A stretch of DNA of 64,000 nucleotides, from contig NC_011027.1 of NCBI RefSeq assembly GCF_000020505.1, positions 852,001-916,000 of the forward strand, read 5' to 3'. The position numbers were made by a program, and so were the translations under genes. Under the pieces are notes generated by a model. The model was not told where the DNA came from. It saw only the letters and a program-made list of their open reading frames with translations, and searched no databases. Numbering within the stretch: position 1 is the first letter of the stretch; every line of letters begins with the position of its first letter. This document shows positions 1 through 64,000 of this stretch, in pieces. Origin of the DNA: Chlorobaculum parvum NCIB 8327. Lineage in GTDB: Bacteria > Bacteroidota > Chlorobiia > Chlorobiales > Chlorobiaceae.

Positions 1-145
1 GCTTCGTCCGTTGATGAGCCGAGCCTCCACGCTATACTTCGCCCTTTTACCTCCGGAATTCCCTATCTTTTTTTATAGATACTCGCGCCTGTTCTGATGT
101 TGATTTCAGAATAGCAGCGCTTGTTTTGTTATCAAACAAAGAACC

Positions 146-1267
146 ATGCAGCAAGCTGAAAAGATGAGATATATCGCGCGAACGGTTATTTCGATGTGCT
201 TGTTTTTTGCGCTTATCCTGTCGAACAGTGTACTGCTTGCTCGATCCGATCCTGAATTTTCGACGCGCGCATTGGCTGATACGGTTGGATTTGCGCATAA
301 GGCCAGGCAAATGGATTCAGTCATGGTGCGAATCGATAGACTGTATCATGACGATCTTGCTCGTACGCAGCAGCCAGTGGGAACCGTGTGGCGGGCGGCG
401 ATCTGTCCGCATGACGATTACACCTACGCGAGCTGGCTCTATCCGGCGGTGTTGAGAAATATCAAGGCAAAAACAGTCATCATTTTCGGCGTGGCTCACA
501 AAGCGTGGCGCTACAATCTCGAAAACTGGCTCGTTTTCGACAGCTTCAGCTCATGGCGCGGTCCGTACGGACCGGTCACGGTGTCGCCGCTGCGGGAAGA
601 AATCATCAAGCAGTTGCCTGCCGATATGGCCATCGTGCACGATCCGATGCAGAGCGAGGAATATTCCGTGGAGGCGATGATTCCGTTTCTGCAATACCAG
701 AAAAGGGATGTTGAAGTCATCAGCATTCTGGTGCCGTACATGGATTTCGAGCGGATGCAAACCATCAGCAAGCATTTGGCCAAGGCACTGTTTATCGTGA
801 TGAGCCAGAAGAATTTGCGCTGGGGAGAGGATGTTGCCATCCTGATTTCGTCCGACGCCGTGCATTATGGCGATGAAGATTGGGGCGGATACAATTATGC
901 CTATTACGGAACCGGCAGCAAAGCGAATGCGCTGGCAGAAGCTTATGATCGGGAAATAATCAGCACCTGTTTTGACTCGGAATTGACCGAAAAGAAAGTT
1001 GCCAGATTTTATGCCTACACGACCAAGCCGGATAATTTCAAGGAATACAAATGGAGCTGGTGCGGAAACTATGCTATTTCCGTTGCTCTGTTGACGTCCC
1101 GGGATTTGCAGAAGCTGGAAAAAAGCGCTCCGTTAAAAGGCGTGCCGATTGCTTATGCTACGAGCATCAGCCAGCCGCATTTGAAAGTCGATGATCTGGG
1201 AATGGGTGAGACGGCGATTGCTATGCAGAGGCATTGGGTGGGTTATCCGGCGATTGGGTTTAAATAA
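146..1267 (+). CDS. Memo-like (AmmeMemoRadiSam protein B family) protein with signal sequence
   Basis: 373 residues. Seen: a basic then strongly hydrophobic N-terminus (about residues 8-32, VISMCLFFALIL) that looks like a signal peptide or anchor, followed by a Memo-type domain. Candidate metal ligands are spaced as in that family: His in CPHDDYTYA, His in GVAHKAWRY, His in SSDAVHYGDED and Cys in WSWCGNY. Family knowledge: Memo proteins share the fold of extradiol dioxygenases; the bacterial role is unknown, and they often neighbour AMMECR1 and radical-SAM genes, neither of which is here. An export signal on a usually cytoplasmic domain is unusual. The start could also be the ATG at 164, which still keeps the hydrophobic segment. 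It appears to be transcribed alone. Confidence 0.75.
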   Translation: MQQAEKMRYIARTVISMCLFFALILSNSVLLARSDPEFSTRALADTVGFAHKARQMDSVMVRIDRLYHDDLARTQQPVGTVWRAAICPHDDYTYASWLYPAVLRNIKAKTVIIFGVAHKAWRYNLENWLVFDSFSSWRGPYGPVTVSPLREEIIKQLPADMAIVHDPMQSEEYSVEAMIPFLQYQKRDVEVISILVPYMDFERMQTISKHLAKALFIVMSQKNLRWGEDVAILISSDAVHYGDEDWGGYNYAYYGTGSKANALAEAYDREIISTCFDSELTEKKVARFYAYTTKPDNFKEYKWSWCGNYAISVALLTSRDLQKLEKSAPLKGVPIAYATSISQPHLKVDDLGMGETAIAMQRHWVGYPAIGFK

Positions 1268-1370
1268 TTAAATAGAAACGAAGGCATTGAAATATGGTGT
1301 TGTGAGATGTATTTTATCCTTAAAAAAAAAGAGTTTTATTTTTCCAGAAAAACCTTTCTAAAGTAATGTT

Positions 1371-2372
1371 ATGTCAGATATAATTAAGGTTCGTGTGGAA
1401 CAACAGATTAATGAAATTGCAGATGAGGTTTCTGCAATTATAGCTGTTGTGAGGCCAATACTTTATGGATTATTACATGCTTTAAAGCGTGAGGTAGTTG
1501 AGGAGGTTAATGGTTATGCTAATGTGAAGCTTTTTATGCTTCCGCGATTGTACCGGCCGGGTGATGGTGATTGTGGTATATGTTTCGAATATGCGGTGCA
1601 TGATGCCATTCGCCGAGGTGATGCGCCGATTCTTGAAAAGGTGAATGATAGTATGCGGAAATATTGTCGTGTTCCGGGTAATCAGACATCTTCGATATTA
1701 TTTGGGGCTGAAAAGTCTGGAGCGATCCAATTGCTTGAGACTGCGGAAAATTTGCTGACAGACGAGTCTCGATTATTAACAGGGGCTCAGGCTCAACCAA
1801 TTAAATTGCGTAGGTATATAAATATGTTGGCAGCTGCATTTAGAAAACCAACAACACGTCCTTCACTTCCTTATAGTATTAGTGGCTTGTGGAAGGCTGA
1901 TTTGTTTTTAGGCATGAGCGACTCGGATAGGTGGGTTGGGACAACGGTAAAAATAAACCCAAGACATCTTGAGGGGGCAAAAGGATTGCGTATTGCAATT
2001 ATTCCTTCGCAGCAAGGAAGAGATGATAGAATAAGATTAGATTTTCAGAAAAATCTTGTAGTATGTCCTTTGCCCTATGATGGTGCATTTATGGAGCTTT
2101 TTTACGTTGCGTGGGGGATTGTGCAGCAATTTTTGGCAGCAGATGCGAGAGTTCCAAGAGAAGTAAATCTACCTATGGCATCTCATAGGATGGTGGCAAG
2201 ACTTTTAGAAGATAGGAGGGAATATCCTCTCATCGAGATAATTGAATCACTACAGCCTTTAGCGCAACCAGAATTGTTGAACAGTTATGAACAACAACCT
2301 CAAATAGACCTTTTTGGTGACGTTTCTCCAAATGTAAATACGGTTATAGCTCCGGTTTCTCGAGAAGTTTAA
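1371..2372 (+). CDS. Unrecognised AT-rich orphan, possible PD-(D/E)xK-type nuclease
   Basis: 333 residues with no confident family. The gene is visibly richer in A+T than its neighbours and uses many AT-ending codons (ATA, TTA, AAT), a sign of recent acquisition. The C-terminal half holds a stretch that looks conserved in style: KADLFLG, then WVGTTVKINP, then GLRIAIIPS, NLVVCPLPYD and AQPELL. The spacing of Asp in ADLFLG and Lys in TTVKIN would fit a PD-(D/E)xK nuclease core; this is inference from a weak motif. No signal peptide or membrane segment is seen. It stands alone between the Memo-like gene and a shared terminator, with no methyltransferase or helicase partner. A single-gene defence or nuclease role is possible but unproven. 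Confidence 0.6.
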   Translation: MSDIIKVRVEQQINEIADEVSAIIAVVRPILYGLLHALKREVVEEVNGYANVKLFMLPRLYRPGDGDCGICFEYAVHDAIRRGDAPILEKVNDSMRKYCRVPGNQTSSILFGAEKSGAIQLLETAENLLTDESRLLTGAQAQPIKLRRYINMLAAAFRKPTTRPSLPYSISGLWKADLFLGMSDSDRWVGTTVKINPRHLEGAKGLRIAIIPSQQGRDDRIRLDFQKNLVVCPLPYDGAFMELFYVAWGIVQQFLAADARVPREVNLPMASHRMVARLLEDRREYPLIEIIESLQPLAQPELLNSYEQQPQIDLFGDVSPNVNTVIAPVSREV

Positions 2373-2376
2373 TAAT

Positions 2377-2407
2377 AAAAGCCTCAGTTTATAGTTGAGG
2401 CTTTTTC
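2377..2407. terminator. Bidirectional intrinsic terminator
   Basis: Perfect 10-bp stem (AAAAGCCTCA with TGAGGCTTTT) and a 9-nt loop. A T tract follows on the + strand, and TTTTATTATT follows on the - strand, so it can end both the orphan gene (rightward) and metF (leftward). Confidence 0.9.
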
Positions 2408-2463
2408 ATTTTTCGAAATGCATGGATCGCATGACCTTCAAAAGGTCAGTGTTTAATGATTAC

Positions 2464-3336
2464 TTACCCCCGCTTCAGATTCCGGAAAATCTTCAGCGTG
2501 GCTTCGGACAGGTTGAGGGTGTAGAAGTGGATGCCTTTGACTTTGTGATCCAATAACTCCTGCACCTGGTTGGTGGCCCATTCAACGCCGATTTCGGCGA
2601 CCTCTTTGTCATCCGACGCTTCGAGTACTTTGCGCAACAGCTTCGACGGGATTCTTGAGCCGAGGGCGAGTTCGCCCATGCGGATCATGCCTTTCTTCGT
2701 CATGATGGGCATGATGCCGGGGATGATCGGCACGGTGATGCCCGCCAGCTCACAGCGCTCGACGTAGTCGAAGTAGTCGCGGTTGTCGAAGAAGAGCTGG
2801 GTGACGATGTAGTCGGCTCCGGCGTCAATCTTCTCCTTGAGATATTCAAGCTCCTTCATCCTGTTCGGCGTTTCTGGGTGGCCTTCGGGGAAGCCTGCCA
2901 CGCCGATGCCCATTTCCGGGAAGTTCGCTTTGATGAATTTCACGAGGTCGATGGCGTGCGGAAAGTCCTTGATCGCCTCAGCGAGCGTGGGGATGTCGGC
3001 AGGTTTATCGCCGCGCAGGGCGAGCACATTGGTGATTCCGTGCTCCCGGTAGTTTTGCAGAACGCTTTCGATTTCGCTCTTCTCCGCGCCGATGCAGGTC
3101 AGGTGCGAAACAACCGTCAGGCCGGTTTCCTGCTGGATTTTGGTGACCAGATTGTGCGTGCGTTCCCGCGTCGAGCCGCCTGCGCCGTAAGTGACGCTCA
3201 CGTACGAAGGATCGAGAGGGGAAAGGTTCGAGATGGTGGCAAAGAGTTTGTCCCAGTCGTCCTGCTTTTTCGGAGGGAAAAATTCCAGGCTGAAGACCGG
3301 TTCGGTTTTGGCGTCGAGAATCTCTTTGACAAGCAT
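2464..3336 (-). CDS. metF: 5,10-methylenetetrahydrofolate reductase
   Basis: 290 residues, the normal length for bacterial MetF. It is a TIM-barrel flavoprotein that reduces 5,10-methylene-THF to 5-methyl-THF, the methyl donor for methionine synthesis. Seen: N-terminal FSLEFFPPK with the conserved Glu, VSVTYGAGGSTRERT near residue 47, LALRGD near residue 105, and a QLFFDN segment near residue 180, in the family order. The gene is divergent from comEC; the 95 bp between them must hold both promoters. It ends about 60 bp from the bidirectional terminator at 2377-2407. Confidence 0.97.
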   Translation of the reverse strand: MLVKEILDAKTEPVFSLEFFPPKKQDDWDKLFATISNLSPLDPSYVSVTYGAGGSTRERTHNLVTKIQQETGLTVVSHLTCIGAEKSEIESVLQNYREHGITNVLALRGDKPADIPTLAEAIKDFPHAIDLVKFIKANFPEMGIGVAGFPEGHPETPNRMKELEYLKEKIDAGADYIVTQLFFDNRDYFDYVERCELAGITVPIIPGIMPIMTKKGMIRMGELALGSRIPSKLLRKVLEASDDKEVAEIGVEWATNQVQELLDHKVKGIHFYTLNLSEATLKIFRNLKRG

Positions 3337-3431
3337 CCGGGTGTTTTGTTTGGCTGGTTAACGGGAAATGACCTGAATATACTAAATTATCCTGTTGCTT
3401 AAATCCTGAAATAACCGCCATAACCCCTAGT

Positions 3432-5618
3432 ATGAAGCGGTTTTTCCTTCCTGCTCATCCAGCACTGCGCCTGCTTGCCTGCGCCGTTTTCGGCATTCTG
3501 GCCGCCATTGCTTTGCCGTTTTCGCCTTTTGGCTGGCTTGCCGTGGCGCTGTTTGCTTGCATCGTGACCGGCCTTCTTTTGTTCGTTCATCGGAAACGGC
3601 TTCTGGTGAGCAAGCTGTCGGCACTTTTGGCTGTGAGCTACCTGCTGATGGTGTTTGCCGGGTTTGCTTTTTATGCTGCAGCAGTTTTTCGGCTCGTGCC
3701 TTCACCTTCGTTGCTTTCGTGGGTTGGGCGTGAGGTGATTGTGTCCGGCATTGTGGATGCTCGTCCGGTCGTGAACCACGGCAAAGCGCGCTTGCGCGTG
3801 AGTGCTCGCGAGGTGTTCGAAAACGGGCGCACGACTCGGGTCGATGAGCCGGTGACGGTGGTTATCCGCATGTCTGGCGATCAGCAGTTCAGGATTCAGC
3901 AAGGTGATTTTGTTCACGTCAAGGGCTCGGTCGGTCTGATCCCGCCAGCCTCCAACCGCGACGAGTTTGACCCCCGGTGGTATTCCCGGTTGAAGGGTGT
4001 GCATTGCCAGCTCTTTTGCGTCGGCCCGTGGATGGTTCGCCAAGGAGTGCAGCCGACAAGTTCTCTATCGTTCGGGCTGGCCATTAATCCTTTGCGAAAT
4101 TATCTCCGGTCAGCTATCGATCAGCGCTTTCCGGAAGGGCCTGAACAGGGCTTCATCAAGGGGATGATGCTCGGCGAGCGGGAGCTGGTGCAGGAGGAGG
4201 TGTACGATGCGTTCCGGCGTACCGGTACGGCGCATGTGCTGGTTGTGTCGGGGCTGCACGTGGCGTTGCTGGCCTATGTGGTCAACCTTGCTTTGCAACG
4301 CCTGCGGGTGACGTTGGCGGGCAAATGGCTGTCGCTTTTCATTCTGGTGGTGGTGATTGCGCTGTACTGTTTCGTGACCGGCAATGCGCCCTCGACCAGA
4401 CGTGCGGCGATTATGGCATCGGTGATTATCGCCGGCGGCACGATCGGGCGCAAAAGCTATCCGTTAAACTCGCTGGCCGCAGCCGATCTCATTATTCTGC
4501 TTTTCAATCCTCTCGAACTGCTGAGCCCTGGGTTTCAGATGACCAACGCCGCGGTAGTGGGTATCCTTACCATTTATCCGTGGCTTTCAAGCCTCATTCC
4601 GGATGGCGATGGAGTGTTGCGCAAAGTCGCGCATTTCTTCTGGAGCGCATTCAGCGTGAGCCTGGCGGCGATGATCGGCATTGCTCCGGTGATTGCGTGG
4701 TATTTCGGCACCTACGCACCTTCGGGCATTATCGCCAATGTGCCGGTTGTGTTCTTTTCAAGCATGGCCATGTACGCCTCGTTTCCGATGGCGCTTTTGC
4801 ACGGTTTTGGTGGTGGTGTGGCGGAGCTTTTCGGACTCAGTTCGTGGCTGTTTGCCAATGTCGCGCTTTGGTTTGTGGAGCTGTTCAACCGCCTGCCGTT
4901 TGCCAGCATCGAGGTTCACCCCGATCTGTTCGGGGTGGTAGTGTTCTATCTGACAGTCGTGTTGGCGTTGTATGCGCTTGTCTCAAAAGCTTGGGGGCGG
5001 TTGGCTGTTTCCGTTCTGATCGGTTTGAACCTGTTGCTCTGGCATGAGGTGATTCGCCCGGTTCCCGATTCCCCAAGAATGGTGACGGTCAATGCTGGAC
5101 GGGATATGGCGCTTCTGCTTTCGTCAGGGAGCGAAACCCTGCTGGTTGAGGATGGGCGACGTCCGATGGATCGGGAGCGCATCAAGCGACAGTCGAGCCT
5201 CTGGGGACTTGCGGAGCCGGTGGCTTCGGTGGGAATGTTTTCGGCAGATTTGGATGAGCAGCTCCAGCCTGTCAGCGCTGGACTTCTTTCAGCGTCACGG
5301 CAGTTCGTCGTCCGTCGTCCGGCTGACCGAGTGCTCAGGATCGACAGCAAGCAGCGTTCGTGGCTGTTCGTATCAGGGCTGAAACGACTTGAACAGACTC
5401 CGGCGAATGGGGGGAATGTGGTACTCTGGATCGGCCGCTTTACTGAAAAGGAGTGGTCGCGACTTGAATCGTGGGTTGCTTCGGTTCATCCTCAGCGGAT
5501 GCTGCTCGTGCCTGGTGTTGCGATGCCGCACGTTCAGCGCGGTTTGCTGGAGCGGTTCGCGATGCAACATCCGGTGGTTGAGGTGCGGTCGAAAAGCGGG
5601 CAGACGGTGTGGTACTGA
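3432..5618 (+). CDS. comEC: ComEC/Rec2-type DNA uptake channel, degenerate C-terminal domain
   Basis: 728 residues. Inner-membrane protein expected to pass single-stranded DNA into the cytoplasm during natural transformation. Seen: two N-terminal hydrophobic helices, an OB-like extracytoplasmic part (residues 80-200), then the competence core with GMMLGER near residue 235, VVSGLHVALLA near residue 275 and SPGFQMTNAAV near residue 360, surrounded by many membrane segments. The last 180 residues occupy the place of the metallo-beta-lactamase domain but show no HxHxDH motif or later metal-binding His, so any nuclease activity there is probably lost. The gene is single, divergent from metF, and is followed by an intergenic repeat. 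Confidence 0.92.
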   Translation: MKRFFLPAHPALRLLACAVFGILAAIALPFSPFGWLAVALFACIVTGLLLFVHRKRLLVSKLSALLAVSYLLMVFAGFAFYAAAVFRLVPSPSLLSWVGREVIVSGIVDARPVVNHGKARLRVSAREVFENGRTTRVDEPVTVVIRMSGDQQFRIQQGDFVHVKGSVGLIPPASNRDEFDPRWYSRLKGVHCQLFCVGPWMVRQGVQPTSSLSFGLAINPLRNYLRSAIDQRFPEGPEQGFIKGMMLGERELVQEEVYDAFRRTGTAHVLVVSGLHVALLAYVVNLALQRLRVTLAGKWLSLFILVVVIALYCFVTGNAPSTRRAAIMASVIIAGGTIGRKSYPLNSLAAADLIILLFNPLELLSPGFQMTNAAVVGILTIYPWLSSLIPDGDGVLRKVAHFFWSAFSVSLAAMIGIAPVIAWYFGTYAPSGIIANVPVVFFSSMAMYASFPMALLHGFGGGVAELFGLSSWLFANVALWFVELFNRLPFASIEVHPDLFGVVVFYLTVVLALYALVSKAWGRLAVSVLIGLNLLLWHEVIRPVPDSPRMVTVNAGRDMALLLSSGSETLLVEDGRRPMDRERIKRQSSLWGLAEPVASVGMFSADLDEQLQPVSAGLLSASRQFVVRRPADRVLRIDSKQRSWLFVSGLKRLEQTPANGGNVVLWIGRFTEKEWSRLESWVASVHPQRMLLVPGVAMPHVQRGLLERFAMQHPVVEVRSKSGQTVWY

Positions 5619-5626
5619 GGGGGGGG

Positions 5627-5711
5627 AAGGGCAGCCGCAAGGGACTGCCCCTACAGATTTTCCAGGACATCCCCATAGGGGTACAGCCTTCGCGGCAGCC
5701 CCTTTCCCTAC
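5627..5711. repeat. Dispersed GGGCARYCGCAAGGG-type repeat, inverted pair
   Basis: One unit (GGGCAGCCGCAAGGGACTGC, then CCCTAC) is followed by a diverged inverted copy ending in GGCAGCCCCTTTCCCTAC. A related unit occurs at 27216-27241. The inverted copy supplies the TAG stop codon of the following leftward gene. Confidence 0.7.
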
Positions 5712-5980
5712 CTGTTCCTGCCGCTGAACAGGTCGTTTGCCGTCAGGTCGTCCAGGATTTTGACAACGTTGGCGGAGAGTCCGGGCGGATTGAGTTGGCG
5801 CAGTACCGAAGCGAGGGTGGCGATTTTGCCTTCGATGGGTAAAAACTTGTTGACCACGACGATTTTGTTTTCCCTGACCCGGCATTCTCCGCCAACGAAA
5901 CTGCCTTTTTCGTACCGGATTTTGTGACCGGTCGAGCTGATGGCCTCTTCAAGCAGTTCGAGCTGTTTCTGTTTTTTCAT
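5708..5980 (-). CDS. Small conserved-looking hypothetical protein
   Basis: 90 residues, charged and probably cytoplasmic. It begins MKKQKQLELLEEAI and has a strand-rich middle (GKIRYEKGSF-like, ECRVRENKIVVVNKFLP) followed by a helical C-terminus. I do not recognise the family; it may be lineage-restricted. A purine-rich stretch (GAGGAGGCATGGC) precedes the start and acts as a plausible ribosome site. It lies 21 bp downstream of the Nudix gene on the same strand, so it is probably the last gene of the permease-Nudix operon. Its stop codon lies in the dispersed repeat. Confidence 0.7.
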   Translation of the reverse strand: MKKQKQLELLEEAISSTGHKIRYEKGSFVGGECRVRENKIVVVNKFLPIEGKIATLASVLRQLNPPGLSANVVKILDDLTANDLFSGRNR

Positions 5981-6001
5981 GCCATGCCTCCTCTTTGTCC
6001 C

Positions 6002-6568
6002 TCAAGGTATCGACTGTTGCATCAGGTACTTGAGCACGGGTGCAGCATGTAGTGCCTGGATTATCTCGCCCTCGAAAATCAGGTTGCGCAGGTCATCCAG
6101 CGGCACCTCGTGGACGGTAATCTCTTCGGTCGGATCGAGATGTTGGCTTGCTGAAAGCGTGACTCCTTCGGCCAGGAACGAGTAGGAGAGGTTGTTCTGG
6201 AGTGCCGGGTTCGGACTCAACGTCATCAAGGGCGACCACGCTCCGCCGCTGTACCCGGTCTCTTCGAGCAGCTCGCGTTGCGCGGCCTCAAGCGGCGACT
6301 CGTCGGGCTCGCAAACGCCTGCCGGCAGTTCGTAATCGACCGAGCCAAGCCCATGCCGGTATTGCCGGATGAGAACAGCCTTCCGCTCCTTCGTGATGGC
6401 CAGGACGTTGATCCACTCGGGGAACTCCTGAACATAGTAATCGTCGATGGTTCTGCCGTTGGAGAGCTTCACCTTGTCTCGGCGGATGGTCAGCCATGTT
6501 TCGCGGTGCAGGTACTCCGACTCAAGGGTCTGCCACGGCTGTGGGTCGTCCGGTAACTGTTTGCTCAT
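6002..6568 (-). CDS. Nudix hydrolase, ADP-ribose pyrophosphatase type
   Basis: 188 residues from the ATG at 6568, which overlaps the TGA of the upstream permease gene (ATGA); the open frame extends further upstream but that part only mirrors the permease. Seen: a complete Nudix box fitting GX5EX7REUXEEXGU (GVCEPDESP...RELLEETGY, residues 97-119). RQYRHG upstream and the overall layout resemble ADP-sugar pyrophosphatases that remove ADP-ribose and similar nucleotide sugars. Exact substrate is inference. Translational coupling with the permease suggests shared transcription rather than a shared pathway. Confidence 0.92.
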   Translation of the reverse strand: MSKQLPDDPQPWQTLESEYLHRETWLTIRRDKVKLSNGRTIDDYYVQEFPEWINVLAITKERKAVLIRQYRHGLGSVDYELPAGVCEPDESPLEAAQRELLEETGYSGGAWSPLMTLSPNPALQNNLSYSFLAEGVTLSASQHLDPTEEITVHEVPLDDLRNLIFEGEIIQALHAAPVLKYLMQQSIP

Positions 6569-8049
6569 GATCGCATCCTCGGGTCGAGGGCGTCTCGGAT
6601 GCCGTCGCCGATAAGGTTGAACGAAACCACCGTGGTGAGGATTGCGATGCCGGGGAACGTCGAAATCCACCAGTGGTTGAGCAGGCTGTCGCGCCCTTCG
6701 TTGATGATGTTGCCCCAGCTCGGGGTTGGTGGCTGCACGCCGAGGCCGAGGAAGGAGAGGCCCGCTTCGGTCAGGATAATGCTGCCGATGCGCAGCGTTG
6801 CGGCCACGATAACCGGCGTCAGCGTGTTGGGCATCACGTGGCGGAAGATGATGCGCGCGCTCGACAGACCGAGCGACTTGGCCGCGAGGATGAACTCCTG
6901 CTCCTTGAGCGAAAGCACCTGGCCGCGCACGATTCGGGCCACGCCCATCCAGCCAGTAAACGAAAGGGTGATGACGATCAGGTAGATCGAGTTGCCGAAG
7001 GTGGCGATGATAATCAGAATCAGAAACAGCGCCGGAAAGGCGATCAGCACATCGACGATGCGCATCAGGATGCTGTCCACCCAGCCGCCGAAGTAGCCCG
7101 ACGAGACGCCGATCACCGTGCCGAGTGTCACCGAAATGAGTACCACCAGAAAGCCGATGGAGAGCGAAATGCGCGAGCCGTAGAGCACTCGGCTGAAGAT
7201 GTCACGCCCGTACTGGTCAGTGCCGAGCAGAAAGGTTTTTGTGACGATATAGCCCGGTTTGCTGCTTCCGTCGTGTACCGACCGAAGCTCGTTGAGCGGT
7301 ATGCTTTTTTCCCTGATGCCCTGACGGTAGAAGAGCTGTTCGCCTTCTACGCGGTAGCCGTCAACGAATTTCAGTCCGTAGTCACGGTTTCTCGACCTGA
7401 GCTTCTGGCTGTCGGTGATGAGGGCGTTGCTCAGCGAGGCGACCGCGTCGTCGCCTTGTCTTTGCGGAATGACGACGGTACGATGTTTGTCGAGCACCAG
7501 CGCGTCGATGCGGGTCAGAGGAGGCTGGTAGGCGGTGACGAGAAAGTCCTGCTGATCGAAAGGGCTGAAAGGGGCAAGAAATGGCGCAAGGAAGGCCACC
7601 GAATAGAGCAGAAAGATGACTACTGACGCGGCGACCGAAATGCCGTTGCGTTTGAAGGAAATCATGCCGAGCTGCCACAGGCTCAGTTCCCCTGACCCGG
7701 CGGCATGTTGCCGTTCGAGATGTTTGCGGTACGAGCGCCACGAAAAGTAGATGAGCAGCACCGGCACGAGCAGCAGATAGAGCGCAGCGATCCAGAATTC
7801 GAGGATTTCCTGGGTGAAAATTTGCTGGAAGTTGACGGGGGAGAGCACCAGCAGACTCAGGCCGGTTACGAGTGAGCGCAGGCTGATCGTCAGCAGATCG
7901 AACCGGAGCACCATCAACACGATGAATGCTGTAAACGCCAGCACGAAAAAGAGGCCCTGGGCGGTTTTGCCGGCTCTCAACAGGCCAAGCCCCGGCACGA
8001 TGCGGTACCAGACAGGGACGTGCGAATCATTCGGTTGCTGTGCAGCCAT
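6565..8049 (-). CDS. OppC/DppC-family ABC transporter permease with long N-terminal extension
   Basis: 494 residues, against about 300 for typical DppC/OppC. Seen: the C-terminal 300 residues carry the family features: LLGTDQYGRDIFSRVLYGSR, several membrane helices, the EAA-type loop EQEFILAAKSLGLSSARIIFRHV, and EAGLSFLGLGVQPPTPSWG. The first 120 residues add about three extra hydrophobic helices, and a periplasmic region precedes the transport domain. The gene should import peptides or nickel-like cargo together with a DppB partner, two ATPases and a binding protein, none of which is in this window. It overlaps the Nudix gene downstream. Substrate unknown. Confidence 0.88.
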   Translation of the reverse strand: MAAQQPNDSHVPVWYRIVPGLGLLRAGKTAQGLFFVLAFTAFIVLMVLRFDLLTISLRSLVTGLSLLVLSPVNFQQIFTQEILEFWIAALYLLLVPVLLIYFSWRSYRKHLERQHAAGSGELSLWQLGMISFKRNGISVAASVVIFLLYSVAFLAPFLAPFSPFDQQDFLVTAYQPPLTRIDALVLDKHRTVVIPQRQGDDAVASLSNALITDSQKLRSRNRDYGLKFVDGYRVEGEQLFYRQGIREKSIPLNELRSVHDGSSKPGYIVTKTFLLGTDQYGRDIFSRVLYGSRISLSIGFLVVLISVTLGTVIGVSSGYFGGWVDSILMRIVDVLIAFPALFLILIIIATFGNSIYLIVITLSFTGWMGVARIVRGQVLSLKEQEFILAAKSLGLSSARIIFRHVMPNTLTPVIVAATLRIGSIILTEAGLSFLGLGVQPPTPSWGNIINEGRDSLLNHWWISTFPGIAILTTVVSFNLIGDGIRDALDPRMRS

Positions 8050-8144
8050 TGGAAAATGAGAATAGGGCTAAGTGAAAGCAATGCTGTTTTTTCCGTGCAC
8101 TTCTCAAAAAACGATACTTGCCGTTCGATTGCAAACGGCGAGAC

Positions 8145-8179
8145 GAAAAAAAAGCTGCCTTTCCGGAGAAAGGCAGCTT
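8145..8179 (-). terminator. Intrinsic terminator of prs-rplY
   Basis: 12-bp perfect stem (AAGCTGCCTTTC with GAAAGGCAGCTT) and a 4-nt loop. Read leftward it is followed by an uninterrupted T run. It lies 32 bp after the rplY stop. Confidence 0.93.
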
Positions 8180-8210
8180 GAGCTTATCCTGCGATTGGGC
8201 TGGTTTTGAA

Positions 8211-8816
8211 TCAGGCCTCTTCAGTGGTTTCCTCTTCGGCTTCAGCCTCAGCCTCTTTTCTGGGAGCAGCAACCGAAACAATGGCTGCGTCGGCATCACC
8301 GATGATCTCGATGGTGCCTGCCGGAACGGTAGCCTGAAGGTCGCTGATGTGCAGTGAGTGACCGGTTTCAAGGGCAGAGACATCGATCGTGAAGTGCTCG
8401 GGCATGTTGGCCGGTTTGCCTTTCAGGGTCAGGGTGTGCATGTTGATCTGGAGTTTACCGCCGCCGATTTTCACGCCGACAGCTTCACCTTCGACATGGA
8501 TCGGAACTTCCATCTCAACAACTTCGTCAGCCGTGAAGCGCTTGAAGTCGGCATGGATGACGCGATCGGTGACGGGGTCGAACTGCAAGTCCTTGATGAA
8601 GGCGCGAACCGATTTGCCATCGGGGTACTGCAGGTCGATCAGGTGCGATTCGGCAGAGTGGACGAGCTTGTCCAGAGCGATTTCATCGACACTGATTGCA
8701 ACGGTCTCTTCTCCTTTATGGTACACAACGGCCGGAACCATACCCTGCTGGCGCAGCTTTGCGGCTCCATTTTTCTTCACTTCGCGAAGATTAACAGACA
8801 ATGCTCTTGTTTCCAT
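8211..8816 (-). CDS. rplY: Ribosomal protein bL25, long CTC form
   Basis: 201 residues. Binds 5S rRNA in the 50S subunit. Seen: an N-terminal L25 domain (KKNGAAKLRQQGMVPAVVY, then LIDLQYPDGK and VIHADF, residues 1-95) followed by the TL5/CTC C-terminal beta domain (residues 96-185) and a Glu-rich tail. The length matches the stress-associated CTC form rather than the short E. coli form. It lies 39 bp downstream of prs on the same strand, an arrangement common in bacteria, and both appear to end at the terminator at 8145-8179. Confidence 0.96.
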   Translation of the reverse strand: METRALSVNLREVKKNGAAKLRQQGMVPAVVYHKGEETVAISVDEIALDKLVHSAESHLIDLQYPDGKSVRAFIKDLQFDPVTDRVIHADFKRFTADEVVEMEVPIHVEGEAVGVKIGGGKLQINMHTLTLKGKPANMPEHFTIDVSALETGHSLHISDLQATVPAGTIEIIGDADAAIVSVAAPRKEAEAEAEEETTEEA

Positions 8817-8855
8817 CTTCTTCCTCTATCTCCTTTAACTGTTAACGCTTAAGAA

Positions 8856-9827
8856 TTAATTATGATTGGTGATCTTGTGCGAGATGTTCTTGCTGTCGAA
8901 CAGGTAGCTGACCGACTCACCGTCGTAGATACGCTTGATGGCTTCGCCGAACAGGTTGCTGATGGTGACGATTTCGAGTTTCGGGCAGTAGTCGTGCTCG
9001 CTGACCAGCGAGTCGGTGACAATCACTTTTTCGAAAACCGAGTTGTTGATACGCTCGATGGCCGGGCCGGAGAGAATCGGGTGGGTCGCCGCAGCATAAA
9101 TCTTCAGGCCGCCGGCTTCCTGGATGGCTTTGGCAGCGTTGACGATGGTGCCCGCCGTGTCGATCATGTCATCGACCAGCAGCACGTTTTTGCCCTTCAC
9201 GTCGCCGATGATGTTCATCACCTCGGCCACGTTTGCTCTCGGACGACGTTTGTCAACAATGACCAGCTCGGTGCCGAGCTCGGATGCAAACTTGCGAGCC
9301 AGTTTGACGCCACCGACGTCTGGTGAGGCCACGACGAGGTTGTCGGCGATGTCCATGTTCTTGACATAATCGATCAGCACCACACTCGAATAGAGATGGT
9401 CGAACGGGATGTCGAAAAAGCCCTGAATCTGCGCTGCGTGCAGATCCATGGTAAGAATTCTGTCAGCGCCGGCCTGGGTCAGGAGGTTTGCCACAAGCTT
9501 GGCCGTGATGGCTACGCGGGGCTTGTCTTTTCTGTCCTGACGAGCATAGCCGTAATAGGGCATGACTGCCGTAATTCTGGCCGCCGATGAGCGTTTGGCA
9601 GCATCGATCATGATAAGCAGTTCCAGCAGGTTGTCTCCCGGAGGATTGGTCGACTGGATGATGAACATATCCGAGCCTCTAATCGACTCGAAGTAGTTGA
9701 CCGAAATTTCGCCGTCGGAGAAGTTCTCCACTTTTGCGTCACACAGCGGCATCCCGAGGTAATCGGCAATTTTCTCTGCAAGTTCGGGGTTACTGCGTCC
9801 TGCGAAAATTTTGATAGGTGTTTCCAT
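8856..9827 (-). CDS. prs: Ribose-phosphate pyrophosphokinase (PRPP synthase)
   Basis: 323 residues. Makes PRPP from ribose 5-phosphate and ATP for purine, pyrimidine, His and Trp synthesis. Seen: IKIFAGRSNPELAEKIA at the N-terminus, the PRPP loop LLVDDMIDTAGT near residue 222, PYYGYARQDRK near residue 96, and a DLHAAQIQGFFD segment near residue 130, all as in class I enzymes. It is the first gene of the prs-rplY unit and is divergent from lpxD across 166 bp. Confidence 0.98.
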   Translation of the reverse strand: METPIKIFAGRSNPELAEKIADYLGMPLCDAKVENFSDGEISVNYFESIRGSDMFIIQSTNPPGDNLLELLIMIDAAKRSSAARITAVMPYYGYARQDRKDKPRVAITAKLVANLLTQAGADRILTMDLHAAQIQGFFDIPFDHLYSSVVLIDYVKNMDIADNLVVASPDVGGVKLARKFASELGTELVIVDKRRPRANVAEVMNIIGDVKGKNVLLVDDMIDTAGTIVNAAKAIQEAGGLKIYAAATHPILSGPAIERINNSVFEKVIVTDSLVSEHDYCPKLEIVTISNLFGEAIKRIYDGESVSYLFDSKNISHKITNHN

Positions 9828-9993
9828 CCTTCACTGCTTTTTCTGATGAAACGAATTATATTACGCCAACACCTTCGTTTATCGGGTACGGGCGTACGCT
9901 GTCGCATCCGGCGCGATTTAGGATTTTGAATATAGCAAAATGGATTGAATTACTAAGTAAATTTTCTGGCTTTCTCCGGCCATCGCATACAGT

Positions 9994-11061
9994 ATGAACA
10001 TTGCAGACATCAATGCCTTTCTCGGGCGTTATTTCAGCTCCGTCGAGCTTGTCGGTTCGGATCAGACCGAAATCACCGGTCCGGCTAAAATTGAAGAGGC
10101 CGTCTCCGGGCAGGTCAGTTTCGTCTCTAATGAAAAGTATTACCGACACATTGCGCAAAGTGGCGCTTCGCTGCTGATTGTGCACCCCAAAGCTCCTGTC
10201 GATGATGCGCCTGAGGGAATGAGTTTCCTGAAGGTCGAAGACCCTTACACCGCGTTTGTGTTCATCCTGCGGCACTTTGCAGGAGCGCGTCGGATTGCGG
10301 AGTCTGGCGTGGCCGCATCGGCGTCGATTGCGCCATCGGCGCGTCTCGGTCGGAACGTTTCGGTTGGCGAGCATGCGGTCATCGGGGAGCGCTGCGTGAT
10401 TGGCGACAATACAGTGATCGGCCCCAACACCGTACTGCTCGACGAGGTGACGATTGGTTCAGAGTGTACGCTGTTTCCACAGGTGACCATGTATGATGGC
10501 ACGTTGATAGGAGATCGGGTCACGATTCACAGCGGGACGGTCATCGGAGCCGACGGTTTCGGTTTTGCGCCGCAGAAAGATGGCTCCTACGTAAAGATTC
10601 CCCAGATGGGTACGGTGCGCATCGAGGATGATGTCGAAATCGGCGCGAACACGACGATTGACCGTGCGACGATGGGGGAGACCGTCATCGAAAAAGGGGT
10701 CAAGATCGACAATCTTGTGCAGATTGCGCATAACTGCCGGATCGGTGGCGATACGGTCATCGCTTCGCAGGCTGGCATTTCCGGCAGCGTGAAGATCGGC
10801 CGCAACTGCCTTATCGGCGGGCAGGCGGGCTTTGCAGGCCATCTTGAACTTGCCGACAAGATTTCGGTGGCGGCCAAGGCCGGCATCTCCAAATCCTTCA
10901 TGCAGTCAGGCCAAGCCATTCGCGGCGTGCCGGCCCAGCCCATGCGTGACCAGCTCCGCCAGGAAGCCCAGATTCGCTCACTCGGGGAGATGAAGGCAAA
11001 AATCGAAGCGCTTGAAACGAAATTGCAGGAGTTGTGGGAGCGGCTTGACGGTTTAGCTTGA
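9994..11061 (+). CDS. lpxD: UDP-3-O-acylglucosamine N-acyltransferase
   Basis: 355 residues. Third step of lipid A synthesis: transfers a hydroxyacyl chain from ACP to the 2-amino group of UDP-3-O-acylglucosamine. Seen: an N-terminal uridine-binding domain (residues 1-100), about ten left-handed beta-helix hexapeptide repeats (IGERCVIGDNTVIGP and similar), the catalytic His in NLVQIAHNCRIGG near residue 245, and a C-terminal helical tail. Its presence shows an LPS-type outer membrane. It is convergent with the GH15 gene, with only 9 bp between stops. Confidence 0.97.
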   Translation: MNIADINAFLGRYFSSVELVGSDQTEITGPAKIEEAVSGQVSFVSNEKYYRHIAQSGASLLIVHPKAPVDDAPEGMSFLKVEDPYTAFVFILRHFAGARRIAESGVAASASIAPSARLGRNVSVGEHAVIGERCVIGDNTVIGPNTVLLDEVTIGSECTLFPQVTMYDGTLIGDRVTIHSGTVIGADGFGFAPQKDGSYVKIPQMGTVRIEDDVEIGANTTIDRATMGETVIEKGVKIDNLVQIAHNCRIGGDTVIASQAGISGSVKIGRNCLIGGQAGFAGHLELADKISVAAKAGISKSFMQSGQAIRGVPAQPMRDQLRQEAQIRSLGEMKAKIEALETKLQELWERLDGLA

Positions 11062-11070
11062 TAATCGCGC

Positions 11071-13746
11071 TTACGTTTCGCCCAATCTGCGGTTGAGATC
11101 CCAGTTGTAGGGCAGATAGCGTATGCGTAGTTGCGTCCTCATCGACACAATCCTTTCGCGGAGAGATTCGTCGCAGAATTGCAGGAGATAATCGAGCACC
11201 TGGTCTCGATTGTCTCCGAAATCCCGCCCATACCACTGAAATATCCTCGACAGGCGAAGTTCCCTTTTTTTCTCATCCAGTTCAAGACCGTTCCGGTTGA
11301 TGAAACTGCGCGCGGCGATATCGAGCTGATGGTCGATCTTTTCGGCATCGTAGAATTCAATGGGAGGGCAGGAACTTGATGCGCAGACCAGCGCGAAATG
11401 AATTCTCGGATCGAAGGTTTCGACCGCAAGTTGCAACCGGGGATCATTGCTGCTGAACTGCCTGATCGGAAAGGTCGGATGAGAACGATTTTTTCTCAGG
11501 ATTCCGTGCTCGATGTCATCGGGCGAGTAGAACCGGTCGCCGATGTCGTAACCGATCCGGCCGAAAAAGTTGACGATTTCAAGCACCGAACGCTGGATAT
11601 CAAGGGTGATGACGCCGTGGATAATGAGAATGTTGTAGATGTTGATCCAGAATGCTTTCCGCTCCATGTCGGTTTGCAGGCTCTCCGGATCGAATCTGTG
11701 CAGATGCTGCGCAAGCCGCTGGTACTCCCCGAAACTTCTGGAGCGTTTCATGGCGGGGTAGTCGACCCGTCTATGCCTTGAATCGAAGAATGCTCCCTGA
11801 AGTCGTCCGAGCATGACCTTCAGTCTGGCATCCAGTCTTGTCTCGATTTTTTCCGTTGTACTTTCAGCTGGCTGCCGAGATTCGTTGAGGGTGAGCCTGA
11901 GAGGCAGCAGCCACTGCATTCTCTGCATCAGCGAAAGCTCGGGATCCCGGGTTTCCGGCGGAAGTTTTCCGCTGAGCAGCGCCGCGATGGCGTTGATATA
12001 ACCGATGTGGCTGAACGCCTGCGGAAAGTTGCCGAGCATCTCCTTTCGGCGAGGATCGTATTCCTCTGCAAACAGTCCGAGATCGTTGGCTGCGTTCATG
12101 GTGACGCCAAGCAGCTCCTCGGCCTCGATGATTTTTCCCGACAGGGCAAGGCATTCGATCATCCAGAAATTACAGAGCAGAAAGCCACCCTCCTCTCCCT
12201 GAAGTCCGTCATCGGCAAGGTAGCGCCTGATGAAGCCGTTTTTCATGAGATGTTTCCGGCAGGCTTCGATGGTGCCCTGAATGCGATGGTCCGATACAGG
12301 CAGAAAATTGACCAGAGGCAAAATCAGCAGGCTTGCATCGAGAATCTCCGTGTCGAAACGCTGGACGAACGAGTTCAGCTTGTTGCTGAAGCCCCGTGAC
12401 AGCACCTGGCTTCTGATCTCCTCCCGTTCACGAGTCCAGCGATCGAGTGGCGCATTGAATCCGAATCGCCTGGCGATGGTGATGCCGCGGTCGAGAGCTA
12501 CCCAGCACATCACCTTGGAATAGACGAAATGGTACGGTCCGTTGCGGACTTCCCAGATGCCGTCATCGGGCTTGCGCCAGTTTTCGATAGCCATTTCACA
12601 AATATCCCGGAAAAAAGGCCAGAGCGTTTCATCGATCTTGCCGGCATAATCGGAAAGCCGGAGTGCGGCATCCATGACCTCGCCGTAGATATCCCACTGT
12701 TGCTGACTGTGCGCGGCGTTGCCGATTCTGAGCGGCTTTGAGTGCCTGTAACCGTCAAGATGCGTCAGATGCTGTTCGCGAAGGGCCTGTTCTCCGTGGA
12801 TCGAATACATGATCATCAACTCCCGGCTGCCGTGTTTTCGGTACGTATCGTGCAGCCAGCGGATGAAGCTGTCCGCTTCGTTGATGTGGCCGAGCGTGAA
12901 CAAGGACTTGAGCGTAAACGAGGCGTCCCGGAGCCAGGTAAAACGGTAGTCCCAGTTTCGTTCTCCACCGATGCTTTCAGGCAAAGAGGTCGTGACGGCG
13001 GCAATGATGGACCCGGTCGGCTGGAAGGTGAGCAGCTTGAGCGTTAGCATCGAGCGGTGAACCAGCGGGGTGAATTCACCGAGCCAGGTGCACCGCTCGC
13101 CGATGCAGTAGTGCAGCCACTCCTTCCACCAGCTTTTCGTTGATTCAAAAGGACAGGGGAGCTTTTCTTCGAGATTGACCGGGCCGTGCACCAGATCGAA
13201 ATGCGCCGATTCTCCCTGATCGAGAGAAAACGAGAGTGTCAGCGTGTCGGTTCCGGTGCCGTCAGCATCGAAATCCTGCAAGGAGTGCAGCAGGGTAACG
13301 GGCGAGTTAGCATGACTGATGGTAAAACCGGGGCCATCATGCTGGATAACGCTTTTGCTGCGTGCATAATCCGGACGAGGTGCCAGGGTCAGCATGAAAT
13401 CCATACGCCCATAGTCAACGCGCAGACACCGATGAATCCCCGGCGGCCGTTGGCTCAGGCTGCTGTTTTCAACAGGCATGAAATCATACAGCGTTGCCCT
13501 GCCATGTTTTGTCGTGAACGAGGTGGAGAGGATGCAGGTGCCGGTAAGGTATTCCCGGCTCGACGTGAAAGGTTCGGAAGGTTTGAGGCTGAAAAATCCA
13601 CCGTTGCGCTCATCGAGCAGTGAAGCGAATATGGTAGGGGAGTCGAAGTACGGCAAAGAGTAATAATCGATCGAGCCGTCGGCTGAGACAAGGGCCGCTG
13701 TTTGCATGTTGCCGATCAGTCCGTAATCCGAAATATTCCGATACAT
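11071..13746 (-). CDS. GH15 glucoamylase/trehalase-like enzyme fused to DUF547
   Basis: 891 residues. Seen: a GH15-type N-terminus (MYRNISDYGLIGNMQTAALV...DGSIDYYSLP), an (alpha/alpha)6 barrel with WDYRFTWLRDASFTLKSL near residue 264, DDGIWEVRNG near residue 390 and EEYDPRRKEMLGNFPQAFSH near residue 560, where the general acid/base residues of GH15 lie. From about residue 640 a second domain begins, with AFWINIYNILIIHGV near residue 695 and HFALVCASSSCPP near residue 784; these are DUF547 hallmarks. The expected activity is release of glucose from alpha-glucans or trehalose. DUF547 has no known catalytic role. No signal peptide, so probably cytoplasmic, fitting glycogen turnover. The fusion is unusual. 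Confidence 0.9.
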   Translation of the reverse strand: MYRNISDYGLIGNMQTAALVSADGSIDYYSLPYFDSPTIFASLLDERNGGFFSLKPSEPFTSSREYLTGTCILSTSFTTKHGRATLYDFMPVENSSLSQRPPGIHRCLRVDYGRMDFMLTLAPRPDYARSKSVIQHDGPGFTISHANSPVTLLHSLQDFDADGTGTDTLTLSFSLDQGESAHFDLVHGPVNLEEKLPCPFESTKSWWKEWLHYCIGERCTWLGEFTPLVHRSMLTLKLLTFQPTGSIIAAVTTSLPESIGGERNWDYRFTWLRDASFTLKSLFTLGHINEADSFIRWLHDTYRKHGSRELMIMYSIHGEQALREQHLTHLDGYRHSKPLRIGNAAHSQQQWDIYGEVMDAALRLSDYAGKIDETLWPFFRDICEMAIENWRKPDDGIWEVRNGPYHFVYSKVMCWVALDRGITIARRFGFNAPLDRWTREREEIRSQVLSRGFSNKLNSFVQRFDTEILDASLLILPLVNFLPVSDHRIQGTIEACRKHLMKNGFIRRYLADDGLQGEEGGFLLCNFWMIECLALSGKIIEAEELLGVTMNAANDLGLFAEEYDPRRKEMLGNFPQAFSHIGYINAIAALLSGKLPPETRDPELSLMQRMQWLLPLRLTLNESRQPAESTTEKIETRLDARLKVMLGRLQGAFFDSRHRRVDYPAMKRSRSFGEYQRLAQHLHRFDPESLQTDMERKAFWINIYNILIIHGVITLDIQRSVLEIVNFFGRIGYDIGDRFYSPDDIEHGILRKNRSHPTFPIRQFSSNDPRLQLAVETFDPRIHFALVCASSSCPPIEFYDAEKIDHQLDIAARSFINRNGLELDEKKRELRLSRIFQWYGRDFGDNRDQVLDYLLQFCDESLRERIVSMRTQLRIRYLPYNWDLNRRLGET

Positions 13747-13873
13747 AGTGTCGGGAGAGGTTCAAAATGGAGTTTCAGGCAATAACCTCAAAACGCCCTA
13801 TGTGGTTCAGTCGTGGATTTGTGATTGCGCAAAGGCGGGAAGGGGGGAATATTCTTCAGGAAACGCTCATTCG

Positions 13874-16018
13874 TCAGGCTGGCTGGCTGATATTGAGCAT
13901 GGCAGTGACCTTCTGAAGGAAGGGCTTGAGTTTCACTGGCTTCATGAGGTTATCGTTGATGCCGCTCTCAGCCGCCATTTTCAAGGACTCACTATCCACA
14001 TTGCCGCTCAGGCCAAGAATGGGAATGGTGCGGAACGCGGTTGTTCCTGACCTGATCTGTGCTGCGGTTTCAAAGCCGTCCATCACCGGCATCCTCATAT
14101 CCATGATTAACAGATCGCAGTGTTCTTTTTCCAGAATTTTCAGGGCTTCGAGACCATTGGCTCCCTCCAAAATTCTGACCCCGAGCTTGTTGAGCATCGT
14201 TTTGATGAGCTTGCGGTTGAAGTCCTGGTCATCAACGACAAGCACTGTTTTGTCGGACATCGACTCCTTAATCGGTGCTCGAGTTGCTTCAATGGTGCTT
14301 TTCAGGGTTTTTAGCACTTCATGCAAGGCCAGCGGCGTAAAAAGGGTGCTCTCTGACTCGAGGTTGTAGTCCAGAGGTGTTGTTCTGGAGGAGGTGACGC
14401 AGGTGACAACAGGAAGCTCCTTGGTAGCTATATTTAGCTTTTTGCTCAGTTCGTCGGCATTGAGATACGGAAGTTCGCTGTCGATCAGCACAAGATCGAA
14501 GCGTTCTGTCGATAGTTTTTTGAAAGCCTCGCGTCCATCGGTTACCGTATCCGTTCCGAGCATCAACGGTGCGAGAAGGGCTTTGAACGTTTTCCTGAAT
14601 TCTGGCTTGTCACAGGCAATCAAGAGCTTTTTGCCTGTGAAGAATGGTCTGTATTCCTCGTAAAGTTGTGATTCGTAGTTCCTGATCACTTTGGGGTCGA
14701 CAGCGGGGAACTCAAGCACGAATTCAGTATATCGATCTTTTTCTGAGTTGCAGGAGATTGTACCGTCAAAAGACGTCATGACCCGTTTACAGAAAGCAAG
14801 GCCAAGGCCGGTACCGCCTTTTTTACCGGAAGTGAAAAAGGAGTCGAAAATTCTGGGCAGAACTTCCGGTTGTATGCCAGGGCCGTTGTCTCTGACGTAA
14901 ACTCTGTTAGTGGTGTCACCTTGTTTTAGACTGATCACGATGCGTCCATCTGGTTTTGCCTGGAGAACCTGTAGTGCATTGACCAGAAGGTTGTAAAGTA
15001 CTAGCGTGTAATTATCCTCCTCTCCGAGAAAAATAAAATCATGTCCAGGCTCGAACGTGATCATCTTTTTTTCTTGATCGGATGCATAGCCATACTCTTC
15101 TATTGCCTTACGGGTAACGGTTGCAGCAGAAAGACAGGTCAAGGTGCTTTTTGCTATATCAGGTTTCCTGAAATTGCCCAAGGTCATGGTGATAACATGG
15201 AGCCCTCGGTTGACAGCGCTTTGAGCTTGGACAACTCGTTTATGGATCGTTTCTATATTTTTATTCGGTAATGACTCTGTCTCTTTTTCAGTGGTTTTCA
15301 CCGGTAGCTCAAGCAGGATTTCATTTAGATTATGGTGTACCTGTGAAAGAGGATTGCGTAACTCATGGGCTATACTGCCCGCAAGGGCTTCAAGGGCAAG
15401 ATATTTTTCTTCAGATTTTTTTCTCTCGAGTTCTTTTATTGTATTAGCATTACCGAAGCTAAAAATATATCCAGCAATGATTGAAAAGACTATAACAATC
15501 AAATAAAGCGGAATATTGAAACTGGGATCGAGCGGAATATTATGCGTGGAAAAATTATAAAAGATTATGGCTCCCAGTACGCCGATCAGGAAATCGAACA
15601 TGAACATAAACCAGTTCGGTATGAACATCATCAGGACAAATATCATGAATATTTCCCAATACAGCCAAAGCTCGTGAAAATTGTTCATGAGCAAGTTGAC
15701 CGTGAAGATGAATGGTAGCACAAAAATCAGAAAAGTGTGCCAATAGTAAGGGAAATAGGGGGAGAATGACTTAGGTAGGCGGTGCATGAAGATGACGCTT
15801 ATGCACATGAGGGTGGCAATCAGCCGAAGCCAAAAATTTTCATAGGGAAGATGAAAGCCATACTTAAAAGTAAAATAAAAGAAAACATTAGCCAACGCAC
15901 CAATAATGCCTGATACCATAGCATCTGAACGAGAAACAAATATCCCTTCTTTCATGTACTCGTTCAGGTGGGTTAGCTTTTTCTTCAAAATCAATTCCCA
16001 ATTACGGTTTCCACACAC
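13874..16018 (-). CDS. CqsS-like hybrid sensor histidine kinase with two receiver domains
   Basis: 714 residues. Seen: six hydrophobic segments (about residues 36-190), then a HisKA box with His218 in AGSIAHELRNPL, an ATPase domain with N box NLLVNALQ, DNGPGIQ and GTGLGLAFCKRVM, a first receiver (462-575) with Asp513 but a poor acidic pocket, and a second canonical receiver (590-710) with VVDDQ, Asp640 and Lys693. The membrane part (FKYGFHLPYENFWLRL, MHRLPK, LLMNNFHELW) and the FTSGKKGGTGLGL/TEFVLEFP kinase region resemble my recollection of Vibrio CqsS, the receptor for the alpha-hydroxyketone CAI-1. That match is from memory, not alignment. It overlaps the FAD gene by 28 bp, so it is co-transcribed with it. 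No DNA-binding regulator is adjacent. Confidence 0.85.
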   Translation of the reverse strand: MCGNRNWELILKKKLTHLNEYMKEGIFVSRSDAMVSGIIGALANVFFYFTFKYGFHLPYENFWLRLIATLMCISVIFMHRLPKSFSPYFPYYWHTFLIFVLPFIFTVNLLMNNFHELWLYWEIFMIFVLMMFIPNWFMFMFDFLIGVLGAIIFYNFSTHNIPLDPSFNIPLYLIVIVFSIIAGYIFSFGNANTIKELERKKSEEKYLALEALAGSIAHELRNPLSQVHHNLNEILLELPVKTTEKETESLPNKNIETIHKRVVQAQSAVNRGLHVITMTLGNFRKPDIAKSTLTCLSAATVTRKAIEEYGYASDQEKKMITFEPGHDFIFLGEEDNYTLVLYNLLVNALQVLQAKPDGRIVISLKQGDTTNRVYVRDNGPGIQPEVLPRIFDSFFTSGKKGGTGLGLAFCKRVMTSFDGTISCNSEKDRYTEFVLEFPAVDPKVIRNYESQLYEEYRPFFTGKKLLIACDKPEFRKTFKALLAPLMLGTDTVTDGREAFKKLSTERFDLVLIDSELPYLNADELSKKLNIATKELPVVTCVTSSRTTPLDYNLESESTLFTPLALHEVLKTLKSTIEATRAPIKESMSDKTVLVVDDQDFNRKLIKTMLNKLGVRILEGANGLEALKILEKEHCDLLIMDMRMPVMDGFETAAQIRSGTTAFRTIPILGLSGNVDSESLKMAAESGINDNLMKPVKLKPFLQKVTAMLNISQPA

Positions 16019-17292
16019 TCATGAGCTGCCCTGAAACAGGCCTCAATCGAAGCTCCCCGACGATAATCCCCAGTGTATCCGAAGCCTGTAAAACTACTGA
16101 TATACTTATCTATTTTTTCAAGAAGCAGATGATGCCTGGATGAGTATGCGCATAACCCTTTAGAGAAGTATCGGTACACAAAGCCCTCTTTTTTATTGTT
16201 CTGGATATTAAAGTAAGGACTTGCTAGCTTTTCAGCAAGTTCAATTGCCTCCTCAGGGGACGTTTTTTCAGTGATTGCGGCTCTTGATGCTTTACCACTA
16301 AAAGTATATCTGACCATATCCAGATCATTAAGTCCATAAGCTCCCGCATTACTCAATGGTAAATTACGGCCGAAAACCATCGCCCGACGTTTTTTCTGAA
16401 ATACGTCATCGCTGTATTTTACAATGGCTACGCTTACAGGATAATAGCTGATTTGACGAAGCAATTCTGCTACTTCCGGTCTCTCATTCTGGAGTAAAGC
16501 TGCCAAGCTATGAGCAGGAAGGGCTGAAATGACTTTGTCATAATTCCCCGTGCCAGGAATTCCCTGGTGCAGGTAATCTATGCGAAACGTATCCCTGTCT
16601 TTGGTTATAGCGGTGATATGGTGCCCGGTCAGTATTCGGTGCGAATCTGACTCATAATTGTTTGCGAAGGTATTGAGCAGATCATGCATTCCAATGCTCA
16701 ATTGTTCGAAGCTGTCCAAGGCAAGGCCAAGGTTCGAGCCAAAATTACCGGGATAGCATTCCTCGGGCTCAGCCCCGTTCATTCTTACTGTGATCGGTCT
16801 TATTACATTGTCGATACACTGGCGGTTGAGGTATTGGTCAAGAGTGAGATGGTCAAACTGATCGCTCAGCGATTTGAAACAATCACTGCCTAGCACCCCT
16901 TGGCTTCGGTCATTCCAGATTGCTTTGATGTGAGGGTAAAGACGAATAATTCCTTGCAAGCCGCACAGTTGAACGAGCTTGAAAATGTTAAGCAATGGAT
17001 ATCCTTCGCGGCTAATGGAGATGAGGCGTCCGTTAAGCAGCTGGGATGTGTTGATTCCAAAATATTCGTATTCTGGATTTCCGTATGTCTTGGCAAATTC
17101 ACGGAAATGATTGTAGTAATTTCCAATGTTTTTACCGCCGAAATCTACCCAGCGCCCTTGCAGTAAATCGCTACCAACTCTACCGCCTATTTGTTTTTCA
17201 GATTCAAAAAGGTCTACCCTTACTTGCCGTTTGGCAAGGTAAAATGCAGCAGCAATGCCTGATATTCCGCTACCAATAACTGCTACACGCAT
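15991..17292 (-). CDS. FAD-dependent amine oxidase / protoporphyrinogen oxidase-like oxidoreductase
   Basis: 433 residues. Seen: an N-terminal dinucleotide-binding motif (AVIGSGISGIAAAFYLAK), then the FAD ribose Glu and LFESEKQIGGRVGS, and a C-terminal FAD closing segment GFGYTGDYRRGASIEACFRA. These place it among flavin amine oxidases, desaturases and NAD(P)-binding Rossmann oxidoreductases. Substrate unknown. The gene is wedged between the AfsA-like gene (10-bp overlap at its start) and the CqsS-like kinase (28-bp overlap at its end), so it is very likely part of their pathway; a tailoring step on a small signal molecule is an inference. No membrane anchor is evident. Confidence 0.85.
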   Translation of the reverse strand: MRVAVIGSGISGIAAAFYLAKRQVRVDLFESEKQIGGRVGSDLLQGRWVDFGGKNIGNYYNHFREFAKTYGNPEYEYFGINTSQLLNGRLISISREGYPLLNIFKLVQLCGLQGIIRLYPHIKAIWNDRSQGVLGSDCFKSLSDQFDHLTLDQYLNRQCIDNVIRPITVRMNGAEPEECYPGNFGSNLGLALDSFEQLSIGMHDLLNTFANNYESDSHRILTGHHITAITKDRDTFRIDYLHQGIPGTGNYDKVISALPAHSLAALLQNERPEVAELLRQISYYPVSVAIVKYSDDVFQKKRRAMVFGRNLPLSNAGAYGLNDLDMVRYTFSGKASRAAITEKTSPEEAIELAEKLASPYFNIQNNKKEGFVYRYFSKGLCAYSSRHHLLLEKIDKYISSFTGFGYTGDYRRGASIEACFRAAHECVETVIGN

Positions 17293-18168
17293 GGTGTTGA
17301 TAACGTCGATTCATGAAATTTTTTGAGCTTCGAATAAAAATTTGACTTATACCGTTCTGTTATTTTTTTTAGGCGTTGTTCTTTTTGCTGATAACGCTCA
17401 TTGGTAATGCATGCGAATGCTTTCAGAACGGTATCCGCACAGAGTCGACCCCACTGGAAAACCTGAATATAGATTCCAGCTTCCGTATCCTTACTTGTTT
17501 CGTCTACTGTAAAATCGCTGTAAGACCTGCATACTATAGGTGATTCACGCTCAAGAAAAGCGTGAAAATTCGTGTTGTAGTTTAGCAGGGCAAGTTTTCC
17601 ATCGATCGGTAATCCTTGGTAATGAGCGCTTGCAATTGCAGCTTGTCTCAATGCTTCGAGAATAAGCATTCCTTGGAAGTGTGGTGCATCATGATCGAAT
17701 TTTAGCTCGGCAGTTTCTGAAAAAATATTGAAGTAACGCAGACCTCCAATTGTGAATGGTTCCGAGACCAAAACGTTGGCATCGTGTTGCTTGTGAACCA
17801 TGTTTTTCTGTATTGGATTGGGCAACGCATCATTTTGACCAATGGCGATTGGACTGTTGATAAGGCTTCTGAGGTCAAGCGGAAGTTTCCCCATTAGGCG
17901 GGCTGCCGTATCAATGCCGAAAAGCTCATCATTGCTGAAACCCAAGCTAGCGATTGTTTCAAGTTTTTCGTAAAGACCGGGATGAATACGGCGATATTCT
18001 TGGGAAAGGAAGGGTTGACATGTATTCCCAAGAAGTCGCTGGAAGTTGCATGCTTCTTCAGGTGATTCGGCTCTGAGTACCAGCTGATCTTCAGGAGAAA
18101 ATGGAAGGCTGTCTCCGTCGATGAGCAGAATATAGGGGGGGGAACCGGAACGCAGTATCGGGTATCAT
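17283..18168 (-). CDS. AfsA-like hotdog protein, apparent frameshift at C8 tract near 5' end
   Basis: The clear coding part gives a C-terminal hotdog domain with AfsA hallmarks: MVHKQHDANVLVSEPF, then HDAPHFQGMLILEALRQAA and a following AHYQGLPI. AfsA condenses a beta-ketoacyl-ACP with dihydroxyacetone phosphate to begin gamma-butyrolactone signals. A protein-like frame continues upstream of the only in-frame start (TTG at 17945) as far as about 18160 (ILLIDGDSLPF, QEYRRIHPGLYEKLE), so the gene really begins earlier. ATG at 18168, preceded by AGGAAGGGG, would give 294 residues if the C tract at 18135-18142 had seven Cs; ATG at 18217 would read through with nine. With the eight present, neither does. 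It may be phase-variable, recoded, a pseudogene or a sequencing error. It overlaps the FAD gene. Confidence 0.75.
18135..18142 (-). repeat. C8 homopolymer tract (G8 on + strand)
   Basis: Eight identical bases, 26-33 bases downstream of the ATG at 18168. Their number decides which upstream start connects to the AfsA-like frame: C7 or C10 connects ATG 18168, C6 or C9 connects ATG 18217, and C8 connects neither. Confidence 0.9.
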
Positions 18169-18712
18169 TAGCCCCTTCCTGGTGATGATTCGTTTTCTGT
18201 GTCATACAGGCGCTCATAAAAAAAACTGATTTCAGTAATTTATGGCTTTGTTTTATGTGCGAACTCGACTTGTGCTTTTGTCAATCATGGCTGTTCGGAA
18301 CTGTTTAATAGCTCTCAGCTTGTCCGCTTATATCTTGATTGTACAGGTATTGTCTTGCACAGCAGTGCCCGAGTCTCTCTATGTACAATAAGGACTGATC
18401 CGACATTGATCTCAAGTTACTACAATTTTAACTCTTGCAGGAAATGGTTCCTGATTTTTGAAAAATTAAGAACGCTGAACGCTATCGATTGCTGGAGAGA
18501 GTGGGTCGGCTTGTTTTTATGTTTTAAATACTTCTTTATATACGACTTTTATCGGTAATTTACTATTGCCCACTGTTGTTCCGTTCAATAAAGTACAACT
18601 TTTTTTATCGGTTCATAGCGTGGAAAAAAACGAAGTTTAAGTGTGTTCATAGTGCTTTCTGGTAATTGTTTACTAGTTGATCACTGGGGGTACACTTCAT
18701 GAGGCAGCTTGA
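18169..18712. other. Non-coding stretch upstream of the AfsA-like operon
   Basis: About 540 bp, AT-rich, with no convincing coding frame on either strand apart from the alternative 5' extension to ATG 18217. It should hold the leftward operon's promoter. The only notable signal is the TGTACA pair at 18340-18387. The rightmost part (18560-18712) follows the stop of the SnoaL-like gene and shows no clear terminator. Confidence 0.5.
18340..18387. promoter_or_regulatory. Two TGTACA palindromes 42 bp apart, possible operator
   Basis: TGTACA at 18340-18345 and 18382-18387. Their flanks make an inverted pair (ATTGTAC at 18338-18344, GTACAAT at 18383-18389). The 42-bp spacing is about four helical turns. 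They lie 120-220 bp upstream of the AfsA-like start codons. No factor is known; this is pattern only. Confidence 0.3.
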
Positions 18713-19105
18713 TCATGACAGGTTTCTTGGTACCTGTGAAGAGTGGTGGTGAAGGATCGGCTTTTCGTGGTCCAGATTGAGCCCGAAAGTGAATCGTGAC
18801 GGAAAGGTGAGGAGCAGTTGATCGACTTCGAATTCGAACGCGTACATGCCGCTCAAAACCCAGGCGCTTCCGCCAAGAAACTGCTTTTTGACGGACTTTT
18901 CGTACAGACGGACTTGCAGGTTTTCGCGGGTGGAGAGTTGTTCGAAGTAGTTGCGGATGCCTTCGCTGGCGCAAACGGTATGGGGAGAGAAAGTGGGAAT
19001 CAGAATGGCGTTGTCATGATAGAGCTGTACGATGTTGTCGATTTGACCGGTACAAACCCCGGATACCCATTGTGCAAGTACATCTTCAGCGTTCTGGAAC
19101 TGCAT
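18713..19105 (-). CDS. SnoaL-like / NTF2-fold protein
   Basis: 130 residues from the ATG at 19105 (MQFQNAEDVLAQW); the open frame runs further upstream, but that part reads through an inverted repeat and looks non-coding. Seen: the pattern of the NTF2-like, CaMKII-association type: VLAQWVSGVCTGQIDNIVQLY, AILIPTFSPH, IRNYFEQLS, then beta strands (VKKQFLGGSAWVLSGMYAFE) and FTFGL. Such cone-shaped folds often bind small molecules or act as DUF4440-like hydrolase relatives; function here is unknown. It has no signal peptide. It lies 98 bp downstream of the OmpA lipoprotein on the same strand. Confidence 0.75.
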   Translation of the reverse strand: MQFQNAEDVLAQWVSGVCTGQIDNIVQLYHDNAILIPTFSPHTVCASEGIRNYFEQLSTRENLQVRLYEKSVKKQFLGGSAWVLSGMYAFEFEVDQLLLTFPSRFTFGLNLDHEKPILHHHSSQVPRNLS

Positions 19106-19138
19106 GGTTGAACTGAGTGAAGTTGAGCGATTGTCATA

Positions 19139-19173
19139 ATGGTACCGCCTCATCTGGGCAGAAGCGGTACCAT
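19139..19173. promoter_or_regulatory. 10-bp inverted repeat in the leader of the SnoaL-like gene
   Basis: ATGGTACCGC at 19139-19148 pairs exactly with GCGGTACCAT at 19164-19173 around a 15-nt loop. It lies 34-68 nt upstream of the SnoaL-like ATG and 30 bp after the ompA-like stop. Leftward it has no T tract, so it is more like an operator, attenuator or processing hairpin than a terminator. Confidence 0.5.
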
Positions 19174-19202
19174 GCAAAAATAAGCTTTTTTGAGCAAATG
19201 CC

Positions 19203-19901
19203 TTAGAGTCTTAACTGGCCTGTTTCAGCCTGACGTTTCAGTTCGTTGTTGGCATAGATCAGGACTTCGACACGGCGATTCTGACGGCGTCCCATCTCTG
19301 TTTCGTTGGTGGCTACCGGTCTGGTTTCGCCATATCCGACTGCCGTTAGTCGATTGCCATAAACGCCGTAGGCTCGCAACAGGGATACGACCGATTCGGC
19401 TCGACGTTCCGAGAGAACTTGGTTGGTGGCTTCTGAACCGATGCTGTCGGTGTGTCCTTCAACGACCACGTTGGTATCGGGGTAGCGGTTCAGGACTCTG
19501 GCGAGGTTTTCAATATTGTACCGGCTGTTTGGGTTGAGCGTGGACGAATTGGTTGAAAAGAGCAGTCCGGTATCGAAGACCACCCGGATGCCTTCGCCGA
19601 CCCGTTCGACATCGGCGTTGCCCACTTCCTGGCGAATCTCCTCGGCCTGTTTGTCCATGTAATCACCGATAATCGCGCCGCCTGCGCCGCCTATGGCTGC
19701 CCCAATCAGTGCGCCCTGTGCCCAACTGCCGCTTCTGCTGCCGATTATGCCGCCGATGACCGCACCGCTTGTTGCGCCGATTCCGGCTCCGCGCCCAGCG
19801 TTTGTCGTGGACTGGCAGCCTGTGGTGACAGTAGCTGTCGAAGCAAGGAGGAGCAAGGCCGCCGGTTTCGAGAATTTCTTGATCGTTTTCATCGTCATCA
19901 T
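19203..19901 (-). CDS. OmpA-family peptidoglycan-associated lipoprotein (YiaD-like)
   Basis: 232 residues. Seen: a lipoprotein signal peptide ending in TVTTGC, with lipidated Cys29; a glycine-zipper segment (GAVIGGIIGSRSGSWAQGAL and following, residues 40-80) that probably inserts in membrane; and an OmpA C-terminal domain (residues 110-220) with VVEGHTDSIGSEATNQVLSE and RRQNRRVEVLI, which binds peptidoglycan. Expected in the outer membrane, tethering it to the wall. The real start may be the internal ATG at residue 4. It is divergent from the gene at 20202. Confidence 0.93.
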   Translation of the reverse strand: MMTMKTIKKFSKPAALLLLASTATVTTGCQSTTNAGRGAGIGATSGAVIGGIIGSRSGSWAQGALIGAAIGGAGGAIIGDYMDKQAEEIRQEVGNADVERVGEGIRVVFDTGLLFSTNSSTLNPNSRYNIENLARVLNRYPDTNVVVEGHTDSIGSEATNQVLSERRAESVVSLLRAYGVYGNRLTAVGYGETRPVATNETEMGRRQNRRVEVLIYANNELKRQAETGQLRL

Positions 19902-20201
19902 GGTTTGGGGTTCAATAAAAATATCATGTGCTATTGCGATCAGATCAGCCGCAACAGATACTGAATGGCCAGATGCGGCTCTTGAGCAAATTTATGAAAA
20001 GTAATGCTATTCCCCGTATGAAGGGTTCCCTCAATGCCAAAAAGGGGGAAAATTATTTGCCGGAATCCGGGGTTGTCAGTACAGGATTGGCTCATCTGTT
20101 CATGTTCTTCTCAAATCCGGTGATGGCATCGTTTTTGGGGACTCCTTGCGAAACACGATAGCGGTGAGCTGAAGTTGTAACCCATTTCAAGACAAATATC
20201 T
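19902..20201. other. Divergent promoter region
   Basis: 300 bp between the leftward OmpA lipoprotein and the rightward unknown gene. It must hold both promoters. Short open frames here lack coding character. I see no strong repeat or operator. Confidence 0.5.
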
Positions 20202-21029
20202 ATGTTGCGAAGCAGAGATGAGTGGCAGGAGACCGCCGAGTCGGTTTTGCCGCCGGAAGAGCGGTATGCCGACCGTAACCGCATGATTACCGCTCGCTAT
20301 GCAGGCTGGTATCTCGAAAATCCCGGAACCCTGAAATGGGCCGGAATGGCGGCCTTTGCCTCCCGGCAGGTCGGCTTGGCCATCATGGCAGCCGATCTCA
20401 TGACCGCGCCAGAGCGAGACGGTTCCGGTAACCCGTTGCTGGCACTTCACCGTTTCGGTGCGGACTGGTTCATGCGTGCCGATTTCGAACAGATTCGCCA
20501 GGGCAACAACAATATTTATCGTGACATCGCCTGGGCGCATGCCGCCTACGTTGGTGGCGGGATGGCCGAGCTGGAAGCGTGCGCTTCCGAGACAGAAGAC
20601 AGCTTGCTGGTTCAGGGGTTCGGCATGATCGACCAAGGTCGCGCTCTGTTGCGCCGGGATGCCCGCAGTCAGGAGGGCGAGCGATTGATCTGGGAGGGCA
20701 ATATCTGCCTGCTTCGTCACGAGCAGGTCGATGTGCTTCAGCCGATATTTGACACGCTGAGCGTCGGCGGGCGCATTACGGCTTCGTTCGGCAGCGAGCT
20801 CGATTTTTCAGGAGCGCTGTTTCCCGACTCCCGTTACCGTACCTCCTTCAGCTTGTTTCACGGTTATCTCGAGACACTTACGGGCCTGAAAAGCGTGGCC
20901 AATCCAGACGACCGGTGGCGTTGGGTCGAACAGAGCGTCATCCCCTCATGGCAGGCTGCAGAGCGACAGATGAGCGCACCGTGCCCGACCAGAAACGAGT
21001 TACAGAAAATGGCTGCCTGTAAGCAGTGA
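20202..21029 (+). CDS. Unrecognised cytoplasmic protein, weak DUF2515-like resemblance
   Basis: 275 residues, mostly helical with many Trp, Arg and Glu residues and no signal peptide. Seen: NRMITARYAGWYLENPGTLKWAGMAAFASRQVG near residue 27-60 (key residues Arg, Tyr, Trp), a pattern that faintly recalls DUF2515-type proteins; IYRDIAWAHAAYVGGGM near residue 107 and EGERLIWEGNICLLRHEQ near residue 155. I do not recognise a catalytic motif. It is convergent with the MacB-type permease gene (9 bp between stops) and stands alone. A function cannot be assigned. Confidence 0.7.
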   Translation: MLRSRDEWQETAESVLPPEERYADRNRMITARYAGWYLENPGTLKWAGMAAFASRQVGLAIMAADLMTAPERDGSGNPLLALHRFGADWFMRADFEQIRQGNNNIYRDIAWAHAAYVGGGMAELEACASETEDSLLVQGFGMIDQGRALLRRDARSQEGERLIWEGNICLLRHEQVDVLQPIFDTLSVGGRITASFGSELDFSGALFPDSRYRTSFSLFHGYLETLTGLKSVANPDDRWRWVEQSVIPSWQAAERQMSAPCPTRNELQKMAACKQ

Positions 21030-21038
21030 CCTGCTCAT

Positions 21039-22283
21039 TTACCTCGAAGCGTGCAGCGCCGTGACCGGGTCGAGCCGTGAGGCTTTCCAGGCCGGGAAAA
21101 GGCCGAACGAGATGCCGATTGCCGAGCAGACCGTCAGCGACACGATGACCCACAGCCAAGGGAACATGACTGGCAGGTTGAATTTGACCGCCACCAGGTT
21201 GCCCGCTCCCGCCCCCAGAGCGATACCTACGAGCCCACCGCCCAGCGAAAGCAACAGCGCTTCGAGCAGGAACTGCTGCAAGATCGAGCGCCGCGGCGCG
21301 CCGACCGACATGCGTATGCCGATCTCCCGCGTCCGTTCGGTCACGCTCACCAGCATGATGTTCATGATGCCCACGCCTGCTGTCAGCAGCGCCATGAAGC
21401 TGATGATGAAAGCGCCGGTGCCGATAATGTTCTGAATGTCGCGAAATGACTCCACCAGCGACTCATTGGTTCTGATTTCGAAATCATTCGGCATTTTCAC
21501 CGTCAGACCGCGCGCGAGCCGCATTGCCCCGATGGCCTGATCGATGGTCTGCTGGTAGGTTTTCTGCGAGGTCGCCTCAACGCTGATGGCTATGCTGGAC
21601 TCCTGATTCACCTCTTCGAGGAAGCGGGTGATCGGGATGAGGACGAAGTTGTCCTGGCTCTGACCGAATGCCGGTCCTTTCGAACTGAACACGCCGACGA
21701 CGCGCCCCGCCTTGCCGTTGATTTTGATCGTCTTGCCGATCGGGTTCTGCCCCTCCCGGAACAGGTAGGCAGCCAGATCGCTGCCAAGCACGATATTAGC
21801 CGAGGCGTTTCTGATGTCGTTTTCATTCAGATTTCGTCCCTGCACAATATCGAAACCGTTGGCCAGCGCAAAGTTCTCATCTCCTCCCGACAGGGTGATG
21901 TCAGGATTGGTGACCTCTGTGGCGTATGAGGCCTGGATGCCCTGAAGCGACACGACAAGCCCGATGTTGCTCGCGCTGTCGCCCATGTACTTTTTGAACC
22001 GCTGTGCCTGCTGCCAGGTGATATCCTGCCGGTTGGCATAGATGTTACGGCTGTGGCCGCTGCCGAAAACCGTGGCGGGATATTTCTGGATCTGAAAGGT
22101 GTTCGCACCGAGGCTCGACAGGCCCGAGGCAATCGAGCGGTCAACCGCGTCGAGCGCCGTCATCACCGCGATGATCGAGAATACGCCAACGGCAACGCCG
22201 AGCGTGGTAAGCGCCGAGCGCATCTTGTTGACCGCCAGTGATGTTGCGGCCTGTATCAGGGTTTCCCGGATCGAGAGCATCAT
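21039..22283 (-). CDS. MacB-type ABC transporter permease (second of pair)
   Basis: 414 residues. Seen: an N-terminal membrane helix (MRSALTTLGVAVGVFSIIAVM), a large periplasmic MacB-core domain (residues 50-270, TFQIQKYPA, LARGLTVKMPNDFEIRTNE), and three C-terminal helices of the FtsX domain with the coupling segment VSVTERTREIGIRMSVGAPRRSI. These proteins do not move substrate across the inner membrane but transmit ATPase motion to the periplasm and adaptor. It is the last gene of the leftward tolC-adaptor-ATPase-permease-permease operon, 2 bp after the first permease. Confidence 0.93.
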   Translation of the reverse strand: MMLSIRETLIQAATSLAVNKMRSALTTLGVAVGVFSIIAVMTALDAVDRSIASGLSSLGANTFQIQKYPATVFGSGHSRNIYANRQDITWQQAQRFKKYMGDSASNIGLVVSLQGIQASYATEVTNPDITLSGGDENFALANGFDIVQGRNLNENDIRNASANIVLGSDLAAYLFREGQNPIGKTIKINGKAGRVVGVFSSKGPAFGQSQDNFVLIPITRFLEEVNQESSIAISVEATSQKTYQQTIDQAIGAMRLARGLTVKMPNDFEIRTNESLVESFRDIQNIIGTGAFIISFMALLTAGVGIMNIMLVSVTERTREIGIRMSVGAPRRSILQQFLLEALLLSLGGGLVGIALGAGAGNLVAVKFNLPVMFPWLWVIVSLTVCSAIGISFGLFPAWKASRLDPVTALHASR

Positions 22284-22285
22284 GG

Positions 22286-23551
22286 CTATTCGTATCTGAG
22301 TGAATCGGCCGGGTCGAGCTTCGAGGCGGTGATCGCCGGGGCCAGGCCAGAAATGATGCCGGTCGCCACAGAAATCACCAGGCTGGTCACCACGAGCACC
22401 GGCGAGAAGCTGACGGGGAAGCTCGGCAGCAGGTTCTGAATCAGGATGGTGATCGACAGGGCAGTGGCAAGCCCGATGAAGCCGCCGATCAGGCAGATCA
22501 TGACCGACTCGATCAGAAACTGCAACAGAATCGTGCGGCGGCGCGCGCCGAGCGCTTTGCGCAGGCCGATCTCTCGCGTGCGCTCCTTGACGCTCACGAA
22601 GGTGATGTTCATAATGCCGATTGCGCCTACAAAAAGCGACATGCCGGTGATGAAGATGCCCGCCGCCGCGATACCGTTCTTGATCGGGTCGAGCTGGCTT
22701 TTGAAGGCCTGCTGTTCGTTGATGCCGAAATCGTTGGCTCTGGCGGGTGGTAGCCTCCGGATGCGTCGCATCAGGCCGGTCAGCTCATCCTTCGCTTCGG
22801 GAATCCGTTTTTCATCCTTGACCTTGACCCTGATGGTGACCATCGAGGTCTTGCCGTACACCTTCGTGAACGCGCGCAACGGCATGATGAGCTGGTTGTC
22901 GAAGCTGAACAGGCCGAGGAACTTGCCCTGTTTCTTGAACACTCCCACCACGCGCACGTTGTGGTTGCGCAACCGGATCGATTTACCGACCACCCGTCCA
23001 TCCGGAAAAAGTCCCGTGGCGATGTCGTCGCCGATGACGCAGACCGGATCACCGGCCGCCGACTCCTGCGCGGTGAAAAAACGTCCTGCTGACAAGTCTC
23101 CCGAAGCTGTCAGCGGGTAGTCCTGATTGGTACCGAGCGCGAAGATCTGCAGAATCTCGCGGTCGCGGTAGCGCGCCGAGGCCTGGATGGTGGACATCTG
23201 CGGTACGGCCACCACCAGCTCCGAATTCGGATCGTCGGCAATGATGCGGTTGATTTCGTCGGCGTAGCGGGTTTCGATGTCCGGCCGGTTGCGATAGCGC
23301 CACCACGATCCCATCGTGCTCCAGGAGCCTTTCTGCACATAGACTACGTCGTAACCGAGCATGGCCAGGCTGCGGTCGAAGCCGATGTCGATGCCATTGA
23401 TCGCCGTGCCCATCATGGTGATCGCCACGATGCCGATAATCACGCCGAGCGCCGTCAGGAAAGAGCGGATTTTGTTCGCCTTGATCTGATAGACAGCGAT
23501 GTTCAGGCTCTCGATCGTCTCGTATCGAAGCTGCCGGACGCGGTCATTCAT
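22286..23551 (-). CDS. MacB-type ABC transporter permease (first of pair)
   Basis: 421 residues with the same layout as its neighbour: helix near residues 25-50 ([20 protein letters not shown]), periplasmic MacB core, and the FtsX domain containing [27 protein letters not shown]. The two permeases probably form a heterodimer. It overlaps the upstream ATPase gene (ATGA), so the ATPase and permease are made in step. The separate ATPase and permease chains differ from E. coli MacB, where they are fused. Confidence 0.93.
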
Positions 23552-24240
23552 GGCGCGGAGTCGCTTTCGATTTTGCCGTCGCGCAGGCGGATGATGCGGC
23601 GGGTGTAGCGGGCAATGTCCTCTTCGTGAGTGATGAGAATGATGGTGTTGCCCGCATCGGAGAGTTTGCTGAAAATCTCCATGATGTCGTGGCTGGTGGC
23701 CGTGTCGAGGTTGCCGGTCGGCTCGTCGGCAAGGATGATCGACGGGTTGTTGATCAGCGCCCGCGCGATGGCCACGCGCTGGATCTGGCCGCCTGAAAGT
23801 TCGCCGGGCTTGTGGTTGATCCGGTCAGCGAGGCCGACCTGTTCGAGCGCCTGCCGCGCCCGTTCACGGCGCTCTTCGGGCGATACGCCGGCGTAGATGA
23901 GCGGCAGCTCGACGTTGCGCAGGCAGTCGAGCCGCGAGAGCAGGTTGAAGGTCTGGAACACGAAGCCGATTTCCCGGTTGCGGATGCGGGCCAGCTCGTC
24001 GTCATCCATGTCGGCCACGTTCTGGCCGTTCAGCTCGTAGTGTCCGGAGGTGGGGGTGTCGAGGCAGCCGAGGATGTTCATCAAGGTCGATTTGCCGCTG
24101 CCCGACGGGCCCATGATGGCCGCATAGTCGTTTTTGCGGAAGTCCAGATTGATGCCGTCCAGCGCCTTGACCGTCTGGTCGCCCATGGTGTAATAGCGGC
24201 AGAGGTCGCTGATCCGGATGATGTGCGGCTGCTCGCTCAT
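23548..24240 (-). CDS. MacB/LolD-type ABC transporter ATP-binding protein
   Basis: 230 residues. Seen: Walker [10 protein letters not shown] near residue 44, Q loop [12 protein letters not shown], signature [15 protein letters not shown] near residue 147, Walker [13 protein letters not shown] near residue 170, and switch His in LITHEED. The N-terminal [23 protein letters not shown] is typical of the MacB/LolD subfamily. It powers the two permeases downstream and overlaps both the adaptor gene (ATGA at its start) and the first permease. Confidence 0.96.
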
Positions 24241-25505
24241 CGCTTCTCCTGAAGCTTCACGGTGCTGCCGTCCTGCAATTCACGGCTGATGGCGCCGTAA
24301 CTGCCCGACACGACCTCTTCGCCCTCTTTCAGTCCGTCGAGGATAATAATATGGGTGTTGTCGGTCGTACCGGTTTTGACCTTTCTGAAACGAACACGTT
24401 TGCCTTCAAGCACGAATACGCCTTCCGTTTCATCGTTGACGCGTTGATTCTTGTTGACCTGTACCACGTTGTCGTTGCCTGACGAATCGGTTGGTGTCGC
24501 CGCTTTTTTGCCGCTCGCCGTCCGCATGGTGACGCTTTGGATTGGCACCACCAGTGCGTTCGGCACTCGCTGGGTTTCGATATCCGCCGTGCCGCTCATG
24601 CCGGGCTTGAGCAGGCGCTGGTGGTTGAGGATTTTGATTTTGACCTCGAAGTTGGTTACCTCCTCCTGCGTGTTTGCGGCCTGCGTTTTGGCTGAATTGG
24701 CGATTTCGCTCACCTCACCTTTGAAGGTGCGTTCGCCGAAGGCATCGACCGTTATGGTGACCGGGTTGCCGACCTGCACGTTCACGATGTCGTTTTCGTT
24801 CACCTCGACCTTGAGCAGCATGTTGTCCAGATCGGCGATCTTGAGCACCTCGGTGCCGGGGAACTGGCCGGTGCCGACCACGCGCTCGCCGGACTTGCTG
24901 CTCAGCGAAATAATGGTGCCGTTGATGGGCGAACGCACCACGGTTTTCGTCAAGCGCTCTTCGTTCTGGTCGAGCAGGCTCTGGTTCTGGTCGATGGAAT
25001 ATCGGGCCGCTTTCCAGGCTGCCTGGCTCGTCTCGGCGTTGGTCTTCGCCGACAGCCAGTCGGTCTGCGAAATGAGTTTGTCTTTGTACAGAATGTCGGC
25101 TTTGCGGAAATCGTCCTCCGCCTTGAGCATCCGTGCCTGCGCTTCAAGGCTTTGTGCCTTGGCGAGATTGAGCTGCGCCCGGCTCTGCTTGACCTGATTG
25201 ACGTAGATGTCCGGCTGGATGCGGAAGAGCAGGTCGCCCGTTTTGACCTCCTGACCCTCGACAATCGGCAGCTCGATGATCTCACCCGACACGTCAGGCG
25301 ACATGGCGACCTCCACCTCGGGCTCGATTTTGCCGGTTGCCGTCACCAGGTGCACTACTTCCTTGCGGAACGCCTTTTCAGTCGTGACCTCGATCGGTTT
25401 TTCCCGCGTGTTCAGCCAGAAGATGAGCCCGCCACCGGCGACGAGCAGCGTGACGGCGATGATGATGATAGTCCGGAACTTGCCGGAGCGCTGTTTCTTT
25501 GTCAT
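24237..25505 (-). CDS. MacA-type periplasmic adaptor (membrane fusion protein)
   Basis: 422 residues. Seen: an N-terminal membrane anchor ([20 protein letters not shown]), a split lipoyl half-motif ([31 protein letters not shown]), a long alpha-helical hairpin with coiled-coil character (residues 95-190), the second lipoyl half ([14 protein letters not shown]) and beta-barrel/membrane-proximal domains. It would bridge the MacB-type permeases and the TolC channel. It ends in ATGA overlap with the ATPase gene. The cargo is unknown: this subfamily exports peptides, lipids or macrolide-like compounds. Confidence 0.94.
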
Positions 25506-25520
25506 AAATCGTTGTCTGTT

Positions 25521-26922
25521 CTATTCAATGCTTGTGGCCCCGGCTGTGAAGTCGAGCAGCGCTTTTTGCAGCGCGAGGTTGTAGAGCGCCTGTGTCACCG
25601 AAGATCGGGCGTTGAAAAGCGCCGCTCGCGACGCGCTGAGTTCGACGAAGCCGGACGCGCCAAGTTCGTATTTGCGCTGAATGCCTGCGAAGGCTGATTC
25701 GGCGGCTTTCAGGCTCGTACGGGCCGAGGCGATCTGGTCGAACGCCGCCCGGTACTCTTCGGCAACCTGCTGCAGGTCGATCTGGATGTCATCCTTCAAA
25801 TCCTCGTAATCGAGCTGCTTGTTCAGCTGCGCGATTTTGGCCGACTGGACCGCGTAGCGCGACTGGAAGCCGTCGAAGATCGTCCACGAGAGGTTGAGAG
25901 AGAGCGCATAGTCGGTGCCGTTCTCAAGCTGCTTGCCGAGAGACGGATAGGGATAATCGTAGTTCATGCCCTGAAGCATCATCGAGTAAGAATCGATTGC
26001 ATCAGTGCTTACAGAAAAGGCCAGGTCGAGTTTTGGCAGGCGGGTTCCGGCGGTGTTCCTGACATCCCAGCGGGCGGCGTTGCTCTGGAGTGCCTCCGCT
26101 TCGAGGTCGGCGCGGCGGGCAAGGGCGGTGGCTTTCAGGGCGTTCAGGTCGATCTCAGGAGAGAGCGCGGCAAGCGTTGCGGTGTCGACCGGTTCGAGCG
26201 TGATTTCCGTTTCCGGATCGATGCGCAGCCGCCGGAGCAGTTCGAGCTTGCTTCGGCGCAGGCGGTTTTCGGCCCGAATGACTTCGAGCTTGCCGTTGCT
26301 GGTGTCGGCCTGCTGCTGGTAGAGGTCGGTTATCGATTTCAGGCCGATGTTGAACTGCCGCTCGGTGAGGGTCAACAGGTCGCTGGCCGATTTGAGGTTC
26401 TCCTGGGCGATGCCGAGCAGCTCCCGATCGAGCAGCACCTGGTAGTAGCTCTGTGTTACGTCGTAAGCGACTGCCTCCTTTGCCCGCTGGAGGCTGAATC
26501 CTGATGCCTTTTTCCGGTCGAGCGCCGATTGCAGGGCCGCGTAATCGCTCAGACCGTTGAACAGGTTGAGCGATGCGGTCAGGCTGACATCGACCGTCGA
26601 GGACTCGGTGCGGGTTTTGTAGGCGTCGGTGGAGGTGCCGCCATACAGGGGCGAGGAAACGCTGTAGGAGCGGTTGACCGCCGTTGGTACCCAGCTGGCC
26701 GAAGAGGTGACTTTGGGCAGGAAGCTGCCATAGCTTTTCAGCAGCTCGACGCCCTGAAGGTGCCGGGCGTTTTCGGCTTTTTTGTATCGACGAGGCATTT
26801 TCAAGCGCTATCGAGACGCATTCGGAGAGCGACAGGTTTTTCTGAGGCCGCTCGGTGGCACGGATGGCTGCGGCGGGCAGCAGAAGGAAGATGAGAAAAA
26901 TGAGAACGCTTTTGTTAACCAT
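25521..26922 (-). CDS. TolC-family outer-membrane channel, frame interrupted at an A6 tract
   Basis: The N-terminus, read from the ATG at 26922, has a signal peptide (SVLIFLIFLLLPAAAIRA) and the usual NLSLSECVSIALENASS. The frame then breaks: the rest of the protein (KAENARHLQGVELLKSYG onward, with the OEP repeats and a C-terminal half ending in LLDFTAG) lies in another frame. Removing one A from the A6 run at 26778-26783 joins them as SSIQKAENARHL and restores a 466-residue protein of normal length. Both halves keep coding character, so the damage is recent, regulated or a sequencing error. It is the first gene of the efflux operon, 15 bp before the adaptor. Confidence 0.85.
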
Positions 26923-27096
26923 CGGTGGCGTGAAGGTTTAGCCCTTGTGTCGATACATCGTTGTTGCTGAATTACGTTACGAATATACGCAACGAACCGG
27001 CAATACTGATAGTTCACCGGGGCGAAGAAGCGCGGAATCTGGGGTAATTCTAATTCCGGATCATTCATGCATCAATAAAAATGCAATTTCCTCGTT

Positions 27097-27160
27097 ATTC
27101 CCGCGAAAGCGGGAATCTATGTACTTATTCCGGATTCTGGATCCCCGCCTTCGCGGGAAT
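27097..27160. repeat. Pair of ATTCCC-N8-GGGAAT-type inverted repeats
   Basis: ATTCCCGCGAAAGCGGGAAT at 27097-27116 is a perfect 20-bp palindromic unit. A second, slightly diverged copy (ATCCCCGCCTTCGCGGGAAT) is at 27141-27160. The pattern matches the dRS3/NIME-like intergenic repeats known from Neisseria and other genera. Confidence 0.75.
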
Positions 27161-27215
27161 GACGGCTGACCTGTCGGGAAGCCCTTTTGATGCGAGCTTC
27201 TCAGGTAATTCCGCC

Positions 27216-27241
27216 AGGGCAACCGCAAGGGTTGCCCCTAC
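27216..27241. repeat. Dispersed GGGCAACCGCAAGGG-type repeat
   Basis: AGGGCAACCGCAAGGGTTGC followed by CCCTAC; the same element family as at 5627-5711. It lies 30 bp downstream of the stop of the leftward TPR gene and can form a GGGCAACC/GGTTGCCC hairpin. Confidence 0.75.
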
Positions 27242-27273
27242 GTGTGCCTGTTTCGTCGGTCAGGCTCTCACGC

Positions 27274-27912
27274 TCAGAGCTTTTCCAGAACCTTGTCGAT
27301 CTGTCCCTGATAATACTCTGCGTTGGCAGGGTTGAGCTGGATGAGCGATGTATAGACCTTAATGGCTTTTTTGTACGCACCCTGCTGGATGAAGAGGTTT
27401 GCCAGCGATTCGGTCGGTACAGGAATCGACGCGTCGTCGGGAAAGGGTTGCTTCTGCTCGATGATGGGAGTGGGGTCGTAGGATTCGGTGGCGCCGGGCG
27501 CGGAGAAGGCTGACAGTGCGGCGGAGAGCTGTTCGAGCTCTTCGGTGATGGCGTCGATGACCGGCGCGGGCTCCGGTTCCGGGTGCTGTGCTTCCAACGT
27601 CTTGACCTCGATCAGCTCCTGCCAGGCGACCTGGTTCGACGGTGCGATGCGGCAGCAATGAGTCAGATGCCGGGCTGCGTCACTATAGCGTTTCAGCCCC
27701 CGGGACGCACGCGCAAAAAGCAGATGGAGTACGTACGATTCAGGAAACCACCCATCCATCTCGGTCAGCTTGTCGAGAGCCGACTGGAACGCGCCGCGAC
27801 TGATATCCAGAGAAACGTCGGCAAAGATGAGATGCGGGTCGCTGCTGATCATACCGCGTTTTGGATCCAGTGGGTTGGCTGGAGGTGAAGGGGACTTTTT
27901 TCCTGAGCTCAA
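27274..27912 (-). CDS. Tetratricopeptide-repeat protein
   Basis: 212 residues, starting at a TTG that overlaps the ddl stop codon. Seen: an N-terminal helical TPR pair (FQSALDKLTEMDGWFPESY, LKRYSDAARHLTHCCRIAPS, residues 40-100), a low-complexity Pro/Glu linker (residues 108-165), and a C-terminal TPR (LANLFIQQGAYKKAIKVYTS, LIQLNPANAEYY). No signal peptide. TPRs scaffold protein contacts; the partner is unknown. It is co-transcribed with ddl. Its weak start suggests that translation depends on ddl. Confidence 0.8.
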   Translation of the reverse strand: MSSGKKSPSPPANPLDPKRGMISSDPHLIFADVSLDISRGAFQSALDKLTEMDGWFPESYVLHLLFARASRGLKRYSDAARHLTHCCRIAPSNQVAWQELIEVKTLEAQHPEPEPAPVIDAITEELEQLSAALSAFSAPGATESYDPTPIIEQKQPFPDDASIPVPTESLANLFIQQGAYKKAIKVYTSLIQLNPANAEYYQGQIDKVLEKL

Positions 27913-29003
27913 ATTTTAGGGTTTATCGCACGCTTTTCCAAAGCCAAAAGCAGCAATCTGGAGATCAGTTCGTCGAACTCGACGCCCGAGGCGGACATCA
28001 GCATCGGGTACATGCTGATATCGGTGAATCCCGGGATGGTGTTGATTTCGTTCAGGATGATGCGATTCGTGCCATGCTCGACGAAGAAATCGACCCGTGC
28101 CATCCCACTGCACCCGAGTGCCTTGAACACGGTCAACGCAGCGTTGCGAACCGCCGCTGATACCTCGCCCGGAAGGTCGGCTGGAATGACAAGCTTCGCG
28201 TCGCTTTTGACATACTTGTCCTCGAAGTCATAAAAATCGCTGCCGGGAATGATTTCGCCAGGCACGGAGGCGATCGGATCGTCGTTGCCGAGCACGGCGA
28301 CCTCCACTTCACGGCCCGTGATGGTCTCTTCTACCAGCACCTTGGCGTCCAGTGCGCATGCCTTGTCGAGCGCCGGGCGGAGTTCGGCAGCGTTATGCAC
28401 CTTCGAGATGCCGACCGACGAGCCGAGGTTTGCGGGTTTGACGAAAACCGGGAAAGCAAAGCGTTCCGTTACAGCGTTGCAGATTGCTTGGGGATCAGCG
28501 GCGTAGTCGGCGCTCGTTACTGACATGAAGCCCGCGACTTCGACGCCTGCGTCTGCCGCACACAGTTTGGTCAGCGCCTTGTCCATCGACAGCGCCGAAG
28601 AGGTCAGGCCGCAACCGGCATAGGGAATGTCGAAGGTGTCGAGGCAGCCCTGGATTTTTCCGTCCTCTCCGTACGAGCCATGCAGCGTCAGGAACGCCAC
28701 GTCGATGGAGTCGAAAAATGCCGTCAGGTCGAAGCGTTTGCCTTCATCGAATGAAGTGATTTCGTCGAGCCGCTCGAAGACCTCATCCTGCCCCCCGTTC
28801 CTGAGCAGCACTGCGACGTCGAGCGCAAGGATTCGCTTGGCGCACGCGCCGCCATGCCAGTGGCCGCCACGGTCGATATACAGCGGCGTGATGTCGTAGC
28901 GGCTATGGTCGATATGGCTGGCCACAGCCCTTGCCGAGATGATCGAAATGATGTGTTCTACCGATTTTCCTCCGAAGAAGAGCGCGACAGTTTGCTTGGG
29001 CAT
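27909..29003 (-). CDS. ddl: D-alanine--D-alanine ligase
   Basis: 364 residues from the ATG at 29003 (MPKQTVALFFGGKSVEH); the frame runs 21 codons further upstream but homologues begin here. ATP-grasp enzyme making D-Ala-D-Ala for peptidoglycan. Seen: GGKSVEHIISIISA, LHGSYGEDGKIQGCLD near residue 105, FPVFVKPANLGSSVGISKV near residue 190, and the metal site in ARVDFFVE...ILNEINTIPGFT near residue 310. It lies 26 bp downstream of the CoA-binding protein gene and overlaps the TPR gene. Confidence 0.96.
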   Translation of the reverse strand: MPKQTVALFFGGKSVEHIISIISARAVASHIDHSRYDITPLYIDRGGHWHGGACAKRILALDVAVLLRNGGQDEVFERLDEITSFDEGKRFDLTAFFDSIDVAFLTLHGSYGEDGKIQGCLDTFDIPYAGCGLTSSALSMDKALTKLCAADAGVEVAGFMSVTSADYAADPQAICNAVTERFAFPVFVKPANLGSSVGISKVHNAAELRPALDKACALDAKVLVEETITGREVEVAVLGNDDPIASVPGEIIPGSDFYDFEDKYVKSDAKLVIPADLPGEVSAAVRNAALTVFKALGCSGMARVDFFVEHGTNRIILNEINTIPGFTDISMYPMLMSASGVEFDELISRLLLLALEKRAINPKI

Positions 29004-29029
29004 GGCAGTGTTGGGTGAGTTTGAACGGG

Positions 29030-29434
29030 TCAGAGTTCGAGGCGTTGGTGTTCGACGCTGATGCAACGGTTCTGGACGACATCGAGTCCGGCATTGCGCG
29101 CCTTTTCGGCGGCGGCTTCGTTGGTGATGCCGAGCTGCATCCAGACCACTTTCGCGCCGATGGCGATGGCTTCGTCGACGATGGGCGGCACATCCTGCGG
29201 TTTGCGGAAAATGACGACAATTTCGATCAGCCGGCTTTTTTCAGCCGGGATGGCCAAAAGGGAAGGCCAGCATTCGAGCCCGAGCACTGTGCTGATTGAC
29301 GGATTGACCGGATAAATCGTATAACCCTCGTGCATCAGATGCCGCGCAATCGCATGGCTTGGCCGGTCGTGCTTGTCTGAAAGCCCGACGATGGCGATGT
29401 GCCGGTAGTTGGTGAGTATCGATTTGATGTCCAT
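29030..29434 (-). CDS. CoA-binding (YccU-like) protein
   Basis: 134 residues. Seen: a Rossmann-like nucleotide motif HIAIVGLSDKHDRPSHAIAR near residue 12, GYTIYPVNPSI near residue 37, and VVWMQLGITNEAAAEKARNAG near residue 95, as in small stand-alone CoA-binding domain proteins related to the alpha subunit of succinyl-CoA synthetase. Function unknown; it may sense or bind acyl-CoA. It is the first gene of a leftward CoA-binding, ddl, TPR unit. Confidence 0.9.
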   Translation of the reverse strand: MDIKSILTNYRHIAIVGLSDKHDRPSHAIARHLMHEGYTIYPVNPSISTVLGLECWPSLLAIPAEKSRLIEIVVIFRKPQDVPPIVDEAIAIGAKVVWMQLGITNEAAAEKARNAGLDVVQNRCISVEHQRLEL

Positions 29435-29530
29435 TACTAAGATGAAAGAGTTTCAATCAGTCCGCTGGAAAGCCGCTGTTCCTGATGAAAATACCGGTCT
29501 GGTAGCAGACTCACAACCGGTTGTGGGAAA

Positions 29531-29562
29531 AAACAAAAGCCGAGGCTTGTAGCTGCCTCGGC
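29531..29562 (-). terminator. Leftward intrinsic terminator after the micro-ORF
   Basis: 8-bp GC-rich stem (GCCGAGGC at 29539-29546, GCCTCGGC at 29555-29562) and an 8-nt loop. Read leftward it is followed by TTTTGTTTTTT. It lies 32 bp after the micro-ORF stop. Confidence 0.85.
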
Positions 29563-29594
29563 AGGGCAACATTTTCTTCTAGATGTCCAGGTCA

Positions 29595-29663
29595 TTAGAT
29601 TTGAATCTTAATGACCACAATCAACGCGACCAGGGTTGCAAGAAGCAAAATGATGTTCGTCAT
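29595..29663 (-). CDS. 22-residue hydrophobic micro-ORF (candidate membrane peptide or type I toxin)
   Basis: Translates to MTNIILLLATLVALIVVIKI plus QI: a short Thr/Asn N-terminus and one uninterrupted hydrophobic helix with a single Lys near the end. A leftward terminator follows at 29531-29562, so it has the layout of a small independent transcript. The sequence TAATATAAAT directly precedes the ATG; there is no good ribosome site, only AGGCAG about 15 nt upstream. A rightward terminator at 29699-29740 suggests an opposing transcript crossing the 5' part. Small hydrophobic peptides with opposing RNAs are typical of type I toxins (Ibs, Fst), but a subunit of a membrane complex, or no gene at all, remains possible. 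Confidence 0.4.
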   Translation of the reverse strand: MTNIILLLATLVALIVVIKIQI

Positions 29664-29698
29664 ATTTATATTATCTGCCTAGTGGTTATTGGGAATCG

Positions 29699-29740
29699 AG
29701 CAGCGAAAAGAGCCTCACCTCTTTTCGCTGCTTTTATTTT
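29699..29740 (+). terminator. Strong rightward intrinsic terminator without an obvious upstream gene
   Basis: 14-bp perfect stem (AGCAGCGAAAAGAG with CTCTTTTCGCTGCT), 6-nt loop, followed by TTATTTT. All annotated genes to the left run leftward for kilobases, so the transcript it ends is probably a short RNA starting between about 29563 and 29690. Confidence 0.85.
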
Positions 29741-30262
29741 GGGTAAAAGGAAGCGATGCATAAAGTCGGTTTGTCGAATGAAAGGATGTGATACAATGGC
29801 TTATTTTTGGTTAAGTTATTGATAAATAATGGTTTGTTGTTGAAGTGTTTTTCTTGGGGGAGTTGTGCGGTAGGATGTCGGCCAGAATGCTGACTAAATT
29901 CTGCAAAAGTTGATTGATGATGCCGATTTCATCACTTCTGCTATCATAAATCCCTTTTTCTCTCATCCATCCAGTTGATTCTCATGCAGCCGGTCGCTTC
30001 TGTTGGTAATCCGCCCTTTTCTTCTTCTGTCTTTTCATACGGTACAACCACTTACGACTAAACAAATCCCGGTAGGCGTCACGGATTTGTAACCATGATT
30101 TTCTTTCCTGTAACACTTCCTCAATGAGCCGGTAATAGCCGCTCGGTAACTTTGAATCGTATTAATCGAGGGGAGTTCCGAACGCGTTTTCGGGATGGTA
30201 AACAGCCCGATCCCTCTCGTCATTTCCAGCACATCAACCGTTACAACTTACAGGGAGATCCT
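29741..30262. other. Long non-coding leader upstream of the permuted phosphatase gene
   Basis: About 520 bp with no convincing gene. A hairpin with ACAAATCC (30062-30069) and GGATTTGT (30083-30090) arms is present. CTATCATAAAT near 29940 resembles half of a Pho box, but its second half is missing. The promoter of the downstream gene is expected here; its ribosome site AGGGAG is at 30252-30257. Confidence 0.45.
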
Positions 30263-33200
30263 ATGCCAAAGAACAAACATATCTCGCTGCTCAATGAGAG
30301 CGTGAATGGTAAAGGCAATCATAACTCGCTGCTCAATGCCAGCGTGGACGGTCTCGGCAATGTCGTGACCCTCTATTTTTCAGAAAAACTCGATGCGTCG
30401 AGCCTTCCGGCGCTCAAGCAGTTTACCGTTCTCAGCGATGATGAAAAACAGACGATCACGGGAGTTGAGGTGGTCAACAACCAGGTTGTCCTGACCTTGG
30501 CGTCACCCATCGACAGCTCGATGCAGCTCACGGTTTCGTATACCGCAAAGCCGCATACTCTTGAGAAGCTCGATGGTCACAAGGTGGTCTCCTTTCAAAA
30601 TGCCGAGGTTGAAAACCATCTTTCGCTGACCCCATCGGAGAGCGAGTCCTTTGAGTTCGCCTCGACAATCCAGATGGATTTCGGCGCTGAGATTTCGGCG
30701 TTCGATGCCGACAGCGGACGTCTGTTCGTGACCTCTCCCGAAGACGGCCTTCAGGTTGTCAGCATCGACGGTCAGTTGCAGATGACCAAGATTGGCACCA
30801 TCGACCTCGGCAGCAACGTGGTCAACAGCGTCTCCGTCAGCCACGGCATCGTCGCGGTTGCGGTCGCCAATGCGGACAAAACGTTGCCGGGTACGGTCTA
30901 CTTCCTCGATGCAGATGCGGACACAATTGATGCTTCGATGATTCTCGGCAGCGTCACGGTCGGCGCGAATCCTGACATGCTGACCTTCACACCCGATGGC
31001 ACCAAGGTGCTCGTGGCCAACGAGGGCGAAATGGCGAGCGTGGATAATGATCCCGAAGGCTCGGTGAGCATCATCGACCTCAGCGCCGGAGTAGAATTTG
31101 CGACCGTCGCAACCGCCGGATTCGGCGCGTTCAACGACCAGATCGATGCGCTCAAAGAGTCTGGCGTCAGGCTCTTTGCCGGTGAGGAGGGCTTTGAAAG
31201 CACGACGGTCGCCCAAGACCTCGAACCAGAATACATCAGCATCTCTCCCGACGGCACAACGGCGTTCGTGACGCTTCAGGAGAACAACGCTATCGCCATT
31301 CTCGCCATCGCTTCGGGTGAGTTCACCGACATCGTGCCGCTTGGGTTGAAGAGCTTCTCCAGCCTGCCGTTCGACGGTAGCGACAAGGATGGCATCGATC
31401 TCGAAACTGGCCTTCCTGTTTACGGTCAGTACATGCCGGACGCCATTGCGTCGTTTACCGGCGCGGACGGTCACGCCTACTATGTGATCGCGAACGAAGG
31501 CGATGACCGCGACGATTTTCTGGACACGCCGGAGAGCGCCCGGGTCAAAGACCTCACGCTCGATCCGACGGTTTTTCCTGACGCGGCGGAGCTTCAGACG
31601 AATAGCGAACTCGGCCGCCTCAACGTCTCGAATGCGCCGGGCAACAACGGTGACACCGATGGCGACGGCGACATCGACCAGCTCCTCGCTTACGGCGCCC
31701 GTTCGTTCAGCATTCTCGATTCCGAAGGTAACATCGTTTTCGACAGTGGTTCGCATATCGAGCAGTTTGTCGCCGAGAGTGGCCTGTTCACCGATGCTTA
31801 TGGCGATGGGCTTTTCGATGATGGCCGTTCCGACAACAAGGGGCCGGAACCGGAGGGCATCACCATCGGCGTCGTGGATGGAAAAACCCTCGCATTCGTC
31901 ACCCTCGAACGGGGTGGCGGCGGTGTGATGGTTTATGACGTCACCGATCCGTCGGATGTCAGCTTCGTGCAGTATCTGAGGAATCCCGGTGATGTGAGTC
32001 CGGAAGGTGTGCTGTTCATCTCGGCTGCCGATAGCCCGACCGGCCACGAGTTGCTGATTGTCAGCAATGAGGTGTCCAATACCGTGAGCATCTTCGAGGT
32101 GGACAGCTCCGTGAAGGTCGGCATTGAAATCGAAGATGTGGCCGTACTGGCGGGTGAGCAGCTCAACTACCGCGTGCTTTCCAACGCCTTTACCGATGTT
32201 GATGGCGACACGCTGACTTACACGGCAACGTTGGCCGACGGTTCGGAGCTGCCCGATTGGCTGCACTTCGATGCGTCGAGCCACGATCTTGAGACGATGG
32301 AAGCGTACTTCCTGAACGGGGATTCGTCGAAGTGGGCCACCGACTCGGCCTCGGCAATCACGGCGATGGTGACCGGCGAGAAGACCGATGCGGGCAACAT
32401 CTCGTGGGCGGCGGGCGATCCTGAAGGCGGCGAGCTGACGACGATTGCCGAAACGTTGCGCGCTGACTACGGCTTCGCTATCGGCGTGGCCAGCACGGTG
32501 GAGTTTTCGCATGCAACGCCCGCCGGTGTGGTGAGCCACGACGTGAACCGTGGCGACAAGTGGGACATCGCCCATGAAATCCTGACCGAAACGCAGCCGG
32601 AAGTGGTGATTGGCGCGGGCTTCGACAGCTACTTTGCCAAGGCGGTCAAGGATGCGGCAGGTTATGACAGAGACCTCGACAACAACGGCTACAACGATGA
32701 ATACGATGCTTTCCACACCGGGCAGAACACCGAATACACCGCCAACGTGGAGTTCGTGGAGCGCGCGTCGGGCGTTGACGGCGGCGATGCGCTGGCCGCA
32801 GCCGCAGCGAACGTTGACCTCGCTGCCGGCGAAAGGCTGTTCGGCTTGTTCGGTACCACGGGCGGCCATTTTGAGTACTACGATGTAGCGGATACTCCGG
32901 GCGAGGTAACGATCACGCGCAGCACGGGTGACGGCACTCCGACGGTTGATGAAGACCCGACGATGGCTGAAATGGTCGATGCTGCGCTGACGGTGCTGAA
33001 CCAGGACGAGGACGGCTTCTTCATTATGTTCGAACAGGGCGATATCGACTGGAGCAACCACGCCAACGACTACGAAAGCATGATCGGTGGCGTCTATGAC
33101 CTCGATCTTGCGGTTCAGGCAGTGGAGCAATTTGTCGATCTGAATCCTGATGATGACATCGACTGGTCGAACACGCTGGTGATCGTCACGAGCGACCACT

Positions 33201-33862
33201 CGAACAGCTACATGCGCAACGAGAGCGTGCTTGGCATCGGCGACCTCGGCGAGGTGGGTACGGACGTGACCTACGCATCCGGCGGTCACACCAACGAGCT
33301 GGTGACGGTCTCTGCGCGCGGCGCGGGTGCGGAGTACTTCGCCGAGCTTGCGGGTGAGATTTACGCCGGCACGGACATCATCGACAACACGCAGATTTAC
33401 GATGCGATGATGAACGCCGCCGAGAATGCCGGCGCCGAGCACATCATTTTGATGATCGGCGATGGCATGAACATCGAGCATGAAATTGCCGCAAGCCGCT
33501 ATCTGTACGGTGAAGACTTCGGCCTGTCATGGCAGGACTGGGGCGAGCTGGAAGACGGCTGGACGGGCTACGCTACGACCTGGGATGTGACGTCGTACAA
33601 CAACTATGCGGCACTGAACGGCGTGGATCCGTATGATCCCGATACCTACGATCCGACCATTGGCTACGATCCGGCACAGGGCGGCACGACGCCGTATCCG
33701 GTGGCGATGATTTTCAGCGGTACGCCGGACAGTGAAGATGTCGGCGCGCTGGAGATTGTGGTGACAGCTACCGACGAGAGCGGCGCGTACGCGAGCCAGA
33801 CCTTCGATCTGATCGTTGGTGTGCCCGTGGATGCTGATGGTAGCCTAGCTCTTGCGGTCTGA
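30263..33862 (+). CDS. Choice-of-anchor-I protein with circularly permuted alkaline phosphatase inside a split cadherin-like domain
   Basis: 1199 residues from the ATG at 30263 (ribosome site CAGGGAGATC); the frame opens 37 codons earlier. Seen in order: no Sec signal; a SwmB-like beta domain (25-105); a beta-propeller of the choice-of-anchor-I type (about 125-615; NEGEMASVDNDPEGSVSIID, LLIVSNEVSNTVSIFEVD) with Ca-loop-like DTDGDGDID; the first half of a cadherin-like domain (617-680, DVDGDTLTY, LPDWLHFDAS); alkaline phosphatase motifs in rotated order: TDSASA with nucleophile Ser695, SHATPA, FEQGDIDWSNHAND, TSDHSN, GGHTNE (His1009), and only then ILMIGDGM with Asp1067; last, the other cadherin half (FSGTPDSEDVG, 1150-1190). 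All metal ligands are present. Probably exported without Sec, perhaps by type I secretion; releases phosphate outside the cell. Confidence 0.88.
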   Translation: MPKNKHISLLNESVNGKGNHNSLLNASVDGLGNVVTLYFSEKLDASSLPALKQFTVLSDDEKQTITGVEVVNNQVVLTLASPIDSSMQLTVSYTAKPHTLEKLDGHKVVSFQNAEVENHLSLTPSESESFEFASTIQMDFGAEISAFDADSGRLFVTSPEDGLQVVSIDGQLQMTKIGTIDLGSNVVNSVSVSHGIVAVAVANADKTLPGTVYFLDADADTIDASMILGSVTVGANPDMLTFTPDGTKVLVANEGEMASVDNDPEGSVSIIDLSAGVEFATVATAGFGAFNDQIDALKESGVRLFAGEEGFESTTVAQDLEPEYISISPDGTTAFVTLQENNAIAILAIASGEFTDIVPLGLKSFSSLPFDGSDKDGIDLETGLPVYGQYMPDAIASFTGADGHAYYVIANEGDDRDDFLDTPESARVKDLTLDPTVFPDAAELQTNSELGRLNVSNAPGNNGDTDGDGDIDQLLAYGARSFSILDSEGNIVFDSGSHIEQFVAESGLFTDAYGDGLFDDGRSDNKGPEPEGITIGVVDGKTLAFVTLERGGGGVMVYDVTDPSDVSFVQYLRNPGDVSPEGVLFISAADSPTGHELLIVSNEVSNTVSIFEVDSSVKVGIEIEDVAVLAGEQLNYRVLSNAFTDVDGDTLTYTATLADGSELPDWLHFDASSHDLETMEAYFLNGDSSKWATDSASAITAMVTGEKTDAGNISWAAGDPEGGELTTIAETLRADYGFAIGVASTVEFSHATPAGVVSHDVNRGDKWDIAHEILTETQPEVVIGAGFDSYFAKAVKDAAGYDRDLDNNGYNDEYDAFHTGQNTEYTANVEFVERASGVDGGDALAAAAANVDLAAGERLFGLFGTTGGHFEYYDVADTPGEVTITRSTGDGTPTVDEDPTMAEMVDAALTVLNQDEDGFFIMFEQGDIDWSNHANDYESMIGGVYDLDLAVQAVEQFVDLNPDDDIDWSNTLVIVTSDHSNSYMRNESVLGIGDLGEVGTDVTYASGGHTNELVTVSARGAGAEYFAELAGEIYAGTDIIDNTQIYDAMMNAAENAGAEHIILMIGDGMNIEHEIAASRYLYGEDFGLSWQDWGELEDGWTGYATTWDVTSYNNYAALNGVDPYDPDTYDPTIGYDPAQGGTTPYPVAMIFSGTPDSEDVGALEIVVTATDESGAYASQTFDLIVGVPVDADGSLALAV

Positions 33863-33892
33863 GTCGAGTCTGTTTTAGAGCGACTGTTTTTT

Positions 33893-33937
33893 CCCCCGCT
33901 ATCCGGTCTGTCGCCGGATGGCGGGGGTTTTTTCTTT
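33893..33937 (+). terminator. Intrinsic terminator of the phosphatase gene
   Basis: 14-bp stem with one G-T pair (CCCCCGCTATCCGG with CCGGATGGCGGGGG), 7-nt loop, then TTTTTTCTTTT. Confidence 0.95.
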
Positions 33938-34021
33938 TCCTATATTTCCGTGACGGTCGCGCACTCCTGCCGGCGCGTCCGTGCAATTTCAGGCAGGACG
34001 ACCTTGTTTCGATATCTGAAC

Positions 34022-34825
34022 ATGCCACCTCTTTTTTCATCCGTTTGCTGCATTGATACCGGAGCCGGTTCCGGCCGGTTCAACATGGAACTCGATCTAT
34101 GGCTCATGCAGGCGATGGCCGATGATTCGTTCCAGCGGTTGTTCGGCGCGAACGGTTGCCTCTGGCGATTTTATTCGTGGTCACCTTCGGCCATTTCGCT
34201 CGGCAAAAACCAGAATCCGGAAGAGATCGACCGGGAGCGGTGCCGCGCCGATGGCGTCGATGTCGTCGTCCGTCCCACCGGTGGGCGAGCGGTGTTTCAT
34301 GCCGATGAACTGACCTATTCGTTTTTCGCGGCGACTGAGCTGCCGAACGAAACCATCTACCGCATGGTGCACGAAACGCTGCAACAGGCGCTGGCTGGCG
34401 TTGGCGTCGAGGCGGAGTTCTGCCGGACGCAGCCCGACTTCCGGGCCCGGTACGCTTCGGCGGATTCAGTTTCCTGTTTCACAGCGTCAGCCCGCTACGA
34501 ATTGCAGGTCGATGGACGCAAGCTGGTCGGTTCGGCGCAACGCCGTCACGGTAATGTTATCCTTCAGCACGGTTCGCTACCTCTTTCTTCACGCCATCGT
34601 CAGATTTCTCGTTATCTTGCAGGTGCGTCCCGCGAGCTTGTCGAAGCGGTCGATGCCGGTATGGCAGAGAAGACCGCGTCGCTCGATGAGTTTACCGATG
34701 CCGGTTATGCCGAGCTGGTGCCCCTGATCGTCTCAGCCGCCGGAACGTCCGCTGAAGAGGGGGCAAGGGTTCTGAGTCAGGATGACCTTGAACGTTTCGG
34801 CGTGTCTCAAGTTTCAATCACTTAA
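34022..34825 (+). CDS. Lipoate/octanoate-protein ligase family (LplA/LipM-like)
   Basis: 267 residues from the ATG at 34022 (MPPLFSSVCCIDTGAGSGRF); the 24 codons upstream look non-coding. Seen: the BirA-LplA-LipB fold pattern with MELDLWLMQAMADD, SAISLGKNQNP, the ligand loop VVVRPTGGRAVFHADELTYS near residue 88, and the catalytic Lys region DGRKLVGSAQRRHGNVILQHGS near residue 165. It attaches lipoyl or octanoyl groups to E2/GcvH proteins. Whether it uses free lipoate (LplA) or octanoyl-ACP (LipM) cannot be told from sequence alone. It lies 12 bp upstream of panB and is probably co-transcribed. Confidence 0.88.
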   Translation: MPPLFSSVCCIDTGAGSGRFNMELDLWLMQAMADDSFQRLFGANGCLWRFYSWSPSAISLGKNQNPEEIDRERCRADGVDVVVRPTGGRAVFHADELTYSFFAATELPNETIYRMVHETLQQALAGVGVEAEFCRTQPDFRARYASADSVSCFTASARYELQVDGRKLVGSAQRRHGNVILQHGSLPLSSRHRQISRYLAGASRELVEAVDAGMAEKTASLDEFTDAGYAELVPLIVSAAGTSAEEGARVLSQDDLERFGVSQVSIT

Positions 34826-34837
34826 TGTTTTTCCATC

Positions 34838-35671
34838 ATGCCCAACGGTTCCGCCAACAAACTGCCTCACGTTACGACCCGCAGGATGCTCGATATGAAA
34901 GAGCGCGGCGAAAAGATTGCCGTTCTGACCGCTTACGACTACACGATGGCGCGGATTCTCGACCGCTCGGGAGTCGATGCGATTCTGGTCGGCGATTCGG
35001 CCAGCAACGTCTTTTCGGGCCACAATACCACGCTTCCGATCACGGTCGACGAGATGATCTACCATGCTAAAGCGGTGGTTCGCGGCGTGCAGGCAGAGAC
35101 GAGCCGCGCGATGGTGATTGTCGACATGCCCTTCATGAGCTACCAGCTTTCGCCGGAGGATGCGGTGCGCAACGCGGGCAAAATCATGAAAGAACATGAG
35201 TGCGACGCCGTCAAGATGGAGGGCGGCAAGGTGATCGCTGAAGCGGTCAAACGGATTACCGACATCGGTATTCCTGTAATGGGCCACCTCGGCCTGATGC
35301 CGCAGTCGATCTACAAATACGGCAGCTACAAGGTGCGGGCCAAGGAGGGCGACGAGGCCGAGCAGCTTATGGAGGATGCCCGCATTCTCGAAGAGTCCGG
35401 GGCGTTCGCCATCGTGCTCGAAAAGATTCCCTCGAAGCTCGCCGGGGAGGTGAGCCGCTCGCTGACTATTCCGACCATCGGCATCGGTGCCGGGCCGGAG
35501 TGCGACGGCCAGGTGCTGGTGATCAACGACATGCTCGGTCTCAACACCGAGTTCCACCCGAGGTTCGTCCGTCGCTATGCCGACCTCTCATCGGTCATTG
35601 AAAAGGCTGTGCAGAGTTATGTGGCTGATGTGCGAGCCAACAGCTTTCCTTCGGAGGATGAAAGCTACTGA
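34838..35671 (+). CDS. panB: 3-methyl-2-oxobutanoate hydroxymethyltransferase
   Basis: 277 residues, normal length. First step of pantothenate synthesis: adds a hydroxymethyl group from methylene-THF to alpha-ketoisovalerate. Seen: [20 protein letters not shown], the metal/substrate loop [20 protein letters not shown] near residue 46, VKMEGG near residue 125, [10 protein letters not shown] near residue 147 and [15 protein letters not shown] near residue 215. It follows the lipoate ligase gene closely; panC and panD are not in the window. Confidence 0.98.
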
Positions 35672-35746
35672 GCTTTGGCTGGTATGCAGCACTCTTTGCT
35701 TTTCATGTTGTGATAAATCTTCTATTTTAAAAAACATGCCGGAAAT

Positions 35747-35766
35747 GGCCGGAGCGTTTTCCGGCC
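35747..35766 (+). terminator. Hairpin after panB, weak terminator
   Basis: 7-bp stem GGCCGGA/TCCGGCC with a 6-nt loop, about 75 bp after the panB stop. It lacks a clean T run (TTGATCTCC follows), so it may only slow transcription or may not act. Confidence 0.35.
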
Positions 35767-35876
35767 TTGATCTCCTGCACATGGTTGAACAGAGCCTGAT
35801 GCTTATCCGGAAGATTTTTCGCTCACTTTTTTTCATGCGGATAGCCTTTCCCTGACAAGATGGCGCCGTCGGATGT

Positions 35877-36689
35877 ATGACAGTTTGTATGGGTAAAGAC
35901 GATAGAAAAACAGCAAGGAAGCAGTATCCGCCGGTTCTTCAGGACGAAACAGAACGGCCTCAGGGCCGTTTTCCGTTCGTTTCACGATCGTTTGTTCCTT
36001 CGGCGTTTACGGTCATGAACATGGTTTCAGGCTATGTTTCCATCATCATGTCCGGCGAGAAGAGCTTTATCATTGCCGGCTGGCTCATCTTTGTCGCGGC
36101 GTTTTTCGATACCATCGACGGGTTTGTGGCTCGGCTCACCAACGGCTCCTCGGAGTTCGGCGTCGAGCTCGATTCGCTTTCGGATTTGGTCTCTTTCGGC
36201 GCGGCTCCGGCCTATCTGGTCTATAAATTCGGACTCGAACACCTTGGAATGCCGTGGGGTCTGCTGCTCAGCTCGCTGCTGATGGTAGGCAGCGGCCTGC
36301 GGCTTGCGCGGTTCAATATCAGCCTGATCGGCTACAACAAGGAGTCGTTTTCCGGGCTGCCTACACCGGCCCAGGCTATGACTGTTGCCTCGTTTGTGCT
36401 CTGGATGACGGCCGAGCCGCTCCTGACCGGCATCGAGCTTCAGCGTGGCCTTGCTTTGCTGAGCGTGGTGCTTGCCGTGCTCATGGTAAGCAAGGTGAAT
36501 TACGACGCGCTGCCCAAACCTACCCGCGATTCGTTCCGCCAGCATCCCGTGCAGATGAGCGCTTACGCAATCGCGATTGTCTGCGTGCTCTTCTTTCAGG
36601 CCAAGGCTTTTTTTGTCTCCATGTTATTGTATATTCTGCTGGGAATTATCAGGTCCCTGACGCTCACGGTCAGGCAATGGCAGGTCTGA
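35877..36689 (+). CDS. pssA: CDP-diacylglycerol--serine O-phosphatidyltransferase
   Basis: 270 residues, type II Pss of the CDP-alcohol phosphatidyltransferase family, in the inner membrane. Seen: the signature DGX2ARX8GX3DX3D (DGFVARLTNGSSEFGVELDS, then LSD) near residue 83, SAFTVMNMVSGYVSI ahead of it, and about seven hydrophobic helices. Makes phosphatidylserine, the precursor of phosphatidylethanolamine. The start may be ATG 35877 or ATG 35889. A phosphatidylserine decarboxylase is not in the window. It may share a transcript with purS, 44 bp downstream. Confidence 0.95.
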   Translation: MTVCMGKDDRKTARKQYPPVLQDETERPQGRFPFVSRSFVPSAFTVMNMVSGYVSIIMSGEKSFIIAGWLIFVAAFFDTIDGFVARLTNGSSEFGVELDSLSDLVSFGAAPAYLVYKFGLEHLGMPWGLLLSSLLMVGSGLRLARFNISLIGYNKESFSGLPTPAQAMTVASFVLWMTAEPLLTGIELQRGLALLSVVLAVLMVSKVNYDALPKPTRDSFRQHPVQMSAYAIAIVCVLFFQAKAFFVSMLLYILLGIIRSLTLTVRQWQV

Positions 36690-36733
36690 AGCGTCTCTTT
36701 CCGGCGTCATCTAAACATGCAACGTAACCAGTT

Positions 36734-36988
36734 ATGGCATTCAAGGCGAACATCAAGGTGACCTTGCGTCCCTCCATTCTCGACGTGCAGGGTAAAGCTG
36801 CGCAGCATGCGCTTGAAAATCTCGGCTACTCAAGCGTTTCATCGGTCAGGATCGGTAAATACATGGAGGTGATTATCGGCGAGGACTCACGCGCTGAGGC
36901 CGAGAAGGTCGCGATCGAAATCTGTCAGAAACTCCTGTCGAATCCGGTGATGGAAGATTTCACTTTCGAACTGGAACCCGTCAACTAA
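36734..36988 (+). CDS. purS: Phosphoribosylformylglycinamidine synthase subunit PurS
   Basis: 84 residues, normal length. Small subunit bridging PurQ and PurL so that ammonia passes between them in step 4 of purine synthesis. Seen: KANIKVTLRPSILDVQGKAA, then ALENLGYSSVSSVRIGKYME, and a C-terminal EICQKLLSNPVMEDFTFEL, the full PurS pattern. purQ follows 15 bp downstream; purL is not in the window. Confidence 0.97.
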   Translation: MAFKANIKVTLRPSILDVQGKAAQHALENLGYSSVSSVRIGKYMEVIIGEDSRAEAEKVAIEICQKLLSNPVMEDFTFELEPVN

Positions 36989-37003
36989 ATTTCGCTTTTT
37001 GCT

Positions 37004-37762
37004 ATGGCTGATCTCAACGTTGGCGTCGTGGTGTTTCCCGGTTCGAACTGCGACCACGATACCGAATATGCCGTTGCCTCGTTTTCCGGAGTCAAGCCGG
37101 TCATGCTCTGGCACAACGAGCACGACCTGAAAGGCTGCGACGCGATTATTCTCCCTGGTGGCTTCTCCTACGGCGATTACCTCCGCTGTGGCTCCATCGC
37201 CCGCTTCTCGCCGATCATGCGTGAAGTGATCGACTTCGCAGGGCAAGGCCGTCCGGTGCTCGGCATCTGCAACGGTTTTCAGGTGCTGGTCGAAAGCGGC
37301 CTGCTCGAAGGCGCGCTGATCCGCAACGCTGGTCGGAAGTTTATCTGCCGTCAGTCAACCATCAGCGTGGTGAACAACTCGACCATCTTTACCGATCGTT
37401 ACGAAAAGGGCGAAGTGCTTCGCGTGCCGGTTGCGCATGGTGAGGGCAACTACTACGCCTCCGTTGAGACCATCGACAGCCTCGAATCGAACGGCCAGGT
37501 GGTTTTCCGTTATACTGATGCGGAAGGCAATGCTACTGCCGAAGCTAATTTCAACGGATCGCTGAACAACATCGCCGGTATTACCAACAAGCAGGGCAAC
37601 GTGCTCGGCCTGATGCCGCATCCCGAGCGGGCCAGCGAAGAGCTGCTCGGCTCTGGTGATGGCCGCAGAGTTTTCGAATCCCTGTTTGCTCATCTTGCCG
37701 GAACAAAAAGATCTTCTCGTGGCTGCTGTTCGACTTCGCCAACACGTCGTTCAGCGTCATGA
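37004..37762 (+). CDS. purQ: Phosphoribosylformylglycinamidine synthase subunit PurQ, with abnormal C-terminal tail
   Basis: 252 residues as read. Class I glutamine amidotransferase supplying ammonia to PurL. Seen: [33 protein letters not shown], nucleophile Cys in [11 protein letters not shown] near residue 86, and the catalytic His/Glu in [11 protein letters not shown] near residue 206. The natural protein seems to end around HLAG (about residue 233); the last 19 residues (TKRSSRGCC...) are an out-of-frame reading of DNA that encodes, in the next frame, the N-terminus of the MFS carrier. The true stop has been lost or shifted at the A5 run at 37705-37709. It overlaps the carrier gene. Confidence 0.92.
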
Positions 37763-39030
37763 TGGTCACTTTCGCCTTTCCCCTCTATTTTAAAAACGTC
37801 ATCTGCCAGGGCGATCCCCAGGGCGACCAGCTCTGGGGCAACAGCGTCAGCATTTCGATGCTGCTGGTGGCGGTGATCTCGCCGGTGCTTGGCGCGCAGG
37901 CCGACTACTCGGGCCGTCGCAAACGCTTCCTGTTCGCCTTCACGCTCGTCTCGGTCATCGCCACGGCGCTGCTCTCCTTTTCGGGGCCGGGTAACGTGCT
38001 TGTCGCCGCCACACTCTTCATTCTCGCCAACATCGGCTTCGAGGGAGGGCTGGTGTTTTACGACGCCTACCTGCCGGAAATTACGTCGCAGCGCAGTATC
38101 GGCAGGGTGTCGGGTTACGGCTTTGCGATGGGCTATCTTGGCGCGCTGGCGATTTTGCTGCTGTTGCAGCCGCTCCTGATGAAGGGGATCGACAGCTCGA
38201 ACATCCCCAATCTGCAACTGAGCTTCCTTGTCGTCGCGCTCTTTTTCGCCGTGTTCTCGGCGCCGCTCTTCTTCACCTTGCGCGACACGAAAGGCAAGGC
38301 GGGGCTGCTGCCCGGCGAAACCGGAATGCGCCGCAGGAACGCATCGTTTCTCCATTCGCTTCGGGAGGTGGGTTACACCATCCGTCACATTATGAGCTAT
38401 CCCGATCTGGCCCGCTTCCTGCTCGCGTTCTTTTTTTACAACGACGCCATACTGACCGTGATCGCCTTCGCCTCGATCTATGCTCAGAACACGCTTGGCT
38501 TTACGGCGACGGAACTGATCAAATTCTTCATCACCGTTCAGACGACGGCCATCGTGGGCTCGATCGTTTTTGGTTTTGTGACCGATCGTATCGGCCCGAA
38601 ACGCGCTATCGTCCTGACGTTGTTTATCTGGATTTTCGTGATCTTTCTGGCCATTTTCGCCTCCACCAAGCAGAGCTTTTTCGTGACCGGTCTGGTGGCG
38701 GGTCTCTCGATGGGCTCGTCGCAGGCGGCCTCCCGCTCGCTGATGGCGCGGCTGACGCCGAAGGAGCATCGCACCGAGTTTTTCGGCTTTTACGATGGCA
38801 GTTTCGGCAAAGCCTCGGCGGTGATCGGGCCGCTCGTGTTCGGTTTCGTGTCGGTGCAGGCCGGAAGCCAGAAGGCGGCGTTGGCATCGCTGCTGCTGTT
38901 TTTCGCTATCGGCCTGCTGATTCTGACCGGCGTGAGCACCAGCGCCACGAATCCGGACGGTGCTGTGCAGCGAGATGGCCGGAAGCTCGTGAAAGGCAGG
39001 CTCGATGAGCCTGATCGGGCAGAGTTCTGA
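37759..39030 (+). CDS. UMF1-type (Atg22-like) MFS transporter, 5' end uncertain
   Basis: 423 residues from the ATG at 37759, with about 12 membrane helices. Seen: [33 protein letters not shown] (MFS loop 2-3), [21 protein letters not shown] and [16 protein letters not shown], as in the UMF1 subfamily, whose vacuolar relatives export amino acids. Substrate here is unknown. The same frame upstream of the start reads [18 protein letters not shown], the expected beginning of helix 1, but has no ATG, GTG or TTG start in that stretch. With one base fewer in the A5 run at 37705-37709, a TTG at 37695 would give [17 protein letters not shown]. Confidence 0.85.
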
Positions 39031-39056
39031 TAAACGAATAGCGGAGGACAAAGACT

Positions 39057-39731
39057 ATGAACGACAACGTATCGAATGGCGGCGCTGAAGAACGGAGTTG
39101 CAAGGACTGCCGGCCCATGAGCTGTTACCGCAAAGAGAAGCGATTGCCGGACGAATGTGTGGCGGGTTCCCTCGATGAGCAAAAGATAGACGAGTGCCTC
39201 GACCAGTACCGGGGTGAAGGCATCGACGCCCGCATCGCCCGCGCCGCCGCCGAGGTGGAGGGGCTCTATTACGGAAAGCTGACTCGTGCCGAGGAGATTG
39301 TCGCTTTTGCCAACCGGCTCGGCGCGAAGAAGATCGGGCTGGCCATGTGCGTCGGTCTTGCCGAAGAGGCGAGGATTTTCTCGAAGGTTTTGCGGGCCAA
39401 CGGACTCGAACCCTTTGCCGTGCTCTGCAAAGCCGGGGCTGTGGATAAAGGCGAGATCGGCATCGAGGATGAGCTTAAACTCCAGCCGGGCACACACGAA
39501 TCGCTCTGCAACCCGGTGCTTCAGGCCCGCCTCATGAACGAGCACGGCACCGGCCTGAACGTCATCATCGGCCTCTGCGTTGGCCACGACAGCCTCTTCA
39601 CAAAACACTCAGACGCGCCGGCCACCACGTTGATCGTCAAGGATCGAGTGCTCGCCCACAACCCTGCCGCCGCGCTCTATACCTCCGGTTCCTACTACAA
39701 GCGACTGATGGAGTCTGGTCGGGAGCTTTGA
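39057..39731 (+). CDS. DUF1847 cysteine-containing protein
   Basis: 224 residues. Seen: an N-terminal cysteine cluster (CKDCRPMSC, residues 16-24) likely to bind metal, then EGLYYGKLTRAEEIVAFANR, IGLAMCVGLAEEARIF, NGLEPFAVLCKAGAVDKGEI and NVIIGLCVGHDSLFTKHS, a pattern I recognise as DUF1847. Such proteins occur mainly in anaerobes; function is unknown, and several conserved Cys suggest a metal or Fe-S role. A good ribosome site (GCGGAGGAC) lies 26 bp downstream of the MFS gene, so co-transcription is likely. Confidence 0.88.
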   Translation: MNDNVSNGGAEERSCKDCRPMSCYRKEKRLPDECVAGSLDEQKIDECLDQYRGEGIDARIARAAAEVEGLYYGKLTRAEEIVAFANRLGAKKIGLAMCVGLAEEARIFSKVLRANGLEPFAVLCKAGAVDKGEIGIEDELKLQPGTHESLCNPVLQARLMNEHGTGLNVIIGLCVGHDSLFTKHSDAPATTLIVKDRVLAHNPAAALYTSGSYYKRLMESGREL

Positions 39732-39824
39732 GTTGTCTCCCGATCGACCGGACGATACTATCGACTTTCCTGCCTGGATTGCTAAATAACCTGTTTTGGA
39801 AACAATATGTTTGTTTCATTGCAT

Positions 39825-39868
39825 CATTGCATGATTTTTGTGAAATGTTTCATGCAATGCAAAATCAT
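39825..39868. promoter_or_regulatory. Nested inverted repeats upstream of the GNAT gene
   Basis: CATTGCATG (39825-39833) pairs with CATGCAATG (39851-39859), and ATGATTTT (39831-39838) with AAAATCAT (39861-39868). They overlap in an AT-rich 200-bp gap. An operator is plausible; there is no T-tailed hairpin. Confidence 0.35.
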
Positions 39869-39934
39869 ATTTTGTGGCTCTATTATTGAATAGAGAATGT
39901 TGGTTGTTTTAATGCTTTTCTGTAAGGAGTTGCA

Positions 39935-40411
39935 ATGCCTCAGAGCATAACAATACGAACGGGAATTGCTGATGATGCAGCTGCCATTGCTGCGATTTTG
40001 TTGCAGTCCGGATGGTTTTCGTATTTCTCTGAAGAGTCGCGCCAGACCGATGCCGAGCGGATCGAAGCGTTTCTCGAAAGTTCATATACGGAAGCCGACA
40101 GCCGTTCGGTTTATGTTGCCGAGACCGAAAGTGGGATTGTTGTGGGTTACTGTACCGTGCAGTGGCTGCCATATCTGTTTCTGGCTGCGCCGGAAGGATA
40201 TGTTTCCGAATTGTTTGTCGATGATGCGTGGCGGGGTCAGGGGATTGGTCAGCGCCTGATCGAAACCGTCGAACGGGAAGCTCGGGAGCGCGGCTGTTCG
40301 CGCCTGATGCTTTGCAATGGTCGTAGCCGCGATTCCTATAAACGCGGATTTTACCAGAAACTTGGCTGGCAGGAACGGGAATCGGTGGCCAATTTCATTT
40401 TCAAGCTTTGA
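39935..40411 (+). CDS. GNAT-family N-acetyltransferase
   Basis: 158 residues. Transfers an acyl group from acyl-CoA to an amine. Seen: IRTGIADDAAAIAAILLQSG at the N-terminus, VGYCTVQWLPY, and the acetyl-CoA loop LFVDDAWRGQGIGQRLIETV near residue 90, followed by LCNGRSRDSYKRGFYQKLGW. Substrate unknown. A strong ribosome site (TAAGGAG) lies 7 bases before the ATG. The following methyltransferase starts 27 bp downstream, so they may be co-transcribed. Confidence 0.93.
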   Translation: MPQSITIRTGIADDAAAIAAILLQSGWFSYFSEESRQTDAERIEAFLESSYTEADSRSVYVAETESGIVVGYCTVQWLPYLFLAAPEGYVSELFVDDAWRGQGIGQRLIETVEREARERGCSRLMLCNGRSRDSYKRGFYQKLGWQERESVANFIFKL

Positions 40412-40437
40412 AGTTCATAACTCCAATCGATACGATT

Positions 40438-41214
40438 ATGGCGCACGAATTCGACGGAAAGAGGTATGAAAAGGCTTCGACCCATCAGCAGGAGTGGGGT
40501 CGGAAGCTGATTGCCGAGCTTGGCCTGAAGGGCAGCGAGCGGGTGCTCGATCTGGGGTGCGGTGACGGAAGCCTGACAGCGGTGATCGCAGAATTGCTGC
40601 CGGAGGGCGAGGCCATCGGCATCGACGCCTCGCGCGGCATGATCGACGCCGCGTTGCCGAAGGCGGGAGGCAATCTCTATTTCCGGCTGCTCGACATTGA
40701 CGATCTTGATTTCGAGGATGAGTTCGACGTGATTTTCTCGAACGCAGCGTTGCACTGGGTCAAAGATCACGAAAAGCTGCTGCGCAACGTGCGCCGTGCG
40801 TTGCGTCCGGGCGGGCGCGTGCGCTTCAACTTCGCGGGGGATGGCAACTGCATGGCCTTTTTTCGGGTGATCTGCGAGGCGATGAGCGACGAGCGGTTCC
40901 GGAGCTTTTTCGCGGCCTTCGAGTGGCCTTGGTTCATGCCGTCGCTCGAAGCCTACCGCAAGCTTGCTGAAGCGAGCGGGTTACGGAACGTCGAGGTCTG
41001 GGGCGAAAACGCCGACCGCCATTTTCCCGACGCCGATACCATGACGCGCTGGATTGATCAGCCGAGTATCGTACCGTTTCTGCCGTACCTGCCCGAGCGC
41101 GAACAACCGGCGTTCCGCGACTTAGTGGTGCAGCGCATGATCGAAGAGACCCGCGAGCCGGATGGGCGCTGCTTCGAGACCTTCCGGCGCATTAACCTTT
41201 TGGCCACAAAGTGA
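40438..41214 (+). CDS. Class I SAM-dependent methyltransferase (trans-aconitate methyltransferase-like)
   Basis: 258 residues from the ATG at 40438 (MAHEFDGKRYEKASTHQQEW), which fits homologues better than a TTG at 40408. Seen: motif I VLDLGCGDGSLTAVIAE near residue 38, acidic strand end IGIDASRGMI, motif IV FDVIFSNAALHWV near residue 95, and post-motif RRALRPGGRVRFNF. The WSx/HWV pattern and EAYRKLAEASGL resemble Tam-type trans-aconitate methyltransferases. The substrate is inferred only. Confidence 0.88.
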   Translation: MAHEFDGKRYEKASTHQQEWGRKLIAELGLKGSERVLDLGCGDGSLTAVIAELLPEGEAIGIDASRGMIDAALPKAGGNLYFRLLDIDDLDFEDEFDVIFSNAALHWVKDHEKLLRNVRRALRPGGRVRFNFAGDGNCMAFFRVICEAMSDERFRSFFAAFEWPWFMPSLEAYRKLAEASGLRNVEVWGENADRHFPDADTMTRWIDQPSIVPFLPYLPEREQPAFRDLVVQRMIEETREPDGRCFETFRRINLLATK

Positions 41215-41344
41215 ATCGCAGCGAAGAACAATCTGTTTGAAACAGTATTTTTAGTGTCTTCTGCATCAGCTCTCAGGGGAACCATCCCGTTTGTTTTGTT
41301 ATTGTTATCAATGAATGTGAGTCAGTGAATTCAGTTTTTTCAAC

Positions 41345-42676
41345 ATGATTCAGGCGATGATCAGCAGGTTTCTGAAGCTCGGCTTGATGCCGGTGATTGC
41401 GGTGATGCTATGTCTTGCGTTTACTCCGCTCATTGGCGAGTCAGCCCAAATCCGCAGCATGACGCTAAGTGGAAGCGTCAATCCGGGCAGTGCGGCCTGG
41501 TTTCTGCGTGAACTCGACGAAGCCAATCGTGAAGGCGACACGCTGCTGCTGGTCGAGCTCGATACGCCGGGAGGCCTCGTAGCGTCCCTGCGCCAGATGG
41601 TGCAGGGGGTGCTGGCATCCAAAGTGCCAGTGGTGGTCTATGTGGCTCCGTCCGGTGCTCAGGCGGCTTCGGCGGGAGCCCTGTTGCTTTTGTCGTCTCA
41701 TGTTGCGGTGATGGCTCCAGGTACCGAGACTGGTGCGGCTCATCCGGTCGGTCTTGGCGGGCAGATCGACAAGGAGAGCGTCATGAACACCAAGATCGAG
41801 AACGATCTTGCCGCCTTTGCCCGCAGCCTTGCCCAGAAGCGGGGCCGGAGCCAGCAATGGGCAGAGCGGGCCGTGCGCGAAAGCATATCCTCGACGGCAT
41901 CCGAAGCGCTTGAGGCCGGGGTGATCGATACGGTTGCGTCCCGTCGCGAGGAGTTGCTGGCGTTTCTCGACGGGCGCAAGGTCGAGACTGCCGCGGGCGA
42001 GGTGACCATTCATACCAAGGGGGTTCCTGTGCTCCAGTCCGAGCCGACTTTTCGGGAGAAGGTGATGATGACCATCGCCGATCCGAACATTGCGGCGTTT
42101 CTGCTTCTTCTCGGCATTGCCGGGCTCTATTTCGAGCTGACGACGCCGGGTGCGATCTTTCCCGGTGTGGCCGGCGTGATTTCGCTCTTGCTTGGTGCCT
42201 GGGCGATGCAACTCCTGTCGGTCAGTGTTACCGGACTTCTGCTTATCCTCCTGGCTATCATCTTTTTTGCACTTGAGATTTTCGTGACGAGTGGAGGCGT
42301 GCTGGCCATCGCCGGTCTGGTTGCGCTGTTCATCGGCTCGGTGATGGTGTTCGATGCGCCGGAGATCGGCATGACGATTAACTGGTGGTTTTTTCTGCCG
42401 TTATTTCTTTCTTTTTCCGCTGGAGTCCTGTTACTTGTTTTTGTTGTACTTCGTTCCACCCGACGAAAGGTGGCTTCCGGCATCGAGGGGCTTGTCGGTG
42501 AGGCCGGAGTTATCGAGAAGGGGATCGCTGCTGGCAAGTCTGGCAAGGTTTTTGTACATGGTGAATTGTGGGATGCAACGGCTGCTGTGCCGATTCCCGC
42601 TGGAGTGCAGGTAACGGTGACAGGGATCGACGGAATGAGGCTTAACGTTAAACCAAACCCAACCAAGGAGGAGTGA
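41345..42676 (+). CDS. NfeD-type membrane serine protease (long form)
   Basis: 443 residues. Seen: a signal peptide ([20 protein letters not shown]), a ClpP/crotonase-like protease domain (residues 35-240) with [10 protein letters not shown], the nucleophile Ser in [12 protein letters not shown] near residue 117 and a Lys in [12 protein letters not shown] as candidate base, then four or five membrane helices (245-375) and a C-terminal OB-fold NfeD domain ([20 protein letters not shown]). In studied relatives the protease cleaves the partner stomatin. The slipin gene overlaps its stop codon by one base. Confidence 0.92.
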
Positions 42677-43425
42677 TGATTTCAGTTAATATTGTGGTAT
42701 TGCTGATGCTTGTGGCGGCGTTTTTCGTCTCCGCGGTCAAGATTTTGCCAGAGTACGAGCGGGGAGTGGTGTTCCGGCTTGGCCGGATTATCGGAGCCAA
42801 GGGCCCGGGCCTGATCATCCTGATTCCTTACATCGATCGTATGATTCGGGTTGACTTGCGAACCGTGACTCTCGACGTTCCTCCGCAGGACATCATCACC
42901 CGCGACAACGTGTCGGTGAAGGTGAGCGCCGTGGTCTATTTCCGGGTGATCGACTCGATCAAGGCGATTATCGATGTGGAAGATTTCCATTTCGCTACAT
43001 CTCAGCTCGCCCAGACCACGCTCCGCAGCGTTTGCGGACAGGGGGAGATGGACAACCTTCTTGCTGAGCGCGACGAAATCAACGAGCGCATTCAGACGAT
43101 TCTCGACAAGGATACCGAACCGTGGGGCGTGAAGGTCAGCAAGGTCGAGGTCAAGGAGATCGACTTGCCTGACGAGATGCGTCGTGCGATGGCAAAGCAG
43201 GCTGAGGCCGAGCGCGAGCGCCGTTCAAAGATCATCAACGCAGAGGGCGAGTTCCAGGCTGCGCAGCGTTTGTCGGAAGCGGCGGCGATCATCTCGCAGA
43301 ATCCGGCGGCTCTGCAGTTGCGTTATCTCCAGACCTTGCAGGACATCGCCGTCGAGAACAATTCGACCACGATTTTCCCGGTTCCGGTCGATCTGTTCAG
43401 GACCTTTTTCGAGAAAAAAGCCTGA
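42676..43425 (+). CDS. Slipin, SPFH/band 7 membrane protein
   Basis: 249 residues from the ATG at 42676, 4 bases after a perfect AAGGAGG; a GTG one codon earlier is less likely. Seen: a short N-terminal membrane helix ([16 protein letters not shown]), the band 7 domain with [38 protein letters not shown]-like strand, and an Ala/Glu-rich coiled coil ([20 protein letters not shown]). It forms oligomeric membrane microdomains and is the usual partner of long NfeD. The TGATG overlap indicates coupled translation. Confidence 0.95.
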
Positions 43426-43468
43426 CCCGGTTTTTCAGGAATATTTCAAATGATCAAACAATACGGCC

Positions 43469-43927
43469 ATGATTACCATCAAGTCGATTCTCTGCCCGAT
43501 GGATTTTTCGGAAGCTTCGAAAAATGCTTATCGGTACGCTTGTGAGTTCGCCAAATCGATGGGTGCGAGCGTCGTGCTGCTCAATGTGATCGAGCCCCGT
43601 CCCATAGCGGCTGACATGACACTGAACTACATCCCGCTTGAGGAAGATCTTGCCGCTGCTGCAAAGGAAGATTTCATTCCGATGATTGATCAGTGCAAGA
43701 ATGCCGGGCTCGATATCAGCGCCGATGTGATGATTGGTGTTCCGGCAGAGGTGATTCTGCAACAAACGGACGATCTTGACGTGAGTCTGGTGATCATGGG
43801 TTCTCACGGCAAAACAGGGCTGAGCCGTCTTCTGATGGGGAGCGTTGCCGAAGCGGTGGTGCGCAAAGCGCAGGTGCCGGTGCTGATTGTGAAGGCGAAC
43901 GAAAAAGAGTTTATCAGCGAAGGGTAG
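43469..43927 (+). CDS. Universal stress protein, UspA family
   Basis: 152 residues. Seen: IKSILCPMDFSEASKNAYRYA at the N-terminus and the ATP-binding signature MGSHGKTGLSRLLMGSVAE (G2XG9GS/T type) near residue 110, followed by VVRKAQVPVLIVK. It should bind ATP and act in stress survival; the specific role is unknown. It lies 43 bp after the slipin gene and is followed by a rightward terminator, so it may be the last gene of the nfeD-slipin-usp unit. Confidence 0.95.
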   Translation: MITIKSILCPMDFSEASKNAYRYACEFAKSMGASVVLLNVIEPRPIAADMTLNYIPLEEDLAAAAKEDFIPMIDQCKNAGLDISADVMIGVPAEVILQQTDDLDVSLVIMGSHGKTGLSRLLMGSVAEAVVRKAQVPVLIVKANEKEFISEG

Positions 43928-43957
43928 AGGGGGAAGAATTATGAATTGAATTTGTGT

Positions 43958-43989
43958 GGGCGGCTCTTTTGGCCGCCCTCGGTTTTTTT
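43958..43989 (+). terminator. Intrinsic terminator after the usp gene
   Basis: 7-bp stem GGGCGGC/GCCGCCC with a 7-nt loop, then TCGG and seven Ts. It separates the rightward nfeD unit from the convergent leftward propionate operon. Confidence 0.85.
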
Positions 43990-44030
43990 GTGCCGTTTTA
44001 CGATCGGCCTAATCCGTCTGATTCGACCGA

Positions 44031-45041
44031 TCAGTCTGATCTTTTTTCCCCAAAAAAAGCTTCCAGCAATTTCAGCGCACCGCTGAATGGGCTCAGCGAG
44101 CCTTCGAACACCTGGTGTTCAATCGACTGTTGAAGGGTTCTGACCAGCTGATGGTCGTAAAATTCCCGTTTCAGCCGCTCTTCGGCGATGGTGTAGAGAA
44201 GGTTCCGGAGCTGTTCCCGGCGAGTGTTCTCCCACGCCTCGTTTTGCTTCATCCTCTCTTCAAAGCGTCGGACGATTTGCCAGACCTCTGAAACTCCCGA
44301 GCCTTCGAGTGCGGAGGTGAGCAGAACGTTTCTTTCCCATCCCGTGTGCTTTTCCGGCAGGAGCCTGAGCGCTGCTTCAAAGTCGGCTTTCGAGATTTCG
44401 GCGATTGCCTGCCGCCCTGAATCGGCCTTGTTGACGGCTACGAGATCGGCGATCTCCATGATACCGCGCTTGATGCCCTGCAGGTCGTCGCCCGATCCGG
44501 GGAGCATGAGCAGCAGGATGAAATCCACCATCGAGTTGACCACGATTTCCGACTGGCCGACGCCGACCGTTTCGACGATGATGACGTCGTATCCGGCGGC
44601 TTCGCAGAGCAGGATGGCTTCGTGCGTGCGGGGGGCGGTGCCGCCGAGAAAACCCGAGGAGGCCGAGGGACGAATGAAGGCTTCGGGGCGGGCGGCGAGC
44701 TGTTCCATGCGGGACTTGTCGCCGAGGATACTGCCTTTCGTTCGGGCGCTGCTCGGGTCGATGGCGAGCACCGCCACCCGCTGGCCTTCCCGCAGGATAT
44801 CAAGCCCCAGCGTTTCGATGAAGGTGCTTTTGCCCGCGCCCGGCGCTCCGGTCACGCCGATGCGGATCGAGTTACCTCCATCGCCAAGGCAGCGGTCGAG
44901 GATCTCGTGCGCCAGCCGTTCGTGCTCCGGGCGGTTCGATTCGACGAGCGTGATGGCGCGGCTCAACAGACGGCGGTCGCCGTTTCTGATGCCTTCGACA
45001 AACTCCTCGATTGTCGGTTCGTGCCGCTTCGTGCCGTTCAT
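44031..45041 (-). CDS. meaB: Methylmalonyl-CoA mutase-associated GTPase MeaB
   Basis: 336 residues. G-protein chaperone that gates B12 loading of methylmalonyl-CoA mutase and protects it from inactivation. Seen: Walker A GVTGAPGAGKSTFIETLG near residue 58, IDPSSARTKGSILGDK near residue 96, VETVGVGQSEI near residue 156 (switch region), and VNKADSG (base-recognition NKxD) near residue 206. It is the last gene of the operon, 17 bp after mutB, and its presence supports a real B12-dependent mutase. Confidence 0.96.
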   Translation of the reverse strand: MNGTKRHEPTIEEFVEGIRNGDRRLLSRAITLVESNRPEHERLAHEILDRCLGDGGNSIRIGVTGAPGAGKSTFIETLGLDILREGQRVAVLAIDPSSARTKGSILGDKSRMEQLAARPEAFIRPSASSGFLGGTAPRTHEAILLCEAAGYDVIIVETVGVGQSEIVVNSMVDFILLLMLPGSGDDLQGIKRGIMEIADLVAVNKADSGRQAIAEISKADFEAALRLLPEKHTGWERNVLLTSALEGSGVSEVWQIVRRFEERMKQNEAWENTRREQLRNLLYTIAEERLKREFYDHQLVRTLQQSIEHQVFEGSLSPFSGALKLLEAFFGEKRSD

Positions 45042-45058
45042 CTTTCCGTACGCTTCGC

Positions 45059-47178
<2,120 letters not shown>

Positions 47179-47182
<4 letters not shown>

Positions 47183-48933
47183 AGCACTCCTGTTTTCTTT
47201 TGCAGCGCAAGCAGGTCGGCGAAGGCGTCGCAGCCGGTGTAGATGAAGCGATCGAGTCCCGCCTGCAAAAGTTCGTCGGCCTGAGCCGGAGGTTTAGCGG
47301 CCATGATGACGACGCATTCGCGGTCAGCTTCGTGAATCGCTGCGCAGGCTTCCGGTATGGCGACGAAACTTTCTTCATCCGCCCAGCAGAGCACGACGAT
47401 CTGTGGCTTGCCCGAAAGAATCGCTTCGCAGCTTCCGGGGGTGGCATCGAGCGTCACAGGAGGCAGCACCTCGAAGCCGCCGCTCCGCAGGAAATCCTCG
47501 GCGAAGGCGGCCACGCGCTGGCTTTTTGCGGGTTCGCCATGCAGCCACAAGGCGGCTCGTGGCGTCGAGCCTCCGGCGGCGGCGTGGGCGATTATGCGCA
47601 TCCGGAGCTCTTCGTAGCTGTTGATTGCGGTTACGCCAAGGCGTTGCTGAACAGCCGTCACCACTTCGGGCGATGGTGGCACGGTGTAGCGGTTGATGCC
47701 GACCAATGTTCGGCGACGGGTGTCGATCTCTTTCTGGCGCACTTCAGCCGACGAGGTGATGAGCGAACTGATGAATCCGTTGGCTTCGGCCTCTCGGAGT
47801 CCGCCTTCGGCTTGGATTTTTACAAAAATCCTCCACGCTTCACGTCCGAGCTTTGAGGTCAAGGTCTCGATATAGTACGAACCGGCGGCCGGATCAACGA
47901 CGTGATCGAGGGTTGACTCCTCTCTGAACAGCAGCTGGATGTTGCGTGCGATGCGGTCTGAAAACTCCGGTGAGAGCGATCCGGTCGGGTCGAATGGCGT
48001 TACTTGCAGGGTGTCGCAACCGCCGAGAATGGCTGAAAGCGCTTCGGTCGAGAGGCGCAGAATGTTCGTGTAGGGGTCGAGCACCGAAAAAGAGCGGCTT
48101 GACGCGCGCACGAACAGGCGCGGTTCGGGCATCGTTTCCGCTGGAACGCCCCATGCCCCGAGCAGTTGCGGCCAGATGGCGCGGAGCGCCCGCAGCTTTG
48201 CCAGCTCCGGCAGGTGGCTGGTCCCGCAGGCAACGACGATTTCGATGGCGGAAGCGGCCTTGGTGGTATCGACGCCCGCATCGGTCATGCGGTCGAGGCA
48301 GTCGCTGAGGCCGGCGAGAGCGAACGCCAGCTCCTGGGCGACGGTCGCGCCGTCATGGTGGAAGCGCACGGTATCGACGGCGATGGTGCGGAATTCCGAT
48401 CCTGTTTTCTCCGCCGACGGCAGCGGCAGGTCGGCATCAGGATTCGCGAGCGCGTCGAAGAGAAGCGCACCGGAGTTCGAGGTGAAGCCTGGCAGCGTCG
48501 TGAGCGCTTCGAGCAGAGGAGTCGGCTCATCGATGAGTCCCGAAAAGTAGAATGCTATTTGCGACAGATCGATGTTCTTCAACACATCGAGCAACCGTTT
48601 TACTTCGGCTTTTTCCGGCGCCTTCTCGAATCGCAGTTCGATGGCATCCGCGCCTCCGGACACTGCGTCGCCGAGCAGCGCCGGATCGTCAAGAAGCCTC
48701 GTAACAGCAATCTGCTGGCAGATGCGCCAGCGGTTCGTCGAACGCCTGAACTGCACTGCAGACGCGGGCGCGGCGGTGTGGCGGTTATACCAGGGCTCCA
48801 TCTCGAAGCCGTCAGGCGTCTTCCAGACAACTTTCGAGTAGCCTGCGCCCTTCAGTTCATCGAGCACTTTGGACTTCCACTGCGCGTGATCGATGGCAGG
48901 AAATCCGGAAAACAGCGATTCAGTATCGTTCAT
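47179..48933 (-). CDS. mutA: Methylmalonyl-CoA mutase, small subunit
   Basis: 584 residues, related to MutB but shorter. Seen: [16 protein letters not shown] at the N-terminus, a degenerate barrel without the large subunit's substrate residues ([37 protein letters not shown]), and a C-terminal domain lacking the cobalt-binding DxHxxG. It is structural and pairs with MutB as a heterodimer. It starts 21 bp after the fused carboxyltransferase gene and ends in overlap with mutB. Confidence 0.96.
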
Positions 48934-48954
48934 CGGTCAGGGGGTTCAAGTGTC

Positions 48955-50730
48955 TCAACGTTGCGTCCAGTTATCAATGATTCCGGCGATACGGCTTTTC
49001 AATTCGAGCGGGTGAGCAACCATATCGACGTAGCCTTTTGACTGAAGCCAGCCGGTTGTCTGGAACTCCTTCGAGGTTTTTTTGCCGGTGTACTGCTCGA
49101 TGACGCGCTTGCCGGAAAAGCCGATGTTGCCCGCGTTGTGCTCGAAAATCCGGATGCCGCGCGAGCCGAAGCCGATGGCCACGCCGCCGAGTGTCGGGTC
49201 GGTGACGATGGTGATGAGCGGAAGTCCTGCCTGTTCGACGAGCGAGAGCGCCAGATGAATCTTCGGAATGCTCACCATTGAGGAGCACCCTTCGTGCATT
49301 CGCGCGCCGCCACCTGCCGCCTGGATGATGAGCGGGCGGCGCTTCTCGATTGCGATTTTCGCGGCTCGCCAAACCTTTTCGCCGGTGGACATGCAGAACG
49401 AGCCGCCGAGAAAGCCGAAGCTGGTCGCGCACAGCACAACCTCGCGTCCGTCAACCGTGCCGTCGCCGGTGATGAGCGCCGTTGTTATGCCGTTTTTTAC
49501 GCGCTCCTCGCGCAGCTTGTCGGCATAGTCCGGGAACTCCAGAATGTCGCGGTCGATGATGTAGCGCGTCTCCGGGTGCTTCGCGAATGAGCCGCAGTCG
49601 AGGAGCAGGCCGATGTAGTCATGCGCGCTCAGGCGGGTGTAGCGCACGCCACAGGTGTCGCAGATGAAGTTGTCGGCCAGCAGTTTTTTGTACAGCACCG
49701 GATCGATAATTTCCCGTTTGTGCTCGTTCCGGCAATGCTTGTGGCGTTTGATGAAGAGTCCCTTTTTTGGTGCCGGGATGAAGCATGAAACCGGCTTTTC
49801 GTAAGCTGTGATGGCTTCTTCGGTGGTTTCATTCCACTCGCCGATCTTCTCCCACCGCTCGATACGCCGCTGCTGAAGCGAGTCGAGCGGGGCTTTGCCG
49901 AACGCCTCGATCCGGCGACCGACAACTTCGCGGAACGATTCGAGCGCCTCGGCGGGGAAGCGATGCGCCGGGCCTGCCGGTTCGCCAATCAGCTCGTCCA
50001 CGATGCCGTTGCTGAATCCCTCCTTCGAGGTGATTTGCGAAATCTCGGCCGCGAGGTTCGCCTTGTCGCGCGTGCGAAACAGGATCGACGAGCAGGCTTC
50101 AGGCGAGATGACGAGGTAGGTCGAGTACTCCATCGCGAGCACGGCGTCGCAGCCGGTGAGGGCGATGGCTCCTCCACTGCATCCGCGGTTGATGATGACC
50201 GAGATGGTCGGCACGGTCGCCTCGGCGAGCGCCTGCATGCAGCGCCCGATTTTCCATGCGATTCCACCAGCCTCTGACTCTTCGGTCGGGTCGGCTCCGG
50301 CCGTGTCAATTACCGTGATGATCGTGCGGCCTTCGCGCTCGGCGATGTCGATGGCCTCGATCGCCTTGTCGAACGCAGCCGGGGTCGGCATGCCCTGGTT
50401 CCAGCGGCGCATTTCATCCTGATCCTGCATGATTCGGGTCAGCTCCACGAAGTCGGAGGTCGGCCCAGACTGCTGGCCGATCAGCATCACCGGCCAAGCC
50501 TTTCCACTGCGATGCAGGTCGGCGCGGTGGGTCTGGATCAGGCGACTGCCGTGAAGATCGTTTGCAAGGCACTCCTCCACGTTGTCGAAAACCGCCAGGT
50601 AGTCGAGGTATTTCGGACGTTCGGGGTGAAACGAGAGCTGGTATTTTTCGTATTCCGACAGCCGTTCGATTGATTTGGCGCTGTAGCTGAACCCGTTGGT
50701 TTTCTCGAAAGGCAGGAAGAAGTGTTTCAC
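48955..50730 (-). CDS. AccA-AccD fused acyl-CoA carboxyltransferase
   Basis: 591 residues in the order alpha then beta. Seen: an AccA half (about 1-300) with SGKAWPVMLIGQQSGP-like core, RTIITVIDTAGADPTEESEA and GCSGGAIALTGCDAVLAME; a zinc-ribbon-like linker with HCRNEH near residue 332 and CDTC near residue 353; and an AccD half (360-590) with ALITGDGTVDGREVVL, AAGGGARMHEG and TDPTLGGVAIGFGSRG. The first CxxC of the ribbon is replaced by a Cys-His pair. By its place between mce and mutA it most likely carboxylates propionyl-CoA with a biotin carboxylase and carrier encoded elsewhere. Acetyl-CoA is the alternative substrate. Its start overlaps the mce stop. Confidence 0.9.
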   Translation of the reverse strand: MKHFFLPFEKTNGFSYSAKSIERLSEYEKYQLSFHPERPKYLDYLAVFDNVEECLANDLHGSRLIQTHRADLHRSGKAWPVMLIGQQSGPTSDFVELTRIMQDQDEMRRWNQGMPTPAAFDKAIEAIDIAEREGRTIITVIDTAGADPTEESEAGGIAWKIGRCMQALAEATVPTISVIINRGCSGGAIALTGCDAVLAMEYSTYLVISPEACSSILFRTRDKANLAAEISQITSKEGFSNGIVDELIGEPAGPAHRFPAEALESFREVVGRRIEAFGKAPLDSLQQRRIERWEKIGEWNETTEEAITAYEKPVSCFIPAPKKGLFIKRHKHCRNEHKREIIDPVLYKKLLADNFICDTCGVRYTRLSAHDYIGLLLDCGSFAKHPETRYIIDRDILEFPDYADKLREERVKNGITTALITGDGTVDGREVVLCATSFGFLGGSFCMSTGEKVWRAAKIAIEKRRPLIIQAAGGGARMHEGCSSMVSIPKIHLALSLVEQAGLPLITIVTDPTLGGVAIGFGSRGIRIFEHNAGNIGFSGKRVIEQYTGKKTSKEFQTTGWLQSKGYVDMVAHPLELKSRIAGIIDNWTQR

Positions 50731-51158
50731 GATTGTTGACTGGGTTGATGGGGAGACTTCGGTTCCACGTATTCCACAAGAACATGGCTGGTCTGGCGAG
50801 GATGGAGAAAGACGATCCGTTTGTCGTTCGCGCCCTCCGACGGCTCGCCGAGCGGCGTCAGGCCAAGCCCGGCGGCACGCTCGGTTTCGCGGTTGAGGTC
50901 GTCCGTCGCCAAGGCGATATGGTGCATCCCTTCGCCGTTTTTCGACAGGAATTTAGCAATTGCGCCATCGTCGCCAAGCGGTTCGAGCAGTTCGATTTTG
51001 GTCTGGCCGACAGGAATGAAGGCTACGCGCACCTTCTCTGCCGGAACCTCGTGGATGGTCACGCTTGAGCGCTCGCAGCCCAGCACGGCGACAAAGGTGT
51101 CGACCGCGCTGTTGAGGTCCTGGACGGCGATGGCGATGTGGTCGATCCGGTCGATCAT
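50727..51158 (-). CDS. mce: Methylmalonyl-CoA epimerase
   Basis: 143 residues from the ATG at 51158 (MIDRIDHIAIAVQDL); the frame runs upstream over prpE DNA, but homologues begin here. Vicinal-oxygen-chelate fold, converting the S to the R form of methylmalonyl-CoA. Seen metal ligands: His in DHIAIAV, Glu in KIELLEPLGD, His in MHHIALATDD and Glu in VLVEYVEP. It is 10 bp downstream of prpE and overlaps the carboxyltransferase start (ATGA), so translation is coupled. Confidence 0.95.
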   Translation of the reverse strand: MIDRIDHIAIAVQDLNSAVDTFVAVLGCERSSVTIHEVPAEKVRVAFIPVGQTKIELLEPLGDDGAIAKFLSKNGEGMHHIALATDDLNRETERAAGLGLTPLGEPSEGANDKRIVFLHPRQTSHVLVEYVEPKSPHQPSQQS

Positions 51159-51168
51159 GAGTTCAGTT

Positions 51169-53073
51169 TCAGGTTGACGATTTTGCGTAGCCGATGGTCT
51201 GGAGCGCCTCTTTGATTTCGTCGAGGATGGCCGGATCGTCGATGGTCGGCGGCATGGTGTACTCTTCGCTGTTGGCGATTTTGCGCATCGTGGCTCGCAG
51301 GATTTTCCCCGAGCGGGTTTTGGGCAGGCGCTTGACGATGATCGCCTGCTTGAACGAGGCGACCGGGCCGATGTTCTCGCGCACGTACTCGATGACATGC
51401 TTGACGATCATCTCCGGCGGTGTATCGACGCCCGACTTGAGCACGAGGAAGCCGAGCGGCACTTCGCCCTTGAGGTCGTCATGGACGCCGATGACCGCGC
51501 TTTCGGCGACGTCCGGGTGTTCGCACAGTTCAGCCTCGATGGCCCCGGTCGAGAGGCGATGGCCTGCGACGTTGATGATGTCGTCCGTCCGCGACATGAT
51601 GTAGATGTAACCATCCTCGTCGATGTAACCCGCGTCGCTGGTCTGGTAGTAGCCGGGGAAGTTCTGCATGTAGCTCTCGACGAAGCGCAGGTCGGCTCGC
51701 CAGAGCGTGGTCATCGTCCCCGGAGGCAACGGCAGCTTGACGACGATGTCGCCCATCGTGCCGGGCGGCAGCTCTTCGTGCGCCTCGTTGAGCACCTTGA
51801 CGTCGTAGCCTGGTACTGCCTTCGATGCGGAACCGTACTTGACCGGGCCGGGCTCGATGCCCTGGCAGTTGGCCGCGATGGCCCAGCCGGTTTCGGTCTG
51901 CCACCAGTGGTCGATTACCGGAACCTGCAAGTGGTTCTCCGCCCAGCGCACGGTGTCGGGGTCGGCGCGTTCACCGGCGAGGAAGAGCGTCCGGAAGTTC
52001 GAGAAGTTGTAGCGCTTGATGTACTTGCCGTCGGGATCCTCCTTCTTGATCGCGCGGAACGCAGTCGGCGCCGTGAAGAGCACCGAGACGTCGTGCTCGC
52101 TGATAATGCGCCAGAAAGTGCCGGGATCGGGTGTGCCGACCGGCTTGCCCTCGAACACAATCGTCGTGCAACCGTGCAGCAGCGGCGCATAGACGATGTA
52201 GGAGTGACCGACCACCCAGCCGACGTCGCTGGCCGCCCAGAACACCTCGCCCGGCTTGACGTTGTAGACGCTCTCCATCGACCACTTCATTGCCACCATG
52301 TGGCCGCCGTTGTCGCGCACGATGCCCTTCGGCTGGCCGGTGGTGCCGGAGGTGTAAAGAATATAGAGCGGGTCGGTCGATTCCACCGGCGTGCACTGCG
52401 CCGGCGCGACGCCGAGCAGCGCCTGCTTCCAGGTCAGGTCGCGCTCCTCGTTCAGCTCCGCCTTGAGCTGCTCGCGCTGGTGGATGATGCAGATTTCTGG
52501 CTTGAAGTGCGCCAGCTCGATGGCGAAGTCGAGCAGGCGTTTGTAGTCGATGATTTTGCCGTGCTCGATGCCGCAGGAGGCCGAAACGATCACCTTGGGC
52601 TTGCAGTCGTCGATGCGTACGGCAAGCTCGTGCGAGGCGAAGCCGCCGAAAACCACCGAGTGAATCGCGCCAAGCCGGGCGCAGGCGAGCATCGCCACGA
52701 GCGCTTCGGGAATCATCGGCATGTAGATAATCACCCTGTCGCCCTTGCGCACGCCGCGCGCCTGAAGCGCTCCGGCGAAGAGTGCCACCTTGTCGCGGAA
52801 CTCGCGGTAGGTGAACTTTTCGATGGTGCCGGTGACGGGGCTGTCGTAGATGACCGCGGTCAGGTTGCCGTTGCCCTCATCCACATGCCGGTCGAGGGCG
52901 TTGTAGCAGGTGTTGGTCACGCCGCCTGCGAACCAGCGGTAGAAAGGCGGATTCGAGTCGTCGAGCACCTTGTTCCACCGTTTGTACCAGTGGAAATCTT
53001 CGGCAAGTTCGCCCCAGAACTGTTCCGGGTTTTCGATCGATTGGCGGTGAGTCTCGTTATAGGATGGTGACAT
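51169..53073 (-). CDS. prpE: Propionate/acetate--CoA ligase
   Basis: 634 residues, normal for AMP-forming Acs/PrpE. Seen: YILYTSGTTGQPKGIVRDNGGH near residue 240 (the RDNGGH form is typical of PrpE), DHWWQTETGW near residue 385, RTDDIINVAGHRLST near residue 500 and the catalytic acetylatable Lys in KTRSGKILRATMR near residue 595. It activates propionate to propionyl-CoA, as the context says. It is the first gene of the operon; the 157-bp gap upstream, facing ksgA, should hold the promoter. Confidence 0.95.
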   Translation of the reverse strand: MSPSYNETHRQSIENPEQFWGELAEDFHWYKRWNKVLDDSNPPFYRWFAGGVTNTCYNALDRHVDEGNGNLTAVIYDSPVTGTIEKFTYREFRDKVALFAGALQARGVRKGDRVIIYMPMIPEALVAMLACARLGAIHSVVFGGFASHELAVRIDDCKPKVIVSASCGIEHGKIIDYKRLLDFAIELAHFKPEICIIHQREQLKAELNEERDLTWKQALLGVAPAQCTPVESTDPLYILYTSGTTGQPKGIVRDNGGHMVAMKWSMESVYNVKPGEVFWAASDVGWVVGHSYIVYAPLLHGCTTIVFEGKPVGTPDPGTFWRIISEHDVSVLFTAPTAFRAIKKEDPDGKYIKRYNFSNFRTLFLAGERADPDTVRWAENHLQVPVIDHWWQTETGWAIAANCQGIEPGPVKYGSASKAVPGYDVKVLNEAHEELPPGTMGDIVVKLPLPPGTMTTLWRADLRFVESYMQNFPGYYQTSDAGYIDEDGYIYIMSRTDDIINVAGHRLSTGAIEAELCEHPDVAESAVIGVHDDLKGEVPLGFLVLKSGVDTPPEMIVKHVIEYVRENIGPVASFKQAIIVKRLPKTRSGKILRATMRKIANSEEYTMPPTIDDPAILDEIKEALQTIGYAKSST

Positions 53074-53230
53074 ACTGCAAGCCCCCTTGAACTATGGAGT
53101 TAATGATGGGATGAACGCAATGGAGTGCCGTGTGCAGGGCGGGTGCGGGAATCGATGCTTTGGTGGAGTCCGCATATCCTGATGCAGGAGTGGATGAAAC
53201 TGTTCTTTGAATGGTAACAAAAATAACCCG

Positions 53231-54055
53231 TTACTCAATGCCATTGCGAGTTTCCGGATCATTCAGCGCATGGTCGATGGGCGTGAGCTTCTCGAAGAGT
53301 TCTATCAGCCCTTCCACCGTCAGCGCCTCCGCTCGCAACTTCAGTGTCTCTGCCGGAACTTCCGAGGTGTTGTAATACTCCTTCAGGTTGTTCCAGAGCG
53401 TTTTCCTGCGTTGATGGAACGCGCGGCGGACGAAGGTTCTGAACCCTTCGCTGTCTTCGACCGGGTTCTGAGCTTTCGGCACCAGGCGGATGACCGCGCT
53501 GTCCACCTCCGGGCGGGGTTTGAAGACAGCCCTTCCTACCTTGAAGAGATACTTGACATCACAGAATGCCTGCATCTGCACGGCGAGGATACCGTACTCC
53601 TTCGTACCGGGCACGGCGGTGATGCGCTGGGCCACTTCGTGCTGCATCATCAGCGTGGCCGATTCGATCAAATGCCGGTTGTCGAGCAGCCGGAACAGAA
53701 TCGGGCTGGTGATGGAGTAGGGAATGTTGCCGAGCACAGCAAGTTTGCCACTGCCCGTGAGTGGTTCGAGCGGCACCTTGAGGAAGTCGCCCTCGATGAG
53801 ATTGATCTCCGGGTGCTCCTCGCGGATGAATCGCGCCAACTCCGGGTCTTTTTCGATGGCGGTGAATGACGGCATCACTTCGAGGATCGCGGTGCTGAGT
53901 GCGCCGAAGCCAGGGCCAATCTCAAGTACGAGGTCGCCCTCCTTAATGCCCGATTCGCGGACAATCTTCCTCGGGATGTTCTTGTCCAGCAGGAAGTTTT
54001 GGCCCAATTTTTTTTTTGCCGCTATATGCGTATGCTTATATTCAACTTTCGTCAT
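53231..54055 (-). CDS. rsmA: 16S rRNA (adenine1518/1519-N6) dimethyltransferase
   Basis: 274 residues (KsgA). Dimethylates two adenines in helix 45 late in 30S assembly. Seen: [22 protein letters not shown] motif [17 protein letters not shown] near residue 45, acidic [11 protein letters not shown], and the catalytic NIPY in [17 protein letters not shown] near residue 118. It is divergent from the transketolase half across about 100 bp, and stands upstream of prpE on the same strand, with no clear terminator between them. Confidence 0.97.
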
Positions 54056-54158
54056 CGGCCTGTGCTCTGGAATCGCAACTCGATAAGTGGGCAGAGGTTA
54101 ACCCGGAGGTCATCCGGGTCCTGCATAAGTTTTTCTAATCTAAGGTATTCTGTCATTA

Positions 54159-55142
54159 ATGGGAGAGAAAAATATCGTCGAGGAGACCGAGAAGTACGCT
54201 TCCCGGGGCAACAAGGCTACCCGCACGGGATTCGGTGAAGCGCTGCTCGAAGCCGGACGCGAAAACCCTTCGGTTGTCGCGCTTTGCGCCGACCTGACTG
54301 GCTCGCTGAACATGAACCTCTTCCGCAAAGAGTTTCCGGAACGCTTCATCCAGACCGGTATTGCCGAGGCGAACATGATTTCGATGGCCGCCGGTCTTGC
54401 TACCACCGGCAAAACGCCTGTGGCTTCGACCTTCGCTGTTTTTGCTACCGGCCGCGTGTTCGACCAGATCCGCCAGTCGGTCTGCTATTCGAATCTCAAC
54501 GTTAAAATCTGCGCATCGCACGCCGGCCTGACGCTCGGCGAGGACGGTGCGACCCACCAGATTCTTGAAGATATCGGTCTGATGCGCAGTCTTCCGCGCA
54601 TGACTGTTGTCGTACCGTGCGACTACAGCGAAACCAAACGTGCCACCAAGGCGATCATCGAGCACGAAGGCCCGGTTTATCTCCGCTTCGGCCGTCCGAA
54701 TGTCCCGGACTTCACCTCCGACGAGGATGGGTTCGAGCTCGGCAAGTCTATCGAGCTGCATCCCGGCAAGGATGTGACCGTCATCGCTTGCGGCATCATG
54801 GTCTGGAAAGCGCTCGAAGCGGCGCGGATCCTCGAAAAGGAGGGCGTTTCGGTGCGCGTCATCAACATGCACACCATCAAGCCGATCGACACGCTGGCCA
54901 TCGTCCGCGCGGCTCACGACACCGGCGCGATCGTCACCGCCGAGGAGCACCAGATGTACACCGGTCTCGGTGAAGCTGTGGCCAACGTCTGCGCCCGCAA
55001 CATTCCGGTGCCGATCGAAATGGTCGCTGTCGAGGACTCCTTCGGCGAGTCCGGCAAGCCGGACGATCTGCTCCGCAAGTACAAACTGACCACCGAGGAT
55101 ATTCTGGAGAAGATTTACCTGGTGCTCAGAAGAAAAGATTAA
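54159..55142 (+). CDS. Transketolase, C-terminal subunit
   Basis: 327 residues, about half a transketolase. Seen: the pyrimidine-binding domain with the catalytic Glu in [18 protein letters not shown] near residue 70, [18 protein letters not shown] near residue 125, and the C-terminal transketolase domain from about residue 195. The thiamine-diphosphate-binding N-terminal half must be encoded by a separate gene, normally adjacent, but it is not next to it here: the upstream neighbour is ksgA in the other direction. It serves the pentose phosphate interconversions. A terminator follows. Confidence 0.95.
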
Positions 55143-55157
55143 ATAATGGGGAACAGG

Positions 55158-55186
55158 TCTTGCAGGAATCCCGCAAGACTTTTTTG
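55158..55186 (+). terminator. Intrinsic terminator after the transketolase subunit
   Basis: 7-bp stem GTCTTGC/GCAAGAC with a 9-nt loop, followed by six Ts. It lies 16 bp after the stop. Confidence 0.9.
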
Positions 55187-55265
55187 AAATACCGGAGCCT
55201 GATGTCATAAAAAGCTGTCAGGCTCTGACTTTTCAGACAGTTCCCGCACTACAGGAGAATGAATC

Positions 55266-55601
55266 ATGGCGATGCCAAATTTCGGTGATATGATGAAGCA
55301 GCTTCAGGAGGCTGGAGCGAAGATGCAGGATGTCCAGAAGCAGCTTGAAAAGCTCGTTTCCGAGGGGGAAGCCGGCGGCGGCATGGTCAAGGCGAAAGTC
55401 AACGGGCGGCAGAAGCTGCTCGAACTCTCCATCGACCCGGAGATTATGGACGATGTCGATATGGTGCAGGATCTTGTTGTCGCTGCCGTGAACAAGGCGC
55501 TTGACGCTTCGGCGCAGCTCGCGCAGAACGAGATTCAGAAGGCGGCTGGCGGTATGATCAACCCGGCCGATCTGCTGAAACAGTTCGGCGGTCAGGGATA
55601 A
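55266..55601 (+). CDS. YbaB/EbfC nucleoid-associated protein
   Basis: 111 residues, normal length. Seen: a long Gln-rich N-terminal helix ([21 protein letters not shown]), a beta-sheet core with [21 protein letters not shown], and a C-terminal helix ([18 protein letters not shown]). A tweezers-like dimer that binds DNA. It is followed 12 bp later by recR, the conserved bacterial pairing. It has a good ribosome site (CAGGAGAATGAATC) before the ATG. Confidence 0.95.
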
Positions 55602-55613
55602 GCGGGTTATTTC

Positions 55614-56228
55614 ATGCGTTACAGCTCAGGAGCCGTCGAGGCGCTCATCGAAGAGTTTGCCAAACTGCCCGGTATTGGCCGGAAGACCGCACAGCGCCTG
55701 ACGATGCATGTGCTGCAGGAGAGGCGCGGAGAGGTTGAAAAACTTGCGGCTGCCCTGATCGACGTCAAAGAGAAGGTGGTGCGCTGCTCGATCTGCCAGA
55801 ACATCACCGATCTCGGCACCGACCCCTGCCTGCTCTGCACCTCAACAGGTCGTGACCGCTCGGTCATCTGTGTTGTCGAATCGCCCACAGAAGTGCTCGC
55901 CTTTGAAAAAACAGGTCATTACAAAGGACTGTACCACGTGCTGCACGGGGTGATTTCGCCGCTCGACGGCGTTGGTCCCGACGACATCAAAGTGCGTGAA
56001 CTGCTGGCTCGAATCAGCCCTGATTCGGAGGGCGGGGTTCGTGAGGTGGTACTGGCGCTCAATCCCACGGTCGAGGGGGAAACGACCTCGCTCTATATCA
56101 GCAAACTGCTCAAACCACTCGGCATCAACGTCACCAGAATCGCCAGAGGAATTCCGGTGGGTGCCGAGCTTGAATTCATCGACGAAGCGACCCTTTCGCG
56201 GGCGATGGATGGGCGGTCGGCCGTCTGA
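55614..56228 (+). CDS. recR: Recombination protein RecR
   Basis: 204 residues, normal length. Loads RecA in RecFOR gap repair. Seen: helix-hairpin-helix [18 protein letters not shown] near residue 20, a zinc site [18 protein letters not shown] (four Cys) near residue 57, and a Toprim domain with [15 protein letters not shown] near residue 80 and [16 protein letters not shown] near residue 145. It is the second gene of the ybaB-recR unit; the desaturase gene begins 45 bp later. Confidence 0.98.
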
Positions 56229-56273
56229 GAATCTCGATGGCTACTTAAAGAAAAAGCTATTCAGTTAATTTGA

Positions 56274-57662
56274 GTGATGAACGGAAAGAATAAAAAGGTA
56301 CTGATTCTCGGCGGAGGTCTTGCCGGCCTGACCGCGGCAAAGCGACTCGTTGACCGCGGATTTGAGGTCAAGGTGCTTGAGAAGCGCTCCATTTACGGTG
56401 GCAAGGTTTCAGCCTGGAAAGATGACGAGGGTGACTGGATTGAATCCGGCACCCACTGTTTTTTCGGTGCCTACAACGTGCTCTACGATCTCATGAAAGA
56501 GATCAAAACGTACCACGCCGTCGACTGGAAGCAGCACCAGCTTACCTACACGCTTGAAGGGGGCAACAACTTCACGTTCAACACCTGGGATCTGCCCAGC
56601 CCGCTGCACCTTTTGCCGGCGATCATCAAGAATGGCTATTTCACTTTCGGCGAAATGGCTTCGTTCTCCAAATCGCTCATTCCGCTGGCGTTGCAGAAAG
56701 CCAACTATCCGCCGACGCAGGATCATGTGACCTTTGCGCAGTGGGCCGAAGAGAAGAAGTTCGGCAAGCGTCTGATGGACAAGATGTTCCGTCCGATGGC
56801 GCTCGCACTCAAGTTCATTCCGCCGGAGGAGATTTCAGCCAAGATCATTCTCGACGTTACCGAGACCTTCTACCGCATCCCGGATTCTTCCTGCATGGGC
56901 TTTCTGAAAGGCTCCCCGCAGGAGTACCTCCATGATCCGTTGGTGGCGCACTCGCGCAACAAGGGCGCGGTGTTCCAGAGCCAGTCACCGGTGGACGAAC
57001 TGCTCTTCGACGGTAAACAGATTCGCGGTGTGCAGTTGCGCAACGGCGAGATTCTCGATGCTGATTACTACCTGACTGCGTTGCCAATTCACGATCTGTG
57101 CAAGGTGTTGCCGTCGTCGCTCAAGCAGCACGACCGCTTTTTCGGTAATCTCGACAAACTCGAAGGAGTACCGGTCATTTCGGCGCAGATCTGGTACGAC
57201 CGTGAGATCTCTTCGATCGATAACGTCCTTTTCAGCCCTGATGGCATCATTCCGGTGTACGCCAACCTGGCTCGTACCACGCCCGATTACCGCACCCTGC
57301 GCGGCGAGCGCTTCGAGGGCAAGACGCGCTTCGAGTTCTGCGTTGCGCCTGCCAGGGAGCTGATGGGGCTGAACAAAGAGGAGATCATCGACAGGGTTGA
57401 CCGCAGTGTGCGCGCCAACTTCCCGAAAGAGACGCAGGGCGCCAAAATTCTGAAATCCACACTGGTCAAGATTCCGCATTCGGTTTATGCGCCGCTGCCG
57501 GGCATGGAGGTCTATCGCCCGACGCAGAAAACGCCGGTGAGCAACCTGTTCATTTCCGGCGGCTACTCGCAGCAGCTCTACTACGATTCCATGGGCGGCG
57601 CAGTCATGAGCGCTAACCTGGCCGTCGATGCGCTCATGAAGGCGGCCGGTGAAAATGGGTGA
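56274..57662 (+). CDS. crtP: Phytoene desaturase, cyanobacterial/plant (CrtP) type
   Basis: 462 residues. FAD enzyme introducing double bases of conjugation into the carotenoid backbone: phytoene to zeta-carotene if CrtP. Seen: [19 protein letters not shown] near residue 10, [19 protein letters not shown] near residue 34, [17 protein letters not shown] near residue 58, and a C-terminal FAD segment [22 protein letters not shown]. The GGKVxAWKDxxGDW form favours CrtP over the related CrtQ (zeta-carotene desaturase), which I cannot exclude. Found in chlorobia and oxygenic phototrophs, so it is a strong hint at a green sulfur bacterium. Confidence 0.9.
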
Positions 57663-57680
57663 CAGGTGACGAGCTGGAAA

Positions 57681-57717
57681 ACTTTTCGACGGAATGGAAA
57701 AGTTGTTCTTTTTCTCA
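57681..57717 (+). terminator. Intrinsic terminator after crtP
   Basis: 8-bp stem AACTTTTC/GAAAAGTT with a 9-nt loop and GTTCTTTTTCTC downstream. The stem is AT-rich, so strength is moderate. Confidence 0.65.
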
Positions 57718-57768
57718 TCTAAATTATTATCTTTGCTGACCTGATTGAATGACCCAAAAGGTCGGCAG

Positions 57769-57841
57769 GCCCTTGTAGCTCAGTGGATAGAGCAGCAGTT
57801 TCCGGAACTGAAGGTCGGCAGTTCGAATCTGTCCAAGGGCG
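57769..57841 (+). tRNA. tRNA-Arg (anticodon CCG)
   Basis: Complete cloverleaf: acceptor GCCCTTG/CAAGGGC, D arm GCTCAGTGGATAGAGC, anticodon loop TTCCGGA and T loop GTTCGAATC. No CCA is encoded. It reads CGG codons. The first anticodon-stem pair (G-A) is a mismatch. Confidence 0.96.
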
Positions 57842-57862
57842 CAAGGTTCATCAGGACACCAT

Positions 57863-57935
57863 CGGGGTGTGGCTCAGCTGGTAGAGTGCTGCGTTCGGGA
57901 CGCAGAGGTCGTGGGTTCGAGTCCCGCCACCCCGA
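57863..57935 (+). tRNA. tRNA-Pro (anticodon CGG)
   Basis: Complete cloverleaf: acceptor CGGGGTG/CACCCCG, anticodon stem CTGCG/CGCAG around TTCGGGA, T loop GTTCGAGTC. No encoded CCA. It reads CCG codons. It lies 21 bp after tRNA-Arg and is probably processed from the same transcript. Confidence 0.97.
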
Positions 57936-57938
57936 CAC

Positions 57939-57980
57939 AAAGGCGGTTACAGCAGGTACTGTAGCCGCCTTTTTCTTTTT
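57939..57980 (+). terminator. Intrinsic terminator of the tRNA pair
   Basis: 14-bp stem with one G-T pair (AAAGGCGGTTACAG with CTGTAGCCGCCTTT), 6-nt loop, then TTCTTTTTC. Confidence 0.95.
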
Positions 57981-58208
57981 CTCCTATCCTTCAGGATTCC
58001 TTTTTTTCTCGCCTTCCAGCGCATGCGCCAGCTTGCATCACGACTGCACCTTTTCTACGGGAAGTGGCGATTGTTATTGGTTTTGTAACAATAACCCGCT
58101 GTATATTCCGACCAGCCAGACTCCAGGTATTTTTGCGAATAATTGCCCGCCAAATGAATGTGCGTCTTCCATTCCTGTCGTCCCGGTTTTTCAAGCGATG
58201 TTCCCCAC

Positions 58209-59978
58209 ATGATTCAGCCCGAAAAGAAATCTGAAGTTCGAGAAGCGCTCTTTTCACTCAGTCCGTGGGTGCTTCGCGTGCTGCTTTTCAGTATCGTTAC
58301 CAATATCCTCGTTCTTACGCCAAGCGGTTATATGCTTGAGGTCTATGACAGGGTGGTCAACAGCCGGAACCACCAGACCTTGCTGATGCTGACCATTCTT
58401 GTCGTTGGTCTCTACCTCATGCTCGAAGCCTTGGAATGGGTGCGTTCCGGCATTATGCAGGAGGCCGCGTTCTCGTTTGACCGCCGAATGCGTCGCCGTG
58501 CGTTCGACACCGCGTTCGCCGCGCGCCTGAAGAATCTTCCCCTCGGTGCTGCATCCCAGGTGACAGCCGATCTCAAAACGGTCAGGGATGCGATCTCTTC
58601 GCACGTTATCCTCTCCTTTATCGATGCGCCGCTTGCCTTGCTGGTGCTGATTATCCTTTTCCTGATGCATCCGCTGCTTGGGTGGTTTTCGGTGATTGGT
58701 GCGGTTGTTCAGGTGATGATCGGTTTTTTCAACGAACGGCGTATTCGCGAACCGCTTTCGAAGGCAACGCGAGGTTCGAATGCTTCACAGATTTATGCCG
58801 GAAGCATTCTGCGCAACGCCCAGGTGATCCGTTCGATGGGGATGCTTGGCCATCTGCGTGAGCGTTGGCTGGCAAAGCAGCGGGAGTTCATCGCCAATCA
58901 GGCGGACGCTTCTGATACGGCGGGTACCAATGCGGCTTTATCGAAGCTGCTGCAATCGCTGCTAAGTTCCTCGTTGCTCGGTATCGGCTGCTGGCTGACG
59001 CTGGAGGGGAATCTGGGGGGATCGGGGATGATCGTCGGTTCCATTCTCGGTGGCAAGGTGCTCAGCCCGCTGGTGCAGATCATTGCCAACTGGCGGCAGG
59101 TTGAAAACGCCCGCGAGGCGGTTGTGCGTCTCGATGGCATGTTGCGCTCCTTTCCGGCTCCCGAGAGCGCAATGGCGCTTCCCGCCCCAAAAGGAGCGCT
59201 TTCGGTCGAAGGCGTGATTGCCGGGGCGCCTGGTAGCCCGGCGCAAATTCTCAAAGGCGTAGGTTTTCGCGTTGCGCCTGGTGATTCGCTGGCTGTGGTC
59301 GGACCGTCAGCATCAGGCAAAACCACGCTGGCCCGCCTGCTCACCGGCATCTGGCCTCCGATGACCGGTAAGGTGCGGCTCGACGGCAGCGACATCTACG
59401 CATGGAACAAGGAGGAGCTGGGGCCGCACGTCGGCTATATGCCGCAAACCGTTGAGCTGTTCGACGGCACCATCGCAGAAAATATTGCTCGGTTCGGTAA
59501 GCCGGACGTTGACAAGGTGCAGGCAGCCTGCCAGATGGTAGGGCTTGATGAGTTCATCGCGAGTCTGCCGGACGGATTCGATACGCGAATCGGTGAAGAT
59601 GGGGCGTTTCTCTCCGGTGGTCAGCGCCAGCGCGTGGCGCTTGCCCGCGCGGTCTATGGCATGCCCAGCTTCGTGGTGCTTGACGAGCCCAACTCAAACC
59701 TCGATACCGACGGCGACGCGGCGCTCATCCACACACTTCAGCAGCTCAAGAAGGCTGGAAGCACAGTGATTATCATGACGCATCGCATGAACATTCTTCA
59801 GGTTGTAGGCTTCATGCTGGTGCTGGTCGACGGCCAGATCAAGCACTTTGGTCCGAAAGAGCAGGTGCTCGCCGCGCTCAAGGGTCAGCAACCGTCAGCG
59901 TCTCAAGCCGCGCCAAAACCTCAGCCGCAGCAACCCCAAGGTATATCACTGATTCCAGCTCCTGGAGGACAGGCATGA
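58209..59978 (+). CDS. Type I secretion ABC exporter (PrtD-like), first of pair
   Basis: 589 residues from the ATG at 58209 (MIQPEKKSEVREALFSL); the frame is open 17 codons upstream but lacks coding character. Seen: a six-helix exporter domain (about residues 20-300; TNILVLTPSGYMLEVYDRVV), then an ATPase with Walker A GPSASGKTT near residue 365, Q loop YMPQTVELFDGTIAENI, signature LSGGQRQRVALARAV, Walker B VVLDEPNSNLD and His in MTHRM. No peptidase domain is present, as in PrtD/AprD exporters of proteases and lipases. It overlaps the second ABC gene (ATGA). The Ala/Pro/Gln tail may be flexible. Confidence 0.94.
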   Translation: MIQPEKKSEVREALFSLSPWVLRVLLFSIVTNILVLTPSGYMLEVYDRVVNSRNHQTLLMLTILVVGLYLMLEALEWVRSGIMQEAAFSFDRRMRRRAFDTAFAARLKNLPLGAASQVTADLKTVRDAISSHVILSFIDAPLALLVLIILFLMHPLLGWFSVIGAVVQVMIGFFNERRIREPLSKATRGSNASQIYAGSILRNAQVIRSMGMLGHLRERWLAKQREFIANQADASDTAGTNAALSKLLQSLLSSSLLGIGCWLTLEGNLGGSGMIVGSILGGKVLSPLVQIIANWRQVENAREAVVRLDGMLRSFPAPESAMALPAPKGALSVEGVIAGAPGSPAQILKGVGFRVAPGDSLAVVGPSASGKTTLARLLTGIWPPMTGKVRLDGSDIYAWNKEELGPHVGYMPQTVELFDGTIAENIARFGKPDVDKVQAACQMVGLDEFIASLPDGFDTRIGEDGAFLSGGQRQRVALARAVYGMPSFVVLDEPNSNLDTDGDAALIHTLQQLKKAGSTVIIMTHRMNILQVVGFMLVLVDGQIKHFGPKEQVLAALKGQQPSASQAAPKPQPQQPQGISLIPAPGGQA

Positions 59979-61729
59979 AGCCGGGGTCGTGGTTCGATAA
60001 AAGCGAGCTGACGCGTCGCCTATGGTCGTTCCGCAGGGAGTTTCTCTGGGTCGGCCTGTTCAGCATGATCGCCAATCTGCTGATGTTGACCCCGACGCTC
60101 TACATGCTGCAACTCTACGACCGCGTCCTTAAGGGCCGGAGTGAGCTGACCCTCATCGTCGTCACGCTGCTCATGGTGTTTTTTTACGGGATCATGGTAG
60201 TGGCCGAGTGGCTGCGTTCGAGGCTGCTGGTGCGCGGCGGTGTGCGGATGGACGAAGCGATGAACGCTATCGTTTTCAATGCCAGCTTCGAGAAAAATCT
60301 CAAGCAGGCGGGTTCAAATCCATCCGAAGCGATGGGCGATCTTTCGGCGATCCGCCAGTTCCTGACTGGCAACGGCATTTTCGCCTTTTTCGATATCCCC
60401 TGGACGCCCATCTACATTGCGGTTATCTTTCTGCTCCATCCCGTGCTCGGCTGGATTTCGATCCTGTTCAGCATCATCCAGCTCGTGGTGGCCTGGGGGA
60501 ACCACAAGGCGACCATCAACGATATCGAGCGGTCGAGCAAGGCGGGTAGTGAGAGTAACGCCTACTTCTTCAGCAAGCTGCGCAACATCGAGCCGATCCA
60601 CGCGATGGGCATGACCGGCAGCCTCCGCGAGCAGTGGATTGCCAGGCATGAGCAGGCGCTGGCTTACAACGGCGAAACCTTGCACAAGCAGCACCGGCAG
60701 CAGGCCTTTTCAAAGTTCGTACGCTACGTCATGCAGTCGCTGACGCTTGGCGCGGGTGCCCTGATGGTCATCAACGGTGAGATGAGCGCCGGCGGGATGA
60801 TTGCCGGCAACGTGCTCATGTCGCGTGCGCTGCAACCGCTCGACTTGTTGATCGTTGTCTGGAAGCCCTTTATTCAGGCTCGTGACGCTTTTTCCCGTCT
60901 CGAAAAGCTGTTTGGCGATTTTCCGGAAGCCGCGCCAAAACCGGAGCGCCCGGCCCCGCAGGGAGATGTGCGGATTGACGGCCTTGTCGCCACCGCGCCT
61001 GGACGGACGGAGCCGATCCTGCACGGTCTCGATGCTACCTTTGCCCCCGGGACGGTTACGGCGATCATCGGTCCCTCTGGCTCGGGCAAGTCAACGCTGG
61101 CCCGCTGCCTGGTCGGCGCGTGGCCGGAGACGCAGGGGCGTGTGCTGTACGACGAGCAGCCGATCGAGAGCTGGAACCGCGAAGAGCTTGGCCCTTCGAT
61201 CGGATACCTGCCGCAGGATATCGAACTGTTCGAGGGCACGATTGCCGAAAACATTTCCCGCTTCGCAGAGACCGATTCGTCGAAAGTGATTGAAGCCACG
61301 CAGCGTACCGGTATTCACGAGGCGATTCTGCGCTTTCCGAACGGCTACAATTCGCAGATCGGCGAGGCGGGCGGAATGCTTTCGGGCGGTCAACGCCAGC
61401 GTATCGGCCTCGCACGTGCTCTGTATGGCAATCCCTCGGTAGTTGTGCTTGACGAACCGAACTCAAATCTTGACGATGCGGGTGAAAAAGCGCTCGTAAA
61501 GGTGCTGAACGACTTGAAAGCTTCCGGCAAAACGGTCGTGCTGATTACCCACCGCATGAACATTCTCGGGGCCGCCGACCGGCTCATGGTGATGAAAGAG
61601 GGGCGGATCGAGCATTTCGGCCCGCGTGACGGCGTGCTCGAAGTGTTGAGCGCGCAAAAAGCGGCAGCTAAACCAGCGTCAAGACCAGCCCCGAAACCTG
61701 CACCAGCCGAACAAAACGTAGAAGGATAA
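59975..61729 (+). CDS. Type I secretion ABC exporter (PrtD-like), second of pair
   Basis: 584 residues with the same architecture as its neighbour and clearly homologous to it: membrane domain with TPTLYMLQLYDRVLKG, then ATPase with [59 protein letters not shown] and ITHRM. Both have intact active sites, so they could form a heterodimer or two homodimers with different cargo. Gene duplication is likely. It overlaps the first exporter by 4 bp; the adaptor follows after 12 bp. Confidence 0.94.
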   Translation: MKPGSWFDKSELTRRLWSFRREFLWVGLFSMIANLLMLTPTLYMLQLYDRVLKGRSELTLIVVTLLMVFFYGIMVVAEWLRSRLLVRGGVRMDEAMNAIVFNASFEKNLKQAGSNPSEAMGDLSAIRQFLTGNGIFAFFDIPWTPIYIAVIFLLHPVLGWISILFSIIQLVVAWGNHKATINDIERSSKAGSESNAYFFSKLRNIEPIHAMGMTGSLREQWIARHEQALAYNGETLHKQHRQQAFSKFVRYVMQSLTLGAGALMVINGEMSAGGMIAGNVLMSRALQPLDLLIVVWKPFIQARDAFSRLEKLFGDFPEAAPKPERPAPQGDVRIDGLVATAPGRTEPILHGLDATFAPGTVTAIIGPSGSGKSTLARCLVGAWPETQGRVLYDEQPIESWNREELGPSIGYLPQDIELFEGTIAENISRFAETDSSKVIEATQRTGIHEAILRFPNGYNSQIGEAGGMLSGGQRQRIGLARALYGNPSVVVLDEPNSNLDDAGEKALVKVLNDLKASGKTVVLITHRMNILGAADRLMVMKEGRIEHFGPRDGVLEVLSAQKAAAKPASRPAPKPAPAEQNVEG

Positions 61730-61741
61730 ACGAAGCTGAAC

Positions 61742-62920
61742 ATGAAGACAGGCGACTTTTTCAAAGGCAAGCAAGACGCGAAATCCGGCGACGAGAACGG
61801 CGCGCTGGAGCCCCGGCACACCGACACCCGCAGTCCGGTGCGCATCGGCATCATCGTGCTCATCATCGGCTTCGGCGGCTTTCTGCTCTGGGCTGCGTTC
61901 GCCCCGCTGGACGAGGGGGTGCCTTGCCAGGGGCTGGTGAGCATCGCTACCAAGCGCAAGGTGGTGCAGCATCGCTATGGCGGCACGGTGACCGCAGTGC
62001 ACGTGCAGGAGGGGCAGCATGTGAAAAAGGGCGATCTCTTGATTCTGCTCGACGACCAGACGGCCAAAGCCCGATATGTCGAAATCCATCAGCACTATCT
62101 CGGCCTTCGCGCAGCCGAGGCGCGTCTGCTTGCCGAAGAGCGTGGTGCTTCGAAGATGACACTGCATCCTGACTTGTTGTCCGATCCCGACCAGGAATTG
62201 GTCAAGCGTCTGGTCAGGACGCAAAAGGAGCTGCTGCAATCGCGCATGGAGATCATGAGGCTGATGCAGGCGCAGCTTGCAGGTATGAAGAGCCTTGCTG
62301 CAGAGGGGTTTGCGCCGTTGAGCCAGCAACGCGACCTTGAAATCAGGATTGCGCAGTTGCGTGCCGACAGTCAGTCGGAACTGGCCCGAGTGCAGAACGA
62401 AGTCAAAGCCGATGCGGAGAAATCGAAGGCGTTGGCCCAGGAGCTTGCCGATACCCGGATCACCTCTCCGGCAGACGGTCAGGTTGTCGGACTTCAGGTG
62501 CAGACTGTAGGCGCGGTGATCCAACCCGGGCAGAAGGTGATGGATGTCGTGCCGCTCGACGAGCCCCTGCTTATCGAGGCAAAAATCGCGCCGCATCTTA
62601 TCGATAAGGTACGTACCGGTCTGACAGTTGATCTCCACTTCACAGCGTTTTCCCACACGCCGCAAATGGTTGTTCCCGGCAAGGTCGAGTCGGTGTCAAG
62701 CGATTTGCTGACTGAATCTCCATCCGGCGCGCAGCCGGCCGTCTCCTACTATCTGGCCCGTATCGCGGTGACGCCCGAGGGGATGCAGGAGCTTGGTGAT
62801 CACAAGATCCAGGCGGGCATGCCGGTGCTTGCGGTTATCAAAACCGGCGAGCGTTCCATGCTCACCTATATCCTTCACCCGCTGATGCAGCGCATGGCGG
62901 CATCCCTGAAGGAGGAGTAA
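61742..62920 (+). CDS. HlyD-family adaptor of the type I secretion system
   Basis: 392 residues. Seen: an N-terminal cytoplasmic stretch and one membrane helix (IGIIVLIIGFGGFLLWAAF, residues 35-55), a lipoyl half GTVTAVHVQEGQHVKKGDLL, a long coiled-coil hairpin (residues 110-235, RLMQAQLAGMKSLAAEGF), the second lipoyl half ITSPADGQVVGLQVQTVGAV, and a C-terminal beta domain ending GERSMLTYILHPL. It would join the ABC exporters to the TolC channel downstream, which starts 6 bp later. Confidence 0.95.
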   Translation: MKTGDFFKGKQDAKSGDENGALEPRHTDTRSPVRIGIIVLIIGFGGFLLWAAFAPLDEGVPCQGLVSIATKRKVVQHRYGGTVTAVHVQEGQHVKKGDLLILLDDQTAKARYVEIHQHYLGLRAAEARLLAEERGASKMTLHPDLLSDPDQELVKRLVRTQKELLQSRMEIMRLMQAQLAGMKSLAAEGFAPLSQQRDLEIRIAQLRADSQSELARVQNEVKADAEKSKALAQELADTRITSPADGQVVGLQVQTVGAVIQPGQKVMDVVPLDEPLLIEAKIAPHLIDKVRTGLTVDLHFTAFSHTPQMVVPGKVESVSSDLLTESPSGAQPAVSYYLARIAVTPEGMQELGDHKIQAGMPVLAVIKTGERSMLTYILHPLMQRMAASLKEE

Positions 62921-62926
62921 GAAATC

Positions 62927-64000
62927 ATGGCGCTAACGATTCGACATTTTCTTATGCGCAGTTCGGGCAGAAAGAGCAGGAAGATGGCGTTTTTGCTTGT
63001 TCTCGTTCAGTTCTTTTTGCCAATGGCAGCACAGGCCAAGTCCCTCTCGTTGAAAGAGGCCTACGAACATGCGTTGCAGTATGACGCGCAGTACCGTTCC
63101 GCCGAGGCCGACACCCGGATCGCCAAAGAGGAGGTTTCGAAAGCGGCGGCAGCCTTCATGCCCAACATCAAGGCAGCTACTTCGAAAGGACGCAGCCGTA
63201 CCGACAGCGAGACTCCCTACAGCTCCAGGGAGGGTGTCTATTACAGCACTCAAAGTCACAGCGTTTCACTCCGCCAGCCGCTTTTCAATCTTGGCAGCAT
63301 TGCATCCTGGAAACAGGCCCACGCCGTGAAAGCCAAGAGCGAAGAGCTGTTCCGCAGCGAGCACGCTTCGTTGATTGTCCGGACGGCCGAACAGTTTTGC
63401 AATGTGCTCTTTTCGCAGGACAACATTACCTTCGCCAGCGCCCAGGTCGAAGCCACAAAAGAGCAGCTCGAACAGTCGAAGAAACGGTTTGAAAAAGGGT
63501 TCGGCACCATCACCGAAATCAACGAGGCGCAGGCAAGCTTCGATTTGGCGGTTGCCGATCACGCCGATGCCATTGCCGGTCTGGAAAACAGTTCCCGCGA
63601 ACTTGAACGCATCACCGGAATTTATACCGACGAGCTTTGCCGGCTCGATCCGGAGCGCCTTGTCCTTGCCCGCCCGGAACCGCAGAATGTCGAAGCCTGG
63701 GTGGCGCTTGCAGAGGAGCATAACGGCAGGATCGGTGCGGCGCGTCAGGAGGTTGAAATCACTCGCAAGGAGATCGACAAGACCAAAGCTTCACGGTATC
63801 CCCAACTCGATCTCTGGGCCGGACGAAGCTATTCGGTCAGCGAGAACAACTATACCATTGGCTCGACGTATGATACCTGGTCGGTCAACGTGCAATTGAG
63901 CATGCCGATCTATACCGGTGGGTACACCAGCGCCGCTGTTCGCCAGGCTTGGGCTCGCCGTCTCAAGGCGCAGGAAGGGCTTCATTTTCAGGAACGGGAG
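62927..64000 (+). CDS. TolC-family outer-membrane channel of the type I secretion system (3' end outside window)
   Basis: 358 codons seen, open at the window edge. The ATG at 62927 follows AAGGAGGAGTAAGAAATC, a strong ribosome site overlapping the adaptor's stop. Seen: a signal peptide after a basic stretch (MAFLLVLVQFFLPMAAQA, residues 20-37), the TolC start KSLSLKEAYEHALQYDAQYR, the helical repeats (KEQLEQSKKRFEKGFGTITE), then NEAQASFDLAVADHADAI and the second repeat from about residue 270. The mature length of the family is about 430-450 residues, so some 80-100 residues lie beyond 64000. Confidence 0.94.
   Translation, partial: MALTIRHFLMRSSGRKSRKMAFLLVLVQFFLPMAAQAKSLSLKEAYEHALQYDAQYRSAEADTRIAKEEVSKAAAAFMPNIKAATSKGRSRTDSETPYSSREGVYYSTQSHSVSLRQPLFNLGSIASWKQAHAVKAKSEELFRSEHASLIVRTAEQFCNVLFSQDNITFASAQVEATKEQLEQSKKRFEKGFGTITEINEAQASFDLAVADHADAIAGLENSSRELERITGIYTDELCRLDPERLVLARPEPQNVEAWVALAEEHNGRIGAARQEVEITRKEIDKTKASRYPQLDLWAGRSYSVSENNYTIGSTYDTWSVNVQLSMPIYTGGYTSAAVRQAWARRLKAQEGLHFQERE

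Follow-up and report, generated by a model that had tools for sequence, protein, structure and literature searches.

A predicted quorum-sensing operon of Chlorobaculum parvum joins an AfsA-like enzyme and a flavoenzyme to a CqsS-type hybrid kinase, and its synthase is replaced at the same site in relatives

Three adjacent genes on the reverse strand of Chlorobaculum parvum NCIB 8327 encode an AfsA-like hotdog protein, an FAD-dependent oxidoreductase, and a hybrid histidine kinase with a CqsS-type sensor. By comparing sequences across related genomes, we predict that this operon works as a self-contained unit for quorum sensing (an autoinducer module), to which we assign a probability of roughly 0.8, and that the AfsA-like protein and the flavoenzyme (AfsA-FAD) most probably make the ligand sensed by the kinase. 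The idea that the first two gene products make a molecule that the third one senses was put forward in the original prediction; it is supported here by synthase replacement at the same locus, by pseudogene remnants, and by sensors that track the synthase type. The following features were located in the window, i.e., the whole analyzed stretch of 64,000 nucleotides:

13874..16018, reverse strand: gene 3, hybrid sensor histidine kinase (714 aa from GTG 16018; 704 aa from TTG 15988)
13907..14245, reverse strand: second receiver domain of gene 3, canonical (Pfam and sequence)
14294..14641, reverse strand: first receiver-like domain of gene 3, partly divergent (position read from the sequence)
14702..15391, reverse strand: HisKA and HATPase_c core of gene 3 (H218, N-box, G boxes)
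15404..16018, reverse strand: CqsS-type six-helix sensor region of gene 3 (W118 at the position of W104 in V. cholerae CqsS, W121 at that of S107)
15991..17292, reverse strand: gene 2, FAD-dependent oxidoreductase with the amine oxidase / protoporphyrinogen oxidase fold
17283..18217, reverse strand: gene 1, AfsA-like (PF03756) hotdog protein (conserved ATG 18217; AfsA frame open from about 18143, stop codon at 17283)
17415..17801, reverse strand: PF03756 hotdog domain of gene 1
18135..18142, reverse strand: C8 homopolymer, one base missing relative to genome L041, splitting the conserved start from the AfsA frame

The AfsA type proposed for gene 1 was confirmed by a Pfam search (PF03756, E=6.1e-38, 130 bits with a cut-off of 24). 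The genome has no other PF03756 match, and the motif FDHxxxHxQGxxxxEAxRQ is invariant across 26 sequences of the gene 1 type. The protein contains one PF03756 match, whereas synthases of Streptomyces and Rhodococcus have two PF03756 repeats (PMC5735094), and it scores 37.6 bits with the butyrolactone-synthase model NF041195 (ScbA/BarX), below the equivalog cut-off of 200. The AlphaFold model of the C. tepidum-type orthologue has a single FabZ-like hotdog following a different alpha/beta domain; a sequence search found no solved structure related to the AfsA-like protein. An A-factor-like product of the single-hotdog gene 1 is possible. Gene 2 is matched by PF01593 and protoporphyrinogen-oxidase-like models, in agreement with its proposed role as an FAD oxidoreductase. 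The tight overlaps described earlier hold for genes 1 and 2 (10 nt, 17283–17292), while for genes 2 and 3 an overlap (28 nt) exists only if gene 3 starts from GTG 16018, and none from TTG 15988. Relatives point to TTG 15988 as the gene 3 start.

Gene 3 is, as proposed, a hybrid histidine kinase with H, N, G1, and G2 boxes (HELRNP 218, NLLVNA 343, DNGPGI 377, and GTGLGL 402) and two receiver domains including a phospho-acceptor Asp (DD 596, LLIMD 636–640); Pfam detects two Response_reg stretches, giving coordinates for the best one only. The suggested resemblance of its sensor to CqsS was assessed by direct comparison with the V. campbellii record, yielding a near full-length tblastn match (E=5e-37) and, for the sensor, an hhalign probability of 98% (E=7.6e-14, 185 columns). 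No NCBIfam model for CqsS is among the matches of gene 3, the nearest being LuxN, which covers the kinase region only. In V. cholerae CqsS, position 107 together with W104 reads the signal head group (PMC3376566). The AfsA-linked receptors of green sulfur bacteria keep W104, but S107 is replaced by W in 26/26 of them; of the gatekeeper residues F160, F162, and F166, the second is mostly kept, while position 166 is A or V and position 160 is mostly I or L. The proposed likeness to AfsA and CqsS is to be taken with an adjustment: both family matches are significant, but the receptor has no S107 and gene 1 does not have the two repeats of a classical AfsA.

The order AfsA-FAD-kinase on one strand was observed at 28/28 AfsA loci in 27 of 98 genomes, with the contig of L034 ending before the kinase and the kinase cut off in L042 and L052. 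This conservation, expected from the original prediction for other Chlorobi, extends down to approximately 39% identity in gene 1. Absence of a significant AfsA or CqsS match, or kinase homologues lying apart from the other two genes, had been named in advance as evidence against the module, and neither was seen. The cassette occurs in two genera at two unrelated chromosomal sites with differing flanking genes; its distribution is patchy, and most relatives lack it. No PF03756 match was found elsewhere in the phylum, outside these two genera (395 genomes), and no AfsA relatives were found on plasmids. The locus is variable, with additional kinase copies. All AfsA-bearing Chlorobium genomes (15/15) also encode CqsA elsewhere in the genome, and AfsA and CqsA would therefore serve separate channels there; the genome of the window has no CqsA, beside a receptor or otherwise.

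At the same site, other Chlorobaculum genomes carry different synthases. In L171, L173, L174, and L175, the orthologous kinase (57–59% identical) adjoins CqsA, and in three Chlorobaculum genomes it adjoins a SAM-methyltransferase. The CqsA protein of L174 scores 590.8 bits with the alpha-hydroxyketone autoinducer synthase model NF005526 (cut-off 428), which is exceeded in 30/30 genomes with CqsA-type matches, these four included. In L171 and L175, decayed sequence of the FAD gene still separates CqsA from the kinase. The earlier statement that CqsS-type receptors are known beside CqsA rather than AfsA, and that neither is a textbook feature of green sulfur bacteria, requires an adjustment, as CqsA/CqsS pairs do occur in this group and were described previously in Prosthecochloris (PMC10158934).

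The sensors change along with the synthase: in contrast to the W107 of AfsA-linked receptors, S is found in 10/10 CqsA-linked ones. Since three S107 kinases do not adjoin CqsA, namely L040b and L044c, tandem extras beside AfsA operons, and L172a at a methyltransferase locus, S107 alone does not define the partner. In the kinase tree, the CqsA-linked kinases of this locus nest within the AfsA-linked clade, and a tree in which the AfsA-linked kinases of Chlorobaculum remain separate was rejected (core p=5e-8; sensor p=0.007). The trees also rejected an origin of these kinases by import, along with CqsA, from the second CqsA-linked clade of green sulfur bacteria. As the CqsA-linked kinase group at this site arose once, few independent events stand behind the W-to-S correlation. 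For the methyltransferase-linked kinases, sensors group by partner, whereas cores group by locus, with the local AfsA-type kinases; both alternatives to this arrangement were rejected (p=2e-80 and 3e-8).

Gene order, homologies, replacement at one locus, remnants, and sensor signatures that follow the synthase are observed; that a signal is produced, what it looks like, which way phosphate flows, and which genes respond are inferred. The AfsA-like hotdog enzyme would join an acyl thioester from fatty-acid synthesis with a small polar partner, and the flavoenzyme would oxidize the product. The finished lipophilic signal would then diffuse to the CqsS-type kinase, reach the six-helix sensor, and alter the phosphorylation state of the protein. 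The locus itself acts like a socket, in which AfsA-FAD is exchanged for CqsA or a SAM-methyltransferase in other Chlorobaculum and the sensor changes to match. We consider it likely, if somewhat less so than the module itself, that this one chromosomal socket accepts interchangeable chemical languages: the CqsS-type receptor stays in place, at least three unrelated synthases (AfsA with the flavoenzyme, CqsA, and SAM-methyltransferase) are exchanged, the sensor is retuned by a point change or swapped with the synthase, and the AfsA-flavoenzyme signal represents a new type of autoinducer among those sensed by histidine kinases.

An alternative explanation, that AfsA-FAD supplies the cell itself with a lipid, pigment, or envelope component and the kinase regulates this pathway on an unrelated cue (membrane state, light, or redox), draws on the wide occurrence of hotdog and amine-oxidase folds in the metabolism of lipids and pigments. 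It seems improbable, as CqsA, a dedicated autoinducer synthase according to NF005526, takes the place of AfsA-FAD next to the orthologous kinase in relatives, the sensor domains change with synthase type, and the genes are patchy in distribution and absent from most relatives. Still less credible is that AfsA-FAD and the kinase are merely hitchhiking neighbors moving as one island. The variability of the locus and its extra kinase copies fit this scenario, but in two genera and at two unrelated sites whose flanking genes differ the three genes remain side by side, and partner-specific sensor changes would be unexpected. A narrower form of the quorum-sensing reading, that the product is a true gamma-butyrolactone or butenolide of the A-factor type, formed from a beta-keto-acyl thioester and dihydroxyacetone phosphate, with the flavoenzyme rather than the usual reductase completing it, is conceivable, with the odds somewhat against it. 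The PF03756 score far above the cut-off and the invariant motif favor it, as does the PF03756 domain of a Gram-negative bacterium, Burkholderia gladioli, which performs a condensation of the beta-keto-acyl thioester/DHAP type in vitro (PMC7756379). On the other hand, only one hotdog domain is predicted, the NF041195 score is low, the operon has no BprA-like reductase, phosphatase, or TetR receptor, and the ligands of the receptor's best-known relatives are hydroxyketones rather than lactones.

The remaining alternative concerns this genome only and is compatible with the quorum-sensing reading for the family: the module may be broken, gene 1 being a pseudogene and the kinase an orphan receptor listening to neighbors. 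We regard this as a serious prospect, though short of an even chance. The start of gene 1 originally placed at 18217 stands in so far as this ATG is kept in close relatives; in the window, however, it is one base out of register with the AfsA domain, the C8 tract being one base shorter than in the closest relative, the sister L041 (93% identical), and the AfsA frame contains no ATG, GTG, or TTG before 17945. A frameshifted receptor is known in another genome, L030. Against this, the rest of gene 1 is under purifying selection (dN/dS 0.18 relative to L041), so that any loss is recent, and a homopolymer sequencing error or phase variation would look identical. The deletion is thus a sequencing error, phase variation, or a true loss; a conserved contingency locus was rejected, as the poly-C tract is absent from relatives. 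Because its synthase is frameshifted, the strain may be a non-producing listener, unless the shift is a sequencing error or phase-variable.

No paper in the literature searched names an AfsA-type synthase and a CqsS-type receptor together, and the combination, most probably a quorum-sensing pair, joins the Actinobacteria (AfsA) and Gram-negative (CqsS) traditions of textbook signaling. If the reading is true, the AfsA-flavoenzyme signal is a new autoinducer class for a histidine-kinase receptor. The swapping locus provides natural matched sets of receptors, approximately 57–63% identical, with different partners, and therefore makes the reading of lipid signals by membrane kinases directly testable. 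Our results suggest that cell-cell signaling in green sulfur bacteria is widespread and uses several channels, the systems previously noted in them being of the CAI-1 type alone (PMC10158934).

Among known systems, the Streptomyces AfsA/ArpA pair shares with the operon a PF03756 synthase carrying the FDHxxxHxQG...EAxRQ motif, but differs in synthase layout, as described above, and in its receptor, which is a cytoplasmic TetR-type repressor and not a membrane histidine kinase. In gamma-butyrolactone systems the TetR-type receptor lies beside the synthase, whereas here a flavoenzyme and a histidine kinase accompany it in the operon. Ralstonia Phc (PhcB methyltransferase, PhcS kinase) provides a precedent for a methyltransferase-made, lipid-derived signal beside a sensor kinase, which bears on the methyltransferase allele rather than that of the window. 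The methyltransferase of the three Chlorobaculum genomes has a homologue in a PhcBSR-like operon of Paraburkholderia graminis, the comparison being with the P. graminis enzyme rather than PhcB; the P. graminis kinase beside it was considered as CqsS-like, which was unsupported, as its sensor is not detectably so. The Prosthecochloris CqsA/CqsS pairs (PMC10158934) come from the same phylum and likewise have CqsS-type receptors adjoining the synthase; that report describes the CAI-1 type only, and its available part names no AfsA, methyltransferase, or hotdog-methyltransferase partners. Compared with Vibrio CqsA/CqsS (CAI-1) and Legionella LqsA/LqsS, the operon has AfsA-FAD instead of CqsA as the synthase, W instead of S107, and two receiver domains; an Hpt protein, as in the LuxU-type phosphorelay of the CqsA/CqsS system, was not detected in the genome (PF01627, E<=1e-3, a threshold that a divergent Hpt could escape). 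Common to all three are a six-helix CqsS-type sensor on a LuxN/CqsS-type kinase, a synthase gene adjoining the receptor, and the retained W104, and a CqsA-type pair is present at the very same site in relatives of the window's genome.

The three-gene set lies on the minus strand, and its features are as follows.

18217 to 13874, minus strand: AfsA-like gene, FAD gene and hybrid kinase gene, in that order
15991-17292, minus strand: FAD oxidoreductase of the amine-oxidase/protoporphyrinogen-oxidase group
13874-16018, minus strand: hybrid kinase with H, N and G boxes all present and two receiver domains

The original prediction named the first two products as an AfsA-type hotdog protein and an FAD oxidoreductase, and both assignments hold. 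The first gene matches PF03756, the AfsA hotdog domain, at 130 bits (E=6.1e-38; cut-off 24 bits) and encodes the only PF03756 protein of this genome. The second matches the amine-oxidase/protoporphyrinogen-oxidase group, and its AlphaFold model (pLDDT 82, pTM 0.85) matches Myxococcus PPOX (Foldseek E=2.8e-24). The tight overlaps claimed for the set are certain for the first pair (10 nt); the second pair overlaps by 28 nt only if the kinase starts at GTG 16018, and is separated by a 2-nt gap if it starts at TTG 15988, the start position used in relatives. Among NCBIfam models, the third protein best matches the kinase portion of LuxN, a quorum-sensing kinase (E=1.5e-73). The genome yielded no Hpt domain, and hence a relay through LuxU, as in Vibrio, is not evident. 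Just downstream of the kinase (11071-13746) lies a gene for a GH15/trehalase-like protein fused to a C-terminal DUF547 domain; a 342-aa ORF alone takes its place in the C. tepidum-type locus.

The likeness of the sensor to CqsS, as originally predicted, is borne out by alignment: a profile of 14 green-sulfur sensors matches the V. campbellii CqsS sensor with 98% probability (E=7.6e-14, 185 columns). Searched by tblastn in the plasmid collection, the sensor and kinase part matched second replicons of Vibrio over nearly its full length. The V. campbellii match is adjoined, on the opposite strand, by a 433-aa protein that we read from its sequence and position as CqsA; a search with it recovers, from green sulfur bacteria, NF005526-type synthases that are 45–51% identical to it.

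Of the 98 genomes in the class, 27 have PF03756, and among 395 genomes sampled in the phylum none outside those 27 does; the sensor profile finds kinases in 46 of the 98. Conservation of gene order in other Chlorobi had been proposed as a check, and the order AfsA, FAD, kinase on one strand was observed at 28/28 loci, counting L034, whose contig ends before the kinase, and L042 and L052, in which the kinase is cut. Protein identities fall as low as 39% (AfsA), 48% (FAD) and 44% (kinase). The cassette occupies one place in Chlorobaculum and a different one in Chlorobium.

The Chlorobaculum site, bounded by conserved flanking gene clusters 2, 8, 7, 6 on one side and 4, 5, 9, 1 on the other, holds one of three alternatives: AfsA-FAD-kinase, CqsA with a kinase (L171, L173, L174, L175; kinase 57–59% identical), or a SAM-methyltransferase with a kinase (L172, L176, L177; the L176 methyltransferase gene is apparently truncated or frameshifted). 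The CqsA proteins of all four genomes exceeded the NF005526 cut-off in a class-wide search (590.8 bits against 428 for L174). In L171 and L175, FAD-gene sequence full of stops persists between CqsA and the kinase, indicating that AfsA-FAD occupied the site earlier. CqsA also adjoins CqsS-type kinases at other sites in Chlorobium (L197, L202-L204, L207) and at a second locus of this kind in a Chlorobaculum genome (L206, in G010), as does the methyltransferase elsewhere in Chlorobium (L178, L182-L184). At seven Chlorobium loci (L180, L191-L195, L198), an N-terminal region that resembles a hotdog domain (with a weak match to YiiD_C) is fused to an LCM-type (TIGR00027) methyltransferase directly upstream of the kinase; this fusion is a candidate further signal synthase. 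Paraburkholderia caribensis plasmid 2 (L135, 4807-8556) holds another candidate synthase-receptor pairing, in which the gene directly before that of a CqsS-type hybrid kinase encodes a KAS III-like protein. On a Paraburkholderia graminis plasmid (L209, 3467-7842), a homologue of the methyltransferase allele found at the green-sulfur locus, with a KP.GYAGDY motif, precedes a kinase and two response regulators, a layout like that of Ralstonia phcBSR. At L201 and L205, at least two CqsS-type kinases stand in tandem with no recognised synthase adjoining.

In V. cholerae CqsS, the signal head group is read by W104 and S107 (PMC3376566). We scored position 107 in an alignment that takes V. campbellii CqsS as its anchor and in which the spacing from W104 to residue 170 is as expected. 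It is W in 26/26 AfsA-linked receptors and S in 10/10 CqsA-linked green-sulfur receptors, as it is in the proteins from Vibrio, Cupriavidus and Tistrella; receptors of the hotdog-methyltransferase group have A or C there, and the one next to the KAS III-like protein has A. Of the eight receptors of methyltransferase loci, seven keep W107 together with P at 103. The exceptions carrying S107 are one extra kinase in L172 and tandem extra kinases immediately downstream of AfsA-type operons (L040b, at L040 12376-14592, and L044c, at L044 10496-12652); the latter two may listen to CAI-1-like signals of other strains.

In the kinase tree, CqsA-linked Chlorobaculum receptors fall inside the AfsA-linked clade. 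Three methyltransferase-linked receptors have a sensor that groups with other methyltransferase-linked sensors and a kinase core that groups with local AfsA-linked kinases. Topology tests, whose p-values are somewhat flattering because the groups were picked after the trees were seen, rejected a Chlorobaculum AfsA-linked group apart from the CqsA-linked receptors (AU p=5e-8 for the core, 0.007 for the sensor) and either the sensor or the core grouping forced on the other data set (p=2e-80 and 3e-8); likelihood differences were large (119 and 483 units). The pattern in these three methyltransferase-linked receptors is one of sensor and synthase being exchanged together.

The AfsA frame of the window contains no ATG, GTG or TTG from the upstream stop codons until TTG 17945, and the conserved start (MSA[CS]xTQ), at ATG 18217, is in a different frame. 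Relative to its 93%-identical sister locus, the window is one base short in the present C8 tract (18135-18142), which may reflect a sequencing error, phase variation or recent loss. Against the sister, dN/dS is 0.18 for the AfsA frame (0.29 for the first 80 codons), compared with 0.06 in the FAD gene and 0.12 in the kinase gene; these values imply that decay of the AfsA-like gene, if real, is recent. A counterpart, with the receptor frameshifted in place of the synthase, was observed in a single-contig Chlorobaculum genome (L030 near 6435, in G015): where its kinase gene encodes the first transmembrane region, a poly-T tract is two Ts shorter than in relatives.

The model of the C. tepidum-type AfsA orthologue (pLDDT 82) comprises an alpha/beta N-terminal domain, one hotdog domain and a long C-terminal helix. 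Its top PDB matches are FabZ, a dehydratase that uses ACP (E=3e-5; target-normalised TM up to 0.75). The motif FDHxxxHxQGxxxxEAxRQ is invariant across 26 sequences. The AfsA-like enzyme would be expected to run an acyl-ACP-using condensation, with flavin oxidation following. PF03756 domains in Streptomyces, and in a polyketide synthase of Burkholderia gladioli, join beta-keto-thioesters to dihydroxyacetone phosphate by condensation (PMC7756379). The PF03756 repeat occurs twice in synthases of the Streptomyces type (PMC5735094) but once in the window's protein, which scores far under the cut-off of the butyrolactone-synthase model.

No paper naming CqsS and AfsA together was found in the literature searched, which largely left out subscription journals and preprints, and the single report on green sulfur bacteria that came up notes only CAI-1-type systems (PMC10158934). 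Because some defining features of the CqsA/CqsS system and some of gamma-butyrolactone systems were tested for and found lacking, we assign the three-gene set to neither and class it as synthase-receptor quorum sensing in a new form.

Follow-up and report, generated by a model that had tools for sequence, protein, structure and literature searches.

Sequence analysis of a circularly permuted alkaline phosphatase domain nested in an He_PIG domain of Chlorobaculum parvum NCIB 8327

A gene of Chlorobaculum parvum NCIB 8327 encodes a PhoA-type alkaline phosphatase (AP) domain that has its N-terminal part at its end and that interrupts an He_PIG domain of a multidomain protein, which is probably secreted or on the surface. 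We found the gene in a window of 64,000 nucleotides (the whole stretch of DNA that was analyzed) from a host genome that is one contig of 2,289,249 bases. Taken together, the data presented below make it probable, in our judgment, that this is a competent natural AP permutant held in an He_PIG turn, that it serves phosphate supply outside the cytoplasm, and that it originated by duplication and loss.

Results

Domain layout of the protein

The open reading frame occupies positions 30152-33862 of the window on the + strand, with a first TTG at 30152, an ATG at 30263 and the stop at 33862. Starting from the ATG, the protein has 1199 amino acids, and residues are numbered from this ATG (the P0001 residue number minus 37). 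Its features are as follows.

30263..33862, + strand: whole ORF from the ATG, with an SWM-like repeat, choice-of-anchor I and a permuted AP splitting He_PIG
30329..30547, + strand: SWM_repeat (PF13753; Pfam; P0001 60-132)
30686..32071, + strand: choice-of-anchor I domain (NF038117 / PF22494; Pfam/NCBIfam; P0001 179-640)
32117..32278, + strand: left part of the host He_PIG (cadherin-like Ig), last residues LPDWLHFDAS (Pfam, AP profile, joined-halves test)
32279..33430, + strand: AP C part, from the native residues before the nucleophile strand to the C-terminal helix; profile 88-459 (AP profile)
33431..33709, + strand: AP N part, from the native first strand with IGDGM to before the nucleophile strand; profile 4-91 (AP profile)
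33710..33829, + strand: right part of the host He_PIG, first residues IFSGTPDSEDVG (Pfam, joined-halves test)

The choice-of-anchor I domain was matched with E=3.2e-99 in Pfam and with 498.7 bits by NF038117, above the curated cut-off of 300. The Pfam match to the AP family PF00245 (E=2.8e-33, 115.9 bits) was also above its curated cut-off of 24.4, and it lay at P0001 726-1018, covering only profile positions 56-313 of 423. The C terminus, DADGSLALAV (33800-33862), is like the end of L003, a relative of greater length (GDVDGSWSAVAV); it looks as though the NCIB 8327 protein lacked about 270 dockerin-like residues.

Circular permutation of the AP domain

The permuted AP comprises residues 673-1149, and its motifs run in the order TDSA (Ser695), HATPA, EQGDIDWSNH, TSDHS, GGHTNE and IGDGM (Asp1067), exactly as the initial annotation had described them. 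Because IGDGM comes last, out of the canonical N-to-C motif order of PF00245, we file the domain as a permuted variant of that family and not as an ordinary member. When the rotated sequence was searched against Pfam and the PDB, the match still stopped short of the N part, which is too diverged from general APs; a profile of closer relatives was needed. We built an AP profile of 463 positions from 27 APs that have the normal order and come from diverse phyla, with C-part identities of about 38-48%. Over the full length of the protein, this profile matched with positions 88-459 at P0001 710-1092 and then with positions 4-91 at P0001 1094-1186. When the insert was scored in each of its 477 rotations, the given order reached 425.8 bits and the optimum 545.9 bits. 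The best rotation starts at the native N terminus, just before IGDGM, at G-AEHIILMIGDGM, and covers positions 5-458 of 463, with no residues clearly lost or duplicated relative to the profile. The rotated sequence thus aligns end to end with the parent profile, whereas the given order does not; the first fifth of the AP domain has thus moved to its end. The same two parts are directly adjacent, in normal order, in a single AP from Myxococcota (L069). At the level of sequence, this is a natural circular permutation of a PhoA-type AP; the rotation scan, with its optimum just before IGDGM, bears out the permutation that had been proposed.

Nesting in an He_PIG domain

Left split, the host He_PIG (PF05345) was matched in two stretches with 41.9 bits (Pfam); with its halves joined, it gave one match over profile positions 9-95 of 96 with 61.6 bits. 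A relative, L006, carries an intact He_PIG (LPGWLSFNAGTRTFSGTPDNDEVG; LPGWLSFNAGTRTFSGTP) between two AP-carrying He_PIG units, which places the AP insertion in the turn between FDAS and FSGTP. As judged from these alignments, the permuted AP sits in a beta-turn of one He_PIG domain, and the empty-site test and the intact domain of the relative agree with the earlier claim that it is nested in a split cadherin-like unit. In comparisons with three relatives, the He_PIG halves evolve faster than the AP parts. The insertion loop lies about 20 residues ahead of the nucleophile, suggesting that it may tether or tune the active site.

Active site and selection

Active-site residues were placed by alignment with Vibrio AP and TAB5 AP, whose ligands and catalytic residues are known.

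32342..32347, + strand: Asp694-Ser695, metal ligand and nucleophile (PhoA D101-S102)
32510..32518, + strand: His750-Ala-Thr752 (PhoA D153/T155 positions)
32549..32551, + strand: Arg763, phosphate binding (PhoA R166)
33032..33061, + strand: Glu924, Asp929, His933 (PhoA E322, D327, H331)
33194..33199, + strand: Asp978-His979 (PhoA D369-H370)
33287..33289, + strand: His1009 (PhoA H412)
33461..33463, + strand: Asp1067 of IGDGM (PhoA D51)

The Ser nucleophile, the ligands of two zinc ions and magnesium and the phosphate-binding Arg are all present, as in PF00245, and the statement that every metal ligand is kept was therefore correct. These residues are invariant in the 17 aligned rows. Against three relatives, dN/dS was 0.06-0.24 in the C part and 0-0.17 in the N part, so purifying selection acts on both.

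Distribution in Chlorobiaceae

Of 86 Chlorobiaceae genomes, about 25 have the permuted, nested layout, which answers the proposed search for the same order in other genomes. Among the genomes of the order (98) and of the phylum (394), the C-to-N junction was limited to Chlorobiaceae, where 26 genomes including NCIB 8327 carry it, one or two of them as contig-end fragments only. Most carrier genomes have one permuted copy, flanked by its own He_PIG halves, and a few have tandem copies. A profile search of the NCIB 8327 genome found no second PF00245 gene, suggesting that the permuted form may be the main PhoA-type phosphatase of Chlorobaculum parvum; in eight other Chlorobiaceae genomes, it occurs together with an ordinary AP.

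In some relatives, calcineurin-like phosphoesterase (Metallophos), phytase-like and 5'-nucleotidase domains are on the same chain, which we count as support for the explanation given at the outset. Very long chains with several phosphate-ester domains occur in L033 (200-11536), L034, L035 and L038. The L033 chain has the full set: Metallophos, a phytase-like domain interrupting choice-of-anchor I, a 5'-nucleotidase and two permuted APs; the choice-of-anchor I domain split by the phytase-like domain is a second case of nesting in such proteins. The C-terminal ends vary among relatives and, judged by eye, are RTX-like, dockerin-like or a hydrophobic tail.

Relatives outside Chlorobiaceae

A scan outside Chlorobiaceae found normal-order single APs in many phyla, some of them fused to choice-of-anchor I (L059, L064 and L067, from Desulfuromonadaceae/Geobacteraceae). 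Normal-order head-to-tail doubles were found in Myxococcota/Deltaproteobacteria and in Deferribacterota (L057, L058, L060, L148, L149). The junction search in Deferribacterota turned up four genomes that have doubles or a broken double; in one double AP of this phylum, L147, the reading frame is interrupted. A permuted triple array is known from one Chloroflexota MAG (L051, 6803-13081), where a signal-like N terminus is followed by the parts C-N-C-N-C-N and by BACON-like and choice-of-anchor I domains; no further N part was found in this locus. In the phyla to which the Chloroflexota, Deltaproteobacteria and Desulfuromonadaceae genomes belong, searches for the junction, one of them run on a set lacking a positive control, gave no genomes other than those already known.

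The C-part tree unites the Chlorobiaceae sequences in a monophyletic group whose sister is the permuted triple of L051 (support 100/98), and the N-part tree agrees (97/93), so that the two parts derive from a single AP lineage and the protein is no chimera. The permuted clade does not have the doubles as its sister group, and monophyly of all C-to-N fused forms was not rejected (p-AU 0.27). The DNT-to-GDGM junction is exactly 29 amino acids long in 30 of 32 cases, and its length is equal or nearly so in normal-order doubles. From this constant length, we would expect a tight helix-to-strand turn and not a loose linker. The relatives outside Chlorobiaceae plausibly include intermediates.

Upstream element and neighbors in the window

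One further feature precedes the open reading frame.

30087..30114, + strand: conserved upstream element TTGTAACC-N-TGTAAC, possibly regulatory, conserved in six relatives

It belongs to a block (30040-30150, GCGTCACGGATTTGTAACCATGATTTTCTTTCCTGTAACAC...TCAATGAGCCGGTAA) that is kept in six relatives while its flanks diverge, and it holds two TGTAAC copies 21 bases apart. A Pho-box reading was considered, but no second copy was found in the genome within 3 mismatches of the full pattern, and thus no regulon can be claimed. Elsewhere in the window, an AfsA-type (A-factor hotdog) protein, unexpected in a green sulfur bacterium, is encoded at 17286-17945, next to an amine oxidase and a hybrid histidine kinase. 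On the minus strand, 21039-26922 encodes MacA/HlyD, an ABC ATPase, two MacB/FtsX permeases and a TolC-like protein, that is, a tripartite exporter. A link of the permuted AP gene to this MacAB-TolC-like exporter is unsupported.

Discussion

The arrangement suggests how the enzyme could be built and what it could do. The native C-terminal helix would run straight into the native first strand with IGDGM, joining the native termini, and the new ends would fall in the loop that immediately precedes the nucleophile strand and be held together there by the host He_PIG turn; the fold would then close in one chain. Carried by a secreted or surface choice-of-anchor I protein, the AP would cleave organic phosphate esters outside the cytoplasm and so supply phosphate. 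Surface organophosphate hydrolysis is the most likely function predicted from the sequence.

The main rival to closure in a single chain is an exchange in which the N part of one chain or tandem copy completes the C part of another, giving a domain-swapped enzyme and not a single-chain permutant. PhoA-type APs are usually dimers, some genomes have tandem copies, and partners could swap at the junction, whose length the normal-order doubles share. However, the native C-terminal helix is barely extended by the junction, and a single copy with its own He_PIG halves, as in most genomes, suits a closed unit in which the ends meet; we therefore regard such an exchange as quite improbable. It is still harder to see the permuted domain as a non-catalytic relic or binding module, because all catalytic residues are kept and selection on both parts is strongly purifying; this we consider very unlikely. 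An artefact of assembly or gene model is refuted, since the genome is a single contig and the same order occurs in many independent genomes of two genera.

As to origin, the permuted domain would result if an AP was duplicated head to tail and its first N part and last C part were then lost, and this is the most likely route suggested by the sequences. The N segment could also have been moved directly, by cut and paste within the gene, and the placement of the doubles apart from the Chlorobiaceae form would suit such a move. But the sister L051 is a head-to-tail array in permuted phase, which duplication directly explains, and a single origin of all fused forms was not rejected, so that we hold a direct move to be unlikely. 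With duplication and loss as the preferred route, the extant stages would be the single AP, the anchored single, the head-to-tail double, the permuted triple array and the Ig-nested single permutant. We lean slightly toward the broader reading that this is the first recognized natural circular permutation in the AP superfamily, with its stages still extant, and that the He_PIG loop may tether or tune the active site.

It is rare for a natural circular permutant of a metalloenzyme to have visible intermediates, and the permuted AP would allow a direct test of the duplication-and-loss route to permutation. It combines permutation and domain nesting in one protein, and it breaks an assumption built into profile annotation, that the N-terminal motif of an AP comes first. 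No natural AP permutant was described in the literature searched on AP permutation and domain architecture (mainly titles and abstracts, with few subscription papers), and within this literature the earlier statement that no such family had been described stands. A circular permutant of E. coli AP, with reportedly high specific activity, has been engineered (Kojima, Ayabe and Ueda 2005, cited in PMC2395249); it is man-made, whereas the NCIB 8327 form is natural, and it shows that the AP fold tolerates permutation with activity retained.

The PhoA-type APs of PF00245 (E. coli PhoA, Vibrio AP 3e2d, TAB5 AP 2iuc/2w5x) are homologous to the permuted domain and have the same nucleophile, metal ligands and phosphate-binding Arg, but the NCIB 8327 form is rotated, with the first approximately 90 residues at the end, and nested in a 1199-amino acid multidomain protein. 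The closest single-domain relatives are normal-order APs of Lamprocystis, Rubrivivax, Geobacter and others (L061-L108), with about 38-48% identity in the C part and 37-56% in the N part; they differ in having the N part before the C part, in being mostly about 500 amino acids long and in lacking the nesting. L059, L064 and L067 combine AP and choice-of-anchor I in one protein, as does the permuted form, but their AP comes first, in normal order, and without a split He_PIG. The doubles L057, L058, L060, L148 and L149 share the C-to-N junction with the permuted form, but their first part is an N part and their last a C part, and thus they contain complete normal-order units.
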